Shown in pieces: positions 1 to 64,000 of a stretch of 64,000 bases of DNA (its first letter is position 1; each line of letters starts with the position of its first letter). The notes under the pieces are model-generated. The model was not told the DNA's origin and made no database searches. It saw only the letters and a list, made by a program, of their open reading frames with translations. Made by a program: the position numbers and the translations under genes. The stretch is from Saprospiraceae bacterium (lineage in GTDB: Bacteria > Bacteroidota > Bacteroidia > Chitinophagales > Saprospiraceae): NCBI GenBank assembly GCA_013214355.1, contig JABSSL010000076.1:95096-159095 (forward strand), given 5' to 3'.

Positions 1-1075
1 ATCCATCCTCCGGTAAGCTTTGCAGGCGATAGAAAGTGTCCAGCATAGAGAGGGCTTCAAATCCCGGGAGTAGCTCCTGAAACTGGCTGTCTCGAGCCAC
101 ACTTAATACATAGGTTTCTGAGGAAGGGAGTCTATTCCAAGTGGTGGTGAAATCTGGTCCTTGGGGTTTGGTTACCTCAAGAGCGATAGCACAAGGATCA
201 TCAGGAGCACCGGTGGTATTTTCTGATGTAACGGCTTGGTAGGTGAATTGTACCAACTCACTATGCCCTTCGTTGGTGAAGTGATGTTGTTCTTGCAGAT
301 CCTCCACTTGTACTTGGATCAGATAGCTAGTGCCAGTCAGCAGTGGGGGCGCTTCTAAGCCATATAGAAAACTGGTGCTGGGGCCAACTACCTGCTCAAA
401 CATGGGGAGTGTTTGCTGTCGAACTTGCGTAAGCGATAGGCCCGGCCTCATTTCCCACAGTCTTAAGGTGTATTGAGGAGAGAAGTTACCGACATGTTGT
501 GGAACCCATTGGATGAGAAGGTTTTGAGGGTTTACTGCTTCTACTGCCCCGAAAGGAGCTAGAATCTGTGGAGGGGGGAGTTCGGCCATTTCTACTACCC
601 GACAAGTCTGATTAGATATGGGGGCGCCCTGGAAACGTTGATAGTCTAATACTTCCACACAGATATTGTAAATGCCTTCCGGCAATCGGCCACCGCTTTG
701 ACTGAATTGTAAAGGATCAACGCCTTGGAATTGTAGCTGTTCTGGTAGGAAATAGTCAATTAGGTCAGCTCCCGTCAACTGGATGGGTACTCCGTAGTCC
801 AGGAGAATCGGAGGAGGAGTGATATCTGTTCGCGTCCTAATGTTGATACCCTGACCACTAATCGAAAAGCGAAGTCTAACTGGATAGGCTTGTTCATCCT
901 GATCATTGAGCAGTAAGTGCAATTGCAGTGGACTGGGAATCGTCTGCGTCAGGTCCTCTAAATAGGGCGTGATTGGGGCCTGCAGCTGCAGCGCAACGTC
1001 CACTGCGTAGGGCTGGGCCAAAAGAAGGCCCAGCCTTAGCCAAACTAAGGTAAAAGAGAGCGCGATTTTTTCCAT
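1..1075 (-). CDS. Secreted Fn3-like protein, C-terminus cut by window edge
   Basis: An open frame runs from an ATG at 1075 (minus strand) off the left edge, giving about 358 residues without a stop. The first 20 residues (MEKIALSFTLVWLRLGLLLA) form a signal peptide ending near AQ. The body is rich in beta-strand patterns. Residues about 165-330 look like fibronectin type III or similar modules, with the phrase NPQNLLIQWVP typical of such domains. The N-terminal 150 residues resemble the leading part of large Bacteroidota surface proteins that precede Fn3 repeats; I cannot name the family firmly. The missing C-terminus would show whether it carries a T9SS tail. It lies downstream of the OmpA gene on the same strand but is separated from it by a terminator and a large palindrome, so it is probably transcribed on its own. 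Secretion is well supported; function is unknown. Confidence 0.7.
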   Translation of the reverse strand, partial: MEKIALSFTLVWLRLGLLLAQPYAVDVALQLQAPITPYLEDLTQTIPSPLQLHLLLNDQDEQAYPVRLRFSISGQGINIRTRTDITPPPILLDYGVPIQLTGADLIDYFLPEQLQFQGVDPLQFSQSGGRLPEGIYNICVEVLDYQRFQGAPISNQTCRVVEMAELPPPQILAPFGAVEAVNPQNLLIQWVPQHVGNFSPQYTLRLWEMRPGLSLTQVRQQTLPMFEQVVGPSTSFLYGLEAPPLLTGTSYLIQVQVEDLQEQHHFTNEGHSELVQFTYQAVTSENTTGAPDDPCAIALEVTKPQGPDFTTTWNRLPSSETYVLSVARDSQFQELLPGFEALSMLDTFYRLQSLPEDG

Positions 1076-1168
1076 CGATTTCAGATATATGCACTTCTTA
1101 ATCGAAGTAATCCGAAAAAGGTAACCGCTGGAGTGATAGTTTTTGAAGATTTTTTAGTGTTGAGCGTC

Positions 1169-1223
1169 GTTTCATTTAGGGGTTATGCGTAATTTCAAAT
1201 TACGCATAACCCCTAAATGAAAC
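1169..1223. repeat. Perfect 55-bp palindrome (27-bp arms, 1-nt centre)
   Basis: Positions 1169-1195 are exactly the reverse complement of 1197-1223, with a single C at 1196 between them. The arm includes AGGGGTTATGCGTAATTT. It lies between the terminator hairpin of the OmpA gene and the start of the Fn3-like gene. No poly-T tract directly follows either side beyond TTTC, and the arm is much longer than a normal terminator, so it may be a cruciform, a protein-binding site, a REP-like element or a double-stranded RNA stem. Its right end shares two bases with the neighbouring terminator stem. Confidence 0.85.
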
Positions 1224-1259
1224 ATCCCGAACCTCGGCTTTAGCCAAGATTCGGGATGT
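1222..1259 (-). terminator. Intrinsic terminator of the OmpA-family gene
   Basis: ACATCCCGAA at 1222-1231 pairs with TTCGGGATGT at 1250-1259, and GGCT/AGCC extends the stem inside. Read on the minus strand it lies 37 bp beyond the OmpA stop and is followed by TTTCATTT. Confidence 0.7.
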
Positions 1260-1295
1260 AAGCATGTCCATAGACCTTACAGCCTATTTCAACTA

Positions 1296-3107
1296 TTAGT
1301 CATCAGGACAAATTGCCTTAAATTCTGTACGACGATTCGCTTGGTGTTCTTCAGCGGAACAGTTTACCCCATCCGCACATCGATTCAGCAATTTCGTCTC
1401 ACCATATCCTTTAGCAACTAGTCTAGAACGATCAATACCTTTGGAAACGATCCAGGCAACGGCAGATTCCGCACGTCTTTCGGATAGTCTCATATTGCTT
1501 GATGCACCGCCTTTACTATCGGTATGTGAAGAGAGTTCTACTCGCGCATTTGGAGTGGAGTTCAAATAATCAACTACCGCCAAGAGGGCAGGGTGAGCAG
1601 CACTTTTAATTCTAGCACTTCCGGTATCATACAAGATATTGTCAAGCGTAATGGCTTCATCACAATTTACTTCTTGGCCACAAACCTCCAACTTGATCAA
1701 TACGGACTCGTTTCTATTGTAGTCGCTAGTATTGAGTTCAAGTCCTTGTGCCAAAAGTCCTTCCTTCTTCACCCGGAGAGAATAACTCACCTTTTCAGGA
1801 AGATGGAAAGCAAATTTACCTGTTGCAGAAGTCACTGTGGTTTTCAAAATGTTCCCTGCTCTTAACTCAACGGAAACACCAGGTAGAGGTTCAGTAGCGT
1901 TACATTGAACAACCGTACCATCTACGATGAAACCTGGGTTATTATAGTAAAGTGTCTTTTCTACCGAATCTCCTTGACCAAAGTCTCCTTCACTAACTTC
2001 TGCTTTCGATAAATCTATATCATCTATCTTACCTGCAATGCTGTAAGCACCCGGAGCTAGCTTCGCAAATTCAATCATACCGCTACTATTCGTGACACCC
2101 GTCGCAACAGTTTGGCCACTGCTATTGACCAAAGTTACCGCTGCATTCGGGATGGTAGCGTTGGATTGGCGATCTCTTACTACAACCATCAATGACTTTT
2201 CTGGACAACCATTATTTTCTGCCGTTCCAGCTTCGTCAGGGCAATTATCATCATCATCTACTACACCATCACCATCGCGGTCCTTGATTGGACATCCTCC
2301 ATTTTCAGCAGGGCCAGCCTCTTCTGGACAGTTATCCTCGGCATCTGTAATGCCATCACCGTCGGTGTCTGGGCAGCCTTCAAATTCTGCAATTCCGGCC
2401 ACATCTGGGCACTTATCGCTGGCGTCTGTAATACCGTCGCCATCCTTGTCTGGGCAACCATTTAGCGCCGCAATACCAGGAGTGTCTGGACAAAGGTCCT
2501 CAGTGTCTACAATACCATCACCATCGCGGTCTAGGACTGGTGGTTCTGGTTCTTCTACTTCGCCAATGGCCAGTTTCAAGCCAATACCCCACATGAAGTG
2601 ATCTCGAAGGTCTACATCACTGAAGTGGTACCCAAAAGTGGTGGTTAGCGTTGTATTGCTACCCAAGTAGAAGTCAAGTCCTAAGCCCACTGGGGCATCT
2701 AGAACCAAGTCTTCGATTTCTAGTAATACACCACCCAGACCCGCATAAAGTCGAGGACGGAAGACTTTGCCATTGTATAGTTTTAGATTAATCAAGGCGT
2801 TAAGCCCCATGTTCACCGTCTGGCGTATGCTAGACCCATCAGGTACTAAAGGTAGCTGAGCGGCCGCAATGCGAAATGGAACGCTTAAATCAAACCGATC
2901 ACTCAGATATCTGTGGTAGGCAAATTCTAAACCAGAAGTGAAGTCTGGTCTATTGAGGCCTGTTCCCATATCCAATGGCCAGTGATAATTGCTTTCGATG
3001 TAGCGAAATGAAACCGCCTCTTTACCGTCTGCCGATTGCGCATGTGAAGACAGACTAAATAGGATGAATAGACCTACCATTAGTAGGCTTGAAAAGAGTC
3101 TCTGCAT
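1296..3107 (-). CDS. OmpA-family outer-membrane protein with TSP3 repeats
   Basis: This 603-residue protein has a signal peptide (1-23, ending SHAQ), an outer-membrane beta-barrel-like region (about 25-183), four acidic thrombospondin type 3 repeats (about 192-302; [15 protein letters not shown] and relatives) expected to bind calcium, two carboxypeptidase-regulatory/CnaB-like beta domains (about 305-395 and 395-480), and a C-terminal OmpA peptidoglycan-binding domain (about 490-600). The last domain contains the conserved pattern [11 protein letters not shown] followed by SERRAESAV. The architecture is typical of Bacteroidota OmpA-like proteins that tie the outer membrane to peptidoglycan; some of them are associated with T9SS (the PorE/SprE neighbourhood), although this one stands alone. 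A terminator follows the gene. The family call is secure; the particular role is not. Confidence 0.92.
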
Positions 3108-3632
3108 TATAGTTTGAGGTTAAGTTTAATAGTTAAGAGTTTTTTTCAAAAATGCTGTATATGACAAATGGAAATGAATCCCCATTCATTATTCATTATA
3201 AAGTAAATGCTGCATGACCGACACATAAACCTCTAGCGAGAAAGAAGATCAGTCCGGTTCAAAAACTAAGTTTTTAAAAGATTGAATGAAGAGCAGGATG
3301 TAGAAATACATTTGCTCAAGACGGGAGATAGTTCAGTGACCTATACGACAAAGGTCCTTTGATTTGATAATGCTAAAATATAAAATACTTTTTAACAATG
3401 CTAATCTAAGGGCCTGCTATTTAAGTATTCTTAGTGCAAACAGCTGAAGCTAATCTCCAATCGAAGAGACCATAGGATGATGCTAAACTATACGCCAAGT
3501 TGATGAGATGGGTTGCAGTAGTGAAATTGTAGTGTGCTTCAATTTGTTAAATATCAATTGGTTACAATTTTAATGTGGCTGTGACCGTTTTACTAAGCAT
3601 AGTATCGTTTGTATAACCAAAAACCCTGTCAA
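3108..3632. other. Intergenic region, divergent promoters
   Basis: About 520 bp separate the divergent OmpA gene and the secreted-protein gene. The only structure seen is a small hairpin, ATGAAT-cccc-ATTCAT, near 3175-3190. No RNA gene or frame with coding character was found. It must contain the promoters of both neighbours, but no clear TTG/TAnnTTTG pair was located. Confidence 0.5.
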
Positions 3633-4364
3633 ATGAAAAAACTAAGCCTGCTGCTGGGCCTCAGCCTAGTTGCACTCACAGCTTTCGTTTCTCCCCATTC
3701 TACTAAGCAAGATAAGTTTGAGAACTTCCTTTCTGAGCTAAGAACACTCGAATTTCCATTTCAAATTGAAATTGAAGACTTGACTTCACGCTATGCTGAG
3801 TATGAATGCTTGTCGGATGACGAATTTGAAAGAAGATACCGTAAGATGGAAACCTTCAAAGATTTCTTACCGGAAACTAGTTTTAGATTCTCTCGACTCG
3901 GGCCACCCTTGGTCGAACCACTAGCAAAGATGGAGGTATCTCAAGGGATCACTGGTGTAGTGTATTCGACCTTTAGAGATCAGCAATTTGCCAGTGAAAA
4001 TGCCTTCTTGATCTTGTTTTTTGATAGGAAAGGTAACCCTATAGATCATAAGATGGCCGATCGGGAACTTAAAAAGAAGAATTGGCTACCATCAGCCTTT
4101 AAGCCGGATATCAAGGGATATGCTTTGGCTTTTCAAGGATTAGAAAATACCCAAACGGTAAAGCTGGAGAAGGATGGTACCATTTCCATTGAGTTGTTTG
4201 AAAACCTTTGGGCGAAGGACATTTACGAGCATGGGCTAGCAGAAAACGAAATCACGGCTTACCAACCCATTTCTACGGAGGAGCTACTGATCACGAGCAA
4301 AGGAAAAATCAAATCCTTACCTAAGAATAAAGTAGCAAAAACGGCGAGAGCATCGATCCGCTAA
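3633..4364 (+). CDS. Secreted protein of unknown function
   Basis: From the ATG at 3633 the product is 243 residues, beginning MKKLSLLLGLSLVALTAF, a clear signal peptide. An upstream TTG-initiated extension of eight residues (from 3609) is less likely because it would bury the signal. The mature part is mixed alpha/beta and charged, with an Asp/Glu-rich stretch (YECLSDDEFERRYRK) and a Lys/Arg-rich tail (KSLPKNKVAKTARASIR). It has no cysteine pairs, lipobox or recognised domain. It is a single gene followed by a strong terminator. I do not recognise the family; it is probably periplasmic or surface exposed. Confidence 0.75.
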   Translation: MKKLSLLLGLSLVALTAFVSPHSTKQDKFENFLSELRTLEFPFQIEIEDLTSRYAEYECLSDDEFERRYRKMETFKDFLPETSFRFSRLGPPLVEPLAKMEVSQGITGVVYSTFRDQQFASENAFLILFFDRKGNPIDHKMADRELKKKNWLPSAFKPDIKGYALAFQGLENTQTVKLEKDGTISIELFENLWAKDIYEHGLAENEITAYQPISTEELLITSKGKIKSLPKNKVAKTARASIR

Positions 4365-4389
4365 ATACGACTTATCTAAGCTGGAAAAG

Positions 4390-4427
4390 AAAGGCGGAAA
4401 AGGAATCACCATTTCCGCCTTTTTATC
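4390..4427. terminator. Bidirectional terminator between convergent genes
   Basis: AAAGGCGGAAA (4390-4400) pairs perfectly with TTTCCGCCTTT (4412-4422), followed by TTTTTAT. It lies between two convergent stops and has A and T runs on both sides. Confidence 0.85.
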
Positions 4428-4438
4428 TTAGTTCGAGA

Positions 4439-6181
4439 TTATCTGCGCGTTTCCTCTACCTCATCTGAAGAGAAATCAATCTCATCCTTATTTCTTCTCT
4501 TCCGCTTCCGCTTGGGTTTATCTTCCTTAGTTCGTTGTGGTCGGTCCACCTTCACCTTGCGGACTCGATTGGGCATTCTTATTACTGAACGACTATTGCT
4601 CGGTAAACTTTCATTATGTCCTCGATTCATAGCCGTTATCACATAGGTATAGGCCATATCCACTTCCGTATCGGCATCGTAGATGACATACTTCTTCTTA
4701 CCTTCATTCATCCCAGAGATATGAATGATATTGGTTGGATCTTCAAAGTCTCCTACCATTTCATCATTGAAACGATATACGACATAATAAGAGGGCAGAT
4801 TCTCTAAATCCTCCTTGCTAGGGCGCCATCTGATCTTGACACGTTCCAAACGAGGTTTGTAGGTGATTCGGCGCAGTCGGGGCTCCTTCTGCCGTTTGGA
4901 GAAGCCTTCCTCATCTTCCGGCAGCAACGCTGGGGTCTGATAAAGACTTTCAACTTGATCCTTAAGCCCTAAGCGATTTCCTAGGATAGCTCGGGAGCTA
5001 AAGAAGGCACTACCTTTGCAAACAAAATTGCCTCGGTTTAACTCTACTTGTCGAGCAATCTCCATTGGGTCCTGCCAAGCTGGGTCAGGGTTGTCTCCAA
5101 CCTTGTAGGCCGCGTGGCCAATATATAAATGTGTAGCACTAACCCGACTGCTCCACCAATCCAGTAATACCTCGTAATCTGCCGGCTCGAATCCAATATG
5201 CCAGTAGATTTGCGGAATGATATAGTCGACCCAAGCATTGCGGGTCCATTTCAGCACATCGGCATAGAGATCATCAAAAGTAGTAACACCAGCTCGGGTA
5301 TCAGATCCTAAATCATCACGATCCTTGTTACGCCACACGCCAAATGGACTAATCCCAAGTTTGACATAGGGCTTCATAGCTTTGATCCGAGTGGATACTT
5401 TTTCAACCATTAGGTCCACGTTGTTTCTACGCCAGTTTTCAATCTTGGAAAATCTACCTGGCGAGGCCATGTAGGTTGAACTATCTGGAAAAGGAACTCC
5501 TCTGATCGGATAAGGATAGAAATAGTCGTCAAAGTGGATAGCGTCTACATCATAATTTCTCACGACCTCCGCTACAACCTCCGTCACATGCTCTCTCACT
5601 GCAGGGAGGCCTGGATTATAATAGAACTTATTGCCATACTGTACCAGCCAATCTCTGTGGGTGTTAAATACGTGATTAGCAGCGAGATCAAAGGTGTCAA
5701 GATTCATCGTGGCTCGATAAGGATTGAGCCAAGCGTGAAACTCCAGACCTCGTTTGTGAGCTTCTTCAACCATGAAGGCTAAAGGATCATACTCCGGTTG
5801 GGGAGGAGTGCCCTGGTTGCCAGTCAGGTAGGTGGACCAAGGAGCATATTCCGAGGGATAAAATGCATCTGCAGCAGGCCTAACCTGAACAATAACTGCG
5901 TTGAATCCCAATCTTTTATATTGATCCAGAAGGTTTTTAAAGTCTTCTACTTGAGGAACTTTTCTCACGGTAGGCTTTCGAGGGTAATCAATGTTAGCAA
6001 CTGTAGCTATCCAAACGGCTCGAAATTCTCTCTTGGGGGTAACGGGATTCCAGTCTTGTGTTTTTGTAGTTGTGGGTAGTAGAAAAAGTAAGGACATCAA
6101 GAGCGCCACCACTAATGAATAGCCCCCTTTACCATAAGTAGAAAATGCACTGTTTAGCGGAATGCCTGAATTTTCATTCAT
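4439..6181 (-). CDS. GHL10/DUF187 family glycoside hydrolase-like protein
   Basis: This 580-residue protein has an N-terminal hydrophobic segment (about 21-40) acting as signal peptide or anchor. The glycosidase-like TIM-barrel domain (about 48-370) begins KREFRAVWIATVANIDYP and contains GFNAVIVQVRPAADAFYPS, GLEFHAWLNPYRA and DAIHFDDYFYP, which are hallmarks of the GHL10 (family 10-like, DUF187) proteins. Members act on peptidoglycan-type or other glycans; the substrate here is unknown. An Fn3-like region (about 430-540) follows, then a strongly basic Lys/Arg-rich tail ending in an acidic segment. The acidic residues of the presumed active site (the DD of FDDY, and WVDYIIPQIYW) are present. 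It is monocistronic and convergent with the upstream secreted-protein gene. The assignment is firm at family level. Confidence 0.88.
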   Translation of the reverse strand: MNENSGIPLNSAFSTYGKGGYSLVVALLMSLLFLLPTTTKTQDWNPVTPKREFRAVWIATVANIDYPRKPTVRKVPQVEDFKNLLDQYKRLGFNAVIVQVRPAADAFYPSEYAPWSTYLTGNQGTPPQPEYDPLAFMVEEAHKRGLEFHAWLNPYRATMNLDTFDLAANHVFNTHRDWLVQYGNKFYYNPGLPAVREHVTEVVAEVVRNYDVDAIHFDDYFYPYPIRGVPFPDSSTYMASPGRFSKIENWRRNNVDLMVEKVSTRIKAMKPYVKLGISPFGVWRNKDRDDLGSDTRAGVTTFDDLYADVLKWTRNAWVDYIIPQIYWHIGFEPADYEVLLDWWSSRVSATHLYIGHAAYKVGDNPDPAWQDPMEIARQVELNRGNFVCKGSAFFSSRAILGNRLGLKDQVESLYQTPALLPEDEEGFSKRQKEPRLRRITYKPRLERVKIRWRPSKEDLENLPSYYVVYRFNDEMVGDFEDPTNIIHISGMNEGKKKYVIYDADTEVDMAYTYVITAMNRGHNESLPSNSRSVIRMPNRVRKVKVDRPQRTKEDKPKRKRKRRNKDEIDFSSDEVEETRR

Positions 6182-6363
6182 TGGTGTGTGTTGTGTGATT
6201 TTAGCAGCAAAATAGACCTAAACCAAGGTGGATTGCAAATTTTATTCTTAAAATATGCCTGTCCCACCTAGGGTTAGGTAGTGGTTCTACGCTAAAGTTT
6301 TTACTAACGTAAATAATGGGTAGTTTAGTCTAAATGGGGTCTTGGTAGGTGGTAGAAACCTAA

Positions 6364-7806
6364 CTATGCTCTACATTCTTCTAGGAGCCAGAACTTATTG
6401 ATCACATTTCTAGTTCCTGAAATCTTGGTATGCAGATGATCCAATTTTTCATTCAACCCACTGCGGGTATAGGCAGCAGCTTGGTGTTTGAGCAGCACCA
6501 ATTTTTTGGCAAAACGCAAGAAATTGGTGTATCCTTTCTTTTGTTCGGTGGTCATCTTCTTGTTTCGCATAACATAGATACGGAAAGTCTCGATCAATGC
6601 CAATAGGGCTTCTGTATCTTTTAAGGCGTAGTAGGTGCGTAAGAGCAAGAAGGTGGTATTCAGGTGATATTTGACATCTGTAAATTGGACCAAGAGCAGT
6701 ACCGATAAGGCTTCATTGTATAGTTTTTTATTATAATACAAATGGGCCAGGTTATAATTGTAGGCGTTTTCCTGCCTTTCGACCAAGAGCTTCTCCTTGT
6801 AGGTCTGGATGAAGTTTTCCGTCCATTCAAATTCCTTCAAGCTACAACCTAAAGCGGTGATGTTTTTGTAATTCCATTCTGAAAGAATACCATTATCCAG
6901 GATCAAGCCGGCCTTTAGCCCTTGTTTATACAGCTGGAATAGCTCCCGTTGAAAGTCCCGGTCCCCTCCATTAATCCGGCGAATACAATAATTGATGGCA
7001 AAGGAATAGAGGTCTCCTTGTTCATCCGTACTTAGATTGGGAATCTCATTGGCCAGCATATACTTTAGGCGCTGGTAGGGTTGTGGATCATCATCCTCCT
7101 GCACCAAACTGCGGAAGATAGTGTAGTACAATACGATCGGTGTATCGTTTTCATATTCTGTCCAATTGTCCTTGATATAAGCTAGCAATTCTTGCAGGAA
7201 GTGAAATTTGTAGGCCGTATTCATCATCATTACATTGGCCTGAATGTGGCAGCTATGTCGGAGTTTTTCCAGGATGTAGTAGCGGTCTAGGTTGTCGACC
7301 ATACTTTGCAAGAGGGCCGGCTTTGATCGATCCTCGTACAAGGCCCCATGATACCCCATGGTTTTGTTGAGCTTGAAAGCGGTGTGATATAGATGCCGGT
7401 CTTTGCAAGCATGCTTGTTAAGGTCCTTTTCCAGCAGTTTACCTCGATTTTTCATCAAATCGAATTGATTGCTATCATAGGCAGCCTCGATGGTGAGTAA
7501 TTGCCCCTGAAAGGGGGTGTCTTCAAAACGGCGGTAGGCCAGAAAACTATGATACAGTTTCTTGAGGTAGGACATCACGTTATGTAAACGCTGCTCGTCA
7601 TACCTTTCTTGAGGGAAGAGTTTCTTGAATACAGTTGGCTTCTCCAATGTCCCATTGGGTCGTTCTAACCATTTCTCGATCACTGCGAGCAGCTGTACCG
7701 TTTTATCATGTTTGTTGAAGTAGGGGGAGTGAACAAACAAGTGAAATTTTTCTTTTTCTTTGGCAGGTAGCGCTCCTATATACTTGACTAATCTACTCTG
7801 TTCCAT
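6364..7806 (-). CDS. Helical-repeat protein of unknown function
   Basis: This 480-residue protein has no signal peptide or membrane segment and looks almost wholly alpha-helical. It starts MEQSRLVKYIGALPAKEKEK; phrases such as YNYNLAHLYYNKKLYNEAL and FLLLRTYYALKDTEALLALI suggest TPR-like helix pairs in the C-terminal half. The protein is rich in Lys, Tyr and Leu and probably cytoplasmic. I recognise no catalytic motif. It is monocistronic; upstream (to the right) lies the 1.4-kb non-coding region with tandem RNA units transcribed in the opposite direction. Proteins of this general kind appear to be common but uncharacterised in Saprospirales, which is an impression rather than a search result. 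Confidence 0.75.
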   Translation of the reverse strand: MEQSRLVKYIGALPAKEKEKFHLFVHSPYFNKHDKTVQLLAVIEKWLERPNGTLEKPTVFKKLFPQERYDEQRLHNVMSYLKKLYHSFLAYRRFEDTPFQGQLLTIEAAYDSNQFDLMKNRGKLLEKDLNKHACKDRHLYHTAFKLNKTMGYHGALYEDRSKPALLQSMVDNLDRYYILEKLRHSCHIQANVMMMNTAYKFHFLQELLAYIKDNWTEYENDTPIVLYYTIFRSLVQEDDDPQPYQRLKYMLANEIPNLSTDEQGDLYSFAINYCIRRINGGDRDFQRELFQLYKQGLKAGLILDNGILSEWNYKNITALGCSLKEFEWTENFIQTYKEKLLVERQENAYNYNLAHLYYNKKLYNEALSVLLLVQFTDVKYHLNTTFLLLRTYYALKDTEALLALIETFRIYVMRNKKMTTEQKKGYTNFLRFAKKLVLLKHQAAAYTRSGLNEKLDHLHTKISGTRNVINKFWLLEECRA

Positions 7807-7932
7807 GCAATTTGGCGGTTTTGAAAGATGTATTGAGACCAGTTTTGAGTAGCGAAATTACAAATAAACTGTTGTCTTACAGTTTGTTGTGGAGGGAGGT
7901 GTTGCCGTCTTTGAGTCAGAAAGATAGAAAAA

Positions 7933-7968
7933 TGTACTAAAATATAAAAATGCGGTCAGGTACTTTTG
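7933..7968 (+). promoter_or_regulatory. Promoter of tandem RNA unit 1
   Basis: TACTTTTG at 7961-7968 matches the Bacteroidota -7 box TAnnTTTG. TGTACT at 7933-7938 begins exactly 28 bp upstream, the same spacing as in units 2 and 3. There is no TTG at the usual -33 place, so TGTACT may be an activator site or an alternative upstream element. Confidence 0.6.
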
Positions 7969-7974
7969 TATTGT

Positions 7975-8168
7975 AGTTAGTTACTATATGACTACTTTAC
8001 TACTAGCAATTATTTCCCTTTTGAACAAATCAAATTCCTCAGCTCGGAATAATCTCTAATTTGACACCTAATGGTGTAGTGAAAAATCTGCACCCCTAAG
8101 AAAGAAATTATAATCTCATGAGTACCTAATCGAAAAGGGTATCGCCAATGGCGATACCCTTTTTATTT
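7975..8168 (+). ncRNA. Putative small RNA, tandem unit 1
   Basis: The proposed RNA (about 190 nt) starts near 7975, seven bases after the -7 box, and ends in a perfect 14-bp hairpin (AAAAGGGTATCGCC 8133-8146 with GGCGATACCCTTTT 8150-8163) followed by T-rich DNA. It contains the shared motif TTTACTACTAGCAATTAT (7996-8013). Just before the terminator it has a 17-nt segment, AAATTATAATCTCATGA (8105-8121), that recurs exactly in unit 2. The only frame of note is ATG-AGT-ACC-TAA in that segment. Neither a known Rfam-type RNA nor a protein gene is recognised. The existence of a transcript is inferred from the repeated promoter-body-terminator layout. Confidence 0.55.
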
Positions 8169-8384
8169 TACGGCTAATCAGATTAAAGGTTACTTCCTCC
8201 TATACGTCTTATACTGTTCCTTACTGCCCAAAAGTGTTAAAGTACTGCTCAATTGTCACCTTGGTGTGAAGGTGAAGTAGTGGCTGTAAAAGCAGTTATT
8301 TTGATTATTTGTGATTTAATTAGCTGTTTTTCAGTGATTTATATATAATAAATAGTATTTGTAAAACACAGCCAGAAAGGAAAA

Positions 8385-8420
8385 TGTACTTAAATGCATG
8401 AGAACGATCTACGATATTTG
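8385..8420 (+). promoter_or_regulatory. Promoter of tandem RNA unit 2
   Basis: TGTACT (8385-8390) is followed 28 bp later (start to start) by GATATTTG (8413-8420), a near match to TAnnTTTG. The twelve bases after it, TATAGTGATTAG, align without gaps to those of units 1 and 3. Confidence 0.6.
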
Positions 8421-8426
8421 TATAGT

Positions 8427-8578
8427 GATTAGAAATGAAGCAAATTTTTAATCCTTATTACTAGCAAGTTATAACTCCCAACTTTAAAACTGAAAAGACA
8501 AGGGCTAAGCCCAAAAGATACAAATTATAATCTCATGAAAATTTCCAGAGGATGCCCGTTGGCATCCTCTTTTTTTTG
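8427..8578 (+). ncRNA. Putative small RNA, tandem unit 2
   Basis: This is a proposed RNA of about 150 nt starting at the G of GATTAG (8427). It contains TTATTACTAGCAAGTTAT (8455-8472), matching the motif of unit 1, and AAATTATAATCTCATGA (8522-8538), identical to unit 1. It ends in a strong terminator: AGAGGATGCC (8547-8556), loop CGTT, GGCATCCTCT (8561-8570), then eight T. The terminator stem differs in sequence from that of unit 1 while position and form are kept, which is what selection on an RNA terminator would give. Confidence 0.6.
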
Positions 8579-8841
8579 CTCCAATCCTTCTGTCATCGAG
8601 TTTGACTTTTCCCCATCTACCCATTCGCTCCTGATCTGATCAACAATCTGACTTTTTATCTCCAAACTTTAGCACTGAAATGACTTTTTTTGCGGAAAAA
8701 GCATATGGCATATCGTCGCTATGCAATGCGAAGAGGTGTTTTTATTTTCAGTTTGATAGAACTTTTTTTCAGTTAAAAACCTGAAGATAAGCAGTTTGTG
8801 TTCTGTTCAGAAAGTTTTTTCGAAACAGTGATTCTGTAAAT

Positions 8842-8877
8842 TGTACTATTTAAATGATAAAAGGAAAGCGATATTTG
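8842..8877 (+). promoter_or_regulatory. Promoter of tandem RNA unit 3
   Basis: TGTACT (8842-8847) is again exactly 28 bp upstream of GATATTTG (8870-8877), followed by AAGTGTGATTAG. The region between the two boxes differs from the other units, so the boxes stand out as conserved. Confidence 0.6.
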
Positions 8878-8883
8878 AAGTGT

Positions 8884-9012
8884 GATTAGGTGGACAGCAA
8901 TTATGGTGCTTTTTCCCAGAAGATCACGATAGAGATGTAAAAGACATCTTTACTACTAACAAATTATAGTCCAAAAAAAATGCAGGCCCTGTAAAAAGGG
9001 TGCCTGCAGATT
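8884..9012 (+). ncRNA. Putative small RNA, tandem unit 3
   Basis: This proposed RNA starts near 8884 at GATTAG. It contains TTTACTACTAACAAATTATA (8949-8968), which seems to merge the two motifs kept apart in units 1 and 2. A hairpin follows (TGCAGGC 8981-8987 with GCCTGCA 9002-9008, inner CCCT/AGGG), then only four T. Termination here may be partial, in which case the RNA would run to the strong terminator at 9111-9143. Confidence 0.5.
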
Positions 9013-9110
9013 TTGAATTCATTCAGACAAAGTTCTGTTTCAGATAAAGATTTTTGGATATCGATTTATATCCTTTTTTGGTATGTAGATAGCCTCTCAA
9101 AGCTCTTTAG

Positions 9111-9143
9111 AAAACCGGTTAGTTCCTAGCCGGTTTTTTTTTT
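9111..9143 (+). terminator. Strong intrinsic terminator before rpe
   Basis: AAAACCGGTTAG (9111-9122) pairs with CTAGCCGGTTTT (9126-9137) around a 3-nt loop, followed by a run of T to 9143. It ends transcription from the RNA units. The rpe promoter box TACCTTTG (9143-9150) starts directly at its end. Confidence 0.85.
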
Positions 9144-9150
9144 ACCTTTG
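9143..9150 (+). promoter_or_regulatory. Candidate -7 box of rpe
   Basis: TACCTTTG matches TAnnTTTG exactly and lies 36 bp before the rpe ATG. A TTG at the usual upstream distance is not evident, because that DNA is the terminator stem. Confidence 0.4.
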
Positions 9151-9185
9151 CCCGAATTGATGCAAATATATTAATTTGTCGGCAA

Positions 9186-9863
9186 ATGAAAAAACATTTA
9201 GTTGCTCCATCCCTGCTCGCCGCTAACTTTTCCCGTTTAGAAGATGATATAAAGGTAGTCAATGAATCCAATGCGGATTGGTTTCACGTAGACATTATGG
9301 ATGGACACTTTGTTCCTAATATTTCCTTTGGGCCCATGATTGTGGAAGCCATCAAAAGCAAGGCAGAACGCCCTTTGGATGTGCATTTGATGATTAGTCA
9401 GCCAGAGCGCTATATAGAGCGTTTTCGTGACGCTGGTGCGGATGTGATTACCGTGCATTATGAGGCTTGCCCACATTTGCATCGTACCATACAGCAGATC
9501 AAAGAAACAGGAGCCAAGGCGGGAGTAGCTTTAAACCCACATACGCCAGTCCATTGGCTCCGAGATATTATAGAGGATCTGGATTTGGTGTTGATTATGT
9601 CTGTCAATCCCGGTTTTGGAGGGCAGAAGTTTATTTACAATTCCTTATTGAAGATTCGGGAAGTGAAAGATATGCTCGTTAGCCGTAATGCCAACGCCTT
9701 GATTGAAGTAGATGGAGGAGTGGGTTTGCAAAATGCTCAAAAGATATTGGAGGCAGGTGTAGATGTATTAGTGGCGGGAAGCAGCGTCTTTAAAGCAGAA
9801 AATCCCAGTCAGGCCATTCAGCAGTTAAAGGATATTGGGCACGAAGTAGGGAAGATGGTGTAG
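9186..9863 (+). CDS. rpe: Ribulose-phosphate 3-epimerase
   Basis: This 225-residue cytosolic TIM-barrel enzyme interconverts D-ribulose 5-phosphate and D-xylulose 5-phosphate in the pentose phosphate pathway. The start MKKHLVAPSLLAANF is typical of the family. Metal and catalytic residues are all visible: His34, Asp36 and Met38 in WFHVDIMDGHFVPN, His67 in DVHLMI, and Asp176 in IEVDGGV. The flexible loop MSVNPGFGGQKF is also present. Length is normal. The gene has its own promoter box after a terminator and is followed by a TonB receptor with a 133-bp gap, so it is probably monocistronic. Confidence 0.97.
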   Translation: MKKHLVAPSLLAANFSRLEDDIKVVNESNADWFHVDIMDGHFVPNISFGPMIVEAIKSKAERPLDVHLMISQPERYIERFRDAGADVITVHYEACPHLHRTIQQIKETGAKAGVALNPHTPVHWLRDIIEDLDLVLIMSVNPGFGGQKFIYNSLLKIREVKDMLVSRNANALIEVDGGVGLQNAQKILEAGVDVLVAGSSVFKAENPSQAIQQLKDIGHEVGKMV

Positions 9864-9996
9864 TGTTTTTCGCAGAATTGTATAATAGAAAACCATTTGG
9901 TGTTAAGGCCATTACCTTTTTGATAATACGAGAAATAGCTTTTCTTTCTTTACGTTCTTATCACTAGAAAGTCAACGCTTTTATAAATACGGATGG

Positions 9997-12525
9997 ATGA
10001 GATTTTGGACGAGTACCCTAGTATGTTTGCTATTTAGCCAATGGATATCTGCACAAAGTACCGCTACCATTAGTGGTACGGTAAAGGATGAAAACAATGC
10101 GCCGATCGAATTTGTGACGGTCTACCTGGACAGTACCAGTGTAGCCACAGAGACGGCTCAAAACGGGCGCTACAGCATTTCTATTCCGGCCAATCAGGCC
10201 CTTGTTTTAGTCTTCTCCCGTATCGGTTTTAAAGAAGCCCGGACCAATATCTCTCCTATGCCTGCTCGTAGTTCTCGCCAGGTTGATGTTACGCTGGTTT
10301 CCAGTAGCTCAGATATAGAAGTAGTGGTAAAAGAGAGTAAGATCCAGGATGCAGGGATTATCAGGGAAGGAGTGGAGCAGATCAAATTATTGCCATCAAC
10401 GACGGGGAACTTGGAAAGTGCCCTGCCGCATATTGCGTTGGGTACAAGTGGTGGAACAGGCGGTGAATTGAGTTCTCAGTACAATGTGCGTGGGGGGAAT
10501 TATGATGAGAACCTGGTATATGTAAATGATTTTGAGATTTATCGACCACAGCTGATCCGTGCTGGCCAACAAGAAGGACTTACTTTTCCCAATATCGATC
10601 TAATCCGTGATCTTTCCTTCTCTTCTGGTGGTTTTGCCGCTAAATACGGAGATAAATTATCCTCGGTACTGGATGTGAAATATAAACGCCCCGATAGCCT
10701 TCGAGCTTCCGTTGGCATGAGTTTTCTGGGAGGCTCCGCTCACATCGAAGGTAGTACCCGATTGGGAAATGACTCCTATCGGAAACTCCGTTACCTCGTT
10801 GGAGCCCGCTACAAGACGACGCAGTATCTATTGGGAACGCTAGATGTCAACGGAGAATACACCACGGACTTTTCGGACATCCAAGCTTATGTAACCTACG
10901 ATTTAAGCAGGGATCTACAGTTAGGTATTATGGGTAACATCAATCGTAGTGTCTATCGATTGATTCCCGAGGATCGAAGTACAGCTCAAGGCTTGATTAG
11001 CTTTGCGCTAGAACTGTTTTCCGTGTTTGAAGGGCAAGAAGTTGATGACTTTACCACCCAAATGGGCGGCGTTTCACTCACCTATATTCCAGACCGTGAT
11101 CGCAATCCCTACTACCTGAAACTGTTGGCTTCTCGTTTCCAAAGCGATGAAAATGAGCGTATCGACATCATTGGTGATTATAGCTTACGCCAAATTGAAT
11201 CTGACTTGGGCAGCAGCAACTTCGGGGAGGTATTGGCAGAATTAGGGACGGGTACGCAACACCAATACATCAGAAATTTTCTGGACATCCGTCTGACGAA
11301 TATCGAACATAAAGGTGGAATTGAATTGCAATTGGATCCTGATGACCCAGAAATTACGAGTAGCCACTTCATTCAGTACGGGGCGAAATATCAACGGGAA
11401 GAGATTGATGATTGGATCAATGAGTGGGAAAGATTAGACTCAGCAGGATACTCCTTGCCGTATAATGATCAGTCGGTTGAGATCTTTACGGTATTGAAAA
11501 CTCGTAATCAATTGAATTCCAATCGCTTTAATGGTTATCTACAGGAAACCTTTACTTGGCGTAAAGAGAGTGTGGCAGAACTGCAGTTTACTGCGGGTGT
11601 ACGAGCTTCTTATTGGGATCTCAACAAGGAATTTATCCTGGCCCCGCGCGGCCAATTTCTCTACAAACCACTAGGCGGTGACGGTGACGTTTCCTATCGC
11701 CTGGCCGGGGGCTTGTACTTTCAACCGCCTTTTTATAGAGAAATGCGCGGTTTTGATGGTATTGTTAATACCAACTTGCGATCACAAAAATCGGCACACA
11801 TCGTAGGTGGAATGACCTATGACTTCTATATGGGAAAACGCAACCCCAAGAAGTTTCGGTTTATCGCAGAGGCCTACTACAAATCTTTATGGGATATGGT
11901 GCCATACGAGGTGGAAAATGTGCGGATCCGATACTATGCCAATAATGATGCTAGTGGGTATGTGACGGGGATTGATTTTAGGCTCAATGGAGAATTTGTG
12001 CCAGATGCCGAATCTTGGATTAATCTGTCTTTCTTACGGGCTCGAGAACGACTCAATGGTGTACAACACCGAGGCTTTGTAAGTAACACCAGAGAATCCG
12101 TAGAGGTGGAAGATGTTTCTAGACCTACGGATCAATTCATGACGATGTCCATGTTCTTTCAGGATTACTTGCGAAAGAACAAAAACGTAAAAATGCATTT
12201 GAACTTCACTTTGGGAACTGGCCTGCCTTTCGGTATCCCAAATAACAACATAGACCTTCGCAACCCTTACCGCTATACGGCTTATCACCGGGTAGATATT
12301 GGTTTTTCAGTTCTTCTATGGGATCAAGAACGTAGAAATCGCCGCCCAAACCACTGGTTAAATTTCACGCGGAACACTTGGCTGAGTCTAGAAATATTTA
12401 ACCTCATGCAAGTACAAAATCAGGCGGGCAATACCTGGATCAAGACCATCCTGGAGCAACAGTATGCCATCCCTAATTTCTTGACTACGAGGCGAATCAA
12501 TTTACGTCTTAGAATGGATTTTTAG
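9997..12525 (+). CDS. TonB-dependent receptor, carboxypeptidase-regulatory N-domain
   Basis: This 842-residue outer-membrane receptor has a signal peptide (1-19, ending ISAQ), a CarboxypepD_reg-like beta domain (about 22-110, ATISGTVKDENNAPIEFVTV), a plug domain (about 120-230, with QYNVRGGNYDENLVYVND and FSSGGFAAKYGDKLSSVLD), and a long beta-barrel ending in the aromatic terminal strand RLRMDF. It should import a TonB-energised substrate, or assemble with a SusD-like lipoprotein. No susD gene follows, which places it with the non-Sus receptors. No sigma/anti-sigma pair is adjacent and no STN domain is present, so signalling through it is unlikely. The substrate cannot be predicted. Confidence 0.92.
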   Translation: MRFWTSTLVCLLFSQWISAQSTATISGTVKDENNAPIEFVTVYLDSTSVATETAQNGRYSISIPANQALVLVFSRIGFKEARTNISPMPARSSRQVDVTLVSSSSDIEVVVKESKIQDAGIIREGVEQIKLLPSTTGNLESALPHIALGTSGGTGGELSSQYNVRGGNYDENLVYVNDFEIYRPQLIRAGQQEGLTFPNIDLIRDLSFSSGGFAAKYGDKLSSVLDVKYKRPDSLRASVGMSFLGGSAHIEGSTRLGNDSYRKLRYLVGARYKTTQYLLGTLDVNGEYTTDFSDIQAYVTYDLSRDLQLGIMGNINRSVYRLIPEDRSTAQGLISFALELFSVFEGQEVDDFTTQMGGVSLTYIPDRDRNPYYLKLLASRFQSDENERIDIIGDYSLRQIESDLGSSNFGEVLAELGTGTQHQYIRNFLDIRLTNIEHKGGIELQLDPDDPEITSSHFIQYGAKYQREEIDDWINEWERLDSAGYSLPYNDQSVEIFTVLKTRNQLNSNRFNGYLQETFTWRKESVAELQFTAGVRASYWDLNKEFILAPRGQFLYKPLGGDGDVSYRLAGGLYFQPPFYREMRGFDGIVNTNLRSQKSAHIVGGMTYDFYMGKRNPKKFRFIAEAYYKSLWDMVPYEVENVRIRYYANNDASGYVTGIDFRLNGEFVPDAESWINLSFLRARERLNGVQHRGFVSNTRESVEVEDVSRPTDQFMTMSMFFQDYLRKNKNVKMHLNFTLGTGLPFGIPNNNIDLRNPYRYTAYHRVDIGFSVLLWDQERRNRRPNHWLNFTRNTWLSLEIFNLMQVQNQAGNTWIKTILEQQYAIPNFLTTRRINLRLRMDF

Positions 12526-12624
12526 AGGGATTTGTCTGAACTTAGGGTATGCTTAGGCATCTGTAGAGAATGCTACAAATATCTTCATTACATTTATAGG
12601 CGGAGGCAAACTAAACGCTAGATA

Positions 12625-12774
12625 ATGACTACTGATCGCAAATCTGGTAGATGGACCTGGTTGTGGATCCTGCTTCTTTTGTTTGTAGCTTTCACAGCAT
12701 TGCTATCCTCTTTCGGGATTCATCTTTTTGAGAAAACGGAGCAGGTGGAGATTATTGACGATCCTCATCGATAA
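12625..12774 (+). CDS. 49-residue single-pass membrane protein
   Basis: ATG at 12625 opens a 49-codon frame: a short basic N-terminus (MTTDRKSGR), one hydrophobic helix (about 10-35, rich in Trp and Leu) and an acidic C-terminus (EKTEQVEIIDDPHR). The charge pattern (positive inside, negative tail outside) suits a small inner-membrane protein. It lies 99 bp after the TonB receptor and 154 bp before another small membrane-protein gene on the same strand. No family is recognised. Confidence 0.5.
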   Translation: MTTDRKSGRWTWLWILLLLFVAFTALLSSFGIHLFEKTEQVEIIDDPHR

Positions 12775-12928
12775 GCGTAATAGGGGCTTCCCGTCTTTAT
12801 TACATCCTTATAGTAATGACCTTAGTGGAGTTAGTGTACTGGCCTTGCGCAAGTTGCTCTAGCAGCCTTTTGCCTGTTTTTGGAATAGGACTTCTCATCG
12901 TAAGTAAAGAACCATAAAATACAGTATT

Positions 12929-13324
12929 ATGAAAAAACTAGTTGGTTTACTCTTTTGCAGTGCTTTTCTATTGCTTCTGCCCACAGAAAGTGAAGCTTTT
13001 TTCGTACATCCCGTAAAGGAGGCCGTAGAAATAGACGCAAAAACTCAGAAGAAATTGGATAAAGCTAAGCGGAAGGAGGCCAAAATGGAGAAGCGGATGG
13101 AAAAGCTAGAGAAGAAACTCGAAAAAAAGGGAATGAAGGTCAAGCGGGAAGTATGGGATGATACTCGCTTTCGGTATGGAGTCCTGCTATTAGGAGCAGC
13201 CATTGTACTCGGTATTCTATCTGCTCTTTTGGCGGGGGTAGGAGTGATCAATTTTATAGCTGGAATTTTCGCCCTGGGTGGAATCATCCTAATGATCTGG
13301 TCCCTAATAGAGTATTACGGGTAG
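12929..13324 (+). CDS. Small membrane protein with signal peptide and Lys/Glu coiled coil
   Basis: This 131-residue protein has a signal peptide (1-23, MKKLVGLLFCSAFLLLLPTE), a short segment, a highly charged Lys/Glu/Met-rich helix (about 40-72, probably a coiled coil) and two closely spaced membrane helices (about 83-103 and 107-127). Similar small proteins with an N-terminal signal and a C-terminal helical hairpin are frequent in Bacteroidota and mostly unnamed. A good terminator follows 23 bp after the stop. Confidence 0.7.
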   Translation: MKKLVGLLFCSAFLLLLPTESEAFFVHPVKEAVEIDAKTQKKLDKAKRKEAKMEKRMEKLEKKLEKKGMKVKREVWDDTRFRYGVLLLGAAIVLGILSALLAGVGVINFIAGIFALGGIILMIWSLIEYYG

Positions 13325-13346
13325 CTCTGTTACGGTAGACAAATAA

Positions 13347-13399
13347 AAAGCGCCTGTCGAAGCTATTGGATCTCAAAGATCAGCTTTGGCAGGCGCTTT
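13347..13399. terminator. Bidirectional terminator
   Basis: AAAGCGCCTG (13347-13356) pairs with CAGGCGCTTT (13390-13399), with AAGCT/AGCTT inside. It lies between convergent genes. Confidence 0.75.
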
Positions 13400-13425
13400 C
13401 TGTATATATGCATCGTTGAGGCTGT

Positions 13426-13806
13426 CTAGCCTCCAGTTTCTTTCTTCAAAGCATCCAATTGTGTGGCCCAAAGTTGTTTCTGGTCATCAATTTCATCATC
13501 ATCACAAAAATCGGTCACCAACAAGATGGTTTCTCCCGTTACCGGAGATTTCTCAATCTTAAACTCTAAATACTCTTCCTCATCATCGGCATCCTCCCAC
13601 TTAAAGCGGATCAACTCATCCTCAATGTCTTCCACCAACTCAGCTACTTCTTCGCTACCTTCCCAAACAAAGGTGAAAGTATTGTCTTGGATGTCAACTT
13701 CATCACAAAACCAACGAATTAGGCGGGATGGCGTAGTAAAGAACTGATATAAGATGGACGGGGATGCCCGAAAGATGAATTCTAAGCTAAATTTTACTCT
13801 TTCCAT
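13426..13806 (-). CDS. START-like (SRPBCC) domain protein
   Basis: This 126-residue cytosolic protein begins MERVKFSLEFIFRASPSILY, the standard opening of small START-like/AHSA1-type proteins found across Bacteroidota. The conserved FTTPSRLIRWFCDEV and FKWEDADDEEEYLEFKIE segments fit the helix-grip fold, which encloses a hydrophobic ligand pocket. It is notably acidic in the middle. The ligand is unknown. It is convergent with the small membrane-protein gene and divergent from rpoD, with 514 bp between. Confidence 0.8.
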   Translation of the reverse strand: MERVKFSLEFIFRASPSILYQFFTTPSRLIRWFCDEVDIQDNTFTFVWEGSEEVAELVEDIEDELIRFKWEDADDEEEYLEFKIEKSPVTGETILLVTDFCDDDEIDDQKQLWATQLDALKKETGG

Positions 13807-14320
13807 AATGGAATTTGTTATTCAAGATGACTTCAGTGGTGAGTGGATCAAAAGTTTTGTTTACTCGTGATTACTGAAGTGAATTTCCTTCAAAAGGACT
13901 ATATATCAGCAATTTAGGAGTCGTCCCCACAATAAAAAGGAAAAAAATGATTTTTCCAAATTAATTTTTGTGGAAAGGGATCAGCACCTGTGAGGGATAT
14001 TGCAATCGCAGATTTAAGGTGATGAAGTGCGAACACAGAACTTTTCATATATCTGGATTGTTAGTGTTTTCTGTGTCGTCTAAGACTTGACTGGCATGTT
14101 AATTTAGCGTAACTTTGCGACCGGAAAACTTTGAACAAACCCATACATTTGCGTTAATGTTGACAAGTAAAACAAAAACTAATTTGGAATCCCATTTCTT
14201 TTATTAGAAAGGTTCCAAGTTAAAATACCTATCCCAACTCTTTCCATTAGCAATTGCCAGAAAACCAGAAACGACACCAGACAATATAAGTTAACAAAAA
14301 ATTATAAAGCACATTAATAG
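13807..14320. other. Divergent intergenic region upstream of the primary sigma factor
   Basis: This 514-bp region has no coding frame of substance. It holds the candidate sigma-factor promoter at 14087-14117. A second TAnnTTTG box, TACATTTG at 14144-14151, lacks a properly spaced upstream TTG. The 5' leader of the sigma-factor mRNA would be about 200 nt, long enough for regulation, but no known riboswitch is recognised. Confidence 0.5.
14087..14117 (+). promoter_or_regulatory. Bacteroidota-type promoter of the primary sigma gene
   Basis: TTG (14087-14089), a 20-bp spacer and TAACTTTG (14110-14117) match the TTG-N19-21-TAnnTTTG consensus exactly. The start of transcription is expected near 14124. 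Confidence 0.7.
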
Positions 14321-15190
14321 ATGAGACAGCTTAAGATCACGAAGTCTATTACGAATAGAGAGAGCCAATCACTTGAGAAGTATCTACAGGAAATCGGGAA
14401 AGTGGACCTTTTGACGCCAGAGGAGGAAGTGGAACTCGCCAAACGAATCAAACAAGGTGATCAAGCTGCCCTAGAAAAGTTGACTAAAGCCAATTTGCGT
14501 TTCGTAGTATCAGTGGCTAAGCAATATCAAAATCAAGGACTTTCTTTAAGTGATTTGATCAATGAAGGAAACCTAGGTTTGATTAAGGCCGCACAGCGTT
14601 TTGATGAAACTAGAGGATTTAAGTTTATTTCTTACGCGGTATGGTGGATTCGTCAATCAATTTTGCAAGCCCTAGCTGAGCAATCGCGTATTGTTCGCTT
14701 GCCTTTGAACAAGGTCGGATCTCTTAATAAGATTAACAAAGCCTTTTCTGAGCTAGAGCAAGAATACGAACGTGAGCCATCTCCGGAAGAATTGGCAGAA
14801 ATGTTGGATATCCCTACCGAAGAGGTAGAAACAACTTTAGGTGTAGCAGCCCGTCACGTATCCATGGATGCCCCCTTTGTTGAAGGAGAAGACAACTCAT
14901 TGCTGGACGTTCTAGAGAACAATGCAACGCCAGAAACTGACCAAGCACTTGAGTATAATGAATCGCTGCGCCGTGAAATTGAGCGTTCCTTAGCTACTTT
15001 GACGGATCGTCAATGCGATGTCATCAAGTTGTATTTTGGAATTGGCGTAGAGCATCCGATGTCTCTGGAGGATATTGGAGAGAAATTCGGTTTGACTAGA
15101 GAAAGAGTACGTCAAATCAAAGATAAAGCCATTAATAAGCTAAGAAGTGCTAACCGAAGCAAATTGCTGAAGAACTATCTAGGTGCATAG
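14321..15190 (+). CDS. rpoD: Primary RNA polymerase sigma factor (sigma-70, RpoD/SigA type)
   Basis: This 289-residue sigma factor has region 1.2 (about 16-50), region 2 (about 55-125, with [20 protein letters not shown] and [17 protein letters not shown]), region 3 (about 130-210) and region 4 (about 225-285, with [20 protein letters not shown]). It lacks region 1.1 and the non-conserved insert, as is normal for the Bacteroidota housekeeping factor that reads TTG/TAnnTTTG promoters. [14 protein letters not shown] is the standard N-terminus in this phylum. The gene is monocistronic with its own promoter and a long, strong terminator. Confidence 0.96.
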
Positions 15191-15210
15191 TTTTAGTACA
15201 AGAATCTTAT

Positions 15211-15256
15211 ATAAGAAATCCCGAATTTTGCTTTGTTGAAATTCGGGATTTCTTAT
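15211..15256 (+). terminator. Terminator of the sigma-factor gene
   Basis: ATAAGAAATCCCGAAT (15211-15226) pairs with ATTCGGGATTTCTTAT (15241-15256), a perfect 16-bp stem that extends at least two more pairs inside. Confidence 0.85.
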
Positions 15257-15323
15257 TAATAGCGAACGAGCCTTCCTTTTGCGCCGCCAAAATTCCTATC
15301 TCCTGATTTTTTACTAAAAGAAA

Positions 15324-15345
15324 AATTAGTGGAAAACCACTAATT
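15324..15345. promoter_or_regulatory. Perfect inverted repeat upstream of the kinase operon
   Basis: AATTAGTGG (15324-15332), AAAA, CCACTAATT (15337-15345) form a 9-bp perfect inverted repeat. It lies 20 bp before a TATTTTTG box (15365-15372) that precedes the histidine kinase gene. It could be an operator for the operon or a small hairpin; there is no T-run to make it a terminator. Confidence 0.45.
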
Positions 15346-15412
15346 AGGGCCCAGAGAATATCCTTATTTTTGGAGGGACAGCAAGTTACCTACATCAGAA
15401 AGGCCCGCGCTA

Positions 15413-17383
15413 ATGCACAAAATAGTTTTAGCCCTAAATATCCTAATTCTTTGGATTAGCCTCAATGGCCAAACTGATATCCCCGGGACTGTATCTACCT
15501 TTACCAAAGATTCTATTCAAGCTGATTTCCTACTCCAAGATGCTTACCGCCTACTGGATAGCATGCGGGTCGATTCGGCCATGAATTTCTTCGAAACAGC
15601 GCTACAACTGGCCAATGAACATCAGAACAATGTTTTGGAAGCCAGGGCATTGAACGGCATTGGTTATGTGCACAGTATTTATCTCTCTCGATTTGATACG
15701 GCACAGGTCCATATGCGCAAAGCCTACCAGTTATTTGTAGAGGAGGAGCAGCCGATTCTGGCAGCTCGCTGCCTGTTTGATCTTTGTGATGTTTTGCGAA
15801 GTGTCGGTCAACATAAAGAGGCTACGGAGGTGCTGATCGAATCTGCCCGAATTAACGAAGCAGAGGGCTTGGACTCGATCAATGCTGGAGTGTATTATAA
15901 AATGGCAGGGGTATTTGCCGAACTTGGTAATCCAGAACAGCACGATCGGTATCTGGATACGGCCATGAGGATCGCTACTAAATATCAGGATCTATTACTA
16001 TTAGCTATCTGCAATATGTCTCTTGGGCTAAATGCCGAAAAACGTGGACAATTGGATTCTGCTCGCTATTTCAGTCAGCTGGCACTCGAAATTGGACTGC
16101 AGCGGAAGGATCCGATTACGATTGGATATGCTTACGAAAACCTAGGGTCAGTAGAAGCTACCTTTGGTAATTTTGTGTTGGCAAAGGAGTACTACCAAAA
16201 AATGTTGCAGGTCCAAAATATCCCACCCTTTGACCGAGCCCAATTTTCTTTCTTTTATGGAGATTTTCTTTTGCAGTACAATAGATTTAATGAGGCAAAA
16301 GAGTATTTAGGTCAAGCATTGGAGTCGGCCAAAAATATGGAAGCAAAGCCACTCCAAACATTAGTTATGAAGCAGCTACTACAGCTGTATGAAAAGTTAG
16401 GAGAATATGAAAATGCCTATCGAATGTCTAATCAATACCAGCATTTGAAGGACGAGATTCGTAGTATGAAGCTCCGAATAGAAGTAGAAGAACTCAATCT
16501 CAAATACGAAACTGAAAAAAAAGAAAAGGCTATCCTAGCCCTCCAAGCACAAAATGCAGAACAACAGTTTTTTCTCCTCCAATCAAGTGCAAAAGCGCGT
16601 CAACGGTTTTGGTGGGCATTGACCACTACACTATGTTTACTTATTCTAGGTGGCGGCTTTTATTTATTTTTTAGGAATAGTCAGCAGCAACAGAAGTTAG
16701 TGGAGAAGGAGGCTAATCTTCAGGAACAGCGCCTGCATCAGTTACAGCAAGAACAAAAGAACCTGAGCTTGCGCGCTATGCTTAAGGGGGAAGAGCAGGA
16801 GAGATCGCGGGTGGCGCGGGAATTACACGATGGCATCGGAATCATTCTATCTGCACTCAAAATGAAGCTAGAGAAAATTGCTAAGGCATCCAAGGGGGAT
16901 GCTAGCCCTAGTAAGTTAGTAGACAAAGCTAGTGCTGAATTACGACGTATTGCTCAAAATATGATGCCAGAAACTTTGGCCAAATTTGGCCTTATAACCG
17001 CGATCGAGGATTTATGTGATGAAATCAATTTCAGCAAAAACTTGAAGGTCACCTTTGAGCATTATAACCTAGCCTTACCCTTAACTGAAAAAAACGTAGC
17101 CTTACAAGTGTACCGAATCATTCAGGAACTATTGAATAACGTCATTAGACATGCGGAGGCTACCGAAGCATTTGTACAAATCATTCAAAGTGACAGATTA
17201 TTATTGTTGTCAGTCGAGGACAATGGCAGAGGATTTGACCCATCTGATCAACTGCAATCAGGGCATGGCCTCAAAAATATTAATACTCGCATCAACTACC
17301 TGAATGGGAAGTTATCCATTGATTCGGTACAGAATCAAGGTACGACCACTTCCGTTGAGATACAATTAAACTTACAGACGTGA
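15413..17383 (+). CDS. TPR-containing sensor histidine kinase (HisKA_3 type)
   Basis: This 656-residue kinase has a signal peptide (1-20, ending LNGQ), a periplasmic TPR array (about 30-350), a coiled segment, one membrane helix (about 398-418), a HisKA_3 dimerisation domain with ERSRVARELHDGIG (phosphoacceptor His472), and an ATPase domain with ELLNNVIRHAEA (N box), VEDNGRGFDP (G1) and GHGLKNINTR (G2). It belongs to the NarX/DegS-like class of two-component kinases with a TPR sensor that is widespread in Bacteroidota. The stop overlaps the GTG start of the response regulator by four bases, so the two are translationally coupled partners. The signal sensed is unknown. Confidence 0.93.
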   Translation: MHKIVLALNILILWISLNGQTDIPGTVSTFTKDSIQADFLLQDAYRLLDSMRVDSAMNFFETALQLANEHQNNVLEARALNGIGYVHSIYLSRFDTAQVHMRKAYQLFVEEEQPILAARCLFDLCDVLRSVGQHKEATEVLIESARINEAEGLDSINAGVYYKMAGVFAELGNPEQHDRYLDTAMRIATKYQDLLLLAICNMSLGLNAEKRGQLDSARYFSQLALEIGLQRKDPITIGYAYENLGSVEATFGNFVLAKEYYQKMLQVQNIPPFDRAQFSFFYGDFLLQYNRFNEAKEYLGQALESAKNMEAKPLQTLVMKQLLQLYEKLGEYENAYRMSNQYQHLKDEIRSMKLRIEVEELNLKYETEKKEKAILALQAQNAEQQFFLLQSSAKARQRFWWALTTTLCLLILGGGFYLFFRNSQQQQKLVEKEANLQEQRLHQLQQEQKNLSLRAMLKGEEQERSRVARELHDGIGIILSALKMKLEKIAKASKGDASPSKLVDKASAELRRIAQNMMPETLAKFGLITAIEDLCDEINFSKNLKVTFEHYNLALPLTEKNVALQVYRIIQELLNNVIRHAEATEAFVQIIQSDRLLLLSVEDNGRGFDPSDQLQSGHGLKNINTRINYLNGKLSIDSVQNQGTTTSVEIQLNLQT

Positions 17384-18015
17384 TAAAGCTTTTTTTGATT
17401 GACGATCATCCTATAGTAGTCACAGGAATCCAAAATGCTATTCAGGAAGAAGAGGATATCAAAGTCGTGGGTACCGCTTTAACTGCCACTGATGCCATCA
17501 GGCAATTGGGTGAGCTAACCATAGATCTGGTTATACTGGATATTGCCTTACCTGATATGGATGGGGTAGAATTGTGTAAACATATTCACAAAAACTTTCC
17601 AGGTTTGAAGATAATGGTACTAACTACCTATGGTCAGGTCAGTTTTGTAACAGCTATGTTACGCAGTGGGGCGATGGGATATCTGTATAAGAATACTTCT
17701 GAGTCAGAACTGGTCCTGGCCATCAGGAAAGTATATGAAGGAGGGAGGTATTTATCAGAAGAGGTCAATCAAAAATTGATTGCTAAGGCGTCCCGAACTT
17801 TGCCGAAGCGGGAAAATTTCATCCCTCGTTTAACACGTCGTGAAAAAGAAATTCTAGATCTGATTGTGGCAGAGCATACCACACAAGAAATCGCAGCAAA
17901 GTTATTCTTGGCACCGAGTACCATTGAGACACACCGAGTGAGTTTATGTGCTAAATTAGGAGCAAGAAACTTGGCAGGCCTAGTAAAAAATGCGATCAAA
18001 TTAGGGTTGGTCTAG
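17380..18015 (+). CDS. NarL/FixJ-type response regulator
   Basis: This 211-residue regulator has a receiver domain (1-120; acidic pocket Asp8-Asp9, phosphoacceptor Asp54 in VILDIALPD, Lys104 in YLYKNTSE) and a LuxR-type helix-turn-helix (about 148-205, LTRREKEILDLIVAEHTTQE and STIETHR). The start is GTG at 17380, giving a 4-bp GTGA overlap with the kinase stop. It should bind DNA as a dimer once phosphorylated by the neighbouring kinase. The target genes are unknown. Confidence 0.94.
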   Translation: MIKLFLIDDHPIVVTGIQNAIQEEEDIKVVGTALTATDAIRQLGELTIDLVILDIALPDMDGVELCKHIHKNFPGLKIMVLTTYGQVSFVTAMLRSGAMGYLYKNTSESELVLAIRKVYEGGRYLSEEVNQKLIAKASRTLPKRENFIPRLTRREKEILDLIVAEHTTQEIAAKLFLAPSTIETHRVSLCAKLGARNLAGLVKNAIKLGLV

Positions 18016-18046
18016 TGTCAGTTATCTACTTGGGTTAAAGTAAGTT

Positions 18047-18538
18047 TTAGTTCGATTCCTCCACCACCTCCTCAGGATCGGCCTCTAAAATATGGATGGG
18101 ACGATTTATACTTTCTTGTAGGGAAATGAAAGTCTCTGTTCGCTGGATGCCCGGGATCTTCTGAATTTTATCATGTAAGACTTCTCTCAGGTGACGAGTA
18201 TCCTTACAGATAATTTTAGCGAAGATATTATACAAGCCCGTCGTATAATGAGCGCCAACTACTTCGGGTATTTTTTCTAATTCAGTGGACACATCATCAT
18301 ACAGCGAACTTTTGTCCAAATATATGCCTAGAAAGGCACTGATGTCATAACCTAACTTAGCATGATCCACCACCAGGTGATATCCCTTAACGATTCCTGC
18401 TTCCGCCAGCTTGTTCATTCTTACGTGTATAGTTCCCCCTGATACAAATAGTTGCTGGGCGATCTCTGTATAAGCTTTCTTCGCATTCTCCATCAGAATG
18501 GAAAGGATTTGCTTATCCAGTTTATCAATTTCTTTCAT
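18047..18538 (-). CDS. Lrp/AsnC-family transcriptional regulator
   Basis: This 163-residue protein has the N-terminal winged helix of the family (DKLDKQILSILMENAKKAYT, then the recognition helix GGTIHVRMNKLAEAGIVKGY) and a C-terminal RAM/AsnC ligand-binding domain (about 70-145, SAFLGIYLDKS and VVGAHYTTGLYNIFAKI). Members sense amino acids and form octamers that wrap DNA. The C-terminal tail is acidic (LEADPEEVVEESN). It is convergent with the response regulator, 31 bp away, and stands alone, so its targets are not indicated by context. Confidence 0.92.
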   Translation of the reverse strand: MKEIDKLDKQILSILMENAKKAYTEIAQQLFVSGGTIHVRMNKLAEAGIVKGYHLVVDHAKLGYDISAFLGIYLDKSSLYDDVSTELEKIPEVVGAHYTTGLYNIFAKIICKDTRHLREVLHDKIQKIPGIQRTETFISLQESINRPIHILEADPEEVVEESN

Positions 18539-18994
18539 GCTGTATAGTTTTGAAAAATACTAAACAAAGGTAGTTTTTGTTTTTTAATTATCAAAAAAGG
18601 GCTAGCTTGAGTTTTTATCTTTGATTTTTTCACAATAATTTATGGATATCTTTCAAAAGTGGATTTATGCAAAAAGTTGGGCAAAGTAAGACTTGTCTTC
18701 AATTTTTCGCTTATGCAATTTTATCGATTTTAGCTAGCCATTGACTCTGGCAAGCACTAAAAGGAAGGACTGCGGATAAGGGTAATGATAGGTATACAGC
18801 ATCTACTAGTTGACACCATCTTGATCCCTAAATGTTGTTCTTTCAGCTTGATGGCGCTAGCAATATCTTTGGCCGGGATTCAACATTAATTTACTTACAT
18901 TTGTATAACTTTAGACAGCTAGCTATCTACGCAGTAAATACACTGATAACATTACCTCCGTTTTTCCGTTTATAGCTATTGAAAACCATTAGAA
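18539..18994. other. Divergent intergenic region between Lrp and S41 peptidase genes
   Basis: This 456-bp AT-rich region has no coding frame of note. TACATTTG at 18896-18903 is an exact TAnnTTTG match in the right place for the peptidase gene; the nearest upstream TTG (18869-18871) has a long 24-bp spacer. Nothing else structured was seen. Confidence 0.4.
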
Positions 18995-20671
18995 ATGCCT
19001 GAATATAGACCGAATATAAAGAGATGGAGTACTTGGCTTCCATTACTACTGGCGCTTGCTCTGGTGCTGGGGATGTTGATTGGTATGGAGTTGCAGACAG
19101 TAGCCCCAACTGTGGTAATTAGTGATGCCACAGCCAGCGGCGGTCCGTCCTATGGACAAGGGAAGATCGAAGAGTTGATTCGGTACATTGAAGCCAAATA
19201 CGTAGATGAAGTCGATAGAGAAAAACTAATCCAAGAAGCTATTGATAATATACTGGAAAACCTCGATCCACATTCGAACTACATCTCCGCTGCCCAATTG
19301 AAGGACGTTAATGATCAGCTAGAAGGGAATTTTGATGGTATTGGAGTGGAATTTCTCATTGTGGAAGACACCGTAGTCGTAGTCGCCGCAATGGCAGGGG
19401 GGCCATCAGAATCCGTGGGTATTTTGGCTGGGGATAAAATCGTAGAGGTAGAAGGTAGACCTATTGCGGGCAAAGACAAAAGCAATCGAGATATTGTCAA
19501 TTTACTGAAAGGGGAGAAGGGCTCAGCAGTTAACATAGGTGTGATTCGAGGAAGTAATCCGATCGTACAAAATTTCAATATCGTAAGAGACGAGATACCC
19601 ATGCACAGTGTGGATGTGTCTTATATGGCAGATCAAAAGACCGGCTATATCAAGCTTAATCGCTTTAGTGCCACCACCTACGAGGAATTTATGAAAGGGG
19701 TGGAAACGATGATTGAAGAAGATGAGATGGAAGATCTGATTATCGATTTGCGGCATAATCCAGGCGGCTACCTTAAACAAGCGACCAATATCTTGAGCCA
19801 ATTGTTCAAAGACAAAGAAAAGCTATTGGTGTACACCAAAGGACGTTCCGTCAATCGTGATGAATATGAGTCTACCGGCCGCCCATTCTTTGATATTGGG
19901 AACATCACGGTGTTGATTGATGAGGGATCAGCTTCTGCTAGTGAAATTTTGGCAGGTGCTATTCAAGATCATGATCGCGGTGTGATTCTAGGGAGACGCT
20001 CTTTCGGTAAGGGCCTGGTCCAAGAGCAATACAAGCTGCGTGATGGCTCTGCCTTGCGATTGACGGTTGCTCGTTACTACACGCCCTCGGGTCGTTCTAT
20101 CCAGAAGCCATATGGTGATGCGAAGGAGTATGATAATGATATGCAAGAGCGCTACGAGTCAGGGGAATTATCTAACGAAGAGAAGATAGCGATTGGCGAT
20201 ACCACGGAGTATTATACAGCAAATGGAAATGTCGTCTATGGAGGAGGGGGGATTCACCCAGATGTATTTGTAGCTATTGACACCATCCTATTGAATAAAA
20301 CCTATATCGGATTGCGCCAGCATGCTTCGCAATTCGCCTTCAGATATTTCGAAACTCATCCAGAGTTAAAGAATTCAGAATTTAATCAATTGGATCGCTT
20401 CAAGACGGAATACGATGTGGATAGCGAAATGATCAGCGACTTCCTGGCCTATGCTAAGGAAAAAGGTTTTGAAGCAAATAGTAGTGAATACCGTCCGGTG
20501 ATCCCAGAGATTAAACGCCTACTCAAAGCTAGACTTGCCAAGCACCTTTTCGGAGACGAAGGTTTTTATAGCACCTGGAATGATGGGGATCCTATGGTAA
20601 GAAAAGCATTGGAAGTACTGCAATTGTCTGATCCAGTGACGGTTACTAAGGAACAACAGGAAAAAAAGTAG
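18995..20671 (+). CDS. S41-family C-terminal processing peptidase
   Basis: This 558-residue protease has an N-terminal membrane anchor (about 10-30), a helical segment, a PDZ domain (about 90-180, GNFDGIGVEFLIVEDTVVVV and GDKIVEVEGRPI) and the S41 catalytic core (about 200-365). The Ser/Lys dyad is visible as Ser314 in DEGSASASEI and Lys339 in RRSFGKGLVQ; their 25-residue spacing is the same as in E. coli Prc. It should cleave proteins with exposed hydrophobic C-termini in the periplasm. The C-terminal helical domain is typical of the Bacteroidota versions. The next gene follows after 50 bp and may be co-transcribed. Confidence 0.94.
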   Translation: MPEYRPNIKRWSTWLPLLLALALVLGMLIGMELQTVAPTVVISDATASGGPSYGQGKIEELIRYIEAKYVDEVDREKLIQEAIDNILENLDPHSNYISAAQLKDVNDQLEGNFDGIGVEFLIVEDTVVVVAAMAGGPSESVGILAGDKIVEVEGRPIAGKDKSNRDIVNLLKGEKGSAVNIGVIRGSNPIVQNFNIVRDEIPMHSVDVSYMADQKTGYIKLNRFSATTYEEFMKGVETMIEEDEMEDLIIDLRHNPGGYLKQATNILSQLFKDKEKLLVYTKGRSVNRDEYESTGRPFFDIGNITVLIDEGSASASEILAGAIQDHDRGVILGRRSFGKGLVQEQYKLRDGSALRLTVARYYTPSGRSIQKPYGDAKEYDNDMQERYESGELSNEEKIAIGDTTEYYTANGNVVYGGGGIHPDVFVAIDTILLNKTYIGLRQHASQFAFRYFETHPELKNSEFNQLDRFKTEYDVDSEMISDFLAYAKEKGFEANSSEYRPVIPEIKRLLKARLAKHLFGDEGFYSTWNDGDPMVRKALEVLQLSDPVTVTKEQQEKK

Positions 20672-20721
20672 TCTTCCCGTCGAGCTGGAACCATTCTTAA
20701 TCGATTCCCGTTCCTTTCCAT

Positions 20722-21702
20722 ATGAAGGATAAGATAATCGAGAAAATCATTGCCAAATCTGGCATTCCTAATCTCTTAGATCTTCTGAGCGATGAGCTAT
20801 CCCCTTCCGATTGGCAAAGCCTCCTGCTCGCTGTAGCTTCTCGCAGAGCTGCTAAGTTATCCCCTGCACAAGTACTGGAGCAGTATCAAAGGAGCCGATT
20901 TGTGCATCCCGTTCGAGGTTTACAAAAAGCTCAATTTCAAGTTTTTGAGAAATGGGTTACGGAACAGCTTCCCGCCGGATTTGAAAATTTAATGCTTTCA
21001 CCGGTCACACCGCTAGCCACCTGCTCCAGTGTCGCGACAGTACACCAGAATAAGGTGCTAGGGGCTCATCGAAATCTGGAAGTTGTGGCTGACGCTACGA
21101 ATGTTTTGGCTTTGGAAGCCAGCCTCCGCCGCAAGGCCTTGCTCCATCAACAACCCAAAAGTAAGGAACAAGTCCATTTGGCCACTAGTCATCGCCATGT
21201 CCGCGCCCAAGCCCTGGCGATGGAAGGCTTTACCGCGCATTTTCAAATTCAATGTCTGCTAAGCGCCGGTCGGGACGAAGGAAACTGGCGGTTTGAGGAA
21301 AAGACCATGTATCAGCATTTGGCCTACTACCTGCAAATCTTGAGCGCTGGGCCATTTAAAGTGGAACAAGAACAGTTAGAGGTTGCACTAACAGTACTTA
21401 CCGACCGATTTACTCCTACTGCCGAAGGATTGCTACAAAACTTACAGAAAAATTTTCCAAGGGTGAAAATGCGTTTGGCTCCAGAGCGGGAGACCGGACG
21501 TAATTACTACCAAACCTGTTGCTTTTATATCTATTCCCACCTCGACAACGGCCAATCCATCCCATTTTGTGATGGAGGATTTACGGATTGGAGCCAACAA
21601 TTTCTTACCAATCGGAAAGAACGACTGATGAGTAGTGGTTTTGGATTAGAGTTGTGGTTGCGATTGGTAAAAGGCGTACTGGATCAGTCAAAGGCCACTT
21701 GA
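20722..21702 (+). CDS. Unknown protein with class II aaRS-like features
   Basis: The product is 326 residues, without signal peptide or membrane helix. The N-terminal third is helical. The middle has LSPVTPLATCSSVATVHQNK and, further on, GFTAHFQIQCLLSAGRDEG; near the end come PFCDGGFTDWSQQFL and MSSGFGLELWLRLV. The order resembles the catalytic core of class II aminoacyl-tRNA synthetases, in particular HisRS/HisZ-like paralogues, whose motif 3 has a Gly-rich turn before a Glu (GxGxGLE-type). I cannot see the invariant motif 2 and motif 3 arginines with certainty, so it may be a non-synthetase paralogue. It lies 50 bp after the S41 peptidase gene. Homology is tentative; the coding call is firm. 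Confidence 0.7.
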   Translation: MKDKIIEKIIAKSGIPNLLDLLSDELSPSDWQSLLLAVASRRAAKLSPAQVLEQYQRSRFVHPVRGLQKAQFQVFEKWVTEQLPAGFENLMLSPVTPLATCSSVATVHQNKVLGAHRNLEVVADATNVLALEASLRRKALLHQQPKSKEQVHLATSHRHVRAQALAMEGFTAHFQIQCLLSAGRDEGNWRFEEKTMYQHLAYYLQILSAGPFKVEQEQLEVALTVLTDRFTPTAEGLLQNLQKNFPRVKMRLAPERETGRNYYQTCCFYIYSHLDNGQSIPFCDGGFTDWSQQFLTNRKERLMSSGFGLELWLRLVKGVLDQSKAT

Positions 21703-21812
21703 GTTGGCGAGCATTATTCATCAAATTAATAGAAATGGGGTAAGATATAGGAGGTAAAGTACTAGTTTTCATTCATGTACCGTTAATGAGGTAGGCATAT
21801 CTAAATTGGCTA

Positions 21813-22466
21813 ATGAAACAGCATATACTTCATGTATTTTTAGTGCTGTGCTGTGGAGCCCTATCCATGGGCGTATGGGATCTCGAATTCTCAGCGCAAG
21901 CCTTGCAAGGGCAGTTGGAGTGGTTGGGAATGGTGCAGTATAGCGTTTTTATTATAGCTGCCTTGGCAGTTTTAGCATATTTACATTCTTTTTTCCGTTG
22001 GGGAAACATTCCAGCCAAAAGTATTTGGTGGGCAGGAGTGGAACTGTATGCTACGCTCGTAACCGCAATCTTGGTTAGTAGGTTGATTCTGTTCAGCTTA
22101 TTCACTCACTTTTACGGCTGGCTGAATGCCTATAGCATGATTGGACTCTTGCTATTTCTGGCAGGTCTAACGGCCTATTCCTTCTACTCGATCACCTATC
22201 GAAGGCTCAGTCAACCTCGTCCGCTTTACATCATTTTGATGGCTTTCGGTTTAGTAATAACCCTACCACTAAGCTGGCTCAGTTTGCAATTACTGGCGTG
22301 GCCACGGATATCGGGTGCTGTAGACCTGTGGAGTGCTTTTAGCGTGGGCTATCCGTTCTTCTGGCTTTGTGTAGTTTTTGGTGGATTGGGTTGGCTCACG
22401 ATCCATAAGATCAACGTCAATGCCGGAGAAACGATCAATGCCGAAATTCTTGACGACGGGATATAA
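21813..22466 (+). CDS. Polytopic inner-membrane protein of unknown function
   Basis: This 217-residue protein has about six hydrophobic segments (near 5-21, 40-60, 75-100, 105-128, 138-160 and 172-195) and a soluble C-terminal tail (KINVNAGETINAEILDDGI). It is rich in aromatic residues and lacks charged residues in the membrane that would suggest a transporter. No domain is recognised. It is followed directly by a terminator and precedes the ECF sigma unit, from which it is transcriptionally separate. Confidence 0.7.
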   Translation: MKQHILHVFLVLCCGALSMGVWDLEFSAQALQGQLEWLGMVQYSVFIIAALAVLAYLHSFFRWGNIPAKSIWWAGVELYATLVTAILVSRLILFSLFTHFYGWLNAYSMIGLLLFLAGLTAYSFYSITYRRLSQPRPLYIILMAFGLVITLPLSWLSLQLLAWPRISGAVDLWSAFSVGYPFFWLCVVFGGLGWLTIHKINVNAGETINAEILDDGI

Positions 22467-22467
22467 A

Positions 22468-22499
22468 AAAATGCCGAGGTTGGAATACCACGGCATTTT
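22468..22499 (+). terminator. Intrinsic terminator
   Basis: AAAATGCCG (22468-22476) pairs with CGGCATTTT (22491-22499), with GGT/ACC inside. It begins two bases after the membrane-protein stop. The remaining 260 bp to the sigma gene holds no recognised gene. Confidence 0.8.
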
Positions 22500-22759
22500 G
22501 AATCATTTTGGCTCAGCTTACTTACCTCGCCAATTGTGCAAACGAATATGGTTTCTGAATCATGGGATTATGTTTAGGTACGGATTCAAACCTGCATAGG
22601 GATTGTATGGGCCAGTTCCGTATTTACTCTATTCTATCCCTATAAGTAGGGTATCGCTGCTTTGTACTCTATTTTTTTTATGTTTTTTTAGTTTTCTTTG
22701 AAACTCTTTCCGTAAAACATAGTCAAAGCACTACTTAAACGTAACGGCAAGCATTAATC

Positions 22760-23332
22760 ATGAGTGACCTTCTACTGTGGAAAAGGCTGAAGTCAGGTGA
22801 TAAGAAGGCCCTGGAGACCATCTACCTCCAGGAGATAAACTTTCTATTGGGCTATGGTAAGAAAATTAGCTCCAATGGTCCACTTGTGGAAGACTGTGTC
22901 CAAGATCTGTTCGTAGAGTTGTGGCGAAATCGCGAAGGTGTGAGCAATACGGATTCTATTCGTAGATACTTGGTGGTTTCTTTACGGCGTAAGATTATCA
23001 GGAAAATTAGTAAAACACAGAAGGTCCAATCAGATAAGGTTCCGGAAGAAGTAGATTTTGAGGCTGAGCTATCCATTGATACCAAGCTCATCGCCCAAGA
23101 ACTTTCTGCTGAACAGGCAGCACAACTCAAGGAAGCTTTCAGCCAGTTGAGCAGCCGTCAGCAAGAAGCCATTTATTTGAAGTATTACAGTGGGATGGAC
23201 TATAAGGACATTGCGGAAGTGATGGATATCAACTATCAGTCGGTTCGAAATCTCATCTTCAATGCGCTAGGAAAGCTTAGAAAATACCTAACCAGCTTAT
23301 TGCTGATTATTTTTTATGCATTTTTCTCATGA
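22760..23332 (+). CDS. ECF (FecI-type) RNA polymerase sigma factor
   Basis: This 190-residue sigma factor has region 2 (about 20-90, FLLGYGKKISSNGPLVEDCVQ and RRYLVVSLRRKIIRKI) and region 4 (about 122-178, LSSRQQEAIYLKYYSGMDYK and DINYQSVRNLIFNALGKLR), the layout of Bacteroidota FecI-like factors. It ends in an unusual hydrophobic stretch (YLTSLLLIIFYAFFS), seen in several members of this group. Downstream lie a lipoprotein zincin, a FecR anti-sigma factor and an STN-bearing TonB receptor, so the factor should direct transcription of the receptor unit after a surface signal. Confidence 0.93.
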   Translation: MSDLLLWKRLKSGDKKALETIYLQEINFLLGYGKKISSNGPLVEDCVQDLFVELWRNREGVSNTDSIRRYLVVSLRRKIIRKISKTQKVQSDKVPEEVDFEAELSIDTKLIAQELSAEQAAQLKEAFSQLSSRQQEAIYLKYYSGMDYKDIAEVMDINYQSVRNLIFNALGKLRKYLTSLLLIIFYAFFS

Positions 23333-23394
23333 AAGCATGAGTACAAAAATGCCTTTGCTGCCTTATGCCTATAAAGGAGATAAATTAGGCAAGT

Positions 23395-23871
23395 ATGCGA
23401 AGGACAAAAAAAACACTGCTCTTGGGGATAATTTGCTACTGGATAGGCTTCAGTGCTTGCGAAAGAGAGCAAGCTGTTCCTTCGAAAGTAGATGAAGCCT
23501 TACAACCTTACTTTGAACGATTTGACCAGGAGGCCCGGGCACGAGGCCTTGACTTTAGTGTAGAAATGGAGGAATTAGAGGCGGATATTATCGGGATTGA
23601 GCGAGATGGTGTGCTAGGACAATGCCATTACAGTGAACAAGCGCCGAATATAGTAGAAGTGGATGACGAGTTTTGGGCTAGGGCTAGTGACCTGGAAAAG
23701 GAATATGTGGTATTTCACGAATTAGGGCATTGCGTCCTAGGTAGAAATCACAATGATGATAGGAATGCAGATGGGACTTGTAGCAGTATTATGCAGAGTG
23801 GGTTAACCAGTTGCAGAGTAGCTTACGGTCCCGCAAATCGAGCCTTATTTCTAGATGAACTATTTGAATAA
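23395..23871 (+). CDS. Lipoprotein zinc metallopeptidase-like protein
   Basis: This 158-residue protein has a lipoprotein signal (lipobox GFSAC, lipidated Cys22). The zincin core is VVFHELGHCVLGRNH (His108, Glu109, His112, then His119), followed by a Met in CSSIMQSG (Met133) in the position of a Met-turn. The spacing HExxHxxxGxxH is one residue longer than the classical metzincin signature. Cys77, Cys113, Cys129 and Cys140 could form disulfides. It should be a small membrane-tethered protease or protease-like protein, perhaps in the periplasm. It is inserted between the ECF sigma gene and fecR (62-bp and 78-bp gaps), which suggests a part in signal processing or simply co-regulation. Similar short zincin lipoproteins occur in Bacteroidota without known substrates. 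Confidence 0.8.
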   Translation: MRRTKKTLLLGIICYWIGFSACEREQAVPSKVDEALQPYFERFDQEARARGLDFSVEMEELEADIIGIERDGVLGQCHYSEQAPNIVEVDDEFWARASDLEKEYVVFHELGHCVLGRNHNDDRNADGTCSSIMQSGLTSCRVAYGPANRALFLDELFE

Positions 23872-23949
23872 TTGAAGGTGCTGATGATAAGCAGCTTGAA
23901 AAGATATATTCCCTGACTACTCAATGGTTAGGGGTATTAAGAAACTATT

Positions 23950-24939
23950 ATGAGTCAAGATTATACCAAATACGATGCGGTGGAACTAGCAGGAGATGCT
24001 TGGTTCATCCAGTGGATCGTTGAGGGAGATCCTGAAGCCAGTCAATTTTGGCAAGATTGGCTCAAGGCCCACCCTGATCGGCAATCCCTTGTGGATGAGG
24101 CTCGCCTTTTGGTCAAAGCCTTAAGATTTAAAGAAACTCCTGCAGAAGAAAACACCGTACAACGCCTATGGCAAAACATCGACACTTTAACTGAAGAACC
24201 TCCAGTTACCTCTAAACAGTCAAGACCAGGCATCATTAGATGGTTAGGCTATGCTGCCGCAGCTGCCAGTGTAGCATTGGTCCTGTTTTTTGCTTTCGGT
24301 CGTGGAGAAACCACCGTGGTAGCGGAATATGCGGAGCAAAGAACCCTTTTCCTGCCAGATAGCTCAGAAGTGAAGTTAAATGCAGGTACCACTATTTCTT
24401 TTGATGAGAAGAAATGGGATACTGAACGTGTGGTTAACTTGGATGGCGAAGCCTTTTTCGAAGTGAAGAAAGGCCAAACCTTCAGTGTGCAGACGAATCG
24501 GGGTACGGTAGAGGTGTTGGGGACTAGTTTTAATGTCAATACCCATGATGGGCGTTTTGATGTAGCTTGCTACACGGGGCGAGTTCAAGTAGATAGCCGA
24601 TTGAAAGACGAACAGCCAGCCATCCTTAACCCAGGTCAAAGAGTACGATTGAATCGAGATAGACAGGAAATGCAAGCAGATACTTTTGATCTACAACGGG
24701 AATCCTGGGTGAGCGGCAGCATTGAATTTGATTCTACTGCGCTATCGGATGTTTTTGCCGAGATGGAACGCCAATTTGATGTAGAAATCGAGGTGAACGA
24801 AGCCCTCCTTGTCGGTAAAACGCATACTGGGTTTTTGGTTCAAGGCAACCTCGATAGCACCCTTACTGCGGTGTCTTGGCCCAATCAACTGACCTATAAA
24901 AAAGAGACGCCAAGACGTATAATCATTGAACAACAGTAG
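23950..24939 (+). CDS. FecR-family anti-sigma factor
   Basis: This 329-residue protein has a cytoplasmic sigma-binding region (1-95), one membrane helix (about 98-116, GYAAAAASVALVLFFAF), a FecR domain (about 125-220, RTLFLPDSSEVKLNAGTTIS and VEVLGTSFNVNTHDG) and a C-terminal DUF4974-type domain (about 245-325) that contacts the receptor STN domain. It should hold the ECF sigma factor inactive until the receptor signals. It lies directly before the receptor gene (35-bp gap). The assignment is secure from both domains and context. Confidence 0.94.
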   Translation: MSQDYTKYDAVELAGDAWFIQWIVEGDPEASQFWQDWLKAHPDRQSLVDEARLLVKALRFKETPAEENTVQRLWQNIDTLTEEPPVTSKQSRPGIIRWLGYAAAAASVALVLFFAFGRGETTVVAEYAEQRTLFLPDSSEVKLNAGTTISFDEKKWDTERVVNLDGEAFFEVKKGQTFSVQTNRGTVEVLGTSFNVNTHDGRFDVACYTGRVQVDSRLKDEQPAILNPGQRVRLNRDRQEMQADTFDLQRESWVSGSIEFDSTALSDVFAEMERQFDVEIEVNEALLVGKTHTGFLVQGNLDSTLTAVSWPNQLTYKKETPRRIIIEQQ

Positions 24940-24974
24940 CAATACTGACTTAATAAACCTGTAATTTAAGCCAT

Positions 24975-27728
24975 ATGATGGGAGTGATCCGATCTAGGAT
25001 CAGGAGTGTCAGCGGTAATTGGTTCAAGTGCCTGTCTTGGACTAGGGGAGTAATGTGTCTAGGGCTTGCTTTATTTGCTTTTACTGGTTATGCGCAACAA
25101 ACTGGACGTCAATCTTTTTCTGCTGCCTATCAGAATGTACCAATCACCACGGCCTTGGCCGAGTTCAGAGATAAATATGGGATTAAGATTGCCTATGATG
25201 ATCAGGCTTTAGCAGGTATTCAGGTTAATAGTTCTTTTGAAAATCTGTCACTAGACCTGGCTATGCAAGAGCTGTTGTCAGAAACGACTTTGGTATATCG
25301 GGTCATGGGTAAGGATAAGGTACTGATTCGCCCTAAAAGCCTAGCGGAAGTGGCTGCCGAAGAGAGTGCAGTGGGGAAAGTTTCAGGTAAGGTGTTGGAT
25401 CCCTATACGGGAGAAGGACTGGCTTATGCGACGGTTACGACCTTGGATGGAAAGCGAGGAACCATTGCAGACGAATGGGGTGAATTTTCTTTCGACCTAG
25501 CTCGCGGAGAACAAGAACTCAGGGTTCAATATTTGGGCTATGAAGCGAAGGATATCAAGGTCGATAAATCTGCTGGCCCAGTTTTGGTGAAACTGCGAGC
25601 CCGACCTCAGGAAATTCCTAGTGTAACAATTGTGGAGCAACACCCCATCTTGACCTTAGATCAGGCTGATGGAAGTACTCGCTTATTCGCAGGGACCTTT
25701 TCTCGTTTACCCACCTTCGTCGCCGGACCCGATGTGCTGCGCAATCTACAATTGCTTCCCGGTATCGCAGCACAAGATGATCTCTCCGCTGAGTTGAAAA
25801 TTAGAGGAGGAGAAGCAGATGAGAACATGATTATACTAGATGGGATTCAACTGCATAAAGTAGATCATTATTTTGGTGTATTTAGCGCGATCAATGGGAG
25901 TGTAGTAGAGGAAGTAAGGCTGTACAAAAACACCTATCCAGTAGAATTTGGCGGAAAGCTTTCTGGTTTACTGGATATGAGGACTAAAGCCGGCTTGGGG
26001 GAACTTGCTGGGGGGGAAATAGGCTTAGATTTACTGGCCTCCAATCTTACCCTACAAATGCCCATGGGGAAAAACGCTTCCCTGGTTTTGGCTGGGAGAA
26101 TGACCAACAATAACCTAGGTAACTATAAGATTCTAAACCTACTACAGCAGGAGGAACAGCAATCTCCAGTGCAACAACTCAATAGTATTTCCACAATTAC
26201 CAGAAATAATATTGTGGCGATTGAGCCAGACTTCCGTTTCTATGATCTCAACGCAAAATGGTCCTGGCAAGCCCACCCCAATACCCGTTTTACCGCTAGC
26301 TATTTCCGTGGGTATGATGAGATAAACTTCGATTATGCGAAAGACTTCCGGAATAGAATAGGCCAGACTTTCGTGAGTAATGAGGAAACCAATCAAGAAA
26401 TATCTAGCTGGGAAAACCATGGCGCTAGTTTTCAATGGGAGCAAGCCTGGAGCCCCAAGTTAGAAACACATCTGAATCTTAGTGCTTCCGAGTACGGAGA
26501 AGAAATTGGGATCAGTCGTTTATTGAGACAATCCCGATTGAGGACCGGCGAATTGCTGAAAGAAAGACTCCAATCTAAGACTACCGAGAATAGTATTCAA
26601 ACCTTGTCACTCAACTGGAATGCCAATTACGCCTTTTCTCTTGAGCAACAATTGCAATTGGGGTATCAATTGAATCAGGATCAGGTCGCATTTGGGATAT
26701 CTGCAGAAAATGGATCACTCCTTGCTCGGAGCAATACCGGTTTACAGAATGCGGCTTATGCGGAGTATGTATGGAAAATGCCGTGGAACCTGCGAATCCA
26801 AGGAGGTTTACGACTGACGCATTATGATCTTACGCAAGATTTCTATTGGTCACCCCGAGTAGATCTTCAATACGACCTAAGTAAAAATGCTTCGCTTAAG
26901 ACCTCCTGGGGAATCAACCAACAGTTCACTCGAGAGATCTATCATGAGGACCGCTTTGGCAGAACCTTTGAGTTCCTCTCCCTAGCAGCTGATGAGGGCA
27001 TTCCTGTGGCGAGTAGCGAACAATTCATGATCGGGACGAACATCCGGCGGAATGGTTGGGAGTTGGATATAGAAATGTATCGTAAATATACCGATGGCAT
27101 GATTGAACATGCATTGGTCAGTAATGGGCGGGAAAGACTGGATCGCCCTACGCGACGTACCGAATTTCGTCTATTTAAAGGGGATCGCTTAACAAGAGGA
27201 ATAGATTTTTTGCTGAAAAAAACAACTGCTGATTATCAAGGCTGGGTTGCTTACACGCTTAGTAAAACCACCCTCAGTTTTCCGGCCATCGCTCAAGGAA
27301 CACCCTTCCCCTCACAAGATGATCGTCGTCATCAGCTGAAGTGGGTGAATCAGTATCGTTACAAAGACTGGGACTTCTCCCTCAGTTACATCTTTAGCAG
27401 CGGAACGCCTTACACAGATATTAGTCTATTGGATGATCTTTCTAGAGATCGAACCACTATCAGACCAGAAGAGCGGATCAGCTATTTAGAGGATTATCAT
27501 CGAGTAGATATCTCTGCTAGTTATAATTTCTTGCTTGGCGGTAGAAAGGCTAGGGTAGGTGTTTCAATCTTTAACCTATTTGACCGACAAAATGTCAAAC
27601 AGCGCCAATACATCTTTTCCATTGCTGAAACTCGAGCGGATAATGTGCCAACCTTCAATACCGTGGTAGGGATGGAGCTTCAATTGCTAGATTTTACTCC
27701 GAATATCAGCTTTTCATACGCCTTCTGA
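24975..27728 (+). CDS. STN-domain TonB-dependent receptor (FecA-like)
   Basis: This 917-residue receptor has a long signal region (1-41, ending GYAQQ), an STN signalling domain (about 48-125, FSAAYQNVPITTALAEFRDK), a carboxypeptidase-regulatory domain (about 133-215), a plug (about 215-335, LKIRGGEADENMIILDGIQL) and a beta-barrel ending NISFSYAF. The STN domain pairs with the FecR protein encoded just upstream, completing a sigma/anti-sigma/receptor signalling set. No SusD partner follows, so the substrate is more likely a siderophore, peptide or other ligand than a polysaccharide; this is inference. Its last 15 bases overlap the 3' end of the convergent dienelactone hydrolase gene. Confidence 0.94.
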   Translation: MMGVIRSRIRSVSGNWFKCLSWTRGVMCLGLALFAFTGYAQQTGRQSFSAAYQNVPITTALAEFRDKYGIKIAYDDQALAGIQVNSSFENLSLDLAMQELLSETTLVYRVMGKDKVLIRPKSLAEVAAEESAVGKVSGKVLDPYTGEGLAYATVTTLDGKRGTIADEWGEFSFDLARGEQELRVQYLGYEAKDIKVDKSAGPVLVKLRARPQEIPSVTIVEQHPILTLDQADGSTRLFAGTFSRLPTFVAGPDVLRNLQLLPGIAAQDDLSAELKIRGGEADENMIILDGIQLHKVDHYFGVFSAINGSVVEEVRLYKNTYPVEFGGKLSGLLDMRTKAGLGELAGGEIGLDLLASNLTLQMPMGKNASLVLAGRMTNNNLGNYKILNLLQQEEQQSPVQQLNSISTITRNNIVAIEPDFRFYDLNAKWSWQAHPNTRFTASYFRGYDEINFDYAKDFRNRIGQTFVSNEETNQEISSWENHGASFQWEQAWSPKLETHLNLSASEYGEEIGISRLLRQSRLRTGELLKERLQSKTTENSIQTLSLNWNANYAFSLEQQLQLGYQLNQDQVAFGISAENGSLLARSNTGLQNAAYAEYVWKMPWNLRIQGGLRLTHYDLTQDFYWSPRVDLQYDLSKNASLKTSWGINQQFTREIYHEDRFGRTFEFLSLAADEGIPVASSEQFMIGTNIRRNGWELDIEMYRKYTDGMIEHALVSNGRERLDRPTRRTEFRLFKGDRLTRGIDFLLKKTTADYQGWVAYTLSKTTLSFPAIAQGTPFPSQDDRRHQLKWVNQYRYKDWDFSLSYIFSSGTPYTDISLLDDLSRDRTTIRPEERISYLEDYHRVDISASYNFLLGGRKARVGVSIFNLFDRQNVKQRQYIFSIAETRADNVPTFNTVVGMELQLLDFTPNISFSYAF

Positions 27729-28493
27729 ATGCTGTAGTTTTTCCTTATAGAATTCGATCAAACGACCCAGCGCGTCTTTAGTGGGATGTCCGGTTTTATC
27801 CACAAAATGGGCCGTGAAAACGGCATGGCAACCCATGCCTGGGGGCTGCTGGGCAGAAGGCAATTCATGATACTCAAAAGCATCTCCAAAGACCGCTTTA
27901 TACGCCTCCATCTTCTCCGGCGGACAAAAAGGGTCTTTGTCAAATCGAAAAGCCAACAACTGCTCGCCATTGGCGACTCTTTCCTTCGCAATGGCTAAGT
28001 CTTCTGGGCTAACCCCTAAGGCGCGTTTAGTGCTCATTGAGATACCTAACGGCAAAGACGGTTGGCTCAACACGGGAGCTTTTACAGCAGATTCTACCAT
28101 CAACGGGATAGCAAAGCCCCCCGTAAGACACATGCCAATCACTCCTACACCCTTAGCTTTTGACGCTGCATCAGCTTTCCGAACCAAAGCTCTTAACCAG
28201 GTTACTATAGGGCTGGTCTTGTTGTGTTTGAAAACGTGAAATTCCTTGCTAATACACACCTTAAATAAAAAGCGTATCGGAGCCGCTTTTTGCCCTGGTC
28301 TCCCAAAAAGCAAAGGGAGGTAGACTTTGAACCCTTGTGCTATTAAGCGTTCCGCAAAGAGCACACACTCTTTGGTCATGCCTGGCAATTCGTGTATGAT
28401 GATAATAGGAGGACCTTCGCCAGCAGTATAGACATAATGAGAGATATCTTCGTGCGTAAAGGTACTGCGGCTAAAATTTGGTAATTCCATCAT
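27714..28493 (-). CDS. Dienelactone hydrolase-family protein
   Basis: This 259-residue alpha/beta hydrolase has a Cys nucleophile in GMCLTGGFAI (Cys122), as in true dienelactone hydrolases, a candidate acidic residue in FDKDPFCPPEKM and a candidate histidine in GCHAVFTAHF. The oxyanion-hole region is IIIHELPGMT. The family hydrolyses dienelactones and related carbonyl compounds; the physiological substrate here is unknown. No signal peptide is seen. It stands alone and converges with the TonB receptor gene with a 15-bp tail overlap, so transcripts of the two genes could pair at their 3' ends. Confidence 0.88.
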   Translation of the reverse strand: MMELPNFSRSTFTHEDISHYVYTAGEGPPIIIIHELPGMTKECVLFAERLIAQGFKVYLPLLFGRPGQKAAPIRFLFKVCISKEFHVFKHNKTSPIVTWLRALVRKADAASKAKGVGVIGMCLTGGFAIPLMVESAVKAPVLSQPSLPLGISMSTKRALGVSPEDLAIAKERVANGEQLLAFRFDKDPFCPPEKMEAYKAVFGDAFEYHELPSAQQPPGMGCHAVFTAHFVDKTGHPTKDALGRLIEFYKEKLQHSEGV

Positions 28494-28654
28494 AGTTGAT
28501 TTTGTAGTCCAGGCAGAAAAGAAAGCAAGTCGGGTATGTGTTAGACCCTCAAAGTATTAAAATTCCAGCAATTATGAACACGCGGATGGAGCGCCTTTGG
28601 GGGATTTCCTTTGAATTGGCACTGGGAATTGCACAACTTTCGAAGGAATGTATG

Positions 28655-28662
28655 TAGTTTTG
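28655..28662 (+). promoter_or_regulatory. Candidate -7 box for the SH3 lipoprotein gene
   Basis: TAGTTTTG matches TAnnTTTG and lies 50 bp before the ATG. A TTG at 28629-28631 is 23 bp upstream, slightly beyond the usual spacer. Confidence 0.4.
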
Positions 28663-28711
28663 CGTCCCGAGGATCACCTTATTATCCATACTCAAACAGC
28701 TAACCAAAACC

Positions 28712-29515
28712 ATGAAAAAGTTCATTGCATATGGGCTTATGGCCCTAGTCCTGTGGGCATGTGGACAGGAAAAGAATACAGAGGAAGAACCTGAAGTGCA
28801 AACGAGGGTTGAAGTGAATATGGACTCCATTCGCCGAGTCTACACCGACTTAATACAACTTAGCTTGGAAACTTTACCACCGAAGCAAGTGGCAGAGAAG
28901 GGAAAGCTTAACCCTGTAGATGAAGCCCCTGCCGACACCTTGTTCTTTGTATTTCGTGAAAACCTTCGACAGCTAGTTAAAGACAAGAATGTATTTGGCC
29001 TTTTGGAAGCGGTCGATGAACAGATTAAGAATGGATTTGGCGACAACAACGGCTTCGCCGAGTTTGTTACGCTTTGGGAATTAGATAAACCCGAAAAAGC
29101 GGCTGAATCTAAGATATGGGACATCTTGGAGGAGATCTTGGCACTGGGTGGATCTTTTCTGGCTATGCCGGGGGGCTTTGAAGCCAACTATGTTTCCTCT
29201 ACTTGGCCAGCAGCCTATGAGTCATCTGACCATGCTGCGATAGTAGGAAGTGGGGTTCGATTTCGCACTTCGCCGACCTTGCAAAGTAAAACGATTGCCT
29301 CGATTTCATATGACATCGTTAAAGTGCTAGAGTATACAGAAAAAGAAGAAACCATAGCGGGAGAAACACACCCCTGGGTAAAAATTGCCATGTTAGATGG
29401 TCGAGAAGGTTATGTCTACGGTAAATTTATTAGATCACCGCTTGGTTACCGGGCGAGTTTCGGCATAAATGGAAAAGGACAGTGGCAGATGAATAGCCTG
29501 CTGTCAGGGGATTAG
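28712..29515 (+). CDS. Lipoprotein with SH3-like domain
   Basis: This 267-residue protein has a lipoprotein signal (MKKFIAYGLMALVLWAC; lipidated Cys17) and an acidic linker. A central helical region covers about 40-160. A bacterial SH3 domain covers about 172-240, recognisable from HAAIVGSGVRFRTSPTLQSK and WVKIAMLDGREGYVYGKFIR. Such domains often bind peptidoglycan or peptides. It is separated from the era gene by 78 bp and may be co-transcribed with it. The exact role is unknown. Confidence 0.82.
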   Translation: MKKFIAYGLMALVLWACGQEKNTEEEPEVQTRVEVNMDSIRRVYTDLIQLSLETLPPKQVAEKGKLNPVDEAPADTLFFVFRENLRQLVKDKNVFGLLEAVDEQIKNGFGDNNGFAEFVTLWELDKPEKAAESKIWDILEEILALGGSFLAMPGGFEANYVSSTWPAAYESSDHAAIVGSGVRFRTSPTLQSKTIASISYDIVKVLEYTEKEETIAGETHPWVKIAMLDGREGYVYGKFIRSPLGYRASFGINGKGQWQMNSLLSGD

Positions 29516-29593
29516 GATCGAATTGGATTAAAAATGGATGCTGTCTTAAGGCACCTTACTGGGTAACTTAAGGCAAGCTCAATAAAAGCAGAT

Positions 29594-30490
29594 ATGCATA
29601 GATCTGGATTTGTCAATATTATTGGCCGCCCAAATGTGGGGAAATCTACCCTAATGAATGCTTTAGTGGGGGAACGGATGTCGATTATTACCAATAAACC
29701 ACAAACTACTAGACATCGGATAATTGGGATACTAAGTGGAGATGATTTCCAGTTGGTCTTTTCTGACACCCCTGGGATAATTCGAGATCCAGCCTATAAA
29801 ATGCATGAAATCATGAATAGCTATGTCAAGTCCACTTTTGAGGATGCAGACATCATGCTATTCGTGACGGAGATAGGGGAGAAGTTTGCCGATGATGATC
29901 CGATTATCCAACGCTTACAGAAGGTGAAAGATATTCCACTTTTTCTAGTCCTAAATAAGATTGATTTGCATTCTCAGGAAAAGATCTTGCTAGCTATTCA
30001 AGAGTGGAATGAGCGCATATCATTTACCGAAACAATACCGATTTCTGCCTTGCATAAGCAAAATACGGATCAGCTGTTGAAGTTGGTGAAGGACAAACTG
30101 CCGGAAGGACCAGAGTACTACCCTAAAGAACAACTAACTGATCGTCCAGAAAGATTCTTTGTGAGCGAGATTATCCGAGAAAAGATCTTGCAGCAATACG
30201 AGCAGGAAATTCCCTATTTCACAGAAGTGGGAGTTACAGAATTCAAAGAGACAACTACTAAAAAGGGTGAACCCTTAGTGCGTATTCATGCTACCATATT
30301 TGTGGGGCGACGTGGGCATAAAGGCATTATCCTGGGAAAAGAAGGGAGAGCAATTAAACGTTTAGGAACGGCGGCAAGGAAAGGGATTGAAGCCTTTTTA
30401 GAGCAGAAAGTCTTTTTGGAACTCTTTGTGAAGATCAAGGATAACTGGCGTGATGACGAGCGTACACTAAAGCACTTTGGTTATAACTAA
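29594..30490 (+). CDS. era: GTPase Era
   Basis: This 298-residue ribosome-assembly GTPase binds 16S rRNA near its 3' end. The G motifs are visible: GRPNVGKST (G1, residues 11-19), TTRHR (G2), DTPG (G3), NKID (G4), and an ISALH element as G5. The C-terminal KH type 2 domain (about 200-290) has HATIFVGRRGHKGIILGKEG, the RNA-binding signature. Length and order are standard. A terminator follows, shared with the convergent T9SS cargo gene. Confidence 0.97.
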   Translation: MHRSGFVNIIGRPNVGKSTLMNALVGERMSIITNKPQTTRHRIIGILSGDDFQLVFSDTPGIIRDPAYKMHEIMNSYVKSTFEDADIMLFVTEIGEKFADDDPIIQRLQKVKDIPLFLVLNKIDLHSQEKILLAIQEWNERISFTETIPISALHKQNTDQLLKLVKDKLPEGPEYYPKEQLTDRPERFFVSEIIREKILQQYEQEIPYFTEVGVTEFKETTTKKGEPLVRIHATIFVGRRGHKGIILGKEGRAIKRLGTAARKGIEAFLEQKVFLELFVKIKDNWRDDERTLKHFGYN

Positions 30491-30527
30491 AAGAGCCTCT
30501 CATCCCGACGATGAAAGGCCCTTTTAT
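30489..30527. terminator. Bidirectional terminator after era
   Basis: The left arm starting AAAAGAGCC (30489) pairs with the right arm ending GGCCCTTTT (30525), through an inner TCATC/GATGA stem and a few mismatches. It lies between convergent genes. Confidence 0.7.
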
Positions 30528-30547
30528 CTGCTTTGTATTTATTCTTC

Positions 30548-33469
30548 TTATTTGATTAGAATCATCTTCCCGCTTTGCGAATCACCCTCTACACTGATTC
30601 GATACCAAAGTATCCCATCATGAGCCAAGTCCTTGGCGCGAACCATTAACTGGTTAAAGCCTCCAGGTAGTCTGCTATTTTGTTGTAGCAAACGCTGTCC
30701 AGCAGGGCTATATACCTCTATCGTTACCAAACTCTCCTTGGCTAGATTAAGCTCAAAAGTGGTGACTTGATTAAATGGGTTCGGATAATTGGAAGTCAAT
30801 AACCAATCCATGCTTTGGCGCTCCTCAAATTGCAGGCTCACCGAATGGATCTTATATTGATCATCTACCAATTGATTCGGATTATCCTGGTCCAGACCGA
30901 AACTTTGCGACAAAGGACCCACATACTTAGAACGGAATGGAATGCTTACTTGTAGATCATCCGTGTCCGTTAAAATAGCCATGCGAATAGAGCCAGTGTT
31001 TTCATCAATGAACACGTAGTCGTTCCAGTGACTTGGTAGCGACCCGATGGCAAGTAGAGCTGGATCATATTTGAAACTCAATTGGCCCCCTAAGACCGTG
31101 CCACCATCGCTATTGATGTCTACACTAAAGGTTTCATCCATTTCTAAGTTTCTTGAAGCAACGAATAGCCCCATCTCCGAGCCAGGCCCTCTTACATTTA
31201 CACTGGTACCGGGTTCATCTAGGTTGAGGCTGTGGTTCACATCACCGATCTTAATCCCATAAAATTCTAAGCTATCATGATTTCCTTCGATGGCATCAAT
31301 CTGAATGCTTTCTGGTAAGCCCTCTTCCCAAGGGTTTTCTTCATTTGGATAGATGTAAGAGGCATCCACAAAACGCCAGCTGGGAGATTCTTCTAGGGAA
31401 GTGGTCATGCCCAACATGATTTTCAGTAAGATTGTTAAGTCCTGACTATCCACGGTACCCGAACCATTAAGATCAGCAGCTATGAATTGGAAAGGAGAAC
31501 TAAATGGTGTTCTACCTTGCAAATGATCACTTAAGCGAGCCATGTCTGAAGCATTTACGCCTTGTAGATCGTCTCCATCTCTGAAAGGAGTCAATACATA
31601 AGTGCCCCCCATCTGAGCTTGGTTATACCCGTAAGCACCTAGCGTATCAGTCATTAAGGTGTCCATCATCATCGTGTCCATTACAATGGTGTCGATTACG
31701 ATGGTGTCCTGCATCAAACCACTTAATCTTACCTCGGTATCGGTAAGTCTTTCACCTTCCAGCGTGTATACCATGCCAGCCAGACGAGCCATGCCATACG
31801 GAGGATCATCGGTCACGTTTTCTTCTTCCTCTTCCCCGTCGGTTACTTCCTCCTCTTCCTCTTCCTCATCATCAGCAGCGTCATCGTCTATGTCGTCTCC
31901 ACAAAGATCATTAGTATTTAAACGAATATAGGTTCGACATAAATCATAATTAGGACCTCCAACAGTACCATCAGGCTGTTCCTTGTAAGGATTGTCGGCA
32001 TTGTCCCAAACATAGATTTCTACTGCTACTTCACTGCCATCATCACAAGTGAATACAATACCTGTACTATCTCTATTTGGTGTTTCCCCTACGCGATTAA
32101 TGGAGTAGGAGATCGGGCCAGAACAGTCATCATCATATTGGTCAATAACGAAATCTACCGCCCAAATTTCCATCGCGCCTGCATCAATATCGCCATCTCC
32201 ATCAATATCTACATTGGCCTCTAAAGGCATTAAGCTAGAAGACAATCCGTGTATACACGCGATGCCTGGTGGGTCACAGTCTACTACCTCTACTGGAACC
32301 CTTACTGCAGAAGAAGTGCCACATCCATCTTTCACGTGGATTTCATAGCTATGATTACCAAGCGGCAAATATTGTTTAATGGTGAAGTTGGGATAGCTCC
32401 CCGTAAGTACTTCGTCAGCGATGTTATTGGCGTTGGTAAAAGGCACTGGGATGTTGTTTTCAAAGAGGAAAACCTTCACAGTGGCCGTTCCGCTGCATTC
32501 ATCAGATACACCAAATGAAAACTCAACTCGACCGGGGCAACCAGCTCCTTGATCCTCACTGTAACTACAGAATGGATCGGGATTACTTACATCTACTACC
32601 GGAGGAATATTGTCCATCACTTTCAAGTGCTGGGTGTATTGATAGAATCCCTTGCTTTGGTAGTAATGAGAGCTGCTTGTCAGCCAAATCTTGCGCCAGA
32701 ATCCCTTTTGTCCCATATGACCACAACTAATATCCTGCTCCGCTACGGAAGGGTAATAGTCGTTCTCGTTAGCGGTGCGATCAATGTAAATCTTGTTGTC
32801 TGGTCGTCGGATCACCCAAACTGCTTCATCGCCCGGTACATCATCACAATCTTCATCTCGGCTGATCACAATAGGGTCAGAATAACCGTCATATTCACAC
32901 CAGTTAATCACGCGATAGGTTCTCAATATCTTGTAACAGGCATCGCTGCCAGTTTGGAACTTCAGGTCTTGGGTACTGACAGCCAAAAGGTCACAGCTCA
33001 ATTCGTCAAATTGAATATCTTCTGCCTCTGGCTCTTCACAGTTAGCAACGGCGTCAGGTGGAAACCGAATCACATACTCATGCGAGGGTGTGATCGTAAT
33101 TGTCTGTTCACAGTGGACTTCAGTGGGGCTACCCCAGCCACTGGATTGGTAATAGGCTTTGAAACGACGATTAATGGTACCTACTCCACAATTGTCTAAA
33201 TACAATTCTGGGTTCAGCTCGTGCCAATTCTGATTGTCACAATGGTAATAGCCGTTTGGCTTACCAAATAGATCTTCCAATAGATCCCAATCAGTAGGAT
33301 CAAAGCCAGCTGGCAAGTCATCGCAACTGGTCACGACATCATGTGGGATACTGCAACATGGATCATACCAGTCTTCTGCTGCTAAGGAGAAAGGAAAAAG
33401 AAAGCAGAAGAATAGTACTGCACTGGTGTAAGCCCTGATATAAGGAGAAGGGGCGGCGTACATTTTCAT
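30548..33469 (-). CDS. T9SS cargo protein with dockerin- and cohesin-like domains
   Basis: This 973-residue secreted protein has a signal peptide (about 8-31, ending SLAAE), a long beta-rich N-terminal part (about 35-500) with HYR/PKD-like segments (YEIHVKDGCGTSSAVRVPVE), and a very acidic linker (about 510-550, runs of Glu and Asp). A short repeat DTIVIDTIVMDTMMMDTLMT is followed by a dockerin type I/EF-hand-like segment (AADLNGSGTVDSQDLTILLK), a cohesin-fold-like beta domain (about 760-880) and a C-terminal T9SS type A sorting tail (NYPNPFNQVTTFELNLAKES to the end). It should be exported by the Gld/Por machine encoded at 48-54 kb and anchored or released at the surface. The function of the N-terminal part is unknown. 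Confidence 0.9.
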   Translation of the reverse strand: MKMYAAPSPYIRAYTSAVLFFCFLFPFSLAAEDWYDPCCSIPHDVVTSCDDLPAGFDPTDWDLLEDLFGKPNGYYHCDNQNWHELNPELYLDNCGVGTINRRFKAYYQSSGWGSPTEVHCEQTITITPSHEYVIRFPPDAVANCEEPEAEDIQFDELSCDLLAVSTQDLKFQTGSDACYKILRTYRVINWCEYDGYSDPIVISRDEDCDDVPGDEAVWVIRRPDNKIYIDRTANENDYYPSVAEQDISCGHMGQKGFWRKIWLTSSSHYYQSKGFYQYTQHLKVMDNIPPVVDVSNPDPFCSYSEDQGAGCPGRVEFSFGVSDECSGTATVKVFLFENNIPVPFTNANNIADEVLTGSYPNFTIKQYLPLGNHSYEIHVKDGCGTSSAVRVPVEVVDCDPPGIACIHGLSSSLMPLEANVDIDGDGDIDAGAMEIWAVDFVIDQYDDDCSGPISYSINRVGETPNRDSTGIVFTCDDGSEVAVEIYVWDNADNPYKEQPDGTVGGPNYDLCRTYIRLNTNDLCGDDIDDDAADDEEEEEEEVTDGEEEEENVTDDPPYGMARLAGMVYTLEGERLTDTEVRLSGLMQDTIVIDTIVMDTMMMDTLMTDTLGAYGYNQAQMGGTYVLTPFRDGDDLQGVNASDMARLSDHLQGRTPFSSPFQFIAADLNGSGTVDSQDLTILLKIMLGMTTSLEESPSWRFVDASYIYPNEENPWEEGLPESIQIDAIEGNHDSLEFYGIKIGDVNHSLNLDEPGTSVNVRGPGSEMGLFVASRNLEMDETFSVDINSDGGTVLGGQLSFKYDPALLAIGSLPSHWNDYVFIDENTGSIRMAILTDTDDLQVSIPFRSKYVGPLSQSFGLDQDNPNQLVDDQYKIHSVSLQFEERQSMDWLLTSNYPNPFNQVTTFELNLAKESLVTIEVYSPAGQRLLQQNSRLPGGFNQLMVRAKDLAHDGILWYRISVEGDSQSGKMILIK

Positions 33470-33751
33470 AGGTTCAGCTTTGGTATTTATGCATTATTAA
33501 TTATAGAGCACCCACAGTAAGGTACTGTAGGTTTATCGCTTAATAGTGTATCAGACAGATGTGTGTATCTATTGGGCGATGAGGAGAAGCCTTGCCTTAT
33601 CAGCAAGGTATTCATGGGAAGGCTTCTGCATCAAATGATTTGGCGATTGTGTAGTGTACAATTAGGAGGGTTCAACAAATTTATAAAATACTAATAAGAT
33701 TTTCAAAGATTTTAAAGAGATGTTGAAATAGGAAGGGCAAGATGAGTGGAG

Positions 33752-33819
33752 ATAAAAAAAAAGTTGCCAGGATTTTGCTCATAGAGCAAGCCTGACAACC
33801 GTTCCCCCTTACTTAAAAA
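33752..33819 (-). ncRNA. G5-box element B with terminator
   Basis: On the minus strand, TTTTTAAGTAAGGGGGAACG (33800-33819) leads into a terminator hairpin: GTTGTCAGG pairs with CCTGGCAAC and TTGCTC with GAGCAA, followed by nine T (33762-33754). The G5-box 23-mer is identical to that of element A, 237 bp away. The product would be the 3' end of a small RNA or of a long LytTR 3' leader. No coding frame is seen. Confidence 0.5.
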
Positions 33820-33960
33820 TTAAGTAATTATGTTATGGTAACATATTCCTTACAAAAATCCAAAATATTTCGGTAATATCTTAATTCTCGGTACATAAAG
33901 AAGGAAAATGCATGCTGATCCATTCTTTCTATGGTATTTGAGAAATCAATTCTGTCCGAT

Positions 33961-34056
33961 AAAAGGATTTCATCCTTTCCCAAAAGTAAGTAAGTAAGAG
34001 GTTACCGAATAGGATGCAAGATCTTTCTCCGGTAACCGTTCCCCCTTACTTAAAAA
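33961..34056 (-). ncRNA. G5-box element A with hairpins
   Basis: The same 23-mer (plus-strand 34034-34056) precedes a perfect 8-bp stem, GGTTACCG (34000-34007) with CGGTAACC (34030-34037). The outer AAGTAAG/CTTACTT can pair so that the five G lie in an internal loop. Downstream on the minus strand AAAGGAT-gaa-ATCCTTTT resembles a short terminator. Element identity is clear; transcription is inferred. Confidence 0.45.
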
Positions 34057-34326
34057 CTTCTAATCTTAATTATACTATTTGGTTTTTAAGGAGCCTTGAC
34101 AAATGGTCAAGACATCCAAAGCAATCTTATGTTTGAATCTGTACGTTATTACCCATGTCCAAAGTGTCTGACAGCTTAACCCATACAGGTCTAACCAACA
34201 CTTGACCGATAGAAACTATGAAGGACGATAAAACAGTAGACTATAATGACGGGAAGAAAGATGCTGCGAGAATCGCAGTCTTAGGAAGAGGTAGAAGTAT
34301 TTATCTACAACTCTCCTTTCTGAGAA

Positions 34327-34713
34327 TTATAGAATTTCAAGCGAGTCAATCAGTTCAGAGCGATAGGCCCTGCCAATGGGGACATTGACATCATTAAGGC
34401 ATAGGCTATTGCTGCCTAGGTCAATTTTGTTTACCTCTTTTAGTTGAACGATATAACTCTTATGAATCCGCAGAAATTCATTGTTAGGTAAGCGGTTCAT
34501 CAGGCGGGTCAAAGAGAGTTTGATGGCATACTTTTTTTGATCAGTAAACAGATAGCAATAGTTACCATCAGCGTGGATATAGCGGATATCCTTGACTTTA
34601 ACTCGTACCAATACATTTTGCGATCTGACGAAGAATGACTTTTGGTGATTTGGAGTGTTTAGTGCTTCTACGGAGGGACGCCTAGCGCCCGGGTTGAGTA
34701 CGGCTACCATCAA
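34327..34713 (-). CDS. Stand-alone LytTR DNA-binding regulator
   Basis: This 128-residue protein is almost only a LytTR domain (about 27-125; KVKDIRYIHADGNYCYLFTD and FLRIHKSYIVQLKEVNKIDL are the conserved strands). It has no receiver domain and no membrane segment. Such single-domain LytTR proteins bind DNA directly and are controlled by level, by a partner or by ligand. It lies between a large repeat-bearing intergenic region and the HtrA gene (103-bp gap, same strand), so it may be transcribed with the HtrA/acyl-CoA oxidase genes or alone. Confidence 0.88.
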   Translation of the reverse strand: MMVAVLNPGARRPSVEALNTPNHQKSFFVRSQNVLVRVKVKDIRYIHADGNYCYLFTDQKKYAIKLSLTRLMNRLPNNEFLRIHKSYIVQLKEVNKIDLGSNSLCLNDVNVPIGRAYRSELIDSLEIL

Positions 34714-34816
34714 TAAGCGTGTTTAGTTGTGTAGTAAAAGATTGAGTGTTCATTTGTTCACAGTACAACCTTCAGACGTAGGATATTCTTTAAGTCACAA
34801 CTAAAACAAAAAAAAA

Positions 34817-35941
34817 TTACTTTTTTCGCGAACGGATATCTTCCAGAGGGCTCAGTACAATGTTTTCTTGCCGCAGAATTTGACCATCTCTCATATAGAC
34901 TAAGCTAATATTATCTCCCGGTCGGTAGAGTGCTACCTGTTCCTGTAGTTCCGGGACGGTAGGGGTTGGGACATCATTAACTTTCAGGATTACATCTCCT
35001 TTTTGAAGGCCTGCATAGAAGGCTGTTCCACCCGGCGTAATACTTTGGATAAAGACACCCTCCACCTGAGATAAACCCAACTCGAAAGCTATTTCATCCG
35101 TCACATCAAAGATATTTACCCCTAAAATAGCTCGTTGTACCTGGCCATATGCTCGGAGGTCTGTAATGACTTTTCGAACTAAATTGGATGGAATCGCAAA
35201 GGAATATCCTTCAGAAACGCCCGATTCGGTTAAAATAGCCGTGTTAATACCTACCAACTCTCCTTCCGCATTGATCAAGGCGCCACCGCTATTGCCCGGG
35301 TTCACGACGGCATCGGTTTGGATAAAACTTTCGATAGAATAATCATCGCCGAGGATGTTAATATTTCTAGCTTTTGCGCTGACAATGCCAGCTGTAACGG
35401 TAGAAGTCAAGTTGAACGGATGACCGATAGCCAAGACCCATTCCCCAACATCCAATTCATCGCTGTTTCCCAAGGGTAGGGTTCGAAGGTTTTGACTGTT
35501 GATCTTAATTAGTGCTAAATCTGTCTGGGTATCCATCCCAATTACCTCTGCATCGTACTTTCTCTTATTGTGTAAAGTGATGCGGAGCGTGGTAGCATCC
35601 TCTATCACGTGATGATTCGTAACGATATATCCATCCGGAGAGACTAGCACTCCAGAGCCAGAACTAATCTTATAATTGGTGGCACTTAGACCGGTAATAT
35701 TCACTACTGCTGGAACTACCCGATTAACCGTCAAGCTAAAATCTTTGGTGTAAAAAGGAGATGCTTGCCCTCTATCAGACATTAGCATGGCATCTTCTTG
35801 TACCCTTGAATTTATGGATATAGGGTCTTCTTCTATCTGCGAAACTTGAGCGGGATAGTAGGTATAGAACAGGAGAAAAGAAGTAAAGGAAGCTACAAAA
35901 GCGACCAATAGATGAGACCAAAGTGACTTCATAGTTTTCAA
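34817..35941 (-). CDS. HtrA/DegP-family serine protease
   Basis: This 374-residue protease has an N-terminal membrane anchor (about 9-28), a trypsin-like domain (about 70-265) with the full triad His111 (IVTNHHVIEDA), Asp141 (TDLALIKI) and Ser218 (VNPGNSGGAL), and a single PDZ domain (about 275-365, GVFIQSITPGGTAFYAGLQK). The layout is that of DegS/DegQ-like periplasmic quality-control or regulatory proteases rather than the two-PDZ DegP. Only 8 bp separate it from the acyl-CoA oxidase-like gene upstream, so the two form an operon; the link between them is not obvious. Confidence 0.94.
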   Translation of the reverse strand: MKTMKSLWSHLLVAFVASFTSFLLFYTYYPAQVSQIEEDPISINSRVQEDAMLMSDRGQASPFYTKDFSLTVNRVVPAVVNITGLSATNYKISSGSGVLVSPDGYIVTNHHVIEDATTLRITLHNKRKYDAEVIGMDTQTDLALIKINSQNLRTLPLGNSDELDVGEWVLAIGHPFNLTSTVTAGIVSAKARNINILGDDYSIESFIQTDAVVNPGNSGGALINAEGELVGINTAILTESGVSEGYSFAIPSNLVRKVITDLRAYGQVQRAILGVNIFDVTDEIAFELGLSQVEGVFIQSITPGGTAFYAGLQKGDVILKVNDVPTPTVPELQEQVALYRPGDNISLVYMRDGQILRQENIVLSPLEDIRSRKK

Positions 35942-35949
35942 ATCAACGA

Positions 35950-38271
35950 TCAGCGGATGATTGGTGCTCCCAATAAATCATCGGGAATTTCAAAAGCCGC
36001 CACTAGTGCTTGAGCCTGTTGCCTTGTTTGGAGGCAGAGCTCGTCGACCAAGCGGCGAATCGCTTTTGATTTGGCTCCACTAATATATTCTTTTTCTAAA
36101 TACCAACCACTATGTTGCTCTATAGTATGTAGTGCATACAATTGACAAAGCTGCTGTATAGCAGGATAAGTTGATTTGTCTTTTTGACTTTCCAGTGCTA
36201 CATGGAACTGTTCCAATACGATCCGCTCTACAAAGGCTTCGGCCAGTTCTATCATGTGCTGCTGACACTTCAAAGCGGCCTGATAAGCGCTGAGTCCAGA
36301 TTTGATCATGGAACGCATGCGTTGTGATAAGGAATAGAGTAGATTGCTCTCGCGGTACCGGAAAGCACTCAATTGGAAGTCGTTCGAAAGGAGGTGCTGA
36401 CGATCTGTATTCCTGATAATAATTGGATTCAGCTCAGTGATTGCTGTGCCAATCCTACCTCCTAGGTAGCGCAGAAGTCCCCAAGTACCTTCTTCATGAA
36501 ATTGATTCTTAAAGCTGGTCAAGACCCCCTTCGCTACCAACTGCATTAAGACCGTATTATCTCCTTCGAAGGTGGTGAAAATTTCTGTATCAGCCTTTAG
36601 CGCGGCGAATCGGTTTTCAGCTAAATAACCCTTGCCTCCACAAGCTTCTCTGCATTCCTGGATAGCGGCGGTAGTAAACCAAGTACTGTAGGCTTTGAGT
36701 CCCGCAGCCAGCGTTTCTATTTCTCGCATATCTTCGCCCTCATGTTGACTAAAACGCTGGGTAAGGTATTCTAGGCCAAAATGTAAGGCGTAGGTTTTGG
36801 CTAGTAAAGGCATCAGCCGCCTTTGATGACTAGGATAGTCCAGGAGTAAGGTCTCAGGCTCCATAATGTTCGCCCCAAATTGACGCCTACGCAAGGCATA
36901 TCTAATAGCAATGGTCAAGGCCGACTTCGTTGCACTGAGGCCTGCCCTGGGTACGCATACCCTTCCTCCAACTAAAGTACCAAGCATGGTGAAGAAGCGC
37001 CTAGATGGACTCTGAATAGGGCTCTGATACTTTCCATCATCGTCGATATCTCCAAATCTATTTAGTAGGTTCTCGACAGGTACTCGAACCTGATCAAACC
37101 ATATTCTGCCATTATCTACTCCATTTAGGCCCAGCTTGTAGCCACAATCCTCTACAGTGATCCCAGGCAGTAAGTTGTGTTCTTCATCTCTCATCGGTAC
37201 CAATACGGCGTGTACACCATGGTTTTCACCATCGACGATGAGCTGAGCGAAGACCGAAGCCATTCTGCCGTGTAAGGCATTACCAATGTATTCCTTTCCA
37301 GCGTTTTTGTCTGGTGTATGAATAATCAAACTTCTAGTGCTGTGCTCGTATTCTGCGGTGGTTTCTAGGCCACGAACATTCGATCCGTGCCCTGTTTCCG
37401 TCATGGCAAAGCACCCGGCGAGCTCAAGACTGCCAATCTTTTTCAGATATTTATCGTGATGCCTTTTGGTGCCCAGTCCCAAGACACTTCCTCCAAAGAG
37501 GCCAAATTGTACCCCAAATTTTATGGTCAGACTGAGATCATGGTGCCCCATGGTGTCGAATAGTGCTGCATAAGCTGCGATATCGCCAATCCCTCCGTAA
37601 GCTTCCGGATAGGATAAGGCTCCAAATCCTTGTTCTGCTAACAATTTAGTCCAAGTCAATACCTGTTCTCGATAGTCTTCTTTATCTGGCAAAATCTGGT
37701 AGCTAAAGACAGGGTCTTGTAGAAGCTTTTTGGTTTTACGCTTGATGGCTACATATTCTCCCCCCAGTAAATCCTGCATTTCCTCGACGGAAAAGTCTGT
37801 TTTCTGTTGCTCGACCATTTCTTCTAGCGCCGCATTGGGGAAAATACTGCGGTAAGTATTCCAGGAGATTTGCTGCAAGGCATCCTCTAGTGCTTCTAAC
37901 TCCTGGCGGATCGAAGGAGCTGACCAGTCTACGGCGGAATCGGGTGAATTATCCGCAGCTGTGCTAGCCATTTGTAGCCCCAGGTCGACCAGACTTGATC
38001 TCGCATCATGGTTTGGATCCTGAGCAGCTTTACGCAATAGAATCTCCCAATATTTGAATAGTTCGGTAGAAGGAGGGCGTAAGGGATTACTCCATTTTCG
38101 TAGGATGGCTTTGTCCAAGGAACTTAAAAAGGATAAGTTAGCGGCCTGTTTTTGTAGGGCCTTGACCTCAGTGGGACTAAGAACACGATCCGACCAAGCT
38201 ACATAGATAAGAGGGAGTAATGACTGGATAGCAGGAGAATAGGAAAGAGGTATTGTGGGATTAGTACTCAT
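35950..38271 (-). CDS. Acyl-CoA oxidase-like flavoprotein with extra N-terminal domain
   Basis: This 773-residue protein has an acyl-CoA dehydrogenase/oxidase core (about 150-770). AMTETGHGSNVRGLETTAEY, the DCGYKLGLNGVDNGRIWFDQ segment, RRRQFG and FTTFEGDNTVLMQ (catalytic Glu region) are closer to acyl-CoA oxidases than to short-chain dehydrogenases. It should oxidise fatty acyl-CoA to trans-2-enoyl-CoA with FAD. About 110 residues at the N-terminus (IYVAWSDRVLSPTEVKALQK) are extra and resemble a TerB-like helical module; that comparison is tentative. No targeting signal is seen. It is the first gene of an operon with the HtrA protease. Its upstream region carries G5-box elements on the opposite strand. 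Confidence 0.88.
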   Translation of the reverse strand: MSTNPTIPLSYSPAIQSLLPLIYVAWSDRVLSPTEVKALQKQAANLSFLSSLDKAILRKWSNPLRPPSTELFKYWEILLRKAAQDPNHDARSSLVDLGLQMASTAADNSPDSAVDWSAPSIRQELEALEDALQQISWNTYRSIFPNAALEEMVEQQKTDFSVEEMQDLLGGEYVAIKRKTKKLLQDPVFSYQILPDKEDYREQVLTWTKLLAEQGFGALSYPEAYGGIGDIAAYAALFDTMGHHDLSLTIKFGVQFGLFGGSVLGLGTKRHHDKYLKKIGSLELAGCFAMTETGHGSNVRGLETTAEYEHSTRSLIIHTPDKNAGKEYIGNALHGRMASVFAQLIVDGENHGVHAVLVPMRDEEHNLLPGITVEDCGYKLGLNGVDNGRIWFDQVRVPVENLLNRFGDIDDDGKYQSPIQSPSRRFFTMLGTLVGGRVCVPRAGLSATKSALTIAIRYALRRRQFGANIMEPETLLLDYPSHQRRLMPLLAKTYALHFGLEYLTQRFSQHEGEDMREIETLAAGLKAYSTWFTTAAIQECREACGGKGYLAENRFAALKADTEIFTTFEGDNTVLMQLVAKGVLTSFKNQFHEEGTWGLLRYLGGRIGTAITELNPIIIRNTDRQHLLSNDFQLSAFRYRESNLLYSLSQRMRSMIKSGLSAYQAALKCQQHMIELAEAFVERIVLEQFHVALESQKDKSTYPAIQQLCQLYALHTIEQHSGWYLEKEYISGAKSKAIRRLVDELCLQTRQQAQALVAAFEIPDDLLGAPIIR

Positions 38272-38404
38272 GTTTGTCTCAGGATTTATGATCTATAAAT
38301 GTAACAAATTAATTGCCAGATAGATCGATAGATAGAGTAGAGCAGGGGAGGATCATTAATTTGGAGTAGACGAAAAAGAGGAAAAGAAGTCTCCTAAAAC
38401 GAGA

Positions 38405-38433
38405 CTGGCTCTTGGAAACAATCCAAGAGCCAG
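38405..38433. terminator. Perfect 11-bp hairpin
   Basis: CTGGCTCTTGG (38405-38415) and CCAAGAGCCAG (38423-38433) are exact reverse complements around AAACAAT. On the minus strand it is followed by TCTCGTTTT, so it could end a minus-strand transcript coming from the G5-box region. On the plus strand it lacks a direct T-run. Confidence 0.5.
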
Positions 38434-38510
38434 GAGCTCACAGTTTTTGTACGCTCGGGTTAGAGCAGGCCGAAAAATTTAGTTTTGATTTCTTGTCTTA
38501 AAAAGTTTGT

Positions 38511-38700
38511 TAAAGGGGGACATTATAAATTCGAAATCAAAACCTTAAGGGGGAACAGTCGTATAACTTTCTGTTTCTTTTTGGAGAGACTGCTGTTTCC
38601 AGCAATCTCTCCAATAATAAGCTGTGGGGGGTACAGCTTAATACTTTTGCTTTCCTTCTTTGTTTTGCGTAAACTGTTCCGTAAGGGGGACATTATTTTT
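38511..38700 (+). ncRNA. Cluster of G5-box elements
   Basis: Three elements occur in 190 bp: TTAAAGGGGGACATTAT (38510-38526), CTTAAGGGGGAACAG (38544-38558) and CGTAAGGGGGACATTAT (38680-38696). They resemble the TAAGTAAGGGGGAACGG boxes of elements A and B, which lie on the opposite strand 4.5 kb away. Between them are two hairpins: TTGGAGAGA/TCTCTCCAA (38581-38614) and TAAGCTGT/ACAGCTTA (38618-38640) with a loop of six G and a T. The third box is enclosed by CGTAA/TTACG. The arrangement looks like structured RNA presenting G-runs; function is unknown. Confidence 0.45.
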
Positions 38701-38739
38701 ATTACGATGTAAAAGTAGAGCTATTTCAGGAGGTAATCC

Positions 38740-38760
38740 ATGACAAAAAACACATCTTAA
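38740..38760 (+). CDS. Possible six-codon leader peptide
   Basis: ATG-ACA-AAA-AAC-ACA-TCT-TAA follows AGGAGGT (38729-38735) with a spacing ideal for ribosome binding. Strong Shine-Dalgarno sequences are uncommon before Bacteroidota genes, so the match stands out; a chance match cannot be excluded. Confidence 0.25.
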   Translation: MTKNTS

Positions 38761-39285
38761 ATAACGGTTTAGATATATGTGATTTGAATTAATTTGTTTG
38801 TAATTTATTGATTTATAGTAATTTATTTTAGTTGTAAATGCTGGGTTTAGTGAATTTTTTGTCCTTTTTTTAGGGGTGAGATCTCAGGAAAAAAGAAGGT
38901 TTTATTTATAAGGTTCAAGACTTCACTTATATTTGAACAGAAAGAATACTAATTTGACATATGTTATTTGCCGGGAGAGCTGTTTAGAATCTTAGTGTCA
39001 AATGCAAACGACTTCTCGTATTAGGCTAAACTGTTAAATTATTTGAGAGTTATGGCCTTCCGTATAATTGTCAAGTTTAAGATTCGTTTAGATCATATTT
39101 AGAAGATCTGCCTTCGGTGAATTCATATTGAGGATAGCAATAGACTCAACAATTATAAATGTAAAGGGATTCGAAGTCACGAAACCCTGCCACTGAGCAG
39201 AAACTATTGCAGCGTACCAACAACTAGGCGTTAACCCCCCTGCGGTTACCTTCCTAGCTGCCAATACCGAAAAGTATACCGCCCA

Positions 39286-40875
39286 ATGAACGAAATATCC
39301 TGTTTGTCCCGGTTTTATCTTCCTAAGATCTTAAGGTTCATACTATTTGTGCCGCTTCTGGTTTTCTCATTAACCAGGGGCTTTGCCCAGCTTGATTCTT
39401 TACCTAGAGAATATACCGCTAAGGGTGGCAATCCTATTCCAATTGAGGACAATTGGTCCAACCAATACCGTCTTTATTTGGCGACAGCTGCCCCCCCTGA
39501 TCAATACCAATTGGCTTATGTAGAAATGAGGCTGAAACACACCTTTAATGAGCTAGATGCAGAACGGATTCGAAAAAAGAAGTTAGATAAGCAATTGGAG
39601 CTGATTAAGCGTACTTTAGATGAGAAATTCTTCAAAGTCTTGGTAAAGGAATCCAGCTTTGAGCAACTCTTCAGAGAAGGAGCCTACAGTAGAAATACCT
39701 ATGTGGCGCTGTGGTCCGTGGTGCTGAATCATTTTGAAATTCCCCATCAAATCGTACTAGAAACGCCAGATATGTTCTTGCTAGTTGGTAATCTTCCGCA
39801 GCAACAGGAAGTGAGATTTCCCAATCGCCGATTAGGGGAACATTTACCTCCTACGGAACACCTGCATGAGTATGCTTATGCTATGCGGGAATTAGGTCTA
39901 GTCTCAAAGGAAGAATTCAGTCAGAAGTCATCAGAAGATATATTTAAGGAGAATTATCAATATGAGCGCAGATTAATGACCCGCTTTGAGTTGGCAGGAT
40001 TGATGTATTATGAACAAGCGGAGCAAGAATACCTAGATAAAAAGTATCGCCATGTTCTATCCACCCTAGATAAGGCAAGAAACTTATTCATGACTCCACG
40101 CTATCAAACCCTGCGAAGTGCTGCCTTAATGCAGGTCGCTAATGATACGATGGTTGTACAGGCTGAGGAGCTTGCTCCCCTTTTCGAAGTCTATCGAAGA
40201 AATCCGATTCCAGAAATTAAAACAGAAGTAGTAAAGCGATTTCTTTTCCTTTCCAAGGAACTACTCGAAACCGAAGACTCGCCAGACAAGCAACTACAGT
40301 TGTATCAGCGTTTTGTACATCTGGCTGATCAAGACCGGGAGTTGTTAGACCAATTAGAAGAGATTCATTATCTACAGATGGCCAAACTCTTTGCACAGTC
40401 CTACCAGACTTTAGGGGTAGTCAACTACATGGATAGCCTTTACATTAAACGACCAAAAGATAAGGCTATCCAAAATATATTGGCTGTTTTACTGGTGCGT
40501 TCTTTAGGAAATGATCGAGATTTTGAAAATGGCTTAAGTGTACTGAAAGTTTATCGAAAGAAGTATCCTTTTCTGGGTAATATGCCCTTGTTTAAGGATC
40601 TAGAATTGTTTTATCAGGCAGAGCAAGCAAGATTTCATTTTGCTAAAGATCAGACTAACTTAGCACGCAATGCTTTACTTCAGTTTGAAACCTCATTGGT
40701 CCGACTAGGCCAAACACCAAGAGTAAATATTTGGGTGACTACCGTTTATACCTCAGCAGCGGATTATTACGTCCGCCGAGGAGAAGATGCGGAGGCGCGG
40801 CGAATGATACACAGGGGACTTAGCCTTTATCCCAATTCAGCCTATTTTCAACACCGAGCTGAGATTGGTCGGTAG
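39286..40875 (+). CDS. Secreted protein with degenerate transglutaminase-like and TPR-like regions
   Basis: This 529-residue protein has a signal peptide (about 14-35, ending RGFAQ). Residues about 100-170 (GAYSRNTYVALWSVVLNHFE, then IVLETPDMFLLVGN) resemble the transglutaminase-like domain common in Bacteroidota proteins, where the first block normally carries the catalytic Cys and the second a His before the VFL-type strand. Both residues appear to be replaced (Thr-Tyr in the first, Asp-Met in the second), so it is probably inactive. From about 230 to 529 the protein is helical, with TPR-like pairs (EARRMIHRGLSLYPNSAYFQ at the end). It is a single gene with a long leader. The fold comparison is inference. 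Confidence 0.72.
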   Translation: MNEISCLSRFYLPKILRFILFVPLLVFSLTRGFAQLDSLPREYTAKGGNPIPIEDNWSNQYRLYLATAAPPDQYQLAYVEMRLKHTFNELDAERIRKKKLDKQLELIKRTLDEKFFKVLVKESSFEQLFREGAYSRNTYVALWSVVLNHFEIPHQIVLETPDMFLLVGNLPQQQEVRFPNRRLGEHLPPTEHLHEYAYAMRELGLVSKEEFSQKSSEDIFKENYQYERRLMTRFELAGLMYYEQAEQEYLDKKYRHVLSTLDKARNLFMTPRYQTLRSAALMQVANDTMVVQAEELAPLFEVYRRNPIPEIKTEVVKRFLFLSKELLETEDSPDKQLQLYQRFVHLADQDRELLDQLEEIHYLQMAKLFAQSYQTLGVVNYMDSLYIKRPKDKAIQNILAVLLVRSLGNDRDFENGLSVLKVYRKKYPFLGNMPLFKDLELFYQAEQARFHFAKDQTNLARNALLQFETSLVRLGQTPRVNIWVTTVYTSAADYYVRRGEDAEARRMIHRGLSLYPNSAYFQHRAEIGR

Positions 40876-40884
40876 GAATGAGGG

Positions 40885-40920
40885 TAAAATAAAAAGGCCG
40901 TCTTCGAAAAGACGGGCCTG
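40885..40920 (-). terminator. Minus-strand terminator beyond the glucosaminidase gene
   Basis: Read on the minus strand, GGCCCGTCTT pairs with AAGACGGCC around TTCG, followed by TTTTTATTTTA. This gives either a long 3' untranslated region or the end of a separate RNA. Confidence 0.6.
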
Positions 40921-41012
40921 ACAAGACGAGAAAACCACTCAGAGAAAGGAAATATTTTGAAGTCCCTACCAAGAGGGACTATTTCGACCATGTTTAAATT
41001 TCAGTAATCGGT

Positions 41013-41093
41013 CTACGAATGTCCCTTTTTTTCTGACACTGCGTTGGCTAAATCGGCTTGATAACTATGGCTATCATCCACTTCAGCCGCCAT
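41013..41093 (-). CDS. Possible 26-residue peptide
   Basis: ATG at 41093 opens MAAEVDDSHSYQADLANAVS, then EKKGHS and a stop at 41013. The codons look ordinary for this genome, and the frame lies inside the long-range stem of the region. Nothing else supports translation, and it could be chance. Confidence 0.2.
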   Translation of the reverse strand: MAAEVDDSHSYQADLANAVSEKKGHS

Positions 41094-41211
41094 GTTTCAG
41101 CAAAAAATTGATCCTTCTCGACTCAAAGACCGAAACTTAAACATGATCTTATTAATTTTATCAGATGAGACCCGAATCGTTTACGGGTGTATCCTTCAGG
41201 ATAAATAAGCA

Positions 41212-42036
41212 TTAATCAAGCCTATCCAGGTCATACTTCTTAATGATTTCCAATAGATACTGGCCGTAGTATTTATCCCCGCTATACCCTATTTTCTTAA
41301 ATTCTTTTGCCCATTTTTTCTGATTTAGACCTAGATCAAACAGACTTGGAAAGTTTTCTCGCAAGTAGATACTATGGGCTCTCCAATTTTGCCAGGCACT
41401 GGTATATTCTGCACCAGACATCACTTCACCGAAATGATTATTGTAAGTCATAGCCTCCTCATTAGTTCCAGCCTTACTTTCTAGAATGCCTTGAGCGATT
41501 TTAATGCTGGCAGGAATACCAAACTTATCCATTTCAGCTCGTGCTACCTTCTCAAATCGTTTGATATAACTCTTCGCTTGTTCATCACTGATATTGCTCA
41601 AGGAAAATCGAGGCTCTACCGCTTTAGAACTGAGACTCACTGGACTAACTATTGACATTTGATCTACATTGGAAGGTGTATTGGGGGACTCTTGTCGATC
41701 ATCAACCATCGTTTCCAGCGGTGCCTTCATATTGATAGAGAAGTGTATATCTTTCTGAGTCAGGATAAACAAGGCCAAGGCAGCTAAACCCAACTTCAAC
41801 CAAGGAATCTTAAACTTTGCTTTCTCCATCCCTGGCCGCTTCGACATCTGATACTTGAAAGCTACATATAGCTTACCTAAACCTTTCCAAAGGTGTTGAA
41901 AAATGGCATTTAAATCGATTCCAATGAATTCATGTTCCCCCTTGCTAGCCTTTACTGCTTTCTTCTGGCGGGAAAACATATCATGTTCTTTATCTTTTTG
42001 GCGGACTTCATAATTAGTATAGGTCTCGGGTCTCAT
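41212..42036 (-). CDS. Membrane-anchored glucosaminidase-domain protein
   Basis: Taking the ATG at 42036 gives 274 residues (MRPETYTNYEVRQKDKEHDM); a TTG/ATG extension to 42120 would run through the divergent operator region and is less likely. After a cytoplasmic basic segment comes one membrane helix (about 98-116, WLKLGLAALALFILTQ), a linker, and a mannosyl-glycoprotein endo-beta-N-acetylglucosaminidase-type domain (about 175-270). This contains IPASIKIAQGILESKAGTN (catalytic Glu), YNNHFGEVM and GYSGDKYYGQYLLEIIKKY. It should cleave the glycan strands of peptidoglycan. It is divergent from the S24 regulator (140 bp). Confidence 0.86.
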   Translation of the reverse strand: MRPETYTNYEVRQKDKEHDMFSRQKKAVKASKGEHEFIGIDLNAIFQHLWKGLGKLYVAFKYQMSKRPGMEKAKFKIPWLKLGLAALALFILTQKDIHFSINMKAPLETMVDDRQESPNTPSNVDQMSIVSPVSLSSKAVEPRFSLSNISDEQAKSYIKRFEKVARAEMDKFGIPASIKIAQGILESKAGTNEEAMTYNNHFGEVMSGAEYTSAWQNWRAHSIYLRENFPSLFDLGLNQKKWAKEFKKIGYSGDKYYGQYLLEIIKKYDLDRLD

Positions 42037-42124
42037 GATATTGTATTTTTCGGAAACTTTTTGTATGTTTACCGATGTGGATGCAATAATTTGATTGTTT
42101 ATGTTCTGAAGGCAATACAAATAT

Positions 42125-42171
42125 AAAACAAAAAGTTTCTAAAAACAAAAACATTTAAAACAATTTTGTTT
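42125..42171. promoter_or_regulatory. Putative operator array before the S24 regulator
   Basis: AAAACA occurs at 42125-42130, 42142-42147 and 42157-42162, a phased direct repeat. The last overlaps an inverted repeat AAACAA-TT-TTGTTT (42158-42171) that ends six bases before the regulator ATG. This is a likely binding site of the helix-turn-helix regulator and may also control the divergent glucosaminidase gene. Confidence 0.45.
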
Positions 42172-42176
42172 GAAAT

Positions 42177-42896
42177 ATGGGCGACTTCTCAGATAATATT
42201 GTAAATCAGCGTTTTAATCGGGTCTTTCAAGAGTTGGAAAAGTACAATCTCATCAAGGGTAAGTCAGACCTTGCCAAGAAGCTAGGTACGTACAACCACG
42301 TTATCAACAGTATTTTAAAAGGACAGCGGAATATAACAGTAGATCAGCTGCAGAAACTCTTTCTGGCCTATGGAGTAGATGCCAATTATATATTTGGCAA
42401 TGGCGACTCCATTTTTATGGACGGATATCCTGCTTACGGAGAAATTCCCACTCGCTCTATTTTGGATCGAGAACTGGGAGGACGAGAAAACATCACTTTA
42501 GTACCAGCGAAAGCTTTAGCTGGTTATGCAACCGAAATGCAGGATGATAAGTTTTTGGAAAATCTGCAAAAGTTTTCCATTCCTAACATGGCAGGAGAGT
42601 TAATGGCTTTCGAAATCAATGGCGACAGCATGACCCCCACCATCACCAATGGAGATATTGTGGTTTGTGAGGCTATCGAAAGGGGACAACCCCTTCGTGA
42701 CAATAATGTGTACGTCATTGTGACCGATGTAGTGGTAGCCAAGCGTATCCAGCAGGTCCGCGAAGGAAATAGCGTGACTAGGCTCAACCTTATCTCAGAT
42801 AATGATGCAGTATACAAGCCTTATCCGGTGGAGTTGGAGGAGGTACGCCAAATTCTGAAAGTAAAGTGTCGCTTGACCTCCTATGCCATCAGCTAG
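42177..42896 (+). CDS. XRE/S24 LexA-like transcriptional regulator
   Basis: This 239-residue protein has an N-terminal helix-turn-helix (about 10-75, [20 protein letters not shown]) and a C-terminal S24 peptidase domain. The Ser/Lys dyad is visible as Ser151 ([17 protein letters not shown]) and Lys189 (VVVAKRI). A candidate self-cleavage bond is Ala115-Gly116 in [11 protein letters not shown]. The spacing (36 and 38 residues) is close to that of LexA (35 and 37), so autocleavage is plausible. Proteins of this class in Bacteroidota often serve as general repressors, not only phage repressors. Its end overlaps the next gene by 14 bp. Confidence 0.88.
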
Positions 42897-43521
42897 TCCT
42901 AAGGTTTTAGCGGCTTATCGATGTCTGGTAGTGGAAGATGATCCACTAATTGCCGATGATCTCTCACTATGTATTGAAGATCTGGGGTATACTATGATTG
43001 GTCCTGCCAATGATTACCAAACCGCTATTTCTTTGCTAGAGCAAGATCTGCCCGACCTAGTACTATTAGATATAGATCTGGGAGGAGGCCCAACGGGAAT
43101 TGATCTGGCTGGCTTAATCAACAGAGAATATAAGCTTCCATTTATTTTCCTAACTTCTTTTTCGGATCAAATGACCTTGCAAGAGGTGAAAGCGCAGTAT
43201 CCGGCAGGCTTTGTCCTCAAGCCGTTCGACGAGAATCGGTTACGGGCCGCTATTCATATAGCCATGCACAATTATTATGCTGTCATTAGGTTTCATTTGG
43301 CAGGCTTGCAAGAGATTAACAATGGATTAGTTGAACCACTTACCCGTCGAGAAACGGAATTACTAGAGCTACTTTGTTCCGGCAAATCTAATCAACAGCT
43401 GGCTGATGCATTATTCGTTTCCATCAACACCGTAAAGACTCACCTCAAGAATCTGTATCTAAAGTTAGACGTAAGTAATCGAGCAGAAGCCATTGTAAAA
43501 CTTCAGCAATGGAATCGTTAA
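42883..43521 (+). CDS. LuxR-type response regulator overlapping the S24 gene
   Basis: This 212-residue regulator has a receiver domain (about 12-130; acidic pocket Glu18-Asp19-Asp20, phosphoacceptor Asp63 in [12 protein letters not shown], conserved Lys in [10 protein letters not shown]) and a LuxR-type HTH (about 150-208, [20 protein letters not shown] and [16 protein letters not shown]). The start ATG lies 14 bp inside the S24 gene, so the two are translationally coupled. The 3' end overlaps the convergent histidine kinase gene by four bases. The likely cognate kinase is that neighbour, which carries the HisKA_2 domain often paired with such receivers. Confidence 0.9.
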
Positions 43522-45647
43522 GCTGCCACTAGTTTGGTCTTTGGAAAGGATAACTGTATGGCTGTCCCATCTTGATGTTGTACTGTTAACTGCCCTTTGA
43601 GTTTTTTACAAAAAGTGTGAATAAGCTGATAGCCAAAACCAGCAGTTTTGTCAATAGAACCTTTTTGGGCAACACCCACCCCGGTATCCGCTACTTCCAA
43701 AAGAAAGGACGCTTCCTTTTCTACGAAACGGACCAATAGTTGCCCTTTGCGTCCATTCGGAAAGGCATGTTTCAAAGAGTTGCTGATCAATTCATTCAGA
43801 ATCAAACCCAAGGGGACCATCACGTCCACATCAAGCTCTAGGTGATCGATCGACGTTTTAAGTTCGATCTGCTCAGGATCAATCTGGTAAGAGGTAAAAA
43901 GATAATTGGTTAGATCTTCCACGTAATCCGAAACGGTAAGCTGCCTTACATCATTGACTTGATACAGTTTCTGATGGATGAAGGCCATCGATTTTACCCG
44001 GTCCCGCCCTTCTCTGATGGCTCCAAGGGCAGCTGGATCCGCTACCTTACGGGCATGAAGATTGAGCAGACTGGATACCACTTGAAGGTTGTTTTTCACT
44101 CGATGATGTACTTCCCGAATGAGCATTTCTTTTTCAGATAGGGCAGCAGCAATGAGTTTGTTTTTTTGACTAAGAACCAGGTTAGTCTTTTTCCGCACTC
44201 GATTGTAATAAAACAGAAAACCACTAATCACGATAGCCAACAACACCCCGCCCATTAAACTTCTTTTTTCCCATAGATTTCGATCAATTAGGAGCTGCTG
44301 TTGTTGATTTTCAAACAATAAGAGAAGCCTTTCGTGGCTTTCTTTGGCTTCCGTCTGAAAATTCATAAACTTATTTAGCATGGGGTCAAAACGGGGCGTG
44401 AGTCTAGGTTCCCGTAGCATCTGCTTGTAGGTGGAGACCGCCTCTTGAAACTTGCCTTGGTTTCTCAGGCTTTCCGTACCTAAGCGATAAGCGAGTCGCA
44501 TCGTGCGTATGGATTGTCCACCACTTAAGCCGGAGGAAAGCCACTGATTAATCACACCGTCGGCCATTTGAAATTCCCCCATTCTGATCCAAAAGAGCAA
44601 TAAACTGAAGACCTTTTGATCTGTCTGAACATTTCGGTTACCAAGGCTTAAATTATAATCACCGATTAGTTGATAAACTGGGCGTTTAGCTCTTAAATTA
44701 TATAGTAGCTCGGGTCGACTTGTGGCATCTAAAAGTAGATGCTGATTCTGTAAGAAATATTCTGTAGCCAAGCCATAGTTGTCTCGCTCTTCCTCGATTT
44801 TCCCTAGTTTAAGAAAGGCTCCAATTTGCCAGGCCTGAAATTCTGGAGAATTCGCCCACTGTACCATCTCCTGGCAATACGCTTCCATCTCTTCCGGTTG
44901 GTCCAAGTTTTGATTGATTTCGATGAGATGTTTTAGACTACTCATCATCCCCAAGGTGTCTTTGCTCTTTCGTTGTTTCTCTAGGTTGGTAGTAAAGCAA
45001 TTCATAGCCGTTAGGTATTTCTTCTTTCTTAAGTTGAAAACGCCCCATTCTTGCCTAATTGCCATGGCGATTTCGTACTCGCCCAATTTTTCATAGGCTT
45101 GCATGGCAGCTTCATAGTACTCTTTTGCGGCTTCAAATTGTCGATTCTTTAGATATAGCCTACCCAATCGTTTTTTGGCCCAGGCTTCCTTTTCACATTG
45201 ACCCATCCCTCGCATACCAGCCAAATAGTCTTCCCGCCATTGGATGGCTAACTGCAATTGTCCCCTCAGCAAGGCAACTTCACTTAAGGCCGCTTCTAAA
45301 TAGAGTTTCTCATTCAGGAAAGAAAATGCTGGGAGATTTTGGTGGATGGCCAATAGGCTTTCATAGGCTTCATCAAATTGGTTCTGTGCTATTTGAACTT
45401 CTGCTAGTTGATATTGAACTTGAAATTTTGAAGGAGCCTCGCCCTGCCAAGGTAGGGATAGTAAACTGTTGTTGGCGAGTTTCTGCAGACTATCCAACTC
45501 AAAGTTAGCTAGATAAATGTGCATGGAGTTTCCTTTCGGAATGAAGGAGGAAGTGTGTTTAGGGGTAGCCAATAAACGACATGCCAATAGCAAGAGAATT
45601 ACAGAGAGGAATCCCGTTTTGGTTTTAGGTATTTGTTGGTTGAGCAT
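43518..45647 (-). CDS. TPR-containing HisKA_2 sensor histidine kinase
   Basis: This 709-residue kinase has a signal peptide (about 8-27), a long periplasmic TPR array (about 60-440), one membrane helix (about 468-488, [19 protein letters not shown]), a HisKA_2 domain with [20 protein letters not shown] (phosphoacceptor among His514/His515) and a HATPase domain ([16 protein letters not shown], then [11 protein letters not shown] and GFGYQLIHT). It should phosphorylate the convergent LuxR-type regulator. The C-terminal overlap of four bases with that gene means the two mRNAs can pair at their ends. Confidence 0.9.
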
Positions 45648-45712
45648 AGGTACTACTTATTTGAGCTACGAGTGTTTTTTACTTGGGCTCTATTATATAG
45701 TAGCTTTTAAAC

Positions 45713-45720
45713 TACATTTG
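45713..45720 (+). promoter_or_regulatory. Candidate -7 box for the DUF255 gene
   Basis: TACATTTG is an exact TAnnTTTG match 120 bp before the ATG. The upstream TTG (45683-45685) is 27 bp away, longer than normal. Confidence 0.3.
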
Positions 45721-45840
45721 TCCGATCCCGCGTAAAACTGGAAAACGAAGACCATCCGCAAACCTAATGGGGTTATCGTTAGTTTACTTATCTGACTGAG
45801 GTCCCTTCTAAAGGTTTAATAGCTCGCAAAAAAATCTGAA

Positions 45841-47868
45841 ATGAATCGCTTACAACATGAGACTAGTCCCTATCTGCTACAACATGCCCACAATCCAGTC
45901 GATTGGTACCCTTGGGGGGAGGAGGCCCTGGAGAGAGCTCAAGTGGAAGATAAACCCATTATTATAAGTATTGGCTATTCTACCTGTCATTGGTGTCATG
46001 TCATGGAGCGAGAATCCTTCGAGGATCCTTCTGTAGCAAACTATATGAATGAGCATTTTATCAATATCAAGGTAGACCGAGAAGAGAGACCGGATCTCGA
46101 TCAGATTTATATGGAAGCCTGTCAGGCCATGACTGGGGGAGGAGGCTGGCCATTGAATTGCTTTTTGACCCCAGATGGCCGTCCCTTCTATGCTGGAACT
46201 TATTTCCCCCCACAGCCAGCTCATAATCGACCTTCCTGGCCGCAGTTACTGCAAGGGATGGCGCAGGCTTTTCACAATAAGCGCGATGTAGTGAATAATC
46301 AAGCCAAACGATTATTGGATGCCATACGGAGAGCCGATATACTTTTTGTAAAGGAGGATATCATGGATCAGCAGTTGGAAGGAGGACCTTTCACACCCGC
46401 TTTTGCTCAACAGCTTTTTATCGGCTTAAAGCGAAACTTTGATACGATTGAAGGAGGCTTTGGCGGAGCTCCCAAGTTTCCCGGGGCTATGAATTTACAG
46501 TATCTACTGGCTTATTATTATCATGCAGGAGAGGTTACGGCCTTACAACATGTTTGCTTGTCTTTGGACAAGATGATCGGTGGGGGGATTTATGATCAGA
46601 TTGGTGGTGGTTTTGCTCGTTATGCTACGGATAAGGCGTGGTTGGTTCCTCATTTTGAAAAAATGCTGTATGATAACGCCTTGCTCATTCAGGTTTTATC
46701 GGATGTTTATAAGATTACCGGGGAAGAACATTATAAAATAGCGATTGAGGAAACCCTCACCTTTGTTGAACGGGAAATGACCAGTCCCGAAGGAGGATTT
46801 TATGCAGCCTTGGATGCCGATTCAGAAGGTGAGGAGGGGAAGTTCTACGTCTGGTCTTATGCGGAATTAGCGGCAGCCCTAGGAGATGATTTTGAATGGT
46901 TTGCTGATCAGTTTGGGGTCAGCCAGGAAGGAAATTGGGAAGGAACTAATATTCTTTGGTTACCAAAGGGTTGTGCCGATACGGCTGTCAATCAAGAAAA
47001 ATTAGAACGGATTAAAGAAACCCTGTTAGAGGTGAGAGCCAAGCGGACTAGACCAGGCTTGGATGATAAGATCCTATTGGCTTGGAACGCCTTGATGAAC
47101 AAGGCCTACAGCAAAGCTTACGAAGCTTTAGGTAACGAGTCCTATAAGGAGTTGGCGATTAGGAATATGGAATTCCTTTTGAAACGATTTACCAACCCGG
47201 ATACGAATGGCCTCTATCATACCTATAAAGCGGGAGAAGCCAAGTATGAGGCCTTCTTAGATGACTACGCTTTTTTGATTGAATCACTGATTTCTTTATA
47301 CGAGATCAGCTTTAATAGTCAGTACCTTGACAAAGCTTCGGAAATCAGTGCGTTTGTGCTCAGCAATTTCCTTGATAGTCAGCATAATTTATTTTATTTT
47401 ACACCAAACAAGCAAGGGGATTTGCCGATTCGCCGCAAGGAATTTTATGATAATGCGACCCCATCTGGAAATGCTGTAATGGCGGAAAATTTATTTCATT
47501 TGGGGCGTTTTTTAGATAACAATGGTTATCTCAAGCAATCAGAAACCATGTTGTTGCGGCTACAAGAATCGATTGGCAAGTATCCAACCTCCTTTTCTCG
47601 GTGGGCACGAGCCAGCCTAAATTGGGTTTTCCCTTTCAGAGAAATTGCCGTGGTGGGGCCGGCTTACATGGCGCTGGCCACTGAAGTTGCTGAACAATTT
47701 ATCCCGAACAAAATTCTGATGGCCAGCGAGGCAGAAACGGATAAATACCCACTATTACGTGCAAGAGGTACGGGAGATGACACAAATATCTTTGTTTGTC
47801 AAAACTATTCCTGTCGACTTCCCGTTAAAAGCTTGAAAGAAATGATGGAAATCGTGGAGAATGAATAG
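45841..47868 (+). CDS. DUF255/YyaL-type thioredoxin-domain protein
   Basis: This 675-residue protein belongs to the YyaL/spermatogenesis-associated protein 20 family. The N-terminal thioredoxin-like domain (1-165) starts [20 protein letters not shown] and carries the CxxC motif in [15 protein letters not shown]. It is followed by a six-hairpin (alpha/alpha toroid) domain (about 190-600, [19 protein letters not shown] and [20 protein letters not shown]). No signal peptide is seen, so it is cytosolic. Biochemical function of the family is unclear; a cellobiose-epimerase-like fold in the second part is known. The gene is monocistronic. Confidence 0.94.
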
Positions 47869-47994
47869 TTTATCGTGGATCGAGCACTATGGGATGGCAC
47901 AAATAATTGCAGAATAAAATAGAGCTTAGGTGCGGTGTAGATCGATAATTACTGATACTATTTTGCCGGACTTGTTGTTCATTAACAAATTTGC

Positions 47995-48975
47995 ATGCGA
48001 TCAAAAACTACACTACTTATCTTATTTCTCTTCGGTGCAGTGTTAGGTTTTAGTCAACAACCTGCTCAGTACAGCCTTTATATGATGAATCAACTCAACT
48101 GGAATCCAGCCTATGCTGGCTTAGAAAACTCGCTGAGTATTACGGGGGGATTTCGTCAACAGTGGGTTGGTTTGGAAGGTGCTCCGAGTACTCAATTTGT
48201 GAGCGCTCATATGCCGCTGTATATCGCCAGAGGAGGAATTGGTATTCATCTCGAGAACGACGAGGCTGGACCTACCAATCGAACGGCTTCCTATATTTCC
48301 TATAATTATCAAGTTGTGTCAGATGCCGGAGTTCTTTCCTTTGGGGTGAGTGCAGGTTTTGTCCAATTTACTTTAGATGGCTCCAGATTGCGAACTCCTG
48401 AAGGTAATTATTTGGAAGGGGTAGGAGGGATGGTGATAGATCACCAGGATGAACTCTTGCCATTGGGATCAATCAATAGCATGACTAATACTTTTGGGGC
48501 TGGTGTCTATTTCCAGAGCGAAAGATTAGAATTAGGGGTAGGGGTTAGGCATCTAAACGAGCCGAGCTTGGATCTGGAAGGGCTATCCTTCCCATTAAAA
48601 CGAGCTTTTTTCTTGAATGCAGGGTATAATCTTGAGGTAAATTCCTCCCTAGTACTAATGCCTACCCTCATGGTGCAATCTGACCTAGTGCAGACGCAGA
48701 CTAACGTTGGAATGATCGCTCAATACAATGAAAATATATTTGGTGGGGCAACTTACCGGGGGGCTCACAGCACCCCTTCACAAGACGCGGTAGCCATTAT
48801 TGTAGGCTTCAAAATCAGTGAAAATATGAAGTTGGCTTATGCCTACGACCTCACCTTGAGCCCGCTGAATACCGTTAGTAATGGTTCACATGAAATCATG
48901 ATCAACTACAATCTCAACAAGCGAATTGGGTCTGGTCGACCTCCGCGCGTAATCTACAATCCTCGATCATTGTAA
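47995..48975 (+). CDS. PorP/SprF-family type IX secretion membrane protein
   Basis: This 326-residue outer-membrane protein has a signal peptide (1-20, ending GFSQQ) and the family opening PAQYSLYMMNQLNWNPAYAG, followed by a beta-barrel region with DEAGPTNRTASYISYNYQV and AYAYDLTLSPLNTVSNGSHE. Members associate with specific T9SS cargo (SprF with SprB) or with the PorK/N ring. Its position 293 bp before gldK on the same strand supports a role in the secretion machine. It may be a cargo-specific anchor for the giant protein at 59.8 kb; that is speculation. Confidence 0.92.
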   Translation: MRSKTTLLILFLFGAVLGFSQQPAQYSLYMMNQLNWNPAYAGLENSLSITGGFRQQWVGLEGAPSTQFVSAHMPLYIARGGIGIHLENDEAGPTNRTASYISYNYQVVSDAGVLSFGVSAGFVQFTLDGSRLRTPEGNYLEGVGGMVIDHQDELLPLGSINSMTNTFGAGVYFQSERLELGVGVRHLNEPSLDLEGLSFPLKRAFFLNAGYNLEVNSSLVLMPTLMVQSDLVQTQTNVGMIAQYNENIFGGATYRGAHSTPSQDAVAIIVGFKISENMKLAYAYDLTLSPLNTVSNGSHEIMINYNLNKRIGSGRPPRVIYNPRSL

Positions 48976-49091
48976 GGGAAGGAAAAAATTCTTACTTAAA
49001 GTGCCCGACTTTAAAATAATAATTTCCAAAGTGACGTTTCTTATTCGAGTGTCACTGGCAATTTGAGGCCGAATGTATAAAAGGATTTAAT

Positions 49092-49099
49092 TATCTTTG
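49092..49099 (+). promoter_or_regulatory. Candidate -7 box for gldK
   Basis: TATCTTTG matches TAnnTTTG exactly, 170 bp before the gldK ATG. A TTTG at 49062-49065 is rather far upstream. The 293-bp gap between the PorP/SprF gene and gldK holds nothing else recognised. Confidence 0.3.
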
Positions 49100-49268
49100 A
49101 TAAATTTTTGAAACGGTCTATATTTACATTCGCTTCAAACCAGCGAGTTTGGTGTTCCACTTTATAAGAAGGACCCGGGGCCCAAAAACGTAAGGATCCC
49201 AAAAGCAACTTGACAAAAAGTGGACTTAAGTATAACATTTTAATCTGAAGGAAAACTCGGGTGTTAAC

Positions 49269-50516
49269 ATGAAAAATTTATCCAAATTAACACTAGTACT
49301 ATTAGTGGTACTGGTAGCGTCGTCGTGTGGAAGACGCGAGAACGGTCAGTTATTAGGTGTACTTGACCGCCCATCTTGGAAGGGAATCAATCCCTATGGT
49401 ATGGTGTACGTTCCTTCTGGAACACTTACGATCGGGCCTAGCGATCAGGATGTAAGTAACACCTTTGTTCAACGTCAAAAGCAGATTTCTATTCAGGGTT
49501 TCTACATGGATGACACGGAGATCACCAACAATGAGTATCGCCAGTTCGTCTATTGGGTTAGAGATTCCATCGCCCACTCTTATTTGGATCACTACATCGA
49601 GGATGAAGCGACCGGAGAAGAGAAAATCGATTGGGAATATGATATCGATTGGGAGGACGAAACGCTTGAAGATCTTTATTACCAAGGCGATGATCGATTC
49701 GCTGGTAAAAAAGAACTTGATGTTGACAAGCTAGTCTTTGAGTATGAGTGGTACGACTGGAAACGTGCTGCTAATGACAAAGGCAAATCTCCTCGCAACA
49801 CTTTCATTAAGCGCAAGAAAGCAAAGATTTATCCGGATACATTGGTTTGGATTAGAGATTTCTCCTACTCCTACAATGAACCAATGACCCGTAACTATTT
49901 CTGGCACCCTGCCTTTGATGACTACCCAGTAGTTGGTGTGGATTGGCACACTGCTAACGCCTTCACCTACTGGCGTACTAAGTTGTGGAATACTTACCAA
50001 CAAACTCGCGGCGATGGTATCAATACGGAAGATTTCCGTTTACCAACCGAATACGAATGGGAGTATGCTGCCAGAGGTGGCCACGAATTAGCTCCTTTCC
50101 CTTGGGGTACTTACTATGTAAGAAATGCTAAGGGATGTTTGTTAGCAAACTTTAAGCCTGGACGCGGTAACTACCCTGAAGATGGTGGCCAATACACCGT
50201 TCGTGCCGATGCTTATTTTCCCAATGACTATGGTTTATTCAATATGTCTGGGAACGTAGCAGAATGGACTGGTTCAGCTTATTATGAAAATGCTTACGCT
50301 TTCATCCACGACTTGAACCCCGATATTCGCTTTGATGCTAAAGAGGACGATCCCGAGGCCTATAAGCGTAAAGTGATTAGAGGTGGATCTTGGAAAGATG
50401 TGATGCATTACCTACGTAATGGTATCCGCCACTGGGAATACCAAGACACAACCAAGTCTTACATCGGATTCCGTTGTGCATTGACCTTCCTAGGTCGCTC
50501 TGTAAATGACTTCTAG
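49269..50516 (+). CDS. gldK: T9SS ring lipoprotein GldK
   Basis: This 415-residue lipoprotein (lipobox VASSC, lipidated Cys20) has a sulfatase-modifying-factor (FGE-like) domain through most of its length. It shows YVPSGTLTIGPSD, FYMDDTEITNNEYRQFVYWV, DFRLPTEYEWEYAARGG, GLFNMSGNVAEWTGSAYYEN and KVIRGGSWKD. With GldN it forms the ring under the outer membrane that belongs to the T9SS/gliding machinery. Compared with catalytic FGE proteins it is a structural member with an acidic insert (about 100-140). A strong terminator follows the gene, 17 bp after the stop, so the downstream gldL is largely transcribed separately. Confidence 0.96.
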   Translation: MKNLSKLTLVLLVVLVASSCGRRENGQLLGVLDRPSWKGINPYGMVYVPSGTLTIGPSDQDVSNTFVQRQKQISIQGFYMDDTEITNNEYRQFVYWVRDSIAHSYLDHYIEDEATGEEKIDWEYDIDWEDETLEDLYYQGDDRFAGKKELDVDKLVFEYEWYDWKRAANDKGKSPRNTFIKRKKAKIYPDTLVWIRDFSYSYNEPMTRNYFWHPAFDDYPVVGVDWHTANAFTYWRTKLWNTYQQTRGDGINTEDFRLPTEYEWEYAARGGHELAPFPWGTYYVRNAKGCLLANFKPGRGNYPEDGGQYTVRADAYFPNDYGLFNMSGNVAEWTGSAYYENAYAFIHDLNPDIRFDAKEDDPEAYKRKVIRGGSWKDVMHYLRNGIRHWEYQDTTKSYIGFRCALTFLGRSVNDF

Positions 50517-50533
50517 TTAACTTCCATATATTA

Positions 50534-50565
50534 AGAAGGATATTGCCCTCGCAATATCCTTCTTT
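50534..50565 (+). terminator. Strong terminator between gldK and gldL
   Basis: AGAAGGATATTGC (50534-50546) pairs perfectly with GCAATATCCTTCT (50551-50563) around CCTC, followed by TT. It sits within what is usually a single T9SS operon. Confidence 0.85.
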
Positions 50566-50687
50566 GTATTTCCTACTCACTCGCCCATATTAGACCTGTA
50601 AAGCACTGTCTCCTACAATTATTTCTTGTATCTAATCTTCTGAAAGTCAAGAATTTGATCGCCCTTAAAATTATTTTCAAAAAAAAA

Positions 50688-50715
50688 TAGTCGAAGGTGT
50701 ATCTTTTTTCGACTA
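50688..50715. repeat. Inverted repeat in the gldL leader
   Basis: TAGTCGAA (50688-50695) and TTCGACTA (50708-50715) are exact reverse complements around a 12-nt spacer rich in T. It may be an operator or a 5' leader hairpin of gldL mRNA. Confidence 0.5.
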
Positions 50716-50790
50716 GTGCATTATGAGAGTGAGTTTCAAACAAATTGAACAAGCAAATTTTTCAACTAATCATTAAAACTGCATCGTAAA

Positions 50791-51405
50791 ATGAGTTTCT
50801 TAAAATCGAAAGGGTTCAAATATCTCAAAAACTTGATTATTGGAGTTGGAGCTTCTGTAGTACTTTTAGGAGCTTTGTTCAAAATCCTTTCTTGGCCAGG
50901 TGCTGATGAAATGTTGATGGCAGGTATGTTTACTGAAGCCGGCATCTTTTTATTCTTAGGCCTTATCCCACCAGACAAAGACTACTACTGGGAAAAATTG
51001 TACCCAGGATTGGATAACTATTCTGCTAATGTTCAGCCACTAACTGCAGGTCCTGTTGCTTCTACGCCTCAATCTCCTGCTTTGAATGGTGAAGTAGTTG
51101 AAGCCCAATTGGGAGGAATGTTGACTGAATTGCAAACGATGGCTAAGAGCTTAGGTTCTTTGAAAGCCTTGCAGGAAGTTGACTTCTCTGGTACTAGCGA
51201 CCAGATCAAAGCCATGGGTAACTTCTACACGAAGTTGAACGAAGCTATGATGGATATCAGTGACTCTGTAGATGAGGCGAAGCAATATAAGTCTAACCTA
51301 CAGGATTTAAATAAAAATCTAGGTACTTTGAACCAGACTTACAGTTCTTTGAACAACGTATATGGTTCTGTGATCTCTTCTATGGCTAACGTACGAAATA
51401 GCTAA
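50791..51405 (+). CDS. gldL: T9SS motor protein GldL
   Basis: This 204-residue inner-membrane protein has two membrane helices (about 14-33 and 38-58; GFKYLKNLIIGVGASVVLLG and MFTEAGIFLFLGLIPP) and a cytoplasmic helical tail. The Glu in the second helix (MAGMFTEAGIFLF) is the conserved proton-motive residue of the family. With the GldM dimer it forms the five-to-two rotary motor that drives secretion and gliding. The gap to gldM is 43 bp, without a hairpin, so the two motor genes are co-expressed. Confidence 0.96.
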   Translation: MSFLKSKGFKYLKNLIIGVGASVVLLGALFKILSWPGADEMLMAGMFTEAGIFLFLGLIPPDKDYYWEKLYPGLDNYSANVQPLTAGPVASTPQSPALNGEVVEAQLGGMLTELQTMAKSLGSLKALQEVDFSGTSDQIKAMGNFYTKLNEAMMDISDSVDEAKQYKSNLQDLNKNLGTLNQTYSSLNNVYGSVISSMANVRNS

Positions 51406-51448
51406 TCATTTTTTGAAATCAATTGCTAATTGTAAAAATTAAAGACTT

Positions 51449-53026
51449 ATGTCAATTCCAAAGGAACCGCGGCAGTTGATGATCAACCTGATGTATCTCG
51501 TACTGACGGCCCTATTGGCCCTGAACGTGTCCGCAGAGATTATCAATGCCTTCTTTTTGATCGATAAAGGTATCGCCGGATCCAACGCAGTGATCGATGA
51601 TTCGAATACCTTCGCCATGACTGTATTGGGTAAGAATGCAGAGCAGGATAAAGAGCGCTATCAGCCATTGGTTGATGCTGCCAAAGAAATTCAAACTATC
51701 TCACAAGAATTCACTAAATATATTGATGATACTAGAGAAGGTTTGATTGATGCAACCGGTCAAGGCTACTTTCCAGAAGATGATAAAAAGCATCCTGGAC
51801 AACCCAAAGCCTATAAGAACAAGGATGTGACCACACGTATCCTTGTAAATGACGGGAAAGGAGCCGAGATGAGAGAACGAATCTTAGGCGATCGTGAAAA
51901 GATCTTAGAACTGGTGAGAGGTTTGAGCGGTACAGAAGGTACTGCGATCAACGATACAACCGTTGCTGAATTGGAGAAGAGTATCACCTTGAACATCAGT
52001 GATGATTGGGAGAACTCCAAGAAAAAATCTTGGGAGGAGTTTACCTTCAACCATATGCCGGTAGCCTCTATCTTTCCGATCTTCCGTAAGTTCCAAAACG
52101 ATATGAAAAGCTCAGAAGCAGCTGTTTTGAACTTCTTAGTAAATCAGGTAGGTGCAACTTCTTTTAAAGTAGATGCTTTTATTCCGATTTCTTCAGCTAA
52201 GAAAAGTTACATCATTGCCGGTGAGCCTTACGAATCAGAAATTACCATTGGTGCTTCTAGTAAATCTGTTTACGAAAACATGATCGTTAAAGTAAACGGT
52301 TCAACACTAGATGTGGAAGATGGAGTAGCACAGTATAGTGCTTCTACTTCTGGGACAGGTGTGAAATCATATAATGTAGATATCACCTTGACCAACCCGA
52401 CTACGGGTAAGACGGAAACTTACTCTAAAGAGTTTGAATACGAAGTTGGACGTCGTAGTGTAACAGTTGCTGCTGATAAGATGAATGTATTCTACATCGG
52501 TGTGGATAATCCAGTATCGGTGGTAGCAGCGGGTATTTCCAGTAATGATCTACGAGTGAGTGGTAATGGTGCTGGCCTGAAGCTGAAGGGGAGAGGTAAT
52601 AAGTACACGGCTACTGTTAGTCAGCCAGGTGAAGCTAAGATCAATGTATCAGGTGGTGGATTGAAAGCTAGTTCTTTCACCTTCCGTGCGAAGCGTATTC
52701 CTGATCCGGTGGCTAAGCTGGGTAAATCATCCGGTGGACCAATGGGTAACGGTGAATTCAAGGCACAAGGTGGTGTTTTAGCTATTCTTGATGGTTTTGA
52801 TTTCGATGCACGCTGTAATATCCAAGGATTTAATCTAACTTACGTTGCAAAGAGACAGGACCCCGTTCCTGTAGTTAATAAAGGGCCTCGCTTTAGTGCT
52901 CAAGCTAAGCGATTAGTAGGTAGAGCTAAGCCAGGTGACATCTATTATTTTGATAATGTTCGAGCCAGATGTCCAGGTGATAAAGCAGGTCGAAAAATTA
53001 ATGCGATGGTGTTTACCATCAAGTAG
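51449..53026 (+). CDS. gldM: T9SS motor shaft protein GldM
   Basis: This 525-residue protein has one N-terminal membrane helix (about 11-32, INLMYLVLTALLALNVSAEI) and a long periplasmic part of four beta domains (D1-D4). The opening SIPKEPRQLMINLMYLVLTA is diagnostic. Residues such as SSAKKSYIIAGEPYESEITI (D2/D3) and the Gly-rich GGPMGNGEFKAQGGVLAI (D4) are conserved. The shaft passes torque from GldL to the GldKN ring. Length is normal. A hairpin terminator lies 25 bp after the stop, before gldN. Confidence 0.96.
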   Translation: MSIPKEPRQLMINLMYLVLTALLALNVSAEIINAFFLIDKGIAGSNAVIDDSNTFAMTVLGKNAEQDKERYQPLVDAAKEIQTISQEFTKYIDDTREGLIDATGQGYFPEDDKKHPGQPKAYKNKDVTTRILVNDGKGAEMRERILGDREKILELVRGLSGTEGTAINDTTVAELEKSITLNISDDWENSKKKSWEEFTFNHMPVASIFPIFRKFQNDMKSSEAAVLNFLVNQVGATSFKVDAFIPISSAKKSYIIAGEPYESEITIGASSKSVYENMIVKVNGSTLDVEDGVAQYSASTSGTGVKSYNVDITLTNPTTGKTETYSKEFEYEVGRRSVTVAADKMNVFYIGVDNPVSVVAAGISSNDLRVSGNGAGLKLKGRGNKYTATVSQPGEAKINVSGGGLKASSFTFRAKRIPDPVAKLGKSSGGPMGNGEFKAQGGVLAILDGFDFDARCNIQGFNLTYVAKRQDPVPVVNKGPRFSAQAKRLVGRAKPGDIYYFDNVRARCPGDKAGRKINAMVFTIK

Positions 53027-53051
53027 ATAAATTTTTCTGTTAACATGTAAT

Positions 53052-53092
53052 AGTGCAGCCATTTGATTCGTTATTAAATGGTTGCACTTTTG
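53052..53092 (+). terminator. Terminator between gldM and gldN
   Basis: AGTGCAGCCATTT (53052-53064) pairs with AAATGGTTGCACT (53076-53088) with one G-T wobble, followed by TT, G and later T-rich DNA. It is placed exactly between two genes that must act together, so partial read-through is expected. Confidence 0.75.
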
Positions 53093-53117
53093 CACATTTT
53101 AAACTAACGATTCGACC

Positions 53118-53993
53118 ATGAAGATCGCTCTGAAATTGCTAGGATTAAGCCTGTTGTTACTAACCTTCGCGGCGCCTCTTTCTGCTCAGGTGCCGGACAA
53201 CATCATGATGGATGCTGGTGAAGAAGACAAGGAAAACCAAGATCGTCCTCTTGATGACATCGTTGAAAAGCGAACCATTACAGAAAAAAGAGTATTGGCT
53301 TACGATCACATCCGTGAAGCTGATATCTTTTGGGAGAAACGCGTTTGGCGCGTAATCGACACACGAGAAAAAATGAACTTGCCTTTTGCTTACCCAGAAC
53401 GTCCTTTCTTTTCTATTTTGATGGACGCTGCTGAAGCTGGAGAAATCACAGTATACAGTGTAGAGGATGACAAATTCTCTCAGCGATTGACTCCGGATGA
53501 AGTAAAGGCTATGGGAGCGAGCGTGGACACAATCACAACCTTTGACCCCGTTACCTACGAAGAAAAAATTGAAATTGTAACCAACGACATCAACCCTGAA
53601 GATGTTAAGCGTTTCCGTCTTAAAGAGATTTGGTTCTTTGACGAAGAAACGTCAACATTGCAGGTACGTATCTTGGGTATTGCGCCTTTGCTTGACGTGA
53701 AGGATGAGAACACCGGCGAGTTTCGTTATGAGCAGCCAATGTTCTGGGTATACTACCCCGAAGCTAGAGAAACACTAGCTAGAGAGCGTGTCTTCAATTT
53801 CAAGAATGATAGCACGAACCAAACCTGGGAAGACCTCCTAGAGGCGAGATTCTTCTCGAGCTACATTATTAAAGCCTCAAACGTACACGATCGACGTCTA
53901 CAGGAATACTTGTCCGGCGTTGACTTGCTGTTGGAATCTGAAAAAATTAGACAAGAGATCTTTAATTTCGAGCACGATCTTTGGTCTTACTAG
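53118..53993 (+). CDS. gldN: T9SS ring protein GldN
   Basis: This 291-residue periplasmic protein has a signal peptide (1-23, ending PLSAQ). It contains the family segments EADIFWEKRVWRVIDTREKM, FSILMDAAEAGEITVYSVED, IWFFDEETSTLQVRILGIAP and FWVYYPEARETLAR. It binds GldK in the outer-membrane-associated ring and contacts the D4 domain of GldM. It ends the T9SS cluster and is followed by a strong bidirectional terminator. Confidence 0.95.
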   Translation: MKIALKLLGLSLLLLTFAAPLSAQVPDNIMMDAGEEDKENQDRPLDDIVEKRTITEKRVLAYDHIREADIFWEKRVWRVIDTREKMNLPFAYPERPFFSILMDAAEAGEITVYSVEDDKFSQRLTPDEVKAMGASVDTITTFDPVTYEEKIEIVTNDINPEDVKRFRLKEIWFFDEETSTLQVRILGIAPLLDVKDENTGEFRYEQPMFWVYYPEARETLARERVFNFKNDSTNQTWEDLLEARFFSSYIIKASNVHDRRLQEYLSGVDLLLESEKIRQEIFNFEHDLWSY

Positions 53994-54010
53994 GATATTC
54001 CTGAAAAGGA

Positions 54011-54047
54011 AAAAAGGATCTTGGTCGAGCCCCAAGATCCTTTTTTT
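54011..54047. terminator. Bidirectional terminator after gldN
   Basis: AAAAAGGATCTTGG (54011-54024) and CCAAGATCCTTTTT (54032-54045) form a perfect 14-bp stem flanked by A and T runs, between convergent genes. Confidence 0.9.
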
Positions 54048-54067
54048 ATGCCTGGTTCTAAGGTTTC

Positions 54068-55969
54068 CTACCCCTGCATATATTCCCAAGCAGTTTGGTA
54101 TTGCCCCTCTTGCTCCACGTAATCCAGCAATTCCTGATAAAAGGGATCATCTCCAATCGTAGCACTATCTCCCACAATCACCAGCTGCAATTTGGCCCTA
54201 GTCATGGCCACATTCATTCGGCGATAATCCTTCAAAAAGCCAATTTCTGCCTTCTCATTAGACCTTACCAAAGAGATATAGATCACATCCTTTTCTTGCC
54301 CCTGGAAACCATCAATGGTATTAATACTGATGGCTTGCTCTTGTAGTTTCGGGTCTTCTTCTAGTTGCTGTTTGATGTGAATGACCTGTTCTCGATAAGG
54401 GGAAATTAGGGCTATGGATGGTGCATTGTCTGCATTAAAATGCTCCACTAGTTGATACAAGTGCTCCCTTAAAATCAAGTATTCTTCTGGATTAAACCGA
54501 CTCTTATACTGCGCGTGGATTTTTTCATCAAATCCACACCCTGCTGTATCAATGAATACAATGGGTTCATCTGTGGTGAAGGGCAATCTCTGCTTGGCTA
54601 CATCTGCGCCAGCTTTTAAGGCATTTTGATAAAACCGCTTATTAGAAAAACCCATGATCTGCTCATTCATTCGATATTGGGTATCTAGAAAAGAGGTTTG
54701 ATTCAATCTTTGTAAACCTTTTTCTATCAAGGTGATGCCTAAGCCACCCTTTTGGGCAGCCCTACTCTTGACTGTGGGCGGAAGTTGATGTGGGTCTCCT
54801 GCTAGAATAACCCGAGAAACTTTACTGATGGGAATCCAACAGGCGGGCTCCAGTGCCTGCGCTGCCTCATCGATCACCAGCGTTCTAAACTTTCGTTTTT
54901 CTAGCACCTTTAAACTGGAACCTACCAAGGTACAGGTGATTACATTGGCAGCGGAGAGAATCTGATCGATTAATCTATCCTCCAATTGATTGGCCCAAGC
55001 CGCTAGTTCCTTGGCTTCCTGCTGGAGCTGCTTTCGCTCGAGGTATTGATCTCGGCCAAATTTTCTTCGGTAGCGTTGTGCCTGGCGCCGAGCGTTAGCA
55101 GCTTGGATCTTTACCTTCTTGATATTTTTACTTTCAGGATGATGAGATAGTCTCGCCTCTAAAGTGTGATTGATAATACTTTCATCAATCCTAGATATGT
55201 TGCCAACGCGAACGACATTGAGGCCTGCATCGGCCAATCTTTCCGTTAACAGATCAACGGCGGTATTACTTGGAGCAGAAACCAAAACTGTCTGTTCCTC
55301 CTTTGAGATTAACTGGATCGCTGCTACTAGGGTGGTTGTCTTTCCAGTACCAGGAGGGCCATGAATGACACTTACATCCAGCGCATTGATGGCTTGTTGG
55401 ACTGCGGCATTCTGCGATGCATTCAGGGATGGGATGTCTCGTGCCCATTCTCCTTCATGAAAACGCGGTGGTTGAGCCCCCAGTAAAACGTCTCGCAGAT
55501 CAGCCAAACGATCATTCTTTGCCTTCTTAACCTTATTGAGGGCTTTCTCCATCTCGAGGTAGGTCCTTTCATCAAATAGGAGATCCACGCCAAGTTGTCC
55601 CATCCCTAACCATTCCGGAAGATCCTTCGCATTGAGGATGATCTTCATTTTACCTTTTTCCACATACTGGATTACGCCCGTCTTTTCTGGTTGATAAGCA
55701 TCGGCTTGGCGGGTAAAAAAATTAACCGTTTTTCCCGCTCGAAACTGATGTGGATGATCCAATTGAGTAGTTTCGATCGTTACGAAGGCTCGTTCCCCAA
55801 GGGCATAACCCGACCTGCTAACGGTTACTGGATACCAGGAGTACCCTCGTTTGATTCTTTCCTCTAAGGGCAAGCTCATTACTTTTTGGCGATGCTGCTC
55901 AAAATCTTCCTGCTTTTCCTGTGCTAGCAGTTCCGAGAGTGCGTCTAATTCCTGGAGTGTTTTTGACAT
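54068..55969 (-). CDS. Superfamily 1B helicase (IGHMBP2/SMUBP-2 type)
   Basis: This 633-residue protein has an N-terminal beta-barrel-like region (about 40-110) and a UPF1-like helicase core. Motifs include Q/I (IHGPPGTGKTTTL, Walker A at about 204-212), II (TLVIDEAAQALEPA), III (RVILAGDPHQLPPT), IV-VI (SINTIDGFQGQEKDVIYISL and DYRRMNVAMTRAKLQLVIVG). It should unwind DNA or RNA 5' to 3'. Bacterial members are common and poorly studied. It is convergent with gldN and divergent from the ABC transporter. Confidence 0.92.
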   Translation of the reverse strand: MSKTLQELDALSELLAQEKQEDFEQHRQKVMSLPLEERIKRGYSWYPVTVSRSGYALGERAFVTIETTQLDHPHQFRAGKTVNFFTRQADAYQPEKTGVIQYVEKGKMKIILNAKDLPEWLGMGQLGVDLLFDERTYLEMEKALNKVKKAKNDRLADLRDVLLGAQPPRFHEGEWARDIPSLNASQNAAVQQAINALDVSVIHGPPGTGKTTTLVAAIQLISKEEQTVLVSAPSNTAVDLLTERLADAGLNVVRVGNISRIDESIINHTLEARLSHHPESKNIKKVKIQAANARRQAQRYRRKFGRDQYLERKQLQQEAKELAAWANQLEDRLIDQILSAANVITCTLVGSSLKVLEKRKFRTLVIDEAAQALEPACWIPISKVSRVILAGDPHQLPPTVKSRAAQKGGLGITLIEKGLQRLNQTSFLDTQYRMNEQIMGFSNKRFYQNALKAGADVAKQRLPFTTDEPIVFIDTAGCGFDEKIHAQYKSRFNPEEYLILREHLYQLVEHFNADNAPSIALISPYREQVIHIKQQLEEDPKLQEQAISINTIDGFQGQEKDVIYISLVRSNEKAEIGFLKDYRRMNVAMTRAKLQLVIVGDSATIGDDPFYQELLDYVEQEGQYQTAWEYMQG

Positions 55970-56145
55970 AGTTGATCGAGTAAAACTGAGAAACTGAAAG
56001 GAAAAAGAAGCTTATTTCTAACTAAGTCTCCCTCAGCAATAGCCGCAAAGATACACCTTCAGCTCAAAGCCGCGTCGATTTCTCAGAAACAACAAAGAAC
56101 TAATTGCCTACATTTATTGTACACTTAGGAGTAACATCGTTTAGT

Positions 56146-57963
56146 ATGGCTAGAAAGAAAGAAGAACTTTCACTCAAAGAACAATTTGACGCATTAGGTA
56201 ATCTCCCACGTTTTTTCAAGCTGATTTGGAACACGAACCGAGGTATGAGTGTGGCCAATGTCCTCTTGAGGATTATCAAATCGGCTATTCCTTTGCTCAT
56301 GCTCTATATTGGTAAAGAGATCATTGATGAGGTGATTAGTTTATTGGATGATGGATCCGGTGATCGTGGGTATCTATGGCTAATGGTTGGCTTGGAATTG
56401 GGTTTGGCTGTATTTTCAGATTTGCTCAATCGCGGTATCTCGCTTCTTGATAGCCTTTTAGGGGATTTGGTGTCCAATCGTACTTCTGTGGATCTGATTA
56501 AGCATGCGGCGAACCTGGATTTGTATCAATTTGAAGATGCAGAGTTTTATGATAAGTTGGAGCGGGCCCGTCGGCAAACCTCCGGGCGTACCGTTTTGAT
56601 GACCCAGGTGCTATCCCAATTTCAGGATACGATTACCTTATTCTTCTTGGGCGCCGGCCTGGTAGCTTTTAATCCATGGCTAATTTTGATTTTAATTATA
56701 GCTGTCATCCCTTCTTTTCTAGGAGAGACACGGTTTAATAGTTGGACGTATTCTTTGACAAGAAATTGGACGCCGGAGCGGCGGGAGCTGGACTATCTAC
56801 GATTTATCGGAGCAAGCGATCAGTTTGCTAAGGAGGTGAAATCCTTTAATTTGGCGAGTTTTATCGCGGATCGATTTGAGCATCTTTCCATGGCTTATTA
56901 CCGCGCTAATCGTAAACTGGCCATTTCTCGGGCGGCTTGGGGAAGTGTGTTAAGTGCCTTAGGGACTGTAGCTTACTACGGAGCTTATGTTTTTATCATT
57001 ATGCAGACGGTAAGTGGGACCATTACGGTGGGTACACTTACTTTCCTATCAGGTAGTTTCAAGAATATGCAATCGCGTTTGCAGTCCATTATGATGCGGT
57101 TTTCGAGCATCGCTTCTTCTGCTTTGTACTTACAAGACTTATTTGATTTCTTCAGTATTACTCCCACCATTAAGTCTGCCATTGAACCCGCTGAGTTCCC
57201 GGCAAAACTGACGGACGGTTTTCGCTTCGATAACGTTAGTTTCAAATATCCCAATAGTGAAAGATGGGCTATCCGTAATCTAAGTTTTCACCTACGCCCC
57301 GGAGAGAAACTGGCCTTGGTGGGGGAGAACGGAGCGGGGAAAACGACCTTGGTGAAATTGCTAGCTAGATTATACGAACCTACAGAGGGGCGAATCCTTT
57401 TGGATGGCAAGGACTTGAGGGAATATGACCTAAAGGACCTAAGAGATAACATCGGGATTATTTTCCAGGATTATATGCGGTTTCAACTAAAAGCAGGAGA
57501 AAACATCGCGGTCGGAAGTATCGAACAATTATCTGATATTGCGGTGATTGAATCGGCTGCGGAGAAAAGCTTGGCTGATACAGTGATCGATGAACTGCCT
57601 AAAGGGTATGAACAAATGCTGGGTAAGCGATTTGCGGATGGTTTGGAATTATCTGGTGGGCAATGGCAGAAGATAGCCTTGGCAAGAGCTTATATGAGGG
57701 ATGCGCAATTGTTAATCTTGGACGAGCCTACTTCGGCCTTGGATGCTCGGGCAGAGCATGAGGTTTTCCAACGCTTCTCCGCCTTGATTGAAGATAAATC
57801 AGCCGTACTGATTTCGCATCGATTTAGCACGGTACGAATGGCAGATCGAATACTGTTCCTAGAGAATGGACAATTGTTAGAGTTAGGAAGCCACGAAGAG
57901 CTATTAGAAAAAGATGGTAAATATGCGGAGCTGTTCCACTTGCAGGCTCAAGGATATATTTGA
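56146..57963 (+). CDS. ABC exporter, fused membrane and ATPase domains
   Basis: From ATG at 56146 (MARKKEELSLKEQF) the product has 605 residues; an upstream TTG at 56104 adds 14 less likely residues. The membrane domain (about 20-310) shows the helices of a type IV exporter (VLLRIIKSAIPLLMLYIG, LELGLAVFSDLLNRGISLL, FFLGAGLVAFNPWLILILII). The ATPase domain has Walker A GENGAGKTT (Lys399), signature LSGGQWQKIALARAY and Walker B LLILDEPTSALD. It should act as a homodimer or with a partner not seen here. Substrate is unknown; the sequence resembles MsbA/bacteriocin-exporter relatives without a peptidase domain. Confidence 0.93.
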   Translation: MARKKEELSLKEQFDALGNLPRFFKLIWNTNRGMSVANVLLRIIKSAIPLLMLYIGKEIIDEVISLLDDGSGDRGYLWLMVGLELGLAVFSDLLNRGISLLDSLLGDLVSNRTSVDLIKHAANLDLYQFEDAEFYDKLERARRQTSGRTVLMTQVLSQFQDTITLFFLGAGLVAFNPWLILILIIAVIPSFLGETRFNSWTYSLTRNWTPERRELDYLRFIGASDQFAKEVKSFNLASFIADRFEHLSMAYYRANRKLAISRAAWGSVLSALGTVAYYGAYVFIIMQTVSGTITVGTLTFLSGSFKNMQSRLQSIMMRFSSIASSALYLQDLFDFFSITPTIKSAIEPAEFPAKLTDGFRFDNVSFKYPNSERWAIRNLSFHLRPGEKLALVGENGAGKTTLVKLLARLYEPTEGRILLDGKDLREYDLKDLRDNIGIIFQDYMRFQLKAGENIAVGSIEQLSDIAVIESAAEKSLADTVIDELPKGYEQMLGKRFADGLELSGGQWQKIALARAYMRDAQLLILDEPTSALDARAEHEVFQRFSALIEDKSAVLISHRFSTVRMADRILFLENGQLLELGSHEELLEKDGKYAELFHLQAQGYI

Positions 57964-58205
57964 TTCATAATTACAAATATCTTATATTTGAGCCAACTAT
58001 TCATAAATATAGACCATCCCAATATTAGTTCTCCCTACTAGAAAATTTTATTATCCCCTTAAGCTATTGATTTAAGACAAGATGTTCACCTTCTCTCATT
58101 CTTGATGGAAGGTTCTCCGAAAAGCTAAAGAAAAATAGGTGATATCGTAATAGCTGTTGTTAGGTTAATACCTTGCACCACTAACCCTAGTAAATAAATA
58201 AATCC

Positions 58206-58949
58206 ATGATCTATTCCTTGGTCATCTTGGATGCAGATCTCCGCACACGTGCAGTTTGCGAGCAGGTATTAAAATCTAAACTACTTTCCGAAATTCGATT
58301 TGCGGGATTGGCTACTGACGTGCATTCGGGTATGAAGTTATTGGCCAAAACCAAGCCAGATATTTTGATTCTAGGTGATGATCTTGGCAAAGTATCATTG
58401 TGTACCTTGCTTGACGATCCCAAATTCCACCCTTCTCAATCCTTGATCATTGCTGCAAACAGCACTCAATACTCCATGGCGGCCCTGAAGAAAGGGGCTA
58501 CAGACTATTTGTTGAAACCGCTCGATCACGAGTTGATGGAGGAAGGGCTGATCAAGAGCCTAAATAAACTGGATCAAATGAATTCCTTAGCAGCTGAAAA
58601 GAAACTCCCGCCCATGGCGCAACGTTTATTGATCAAGAATGCCAATGGAACCTATCTAGTGTCGAAAGCATCGATCATTCGCTGTCAATCCGAGGAGGGA
58701 TATACGACGATCTTCTGCCAAGGTAAATACCCTTCACTAATTTTATCAAAAACACTTAAGAGTGTCGAGGCACAACTAAAAGAGGATAGATTCGTCCGCG
58801 TTCACCAGTCACATCTGGTAAATTTGGATGCGATAGTTGATCTTGAGACGGAGCCAAAAGGTATGGTATTAGAGATGTTGGATGGGGCAAGAATTCCGGT
58901 GGCGCATCGGCGTCGATCGATGCTTTTATCCAGGTTGCCTAGTATTTGA
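58206..58949 (+). CDS. LytTR response regulator with degenerate receiver
   Basis: This 247-residue protein has a receiver-like domain (1-118) and a LytTR DNA-binding domain (about 140-245, ASIIRCQSEEGYTTIFCQGK and FVRVHQSHLVNLDAIVDLE). In the receiver, the position of the phosphoacceptor Asp is Gly57 (PDILILGDDL), and the Thr/Ser at the end of strand 4 appears to be Ala (IIAANS). Lys104 (YLLKPLD) and an acidic strand 1 (VILDADL) remain. It is therefore either phosphorylated at a neighbouring Asp (58 or 59) or independent of phosphorylation. No kinase is adjacent. It is a single gene after the ABC exporter, with a 242-bp gap. Confidence 0.88.
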   Translation: MIYSLVILDADLRTRAVCEQVLKSKLLSEIRFAGLATDVHSGMKLLAKTKPDILILGDDLGKVSLCTLLDDPKFHPSQSLIIAANSTQYSMAALKKGATDYLLKPLDHELMEEGLIKSLNKLDQMNSLAAEKKLPPMAQRLLIKNANGTYLVSKASIIRCQSEEGYTTIFCQGKYPSLILSKTLKSVEAQLKEDRFVRVHQSHLVNLDAIVDLETEPKGMVLEMLDGARIPVAHRRRSMLLSRLPSI

Positions 58950-59850
58950 TCTGTGTGTAGGGCGTAAGTAATAGTCGAATTCTGCCCTAAAATGATACGA
59001 ATATTGCTTCTTTTTGCACGAATATTTTTTTATTCAAGCAAAGTAGGGATCATTGAGCTTTCAATATTACCTTTATGAAAATAATTCTTGAGTGATTTTC
59101 TCTCACTCTATATTTCTCCCTCACTTAATAATTAGATCGAAAGAGTCTTCCCCTATCGATCATAGTCTTATTTACCGAAGAATTTACAATTCCTCCAATG
59201 TTACTATTGGAAGAGCATCTTTGAGAAATTACACTATAAAAAAAATCAGCCTCTCGTTGAGTCAATGAGATGCTTATAGGTAATCCACAGATTACCCAAC
59301 CCTACAGTATAGTTGTAAAAATATTTTCAAAGTCCTTCCCTATTGAATTCGTTCATACTGACCGCCATGTTGACCAGGCTATGGGCATTCTTTAGCTAAA
59401 TCAATTAGGCAAACACGAACAACTCTAATGGAGAAAATTGAATGCACTTGCATTCCCTGGAGAGCTATGTCCACAACTAAGCAAACTGGACAAGCGGTTA
59501 TAAGTCTATTCTCTTTCCTATGTCACGAAGTGTTACTTCGTAGCCTGATCTTTCCATTTGTGGCCCTACTCAAATTGCTTATATCAAGCCCTTCTTTTTA
59601 CGCTTCTACAAGCTTTCCTTTTTTCCTGAGATTCCTCATTCTTCCCGCTGTATTAAGCCGGTGTAGTATTCAAATCAATAGCCCACCTTGATGGATCAAA
59701 TCGCTCTTTGGTGCTTGATTCAGAAAACCCGTTAATCCCAGTTTAAGATAACAACACATGAAGAAATATCTACCCAGTTATACCCTCCTGCACAACCGCA
59801 GGCAAACAAATAAACTCAGTATTTCCACTCAAACAAACAAACACTTTGGT
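58950..59850. other. Intergenic region before the giant adhesin gene
   Basis: These 900 bp hold no convincing gene. A weak hairpin TAGGGC/GCCCTA (58958-58989) may end the LytTR mRNA, and GGTAATC-caca-GATTACC is near 59278-59295. An 87-codon frame (59428-59691) has atypical composition and is not accepted. An in-frame upstream ATG at 59758 would add 31 basic residues to the adhesin. Confidence 0.45.
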
Positions 59851-62800
59851 ATGAGATTTTTCCTTACCACACTTGCCCTATTTGGGGCCTCTCTCTTCGG
59901 GTCATTAGCTATTGCGAATAGCAACGAGGATTTGACCTGCAGTTGTCCGGACAACCTTATCATGAATCCAAGTTTTGAAGGTTCAACCCTAGGTTGGCAT
60001 AGCTCAGGAGGCAATTTGTATTATGGTACAGGCTATGAAGTTTGTGGGCATAATAATGGCTTTTTAGAAGCTACCACCAGTAATGCCTGGTTTTGGCAAC
60101 AGGTGAATAGCATTAGTGCGGGGACCCAAATTGACCTGGATTTCTGGGCGGGGACTCACCGGACTTCCTTTAATCATTTTGTACGAGTAGCATTTTATAA
60201 TTCCAGTGGAAATTATCTATCCAGTGAATCTCGTCAAATTGACCATGATGTGGATTCTGGTAATACACTGAAATTCTACAGTATTTCTGCTACAGCTCCC
60301 AGCGGTACAGCATACCTACGAGTGGAAGGTTATGCTAATGGAGACTACATTAAGATTGACCAAGTTTGTTTGACTAAAACGGTCTGTGATATACATCTTA
60401 CATGTGAAAAAAATATCAACAATGCGGGATGGAGTCATGATAGTGATTGTAGCATTCACGTTTGTGAAGGCGACCACGTTCGCTTGAGTGTTAATCCCAA
60501 TGGACTGGCCTCTTACGAGTGGGAAGGGCCAAATGGTTTTTCATTGAGCAGCTCAAGTAGTGATGCTACTATTTCCAACAGTTTTGAACTAGCTGATGCT
60601 GGTATTTACTCGGTGACAGTGACCGATTCTGATGGGTGTACGGCAACAACTGAGATTGAAGTTGGCTTAAATAGTGGATGTCTACCTTCCGGCTGTCTTA
60701 CTAGGCACGTTAGCAATACCTCTGGCTGTTTGCAATCCTCACACTATGGATTTTGGTTAGAAGGAGTTCCTTATAGTTTCGACAACGGAGCAAGCTTTGA
60801 GGAATTCCCTGACGGAACCGCACTATTACAAGGAAAGGTAAATGCTAATGATGGTTCTGGAAAGTGGTTTGATGTTTATGCGGTATTCAGTGGAAGAACT
60901 TCCTCGATTCCTTTGGGGAGCCCAAAACACCCTAATTGTTACACGGCAAATACCAGCAATTGGTATTACTACACAGGAATTGCAGGTTATATTGAAGGCA
61001 GTGAAGGATCGTTCAACCTCGAAAAAAGGGGAGAACCTTTCCAAGTGGGTAAGGGAGCCAATTTGAATGAGAACGTAATGGGCGCCAGTGGATGGTTTGA
61101 TGCGGGAGGTCTAAACGGAGACTTTAACATTAGACTAAATGGAAGCGAAGGAGATCCTTGCGTTTGTAATAATGTCACCTCTGGAGGTACAATCGGCGTT
61201 GATCAAGAAGGTTGTGCCAACCCAACTTTTGATCCGGACAATATTATCAATAAGACGCTTCCTTCAGGTGGAACAGGTCATATAGAATACATCTGGATCA
61301 AAAGTACTACCAGCTGTGTTCCTCCGGCTAGCCTTAATGATCCTAATTGGTCAATTATCGCTGGAGCAAATGCGCACTCCTATAATCCAGGGCCATTATC
61401 TGAAACCACATGCTTTATTCGCTGCAGCCGAAGAGAAGGCTGTGACGATTATATCGGAGAATCCAATGTCATCACCATAACTGTATTAGATAATTGTTTG
61501 GATGAGCCCGACGATGAGGTCTTCGTATGTGGAGATGGAAAGAAGATTGATGTATATGGAGTTGGGGATAAATGTGAACCTACTTCTAGTATCTCCATAC
61601 CTGGAACAGAATTTCAGAATGTGGTGGAGATCACCTATATGAGCAATAGTCAAGGCGATTATATCACCATAGATGTAGACGGTACAGATTATCAGTTGCC
61701 AGAGGTTGAAAGTTCAGGCATTTACGTCTATAGAGGTTTGATTCCAGGTAATGCAAATACCATTACCCATGATCCGACCAATGCATGCAAGTATCAGTCG
61801 ATGGTCGTTTACGCCTTCAGAAATACTTCGGAGAATCTAAGCCCAAGCATGCAATTTACGGATGGGTTTAAAGCTTTCAATAATATCAAAACCTTCTCCA
61901 TACCTCTTGCATCAGATACCGGGCCTAGAGAGGTAACGGTAAAACTACCCATCTCAGAATTAACAGATGACGGGCGTTATCTACTCGCCAAAGCGGAAGC
62001 AGGTGGTGTAGAAGCGCAAACCATAATCTATGGTCCAGATTTAAGTTTGGGTAATTGTTGTTTGGACATCGTTATGCTTACGCTGACCGATGTACCAGGT
62101 TCTGCTACTTCTGTCAATTTCACTATTGATACGCGGCATCGACAGAATGGTCAATCTGTGAACGGGCAGAGTTATATCATAGCGGGAGGTGTTTCGACAA
62201 CTAGTGAGTGCTTTGAGTGTGATGCTGTGATTGATAGACTAGCATTTTACGATACTGATGCAGGTACTTTAGGTGCTACAATCGTAGATGGAGCTTCTTA
62301 CAACTCTTCTGAACTTCCATTAAATTTCAATATTGAAGCTGTTGTATCGGGCGCTACTGCGGGCAGTGTGGTATTCACAGATATTAGTGGTAACATGGTA
62401 GGAGACCATACGGAAAATGCCGATCCTTATCGATATAAGACGGATGATACTCCACTTGGCTTAGGGGCAGGTACTTACACGCTAAAGGCCAAAGTCTTTA
62501 CTAAAGACGATGGAGATGGAGTAGCTTGCGATGAAATAACTTTAACTTTTACCATTGTTTGTGACTTAGCGGTGAACGCTGGCGGAGATGAAGAAATTTG
62601 TGAGGGAGAGAGTGTTACCCTTACTGCTTCCGCTTCAAATGGTGCAGGTAATGTTTCGTATTTATGGAATACTGGAGCTACGACTCCCAGCATTACCGTT
62701 AGTCCAGGGAGCACAACTACCTACACCGTTAGTGTGAGTGACCATCGCGGATGCCAGGATTCTGATGAGGTGAAAGTAACTGTGAATGATCGTCCGCAGG

Positions 62801-64000
62801 CTAGCTTAGAGGCAGAAGATGCGAGCTGTGGTTCTTCGGACGGGAGTATCACGATTAGTTTCCCAGATCATCCCACCCGAACTGCCATCGAGTTTAGTCT
62901 AGATGGCGGGGCATCCTATTTGGCCTCAGTTCCAGATAACTCTGGTTCAGTGACCTATAATAATCTAGCACCAGGCACCTATGAGGTCTGGGCGCGTTGG
63001 GGTGACGATGATTGTCCGACCTCTATCGGAAGTATAATGGTTGGTGAGGATCCAGAACCATCAGCCGTTATTAATGGTGGAGGTAGCGTTTGTTCGGGTG
63101 AGCCATTAAGTTTCAGTGCAGTGGATCAAGGAGTAGGCGTCAGTTATAGCTGGAACTTTGGAGCCAATGCCAGTCCTGCTACAGCTACGGGGATCGGTCC
63201 ACATATCGTGACCTATACACTTCCCAATAATCAAGTAGGGAATGGAGCGGCCACCGTTAAATTAACGGTGACTAAGGCCAATTGCTCAGATGTCAGTGAG
63301 GCACCCATTGTAATTTTGGATACGCCAGAAGCTTCTGTTAGTAGTACCGATCCAAGCTGTGGTGACGACAATGGTACAATAACCTTTACCTATCCTGATA
63401 ATCCTGATCGAAGTAACATTTCATTTAGTATTGATGGAGGCACTAGTTTCCCTTACACTGTAGCTGATAATTCTGGCTCATTTACAGTTGAAGATCTGGC
63501 GGAAGGTAGCTATGATCTGGCGGCTCGTTGGGGAGATGGGGCATGTGCGACCGATTTAGGTAGCGCTACCTTGAATAATCAAGATGGTCCAAGTTTGGAG
63601 GTGAGCGATGACGTTGCTATTTGTTTAGGCGAAAGCACAACCTTGGTGGCGGAAGCTAGTGGCGGAACTGGAGAGTTGACCATCACTTGGAGTACAGGTT
63701 CTAATGCAACTAGTATTACGGTTGCCCCAGATGAGAATACGCTTTATTCGGTTACAGTGGAGGATGAAAACGGCTGTAAGACGACTAAGGAGATTACCGT
63801 TACAGTAAATCCTGTCCCAACAGTTTCTGTTCCAGACGATCAATCAATCTGTGACGGTCAGGTGGTTGAATTGACGGCGATCGCTAGTGGCGGAACTGGA
63901 GACTATGAATACAGTTGGAGTACAGGTGAGACTACCGCAATGATTAGTGTAAGCCCTAGTGTTAATACTGTATATACAGTGGAGGTGATTGATGAAAAGG
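59851..64000 (+). CDS. Giant secreted SprB-like adhesin, C-terminus beyond window
   Basis: The frame is open from ATG at 59851 (or 59758) to the right edge, at least 1383 residues. MRFFLTTLALFGASLFGSLA is a signal peptide, which supports the later start. The first part (about 30-180) is a carbohydrate-binding-like beta domain (NLIMNPSFEGSTLGWHSSGG). Ig/PKD-like segments with many Cys follow, then from about residue 900 tandem modules of two kinds. One is CEGESVTLTASASNGAG-type Ig-like (three copies, each ending TYTVSV or similar). The other is an 80-residue SprB-repeat-like module (FSLDGGASYLASVPDNSGSV, then FSIDGGTSFPYTVADNSGSF). SprB repeats are typical of gliding adhesins exported by T9SS. 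A C-terminal T9SS tail is expected past the edge. Confidence 0.88.
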   Translation, partial: MRFFLTTLALFGASLFGSLAIANSNEDLTCSCPDNLIMNPSFEGSTLGWHSSGGNLYYGTGYEVCGHNNGFLEATTSNAWFWQQVNSISAGTQIDLDFWAGTHRTSFNHFVRVAFYNSSGNYLSSESRQIDHDVDSGNTLKFYSISATAPSGTAYLRVEGYANGDYIKIDQVCLTKTVCDIHLTCEKNINNAGWSHDSDCSIHVCEGDHVRLSVNPNGLASYEWEGPNGFSLSSSSSDATISNSFELADAGIYSVTVTDSDGCTATTEIEVGLNSGCLPSGCLTRHVSNTSGCLQSSHYGFWLEGVPYSFDNGASFEEFPDGTALLQGKVNANDGSGKWFDVYAVFSGRTSSIPLGSPKHPNCYTANTSNWYYYTGIAGYIEGSEGSFNLEKRGEPFQVGKGANLNENVMGASGWFDAGGLNGDFNIRLNGSEGDPCVCNNVTSGGTIGVDQEGCANPTFDPDNIINKTLPSGGTGHIEYIWIKSTTSCVPPASLNDPNWSIIAGANAHSYNPGPLSETTCFIRCSRREGCDDYIGESNVITITVLDNCLDEPDDEVFVCGDGKKIDVYGVGDKCEPTSSISIPGTEFQNVVEITYMSNSQGDYITIDVDGTDYQLPEVESSGIYVYRGLIPGNANTITHDPTNACKYQSMVVYAFRNTSENLSPSMQFTDGFKAFNNIKTFSIPLASDTGPREVTVKLPISELTDDGRYLLAKAEAGGVEAQTIIYGPDLSLGNCCLDIVMLTLTDVPGSATSVNFTIDTRHRQNGQSVNGQSYIIAGGVSTTSECFECDAVIDRLAFYDTDAGTLGATIVDGASYNSSELPLNFNIEAVVSGATAGSVVFTDISGNMVGDHTENADPYRYKTDDTPLGLGAGTYTLKAKVFTKDDGDGVACDEITLTFTIVCDLAVNAGGDEEICEGESVTLTASASNGAGNVSYLWNTGATTPSITVSPGSTTTYTVSVSDHRGCQDSDEVKVTVNDRPQASLEAEDASCGSSDGSITISFPDHPTRTAIEFSLDGGASYLASVPDNSGSVTYNNLAPGTYEVWARWGDDDCPTSIGSIMVGEDPEPSAVINGGGSVCSGEPLSFSAVDQGVGVSYSWNFGANASPATATGIGPHIVTYTLPNNQVGNGAATVKLTVTKANCSDVSEAPIVILDTPEASVSSTDPSCGDDNGTITFTYPDNPDRSNISFSIDGGTSFPYTVADNSGSFTVEDLAEGSYDLAARWGDGACATDLGSATLNNQDGPSLEVSDDVAICLGESTTLVAEASGGTGELTITWSTGSNATSITVAPDENTLYSVTVEDENGCKTTKEITVTVNPVPTVSVPDDQSICDGQVVELTAIASGGTGDYEYSWSTGETTAMISVSPSVNTVYTVEVIDEK
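62821..63600 (+). repeat. Two SprB-repeat-like modules in the giant protein
   Basis: The segment from Cys-Gly-Ser-Ser-Asp-Gly (62824 on) to ARWGDDDC, and the segment from SCGDDNGTITFTYPD (63355 on) to ARWGDGACATDLGS, align residue by residue (GGASYLASVPDNSGS with GGTSFPYTVADNSGS). They are about 530 bp apart. A 20-nt identity, GCTAGTGGCGGAACTGGAGA, links the Ig-like modules near 63654 and 63883, a sign of recent tandem duplication. Confidence 0.75.

Follow-up and report, generated by a model that had tools for sequence, protein, structure and literature searches.

Three tandem predicted small-RNA genes upstream of rpe in a Saprospiraceae genome: two conserved families that may act as decoys for a complementary multicopy family

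The window, a 64-kb stretch of a Saprospiraceae genome, has a gap between the start of a minus-strand ORF at 7806 and the plus-strand gene rpe (ribulose-phosphate 3-epimerase, 9186 to 9863; PF00834, 282 bits). As the initial annotation stated, this gap is free of protein genes: neither strand has an ORF of at least 60 aa from 7806 to 9186. No tRNA or tmRNA was found in the 64 kb. The gap holds three predicted sRNA genes in tandem on the plus strand (7933 to 9143), described below as members of two families, class I (units 1 and 2) and class II (unit 3). Each is preceded by TGTACT and TTTG boxes at a fixed distance, a regularity that the initial annotation had noticed. The boxes lie at 7933 and 7965 in the unit 1 promoter (7933 to 7972; TACTTTTGTA), at 8385 and 8417 in that of unit 2 (8385 to 8424; GATATTTGTA), and at 8842 and 8874 in that of unit 3 (8842 to 8882; GATATTTGAA), all with the conserved 32-bp spacing. 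The downstream box had been given as TAnnTTTG-like; unit 1 has the strict form, but units 2 and 3 read GATATTTG. GTTAG or GATTAG stands at the expected starts (7976, 8427, and 8884).

Unit 1 (7974 to 8165) is a predicted class I sRNA with relatives in three genomes (G001 to G003, 86–97% identity) and class I counterparts in other genera. It contains a partial copy of the M motif defined below (TACTACTAGCAATTATTTCCC, 7998 to 8018), a fuller copy with two mismatches in the genome-wide M search (GAAATTATAATCTCATGAG, 8104 to 8122), and a terminator-type hairpin (8133 to 8163). Unit 2 (8427 to 8577) is predicted to be a class I sRNA, its 3′ end being a variant form, and is matched by an 88% identical copy in G001; it has an M motif without mismatches (CAAATTATAATCTCATGAA, 8521 to 8539) and a terminator predicted from sequence (8547 to 8577). 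Unit 3 (8884 to 9143) is a predicted class II sRNA, as indicated by its relatives and by a covariance model match of 99.0 bits at 9026 to 9140, the window itself being part of the model's alignment. Its M motif (TACTACTAACAAATTATAGTCC, 8951 to 8972) includes an 18-nt perfect complement of a predicted RNA of the anti-M family described below (at C202). The shared motif reported earlier for each unit is present as TACTACTAGCAA, TACTAGCAA, and TACTACTAACAA at 7998, 8459, and 8951, and the 17-nt segment common to two units is AAATTATAATCTCATGA, in units 1 and 2. Hairpin terminators are likewise present, but a hairpin seen in sequence and folding at 8980 to 9008 of unit 3 has no T-run after it, and termination is assigned instead to 9109 to 9139.

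The promoter arrangement exceeds chance. TGTACT occurs 29 times in the 64 kb, and TGTACT-N26-TTTG three times on both strands together, at units 1 to 3 only. Across 1.37 Mb of overlapping loci from relatives, the 32-bp spacing occurs 110 times (80 units with the class II block and 30 without it), against at most five cases for any other spacing from 20 to 49. The spacing fits a −33/−7 promoter of Bacteroidota. Neolewinella units have TGTACA or a similar sequence in the TGTACT position.

Class II RNAs follow a common plan: TTGTACTT, then TTTGTATTGTC placed 32 bp after TGTACT, a variable body, a hairpin that reads GGATATC-loop-GATATCC in many members, a 28-nt block (GGTATGTAGATAGCCTCTCAAAGCTCTT), and a CCGG-type terminator. 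In unit 3 the last three elements are hairpin 1 at 9056 to 9073, the block at 9080 to 9107, and the terminator feature at 9109 to 9143, which is identified by terminator prediction and by covariation. The block, which the initial annotation did not contain, is the most conserved element: no substitution affects its first 23 nt in any of the 61 units, representing 23 genera, that BLAST or the model found, and changes occur at positions 24, 26, and 27 only. It sits between two stems that do vary. Over 34 sequences, 93.5% of cells in hairpin 1 and the terminator are paired, and 14 of the 19 pairs show two-sided changes. Cells with two-sided changes number 80; shuffling gives 19.5 ± 5.8, and sliding the partners gives no more than 21. 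The 34 sequences were drawn from 54 non-redundant units; the 20 omitted are near-duplicates, are cut short, or differ in the distance between hairpin 1 and the block. RNAalifold predicts a weak, invariant helix inside the block. Together, the covarying hairpin, near-invariant block, and covarying terminator define class II as a new RNA family of predicted sRNAs.

Relatives of unit 3 extend well beyond its genus. BLAST of 7820 to 9180 against 60 relatives matched the region within the genus and repeatedly gave strong matches to about 9056 to 9147 in other genera; the many matches with E above 0.001 were mostly chance. A covariance model of the class II 3′ module, aligned from 20 candidates with one (L044) left out, has matches in 40 of 199 genomes of the host family. 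The count is taken as 38 because two genomes with weak matches (G070 and G191) show no block. These 38 genomes fall in 23 of 112 genera, with one to five model matches per genome. An exact 21-mer of the block occurs in 90 stretches of GTDB 220 species genomes. Among the 80 of these that are listed, titles name Lewinella, Neolewinella, Phaeodactylibacter, Flavilitoribacter, Haliscomenobacter, Saprospiraceae, and related labels, or else give broad labels only (Bacteroidetes, Bacteroidia, Chitinophagales, “bacterium”); none names a group outside these. Divergent class II members may be missed because the sequences used in both the BLAST and model searches included the block. Units of Haliscomenobacter type and from ALOHA (five loci) keep promoter, hairpin, block, and terminator without an M motif, and in two of these loci (L108 and L109) the predicted RNAs are slightly more than 100 nt.

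Class I units share the promoter, lack the block, and are present in many class II loci. A block-less TGTACT-N26-TTTG unit lies 0.4–1.5 kb upstream on the same strand for 22 of the 85 class II units whose upstream sequence is long enough, and on the opposite strand for none of the 85. Most class I units end in ATTATAATCTCATGAGTG..AAAGGGT, a hairpin, and a T-run, and the stem has two-sided changes in 9 of 13 pairs (17 sequences). Several genera, including those of six named loci, have a second conserved class I 5′ motif, a CAC(A/G)ATGAAACACTAT start, which is absent from the units of the window. A peptide read from it (ATGAAACACTAT, MKHY...) was considered and set aside as probably not coding, since its length ranges between 4 and 65 aa and TTG replaces the ATG in one copy.

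The proposal of a single family of three units is thus amended. Conservation, with relatives at other loci and covarying hairpins in both classes, supports promoter-RNA-terminator units of new predicted sRNAs, but units 1 and 2 differ from unit 3 in their 3′ modules, which rules out one family and indicates two related families with a common promoter and motif. Units 1 and 2 are predicted to be members of class I, a sister family of class II, and an origin of the three units by tandem duplication is plausible.

The motif common to both classes, M, is TACTACTAACAAATTATAATCYCATGAA or parts of it, within the variable bodies. Class II RNAs contain on average 1.59 M cores, compared with 0.017 after mononucleotide shuffling of the bodies. 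This count covers the 86 of 98 distinct class II units in which a promoter was found, the 98 including units located by the exact 21-mer; 26 of the 86 have no core, 22 have one, and 38 have two to six. A probe, TACTACTARCAA, had nine sites in the window's own genome, two of them inside the region itself, and one of the others (L009) led to a further family. An M search of that genome gave 13 sites within two mismatches. Nine of these show, on the opposite strand, TYCATGRGATTATRATT and after it a hairpin with a T-run; these are the anti-M copies, a predicted sRNA family marked by the reverse complement of M and absent from the initial annotation. The other sites are units 1 and 2, one site over a start codon (L227), and one unclassified site. 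Short matches alone mean little here because ATTATAAT is palindromic.

Anti-M units are often tandem, about 100–310 nt apart, and some have a ATTTGTAYYGTGA promoter-like start. Five arrays carry up to four hairpin modules with apparently one promoter-like start, and judged from this layout a tandem array may be one long RNA. Outside class I and II, and over all loci read, a terminator follows the anti-M orientation at 45 sites and the M orientation at 4. Among 114 M or anti-M sites in the loci read, 22 are unclassified and 2 begin an ORF of at least 60 aa. The anti-M pattern, whose matches include the M sites of class I and II themselves, is found in 152 of 199 host-family genomes (reversed control, 7). 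Elsewhere in the phylum it occurs in 10 of 290 genomes, the reversed control in 2 of 296. It is present in each of the 40 genomes in which the class II model has a match, compared with 112 of the 159 others (Fisher p = 6e-6, relatedness ignored). The anti-M core, for example at L225, contains ATG TTC ATG GGA TTA TAA, readable as a five-codon ORF that is probably a by-product of mirroring a start site.

M itself resembles a translation start, AAATTATAATCYC-ATG. At L227 an M site covers the start codon of an ORF (501 aa, cut) with a signal-peptide-like start and no Pfam match, and the leader is predicted to pair with anti-M across its own start codon. The 21-mer at this site is shared without change by the four genomes of the genus, its context having been read in the window's genome. 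Units 1, 2, and 3 are perfectly complementary to anti-M RNAs of the same genome over 16, 18, and 18 nt, respectively.

These observations suggest that the locus comprises three tandem predicted sRNA genes, from two conserved Saprospirales families, whose M motifs would likely titrate the multicopy anti-M RNAs as sponges imitating a translation start. This reading is favored, with a confidence somewhat above even. All three kinds of unit would be transcribed. Anti-M RNAs would repress mRNAs by pairing over start codons, L227 being the one candidate leader, and class I and II RNAs would mimic a translation start and compete for the anti-M sRNAs. Several results count against the sponge. Few mRNA start sites carry M, as the 2 of 114 sites illustrate, an M core is lacking from 26 of the 86 class II RNAs, and in Neolewinella the motif is changed and no partner was found. 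Whole-RNA duplex energies are equivocal: 18 unit/anti-M pairs gave z values from −4.5 to +0.3, and two neighboring spacers used as controls reached similar energies, down to −54 kcal/mol with one anti-M RNA.

The class II block may be a separate second seed, for which the 3′ region of accA in the host genus is a candidate partner. The region just after accA (PF03255) was the sole candidate found. In three species it contains AGCTTTGAGAGGCTAT, 16–18 nt that include a variable stretch, and TACATACC, which in two parts complement 24 of the first 25 block bases; the predicted pairing energy is about −36 kcal/mol, compared with −12 ± 3 for mononucleotide shuffles. The partner pattern CTTTGAGAGGCTATD has seven sites in 6 of 41 genomes, three of them after accA (reversed control, 3), and only the three accA sites look meaningful; a second pattern, BGGCTATCTACATAC, has no site in the 41 genomes. 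Allowing up to three mismatches, the block pattern has six sites in the window's own genome (control, 2), of which two are class II units and one is the accA site. The accA site is a candidate only, because the surrounding intergenic region is also well conserved and the site is absent from G003 (80% complete) and from other genera. Three such loci also have a further conserved stretch, CTCAGACCTGACATGACTAAGAGAAAGCGGCTCAATATCCAAAGTTAGATC, in the interval from accA to the following gene. Beside class I and II units in two loci of one genus (L100 and L101), the reverse strand carries CTTGAGAGGCTAT, close to the complement of the block, followed by a hairpin and a T-run; to judge by its sequence, this unit is a possible anti-block RNA.

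An alternative, unlikely but the strongest of those considered, is that M repeats are sites for an RNA-binding protein, with class I and II RNAs sequestering that protein rather than an sRNA. The core common across genera would be TAATCYCA. In Neolewinella and some Lewinella-labelled class II units (six loci), the bodies repeat GGCACAAGCG-AATTRTAATCTCA instead of M, the two having only the TAATCTCA end in common, and a search of three Neolewinella genomes at up to three mismatches for a complementary partner returned only one class II RNA itself. This search was strict, since it also missed the repeats of G141; G141 and G217 each have a single anti-M pattern match. The changed repeat and the class II RNAs without M would be compatible with a protein recognizing the TAATCYCA core, and the window's own genome encodes two RRM_1 proteins (at C155 and C88; open frames of 129 and 131 aa). 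An RRM-type protein, RbpB, binds FopS sRNAs in Bacteroides, according to PMC11697453. Protein sites would, however, leave unexplained a multicopy family with exact reverse complements of at least 20 nt and terminators. Somewhat less likely again is that class II is an ordinary trans-acting sRNA working through the block, to which the M motifs were added secondarily or in particular lineages. It is the block that stays constant, M is missing from the Haliscomenobacter-type and ALOHA units, and the post-accA complementarity recurs in three species; yet partner sites for the block were as few as described, seven for one pattern (reversed control, 3) and none for the other, and class I carries M without any block.

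Two further explanations treat the units as something other than independent RNA genes. Their multiple copies at different loci, partly in tandem, might suggest mobile or structural repeated DNA, which is very improbable: stems covary while the block stays unchanged, promoter spacing is fixed, and orientation is tied to terminators. Moreover, unit 3 has no match in phage or plasmid collections and the block 21-mer has none in viral contigs. Least probable is a cis-acting leader or attenuator of rpe. Of the 98 distinct class II units, 38 are indeed followed by a same-strand rpe that starts no more than 1 kb away, as in the window. In 47 others this interval contains no rpe, and for the remaining 13 the locus ends too early to tell. 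For 26 of the 47, the nearest ORF of at least 80 aa is on the opposite strand, and a terminator separates the class II RNA from rpe. A leader was ruled out on this variable position. The initial annotation had anticipated relatives upstream of rpe or elsewhere, to be sought with a covariance model; both kinds of location were found, at least 47 of the 98 units lying elsewhere.

The claim that this RNA type is new is also supported. Scans of the window and of 20 loci carrying class I, II, and anti-M units gave no match at gathering score to any Rfam 15 family, 6S RNA, tmRNA, and riboswitches included. At E up to 10 the region gives sub-threshold matches only, the best being mir-5681 (28.2 bits; 88 needed). 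In searches of open-licence PMC papers, none listed for Saprospir-, Haliscomenobacter, Lewinella, or Saprospira concerns these RNAs by title or abstract. Among the closest known systems is FopS/GibS of Bacteroides thetaiotaomicron, paralogous multicopy sRNAs in which a single-stranded conserved seed precedes the terminator and binds near start codons (PMC11697453). Anti-M units are similarly multicopy in Bacteroidota, with a motif followed by a hairpin and T-run. They differ in having another seed sequence and no Rfam match at gathering score, whereas FopS is stated there to have been deposited in Rfam. Anti-M is also accompanied by a family of complementary decoys; the accessible text of PMC11697453 does not use the word “sponge” and reports no sponge RNA. 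QrrX of Vibrio cholerae is a dedicated RNA that pairs with and inactivates the paralogous sRNAs Qrr1–4 (PMC9732341). Units 1 to 3 are likewise complementary to predicted sRNAs of the same genome, over 16–18 nt. The proposed sponges differ from QrrX in forming two multicopy families, in which many RNAs have several M sites; class II also has its invariant block. CsrB/RsmZ-type RNAs titrate a protein through GGA motifs in hairpin loops. Here too, short motifs are repeated in RNAs that would titrate a regulator, but the motif is matched by a family of complementary RNAs.

Both paralogous sRNAs and sponges have precedents, and multicopy decoys set against multicopy sRNAs, one decoy family having an invariant seed, would be a new variant. 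Knowledge of sRNA biology in Bacteroidota comes mainly from Bacteroides. The wider proposal, held more tentatively and with rather less than even confidence, is clade-wide RNA-against-RNA control, in which multicopy, often tandem repressor sRNAs, with matches in three quarters of the sampled family genomes, are opposed by two multicopy decoy families, one doubling as a regulator through its frozen 28-nt seed. If correct, it would add a multi-family sRNA network in another order, and possibly an unseen layer of gene control in Saprospirales. The constancy of the block makes the identity of its partner a sharp question. Sponges and sponged RNAs would be recognizable from sequence, also in cultured strains; class II sequence occurs in Flavilitoribacter nigricans and Phaeodactylibacter luteus.
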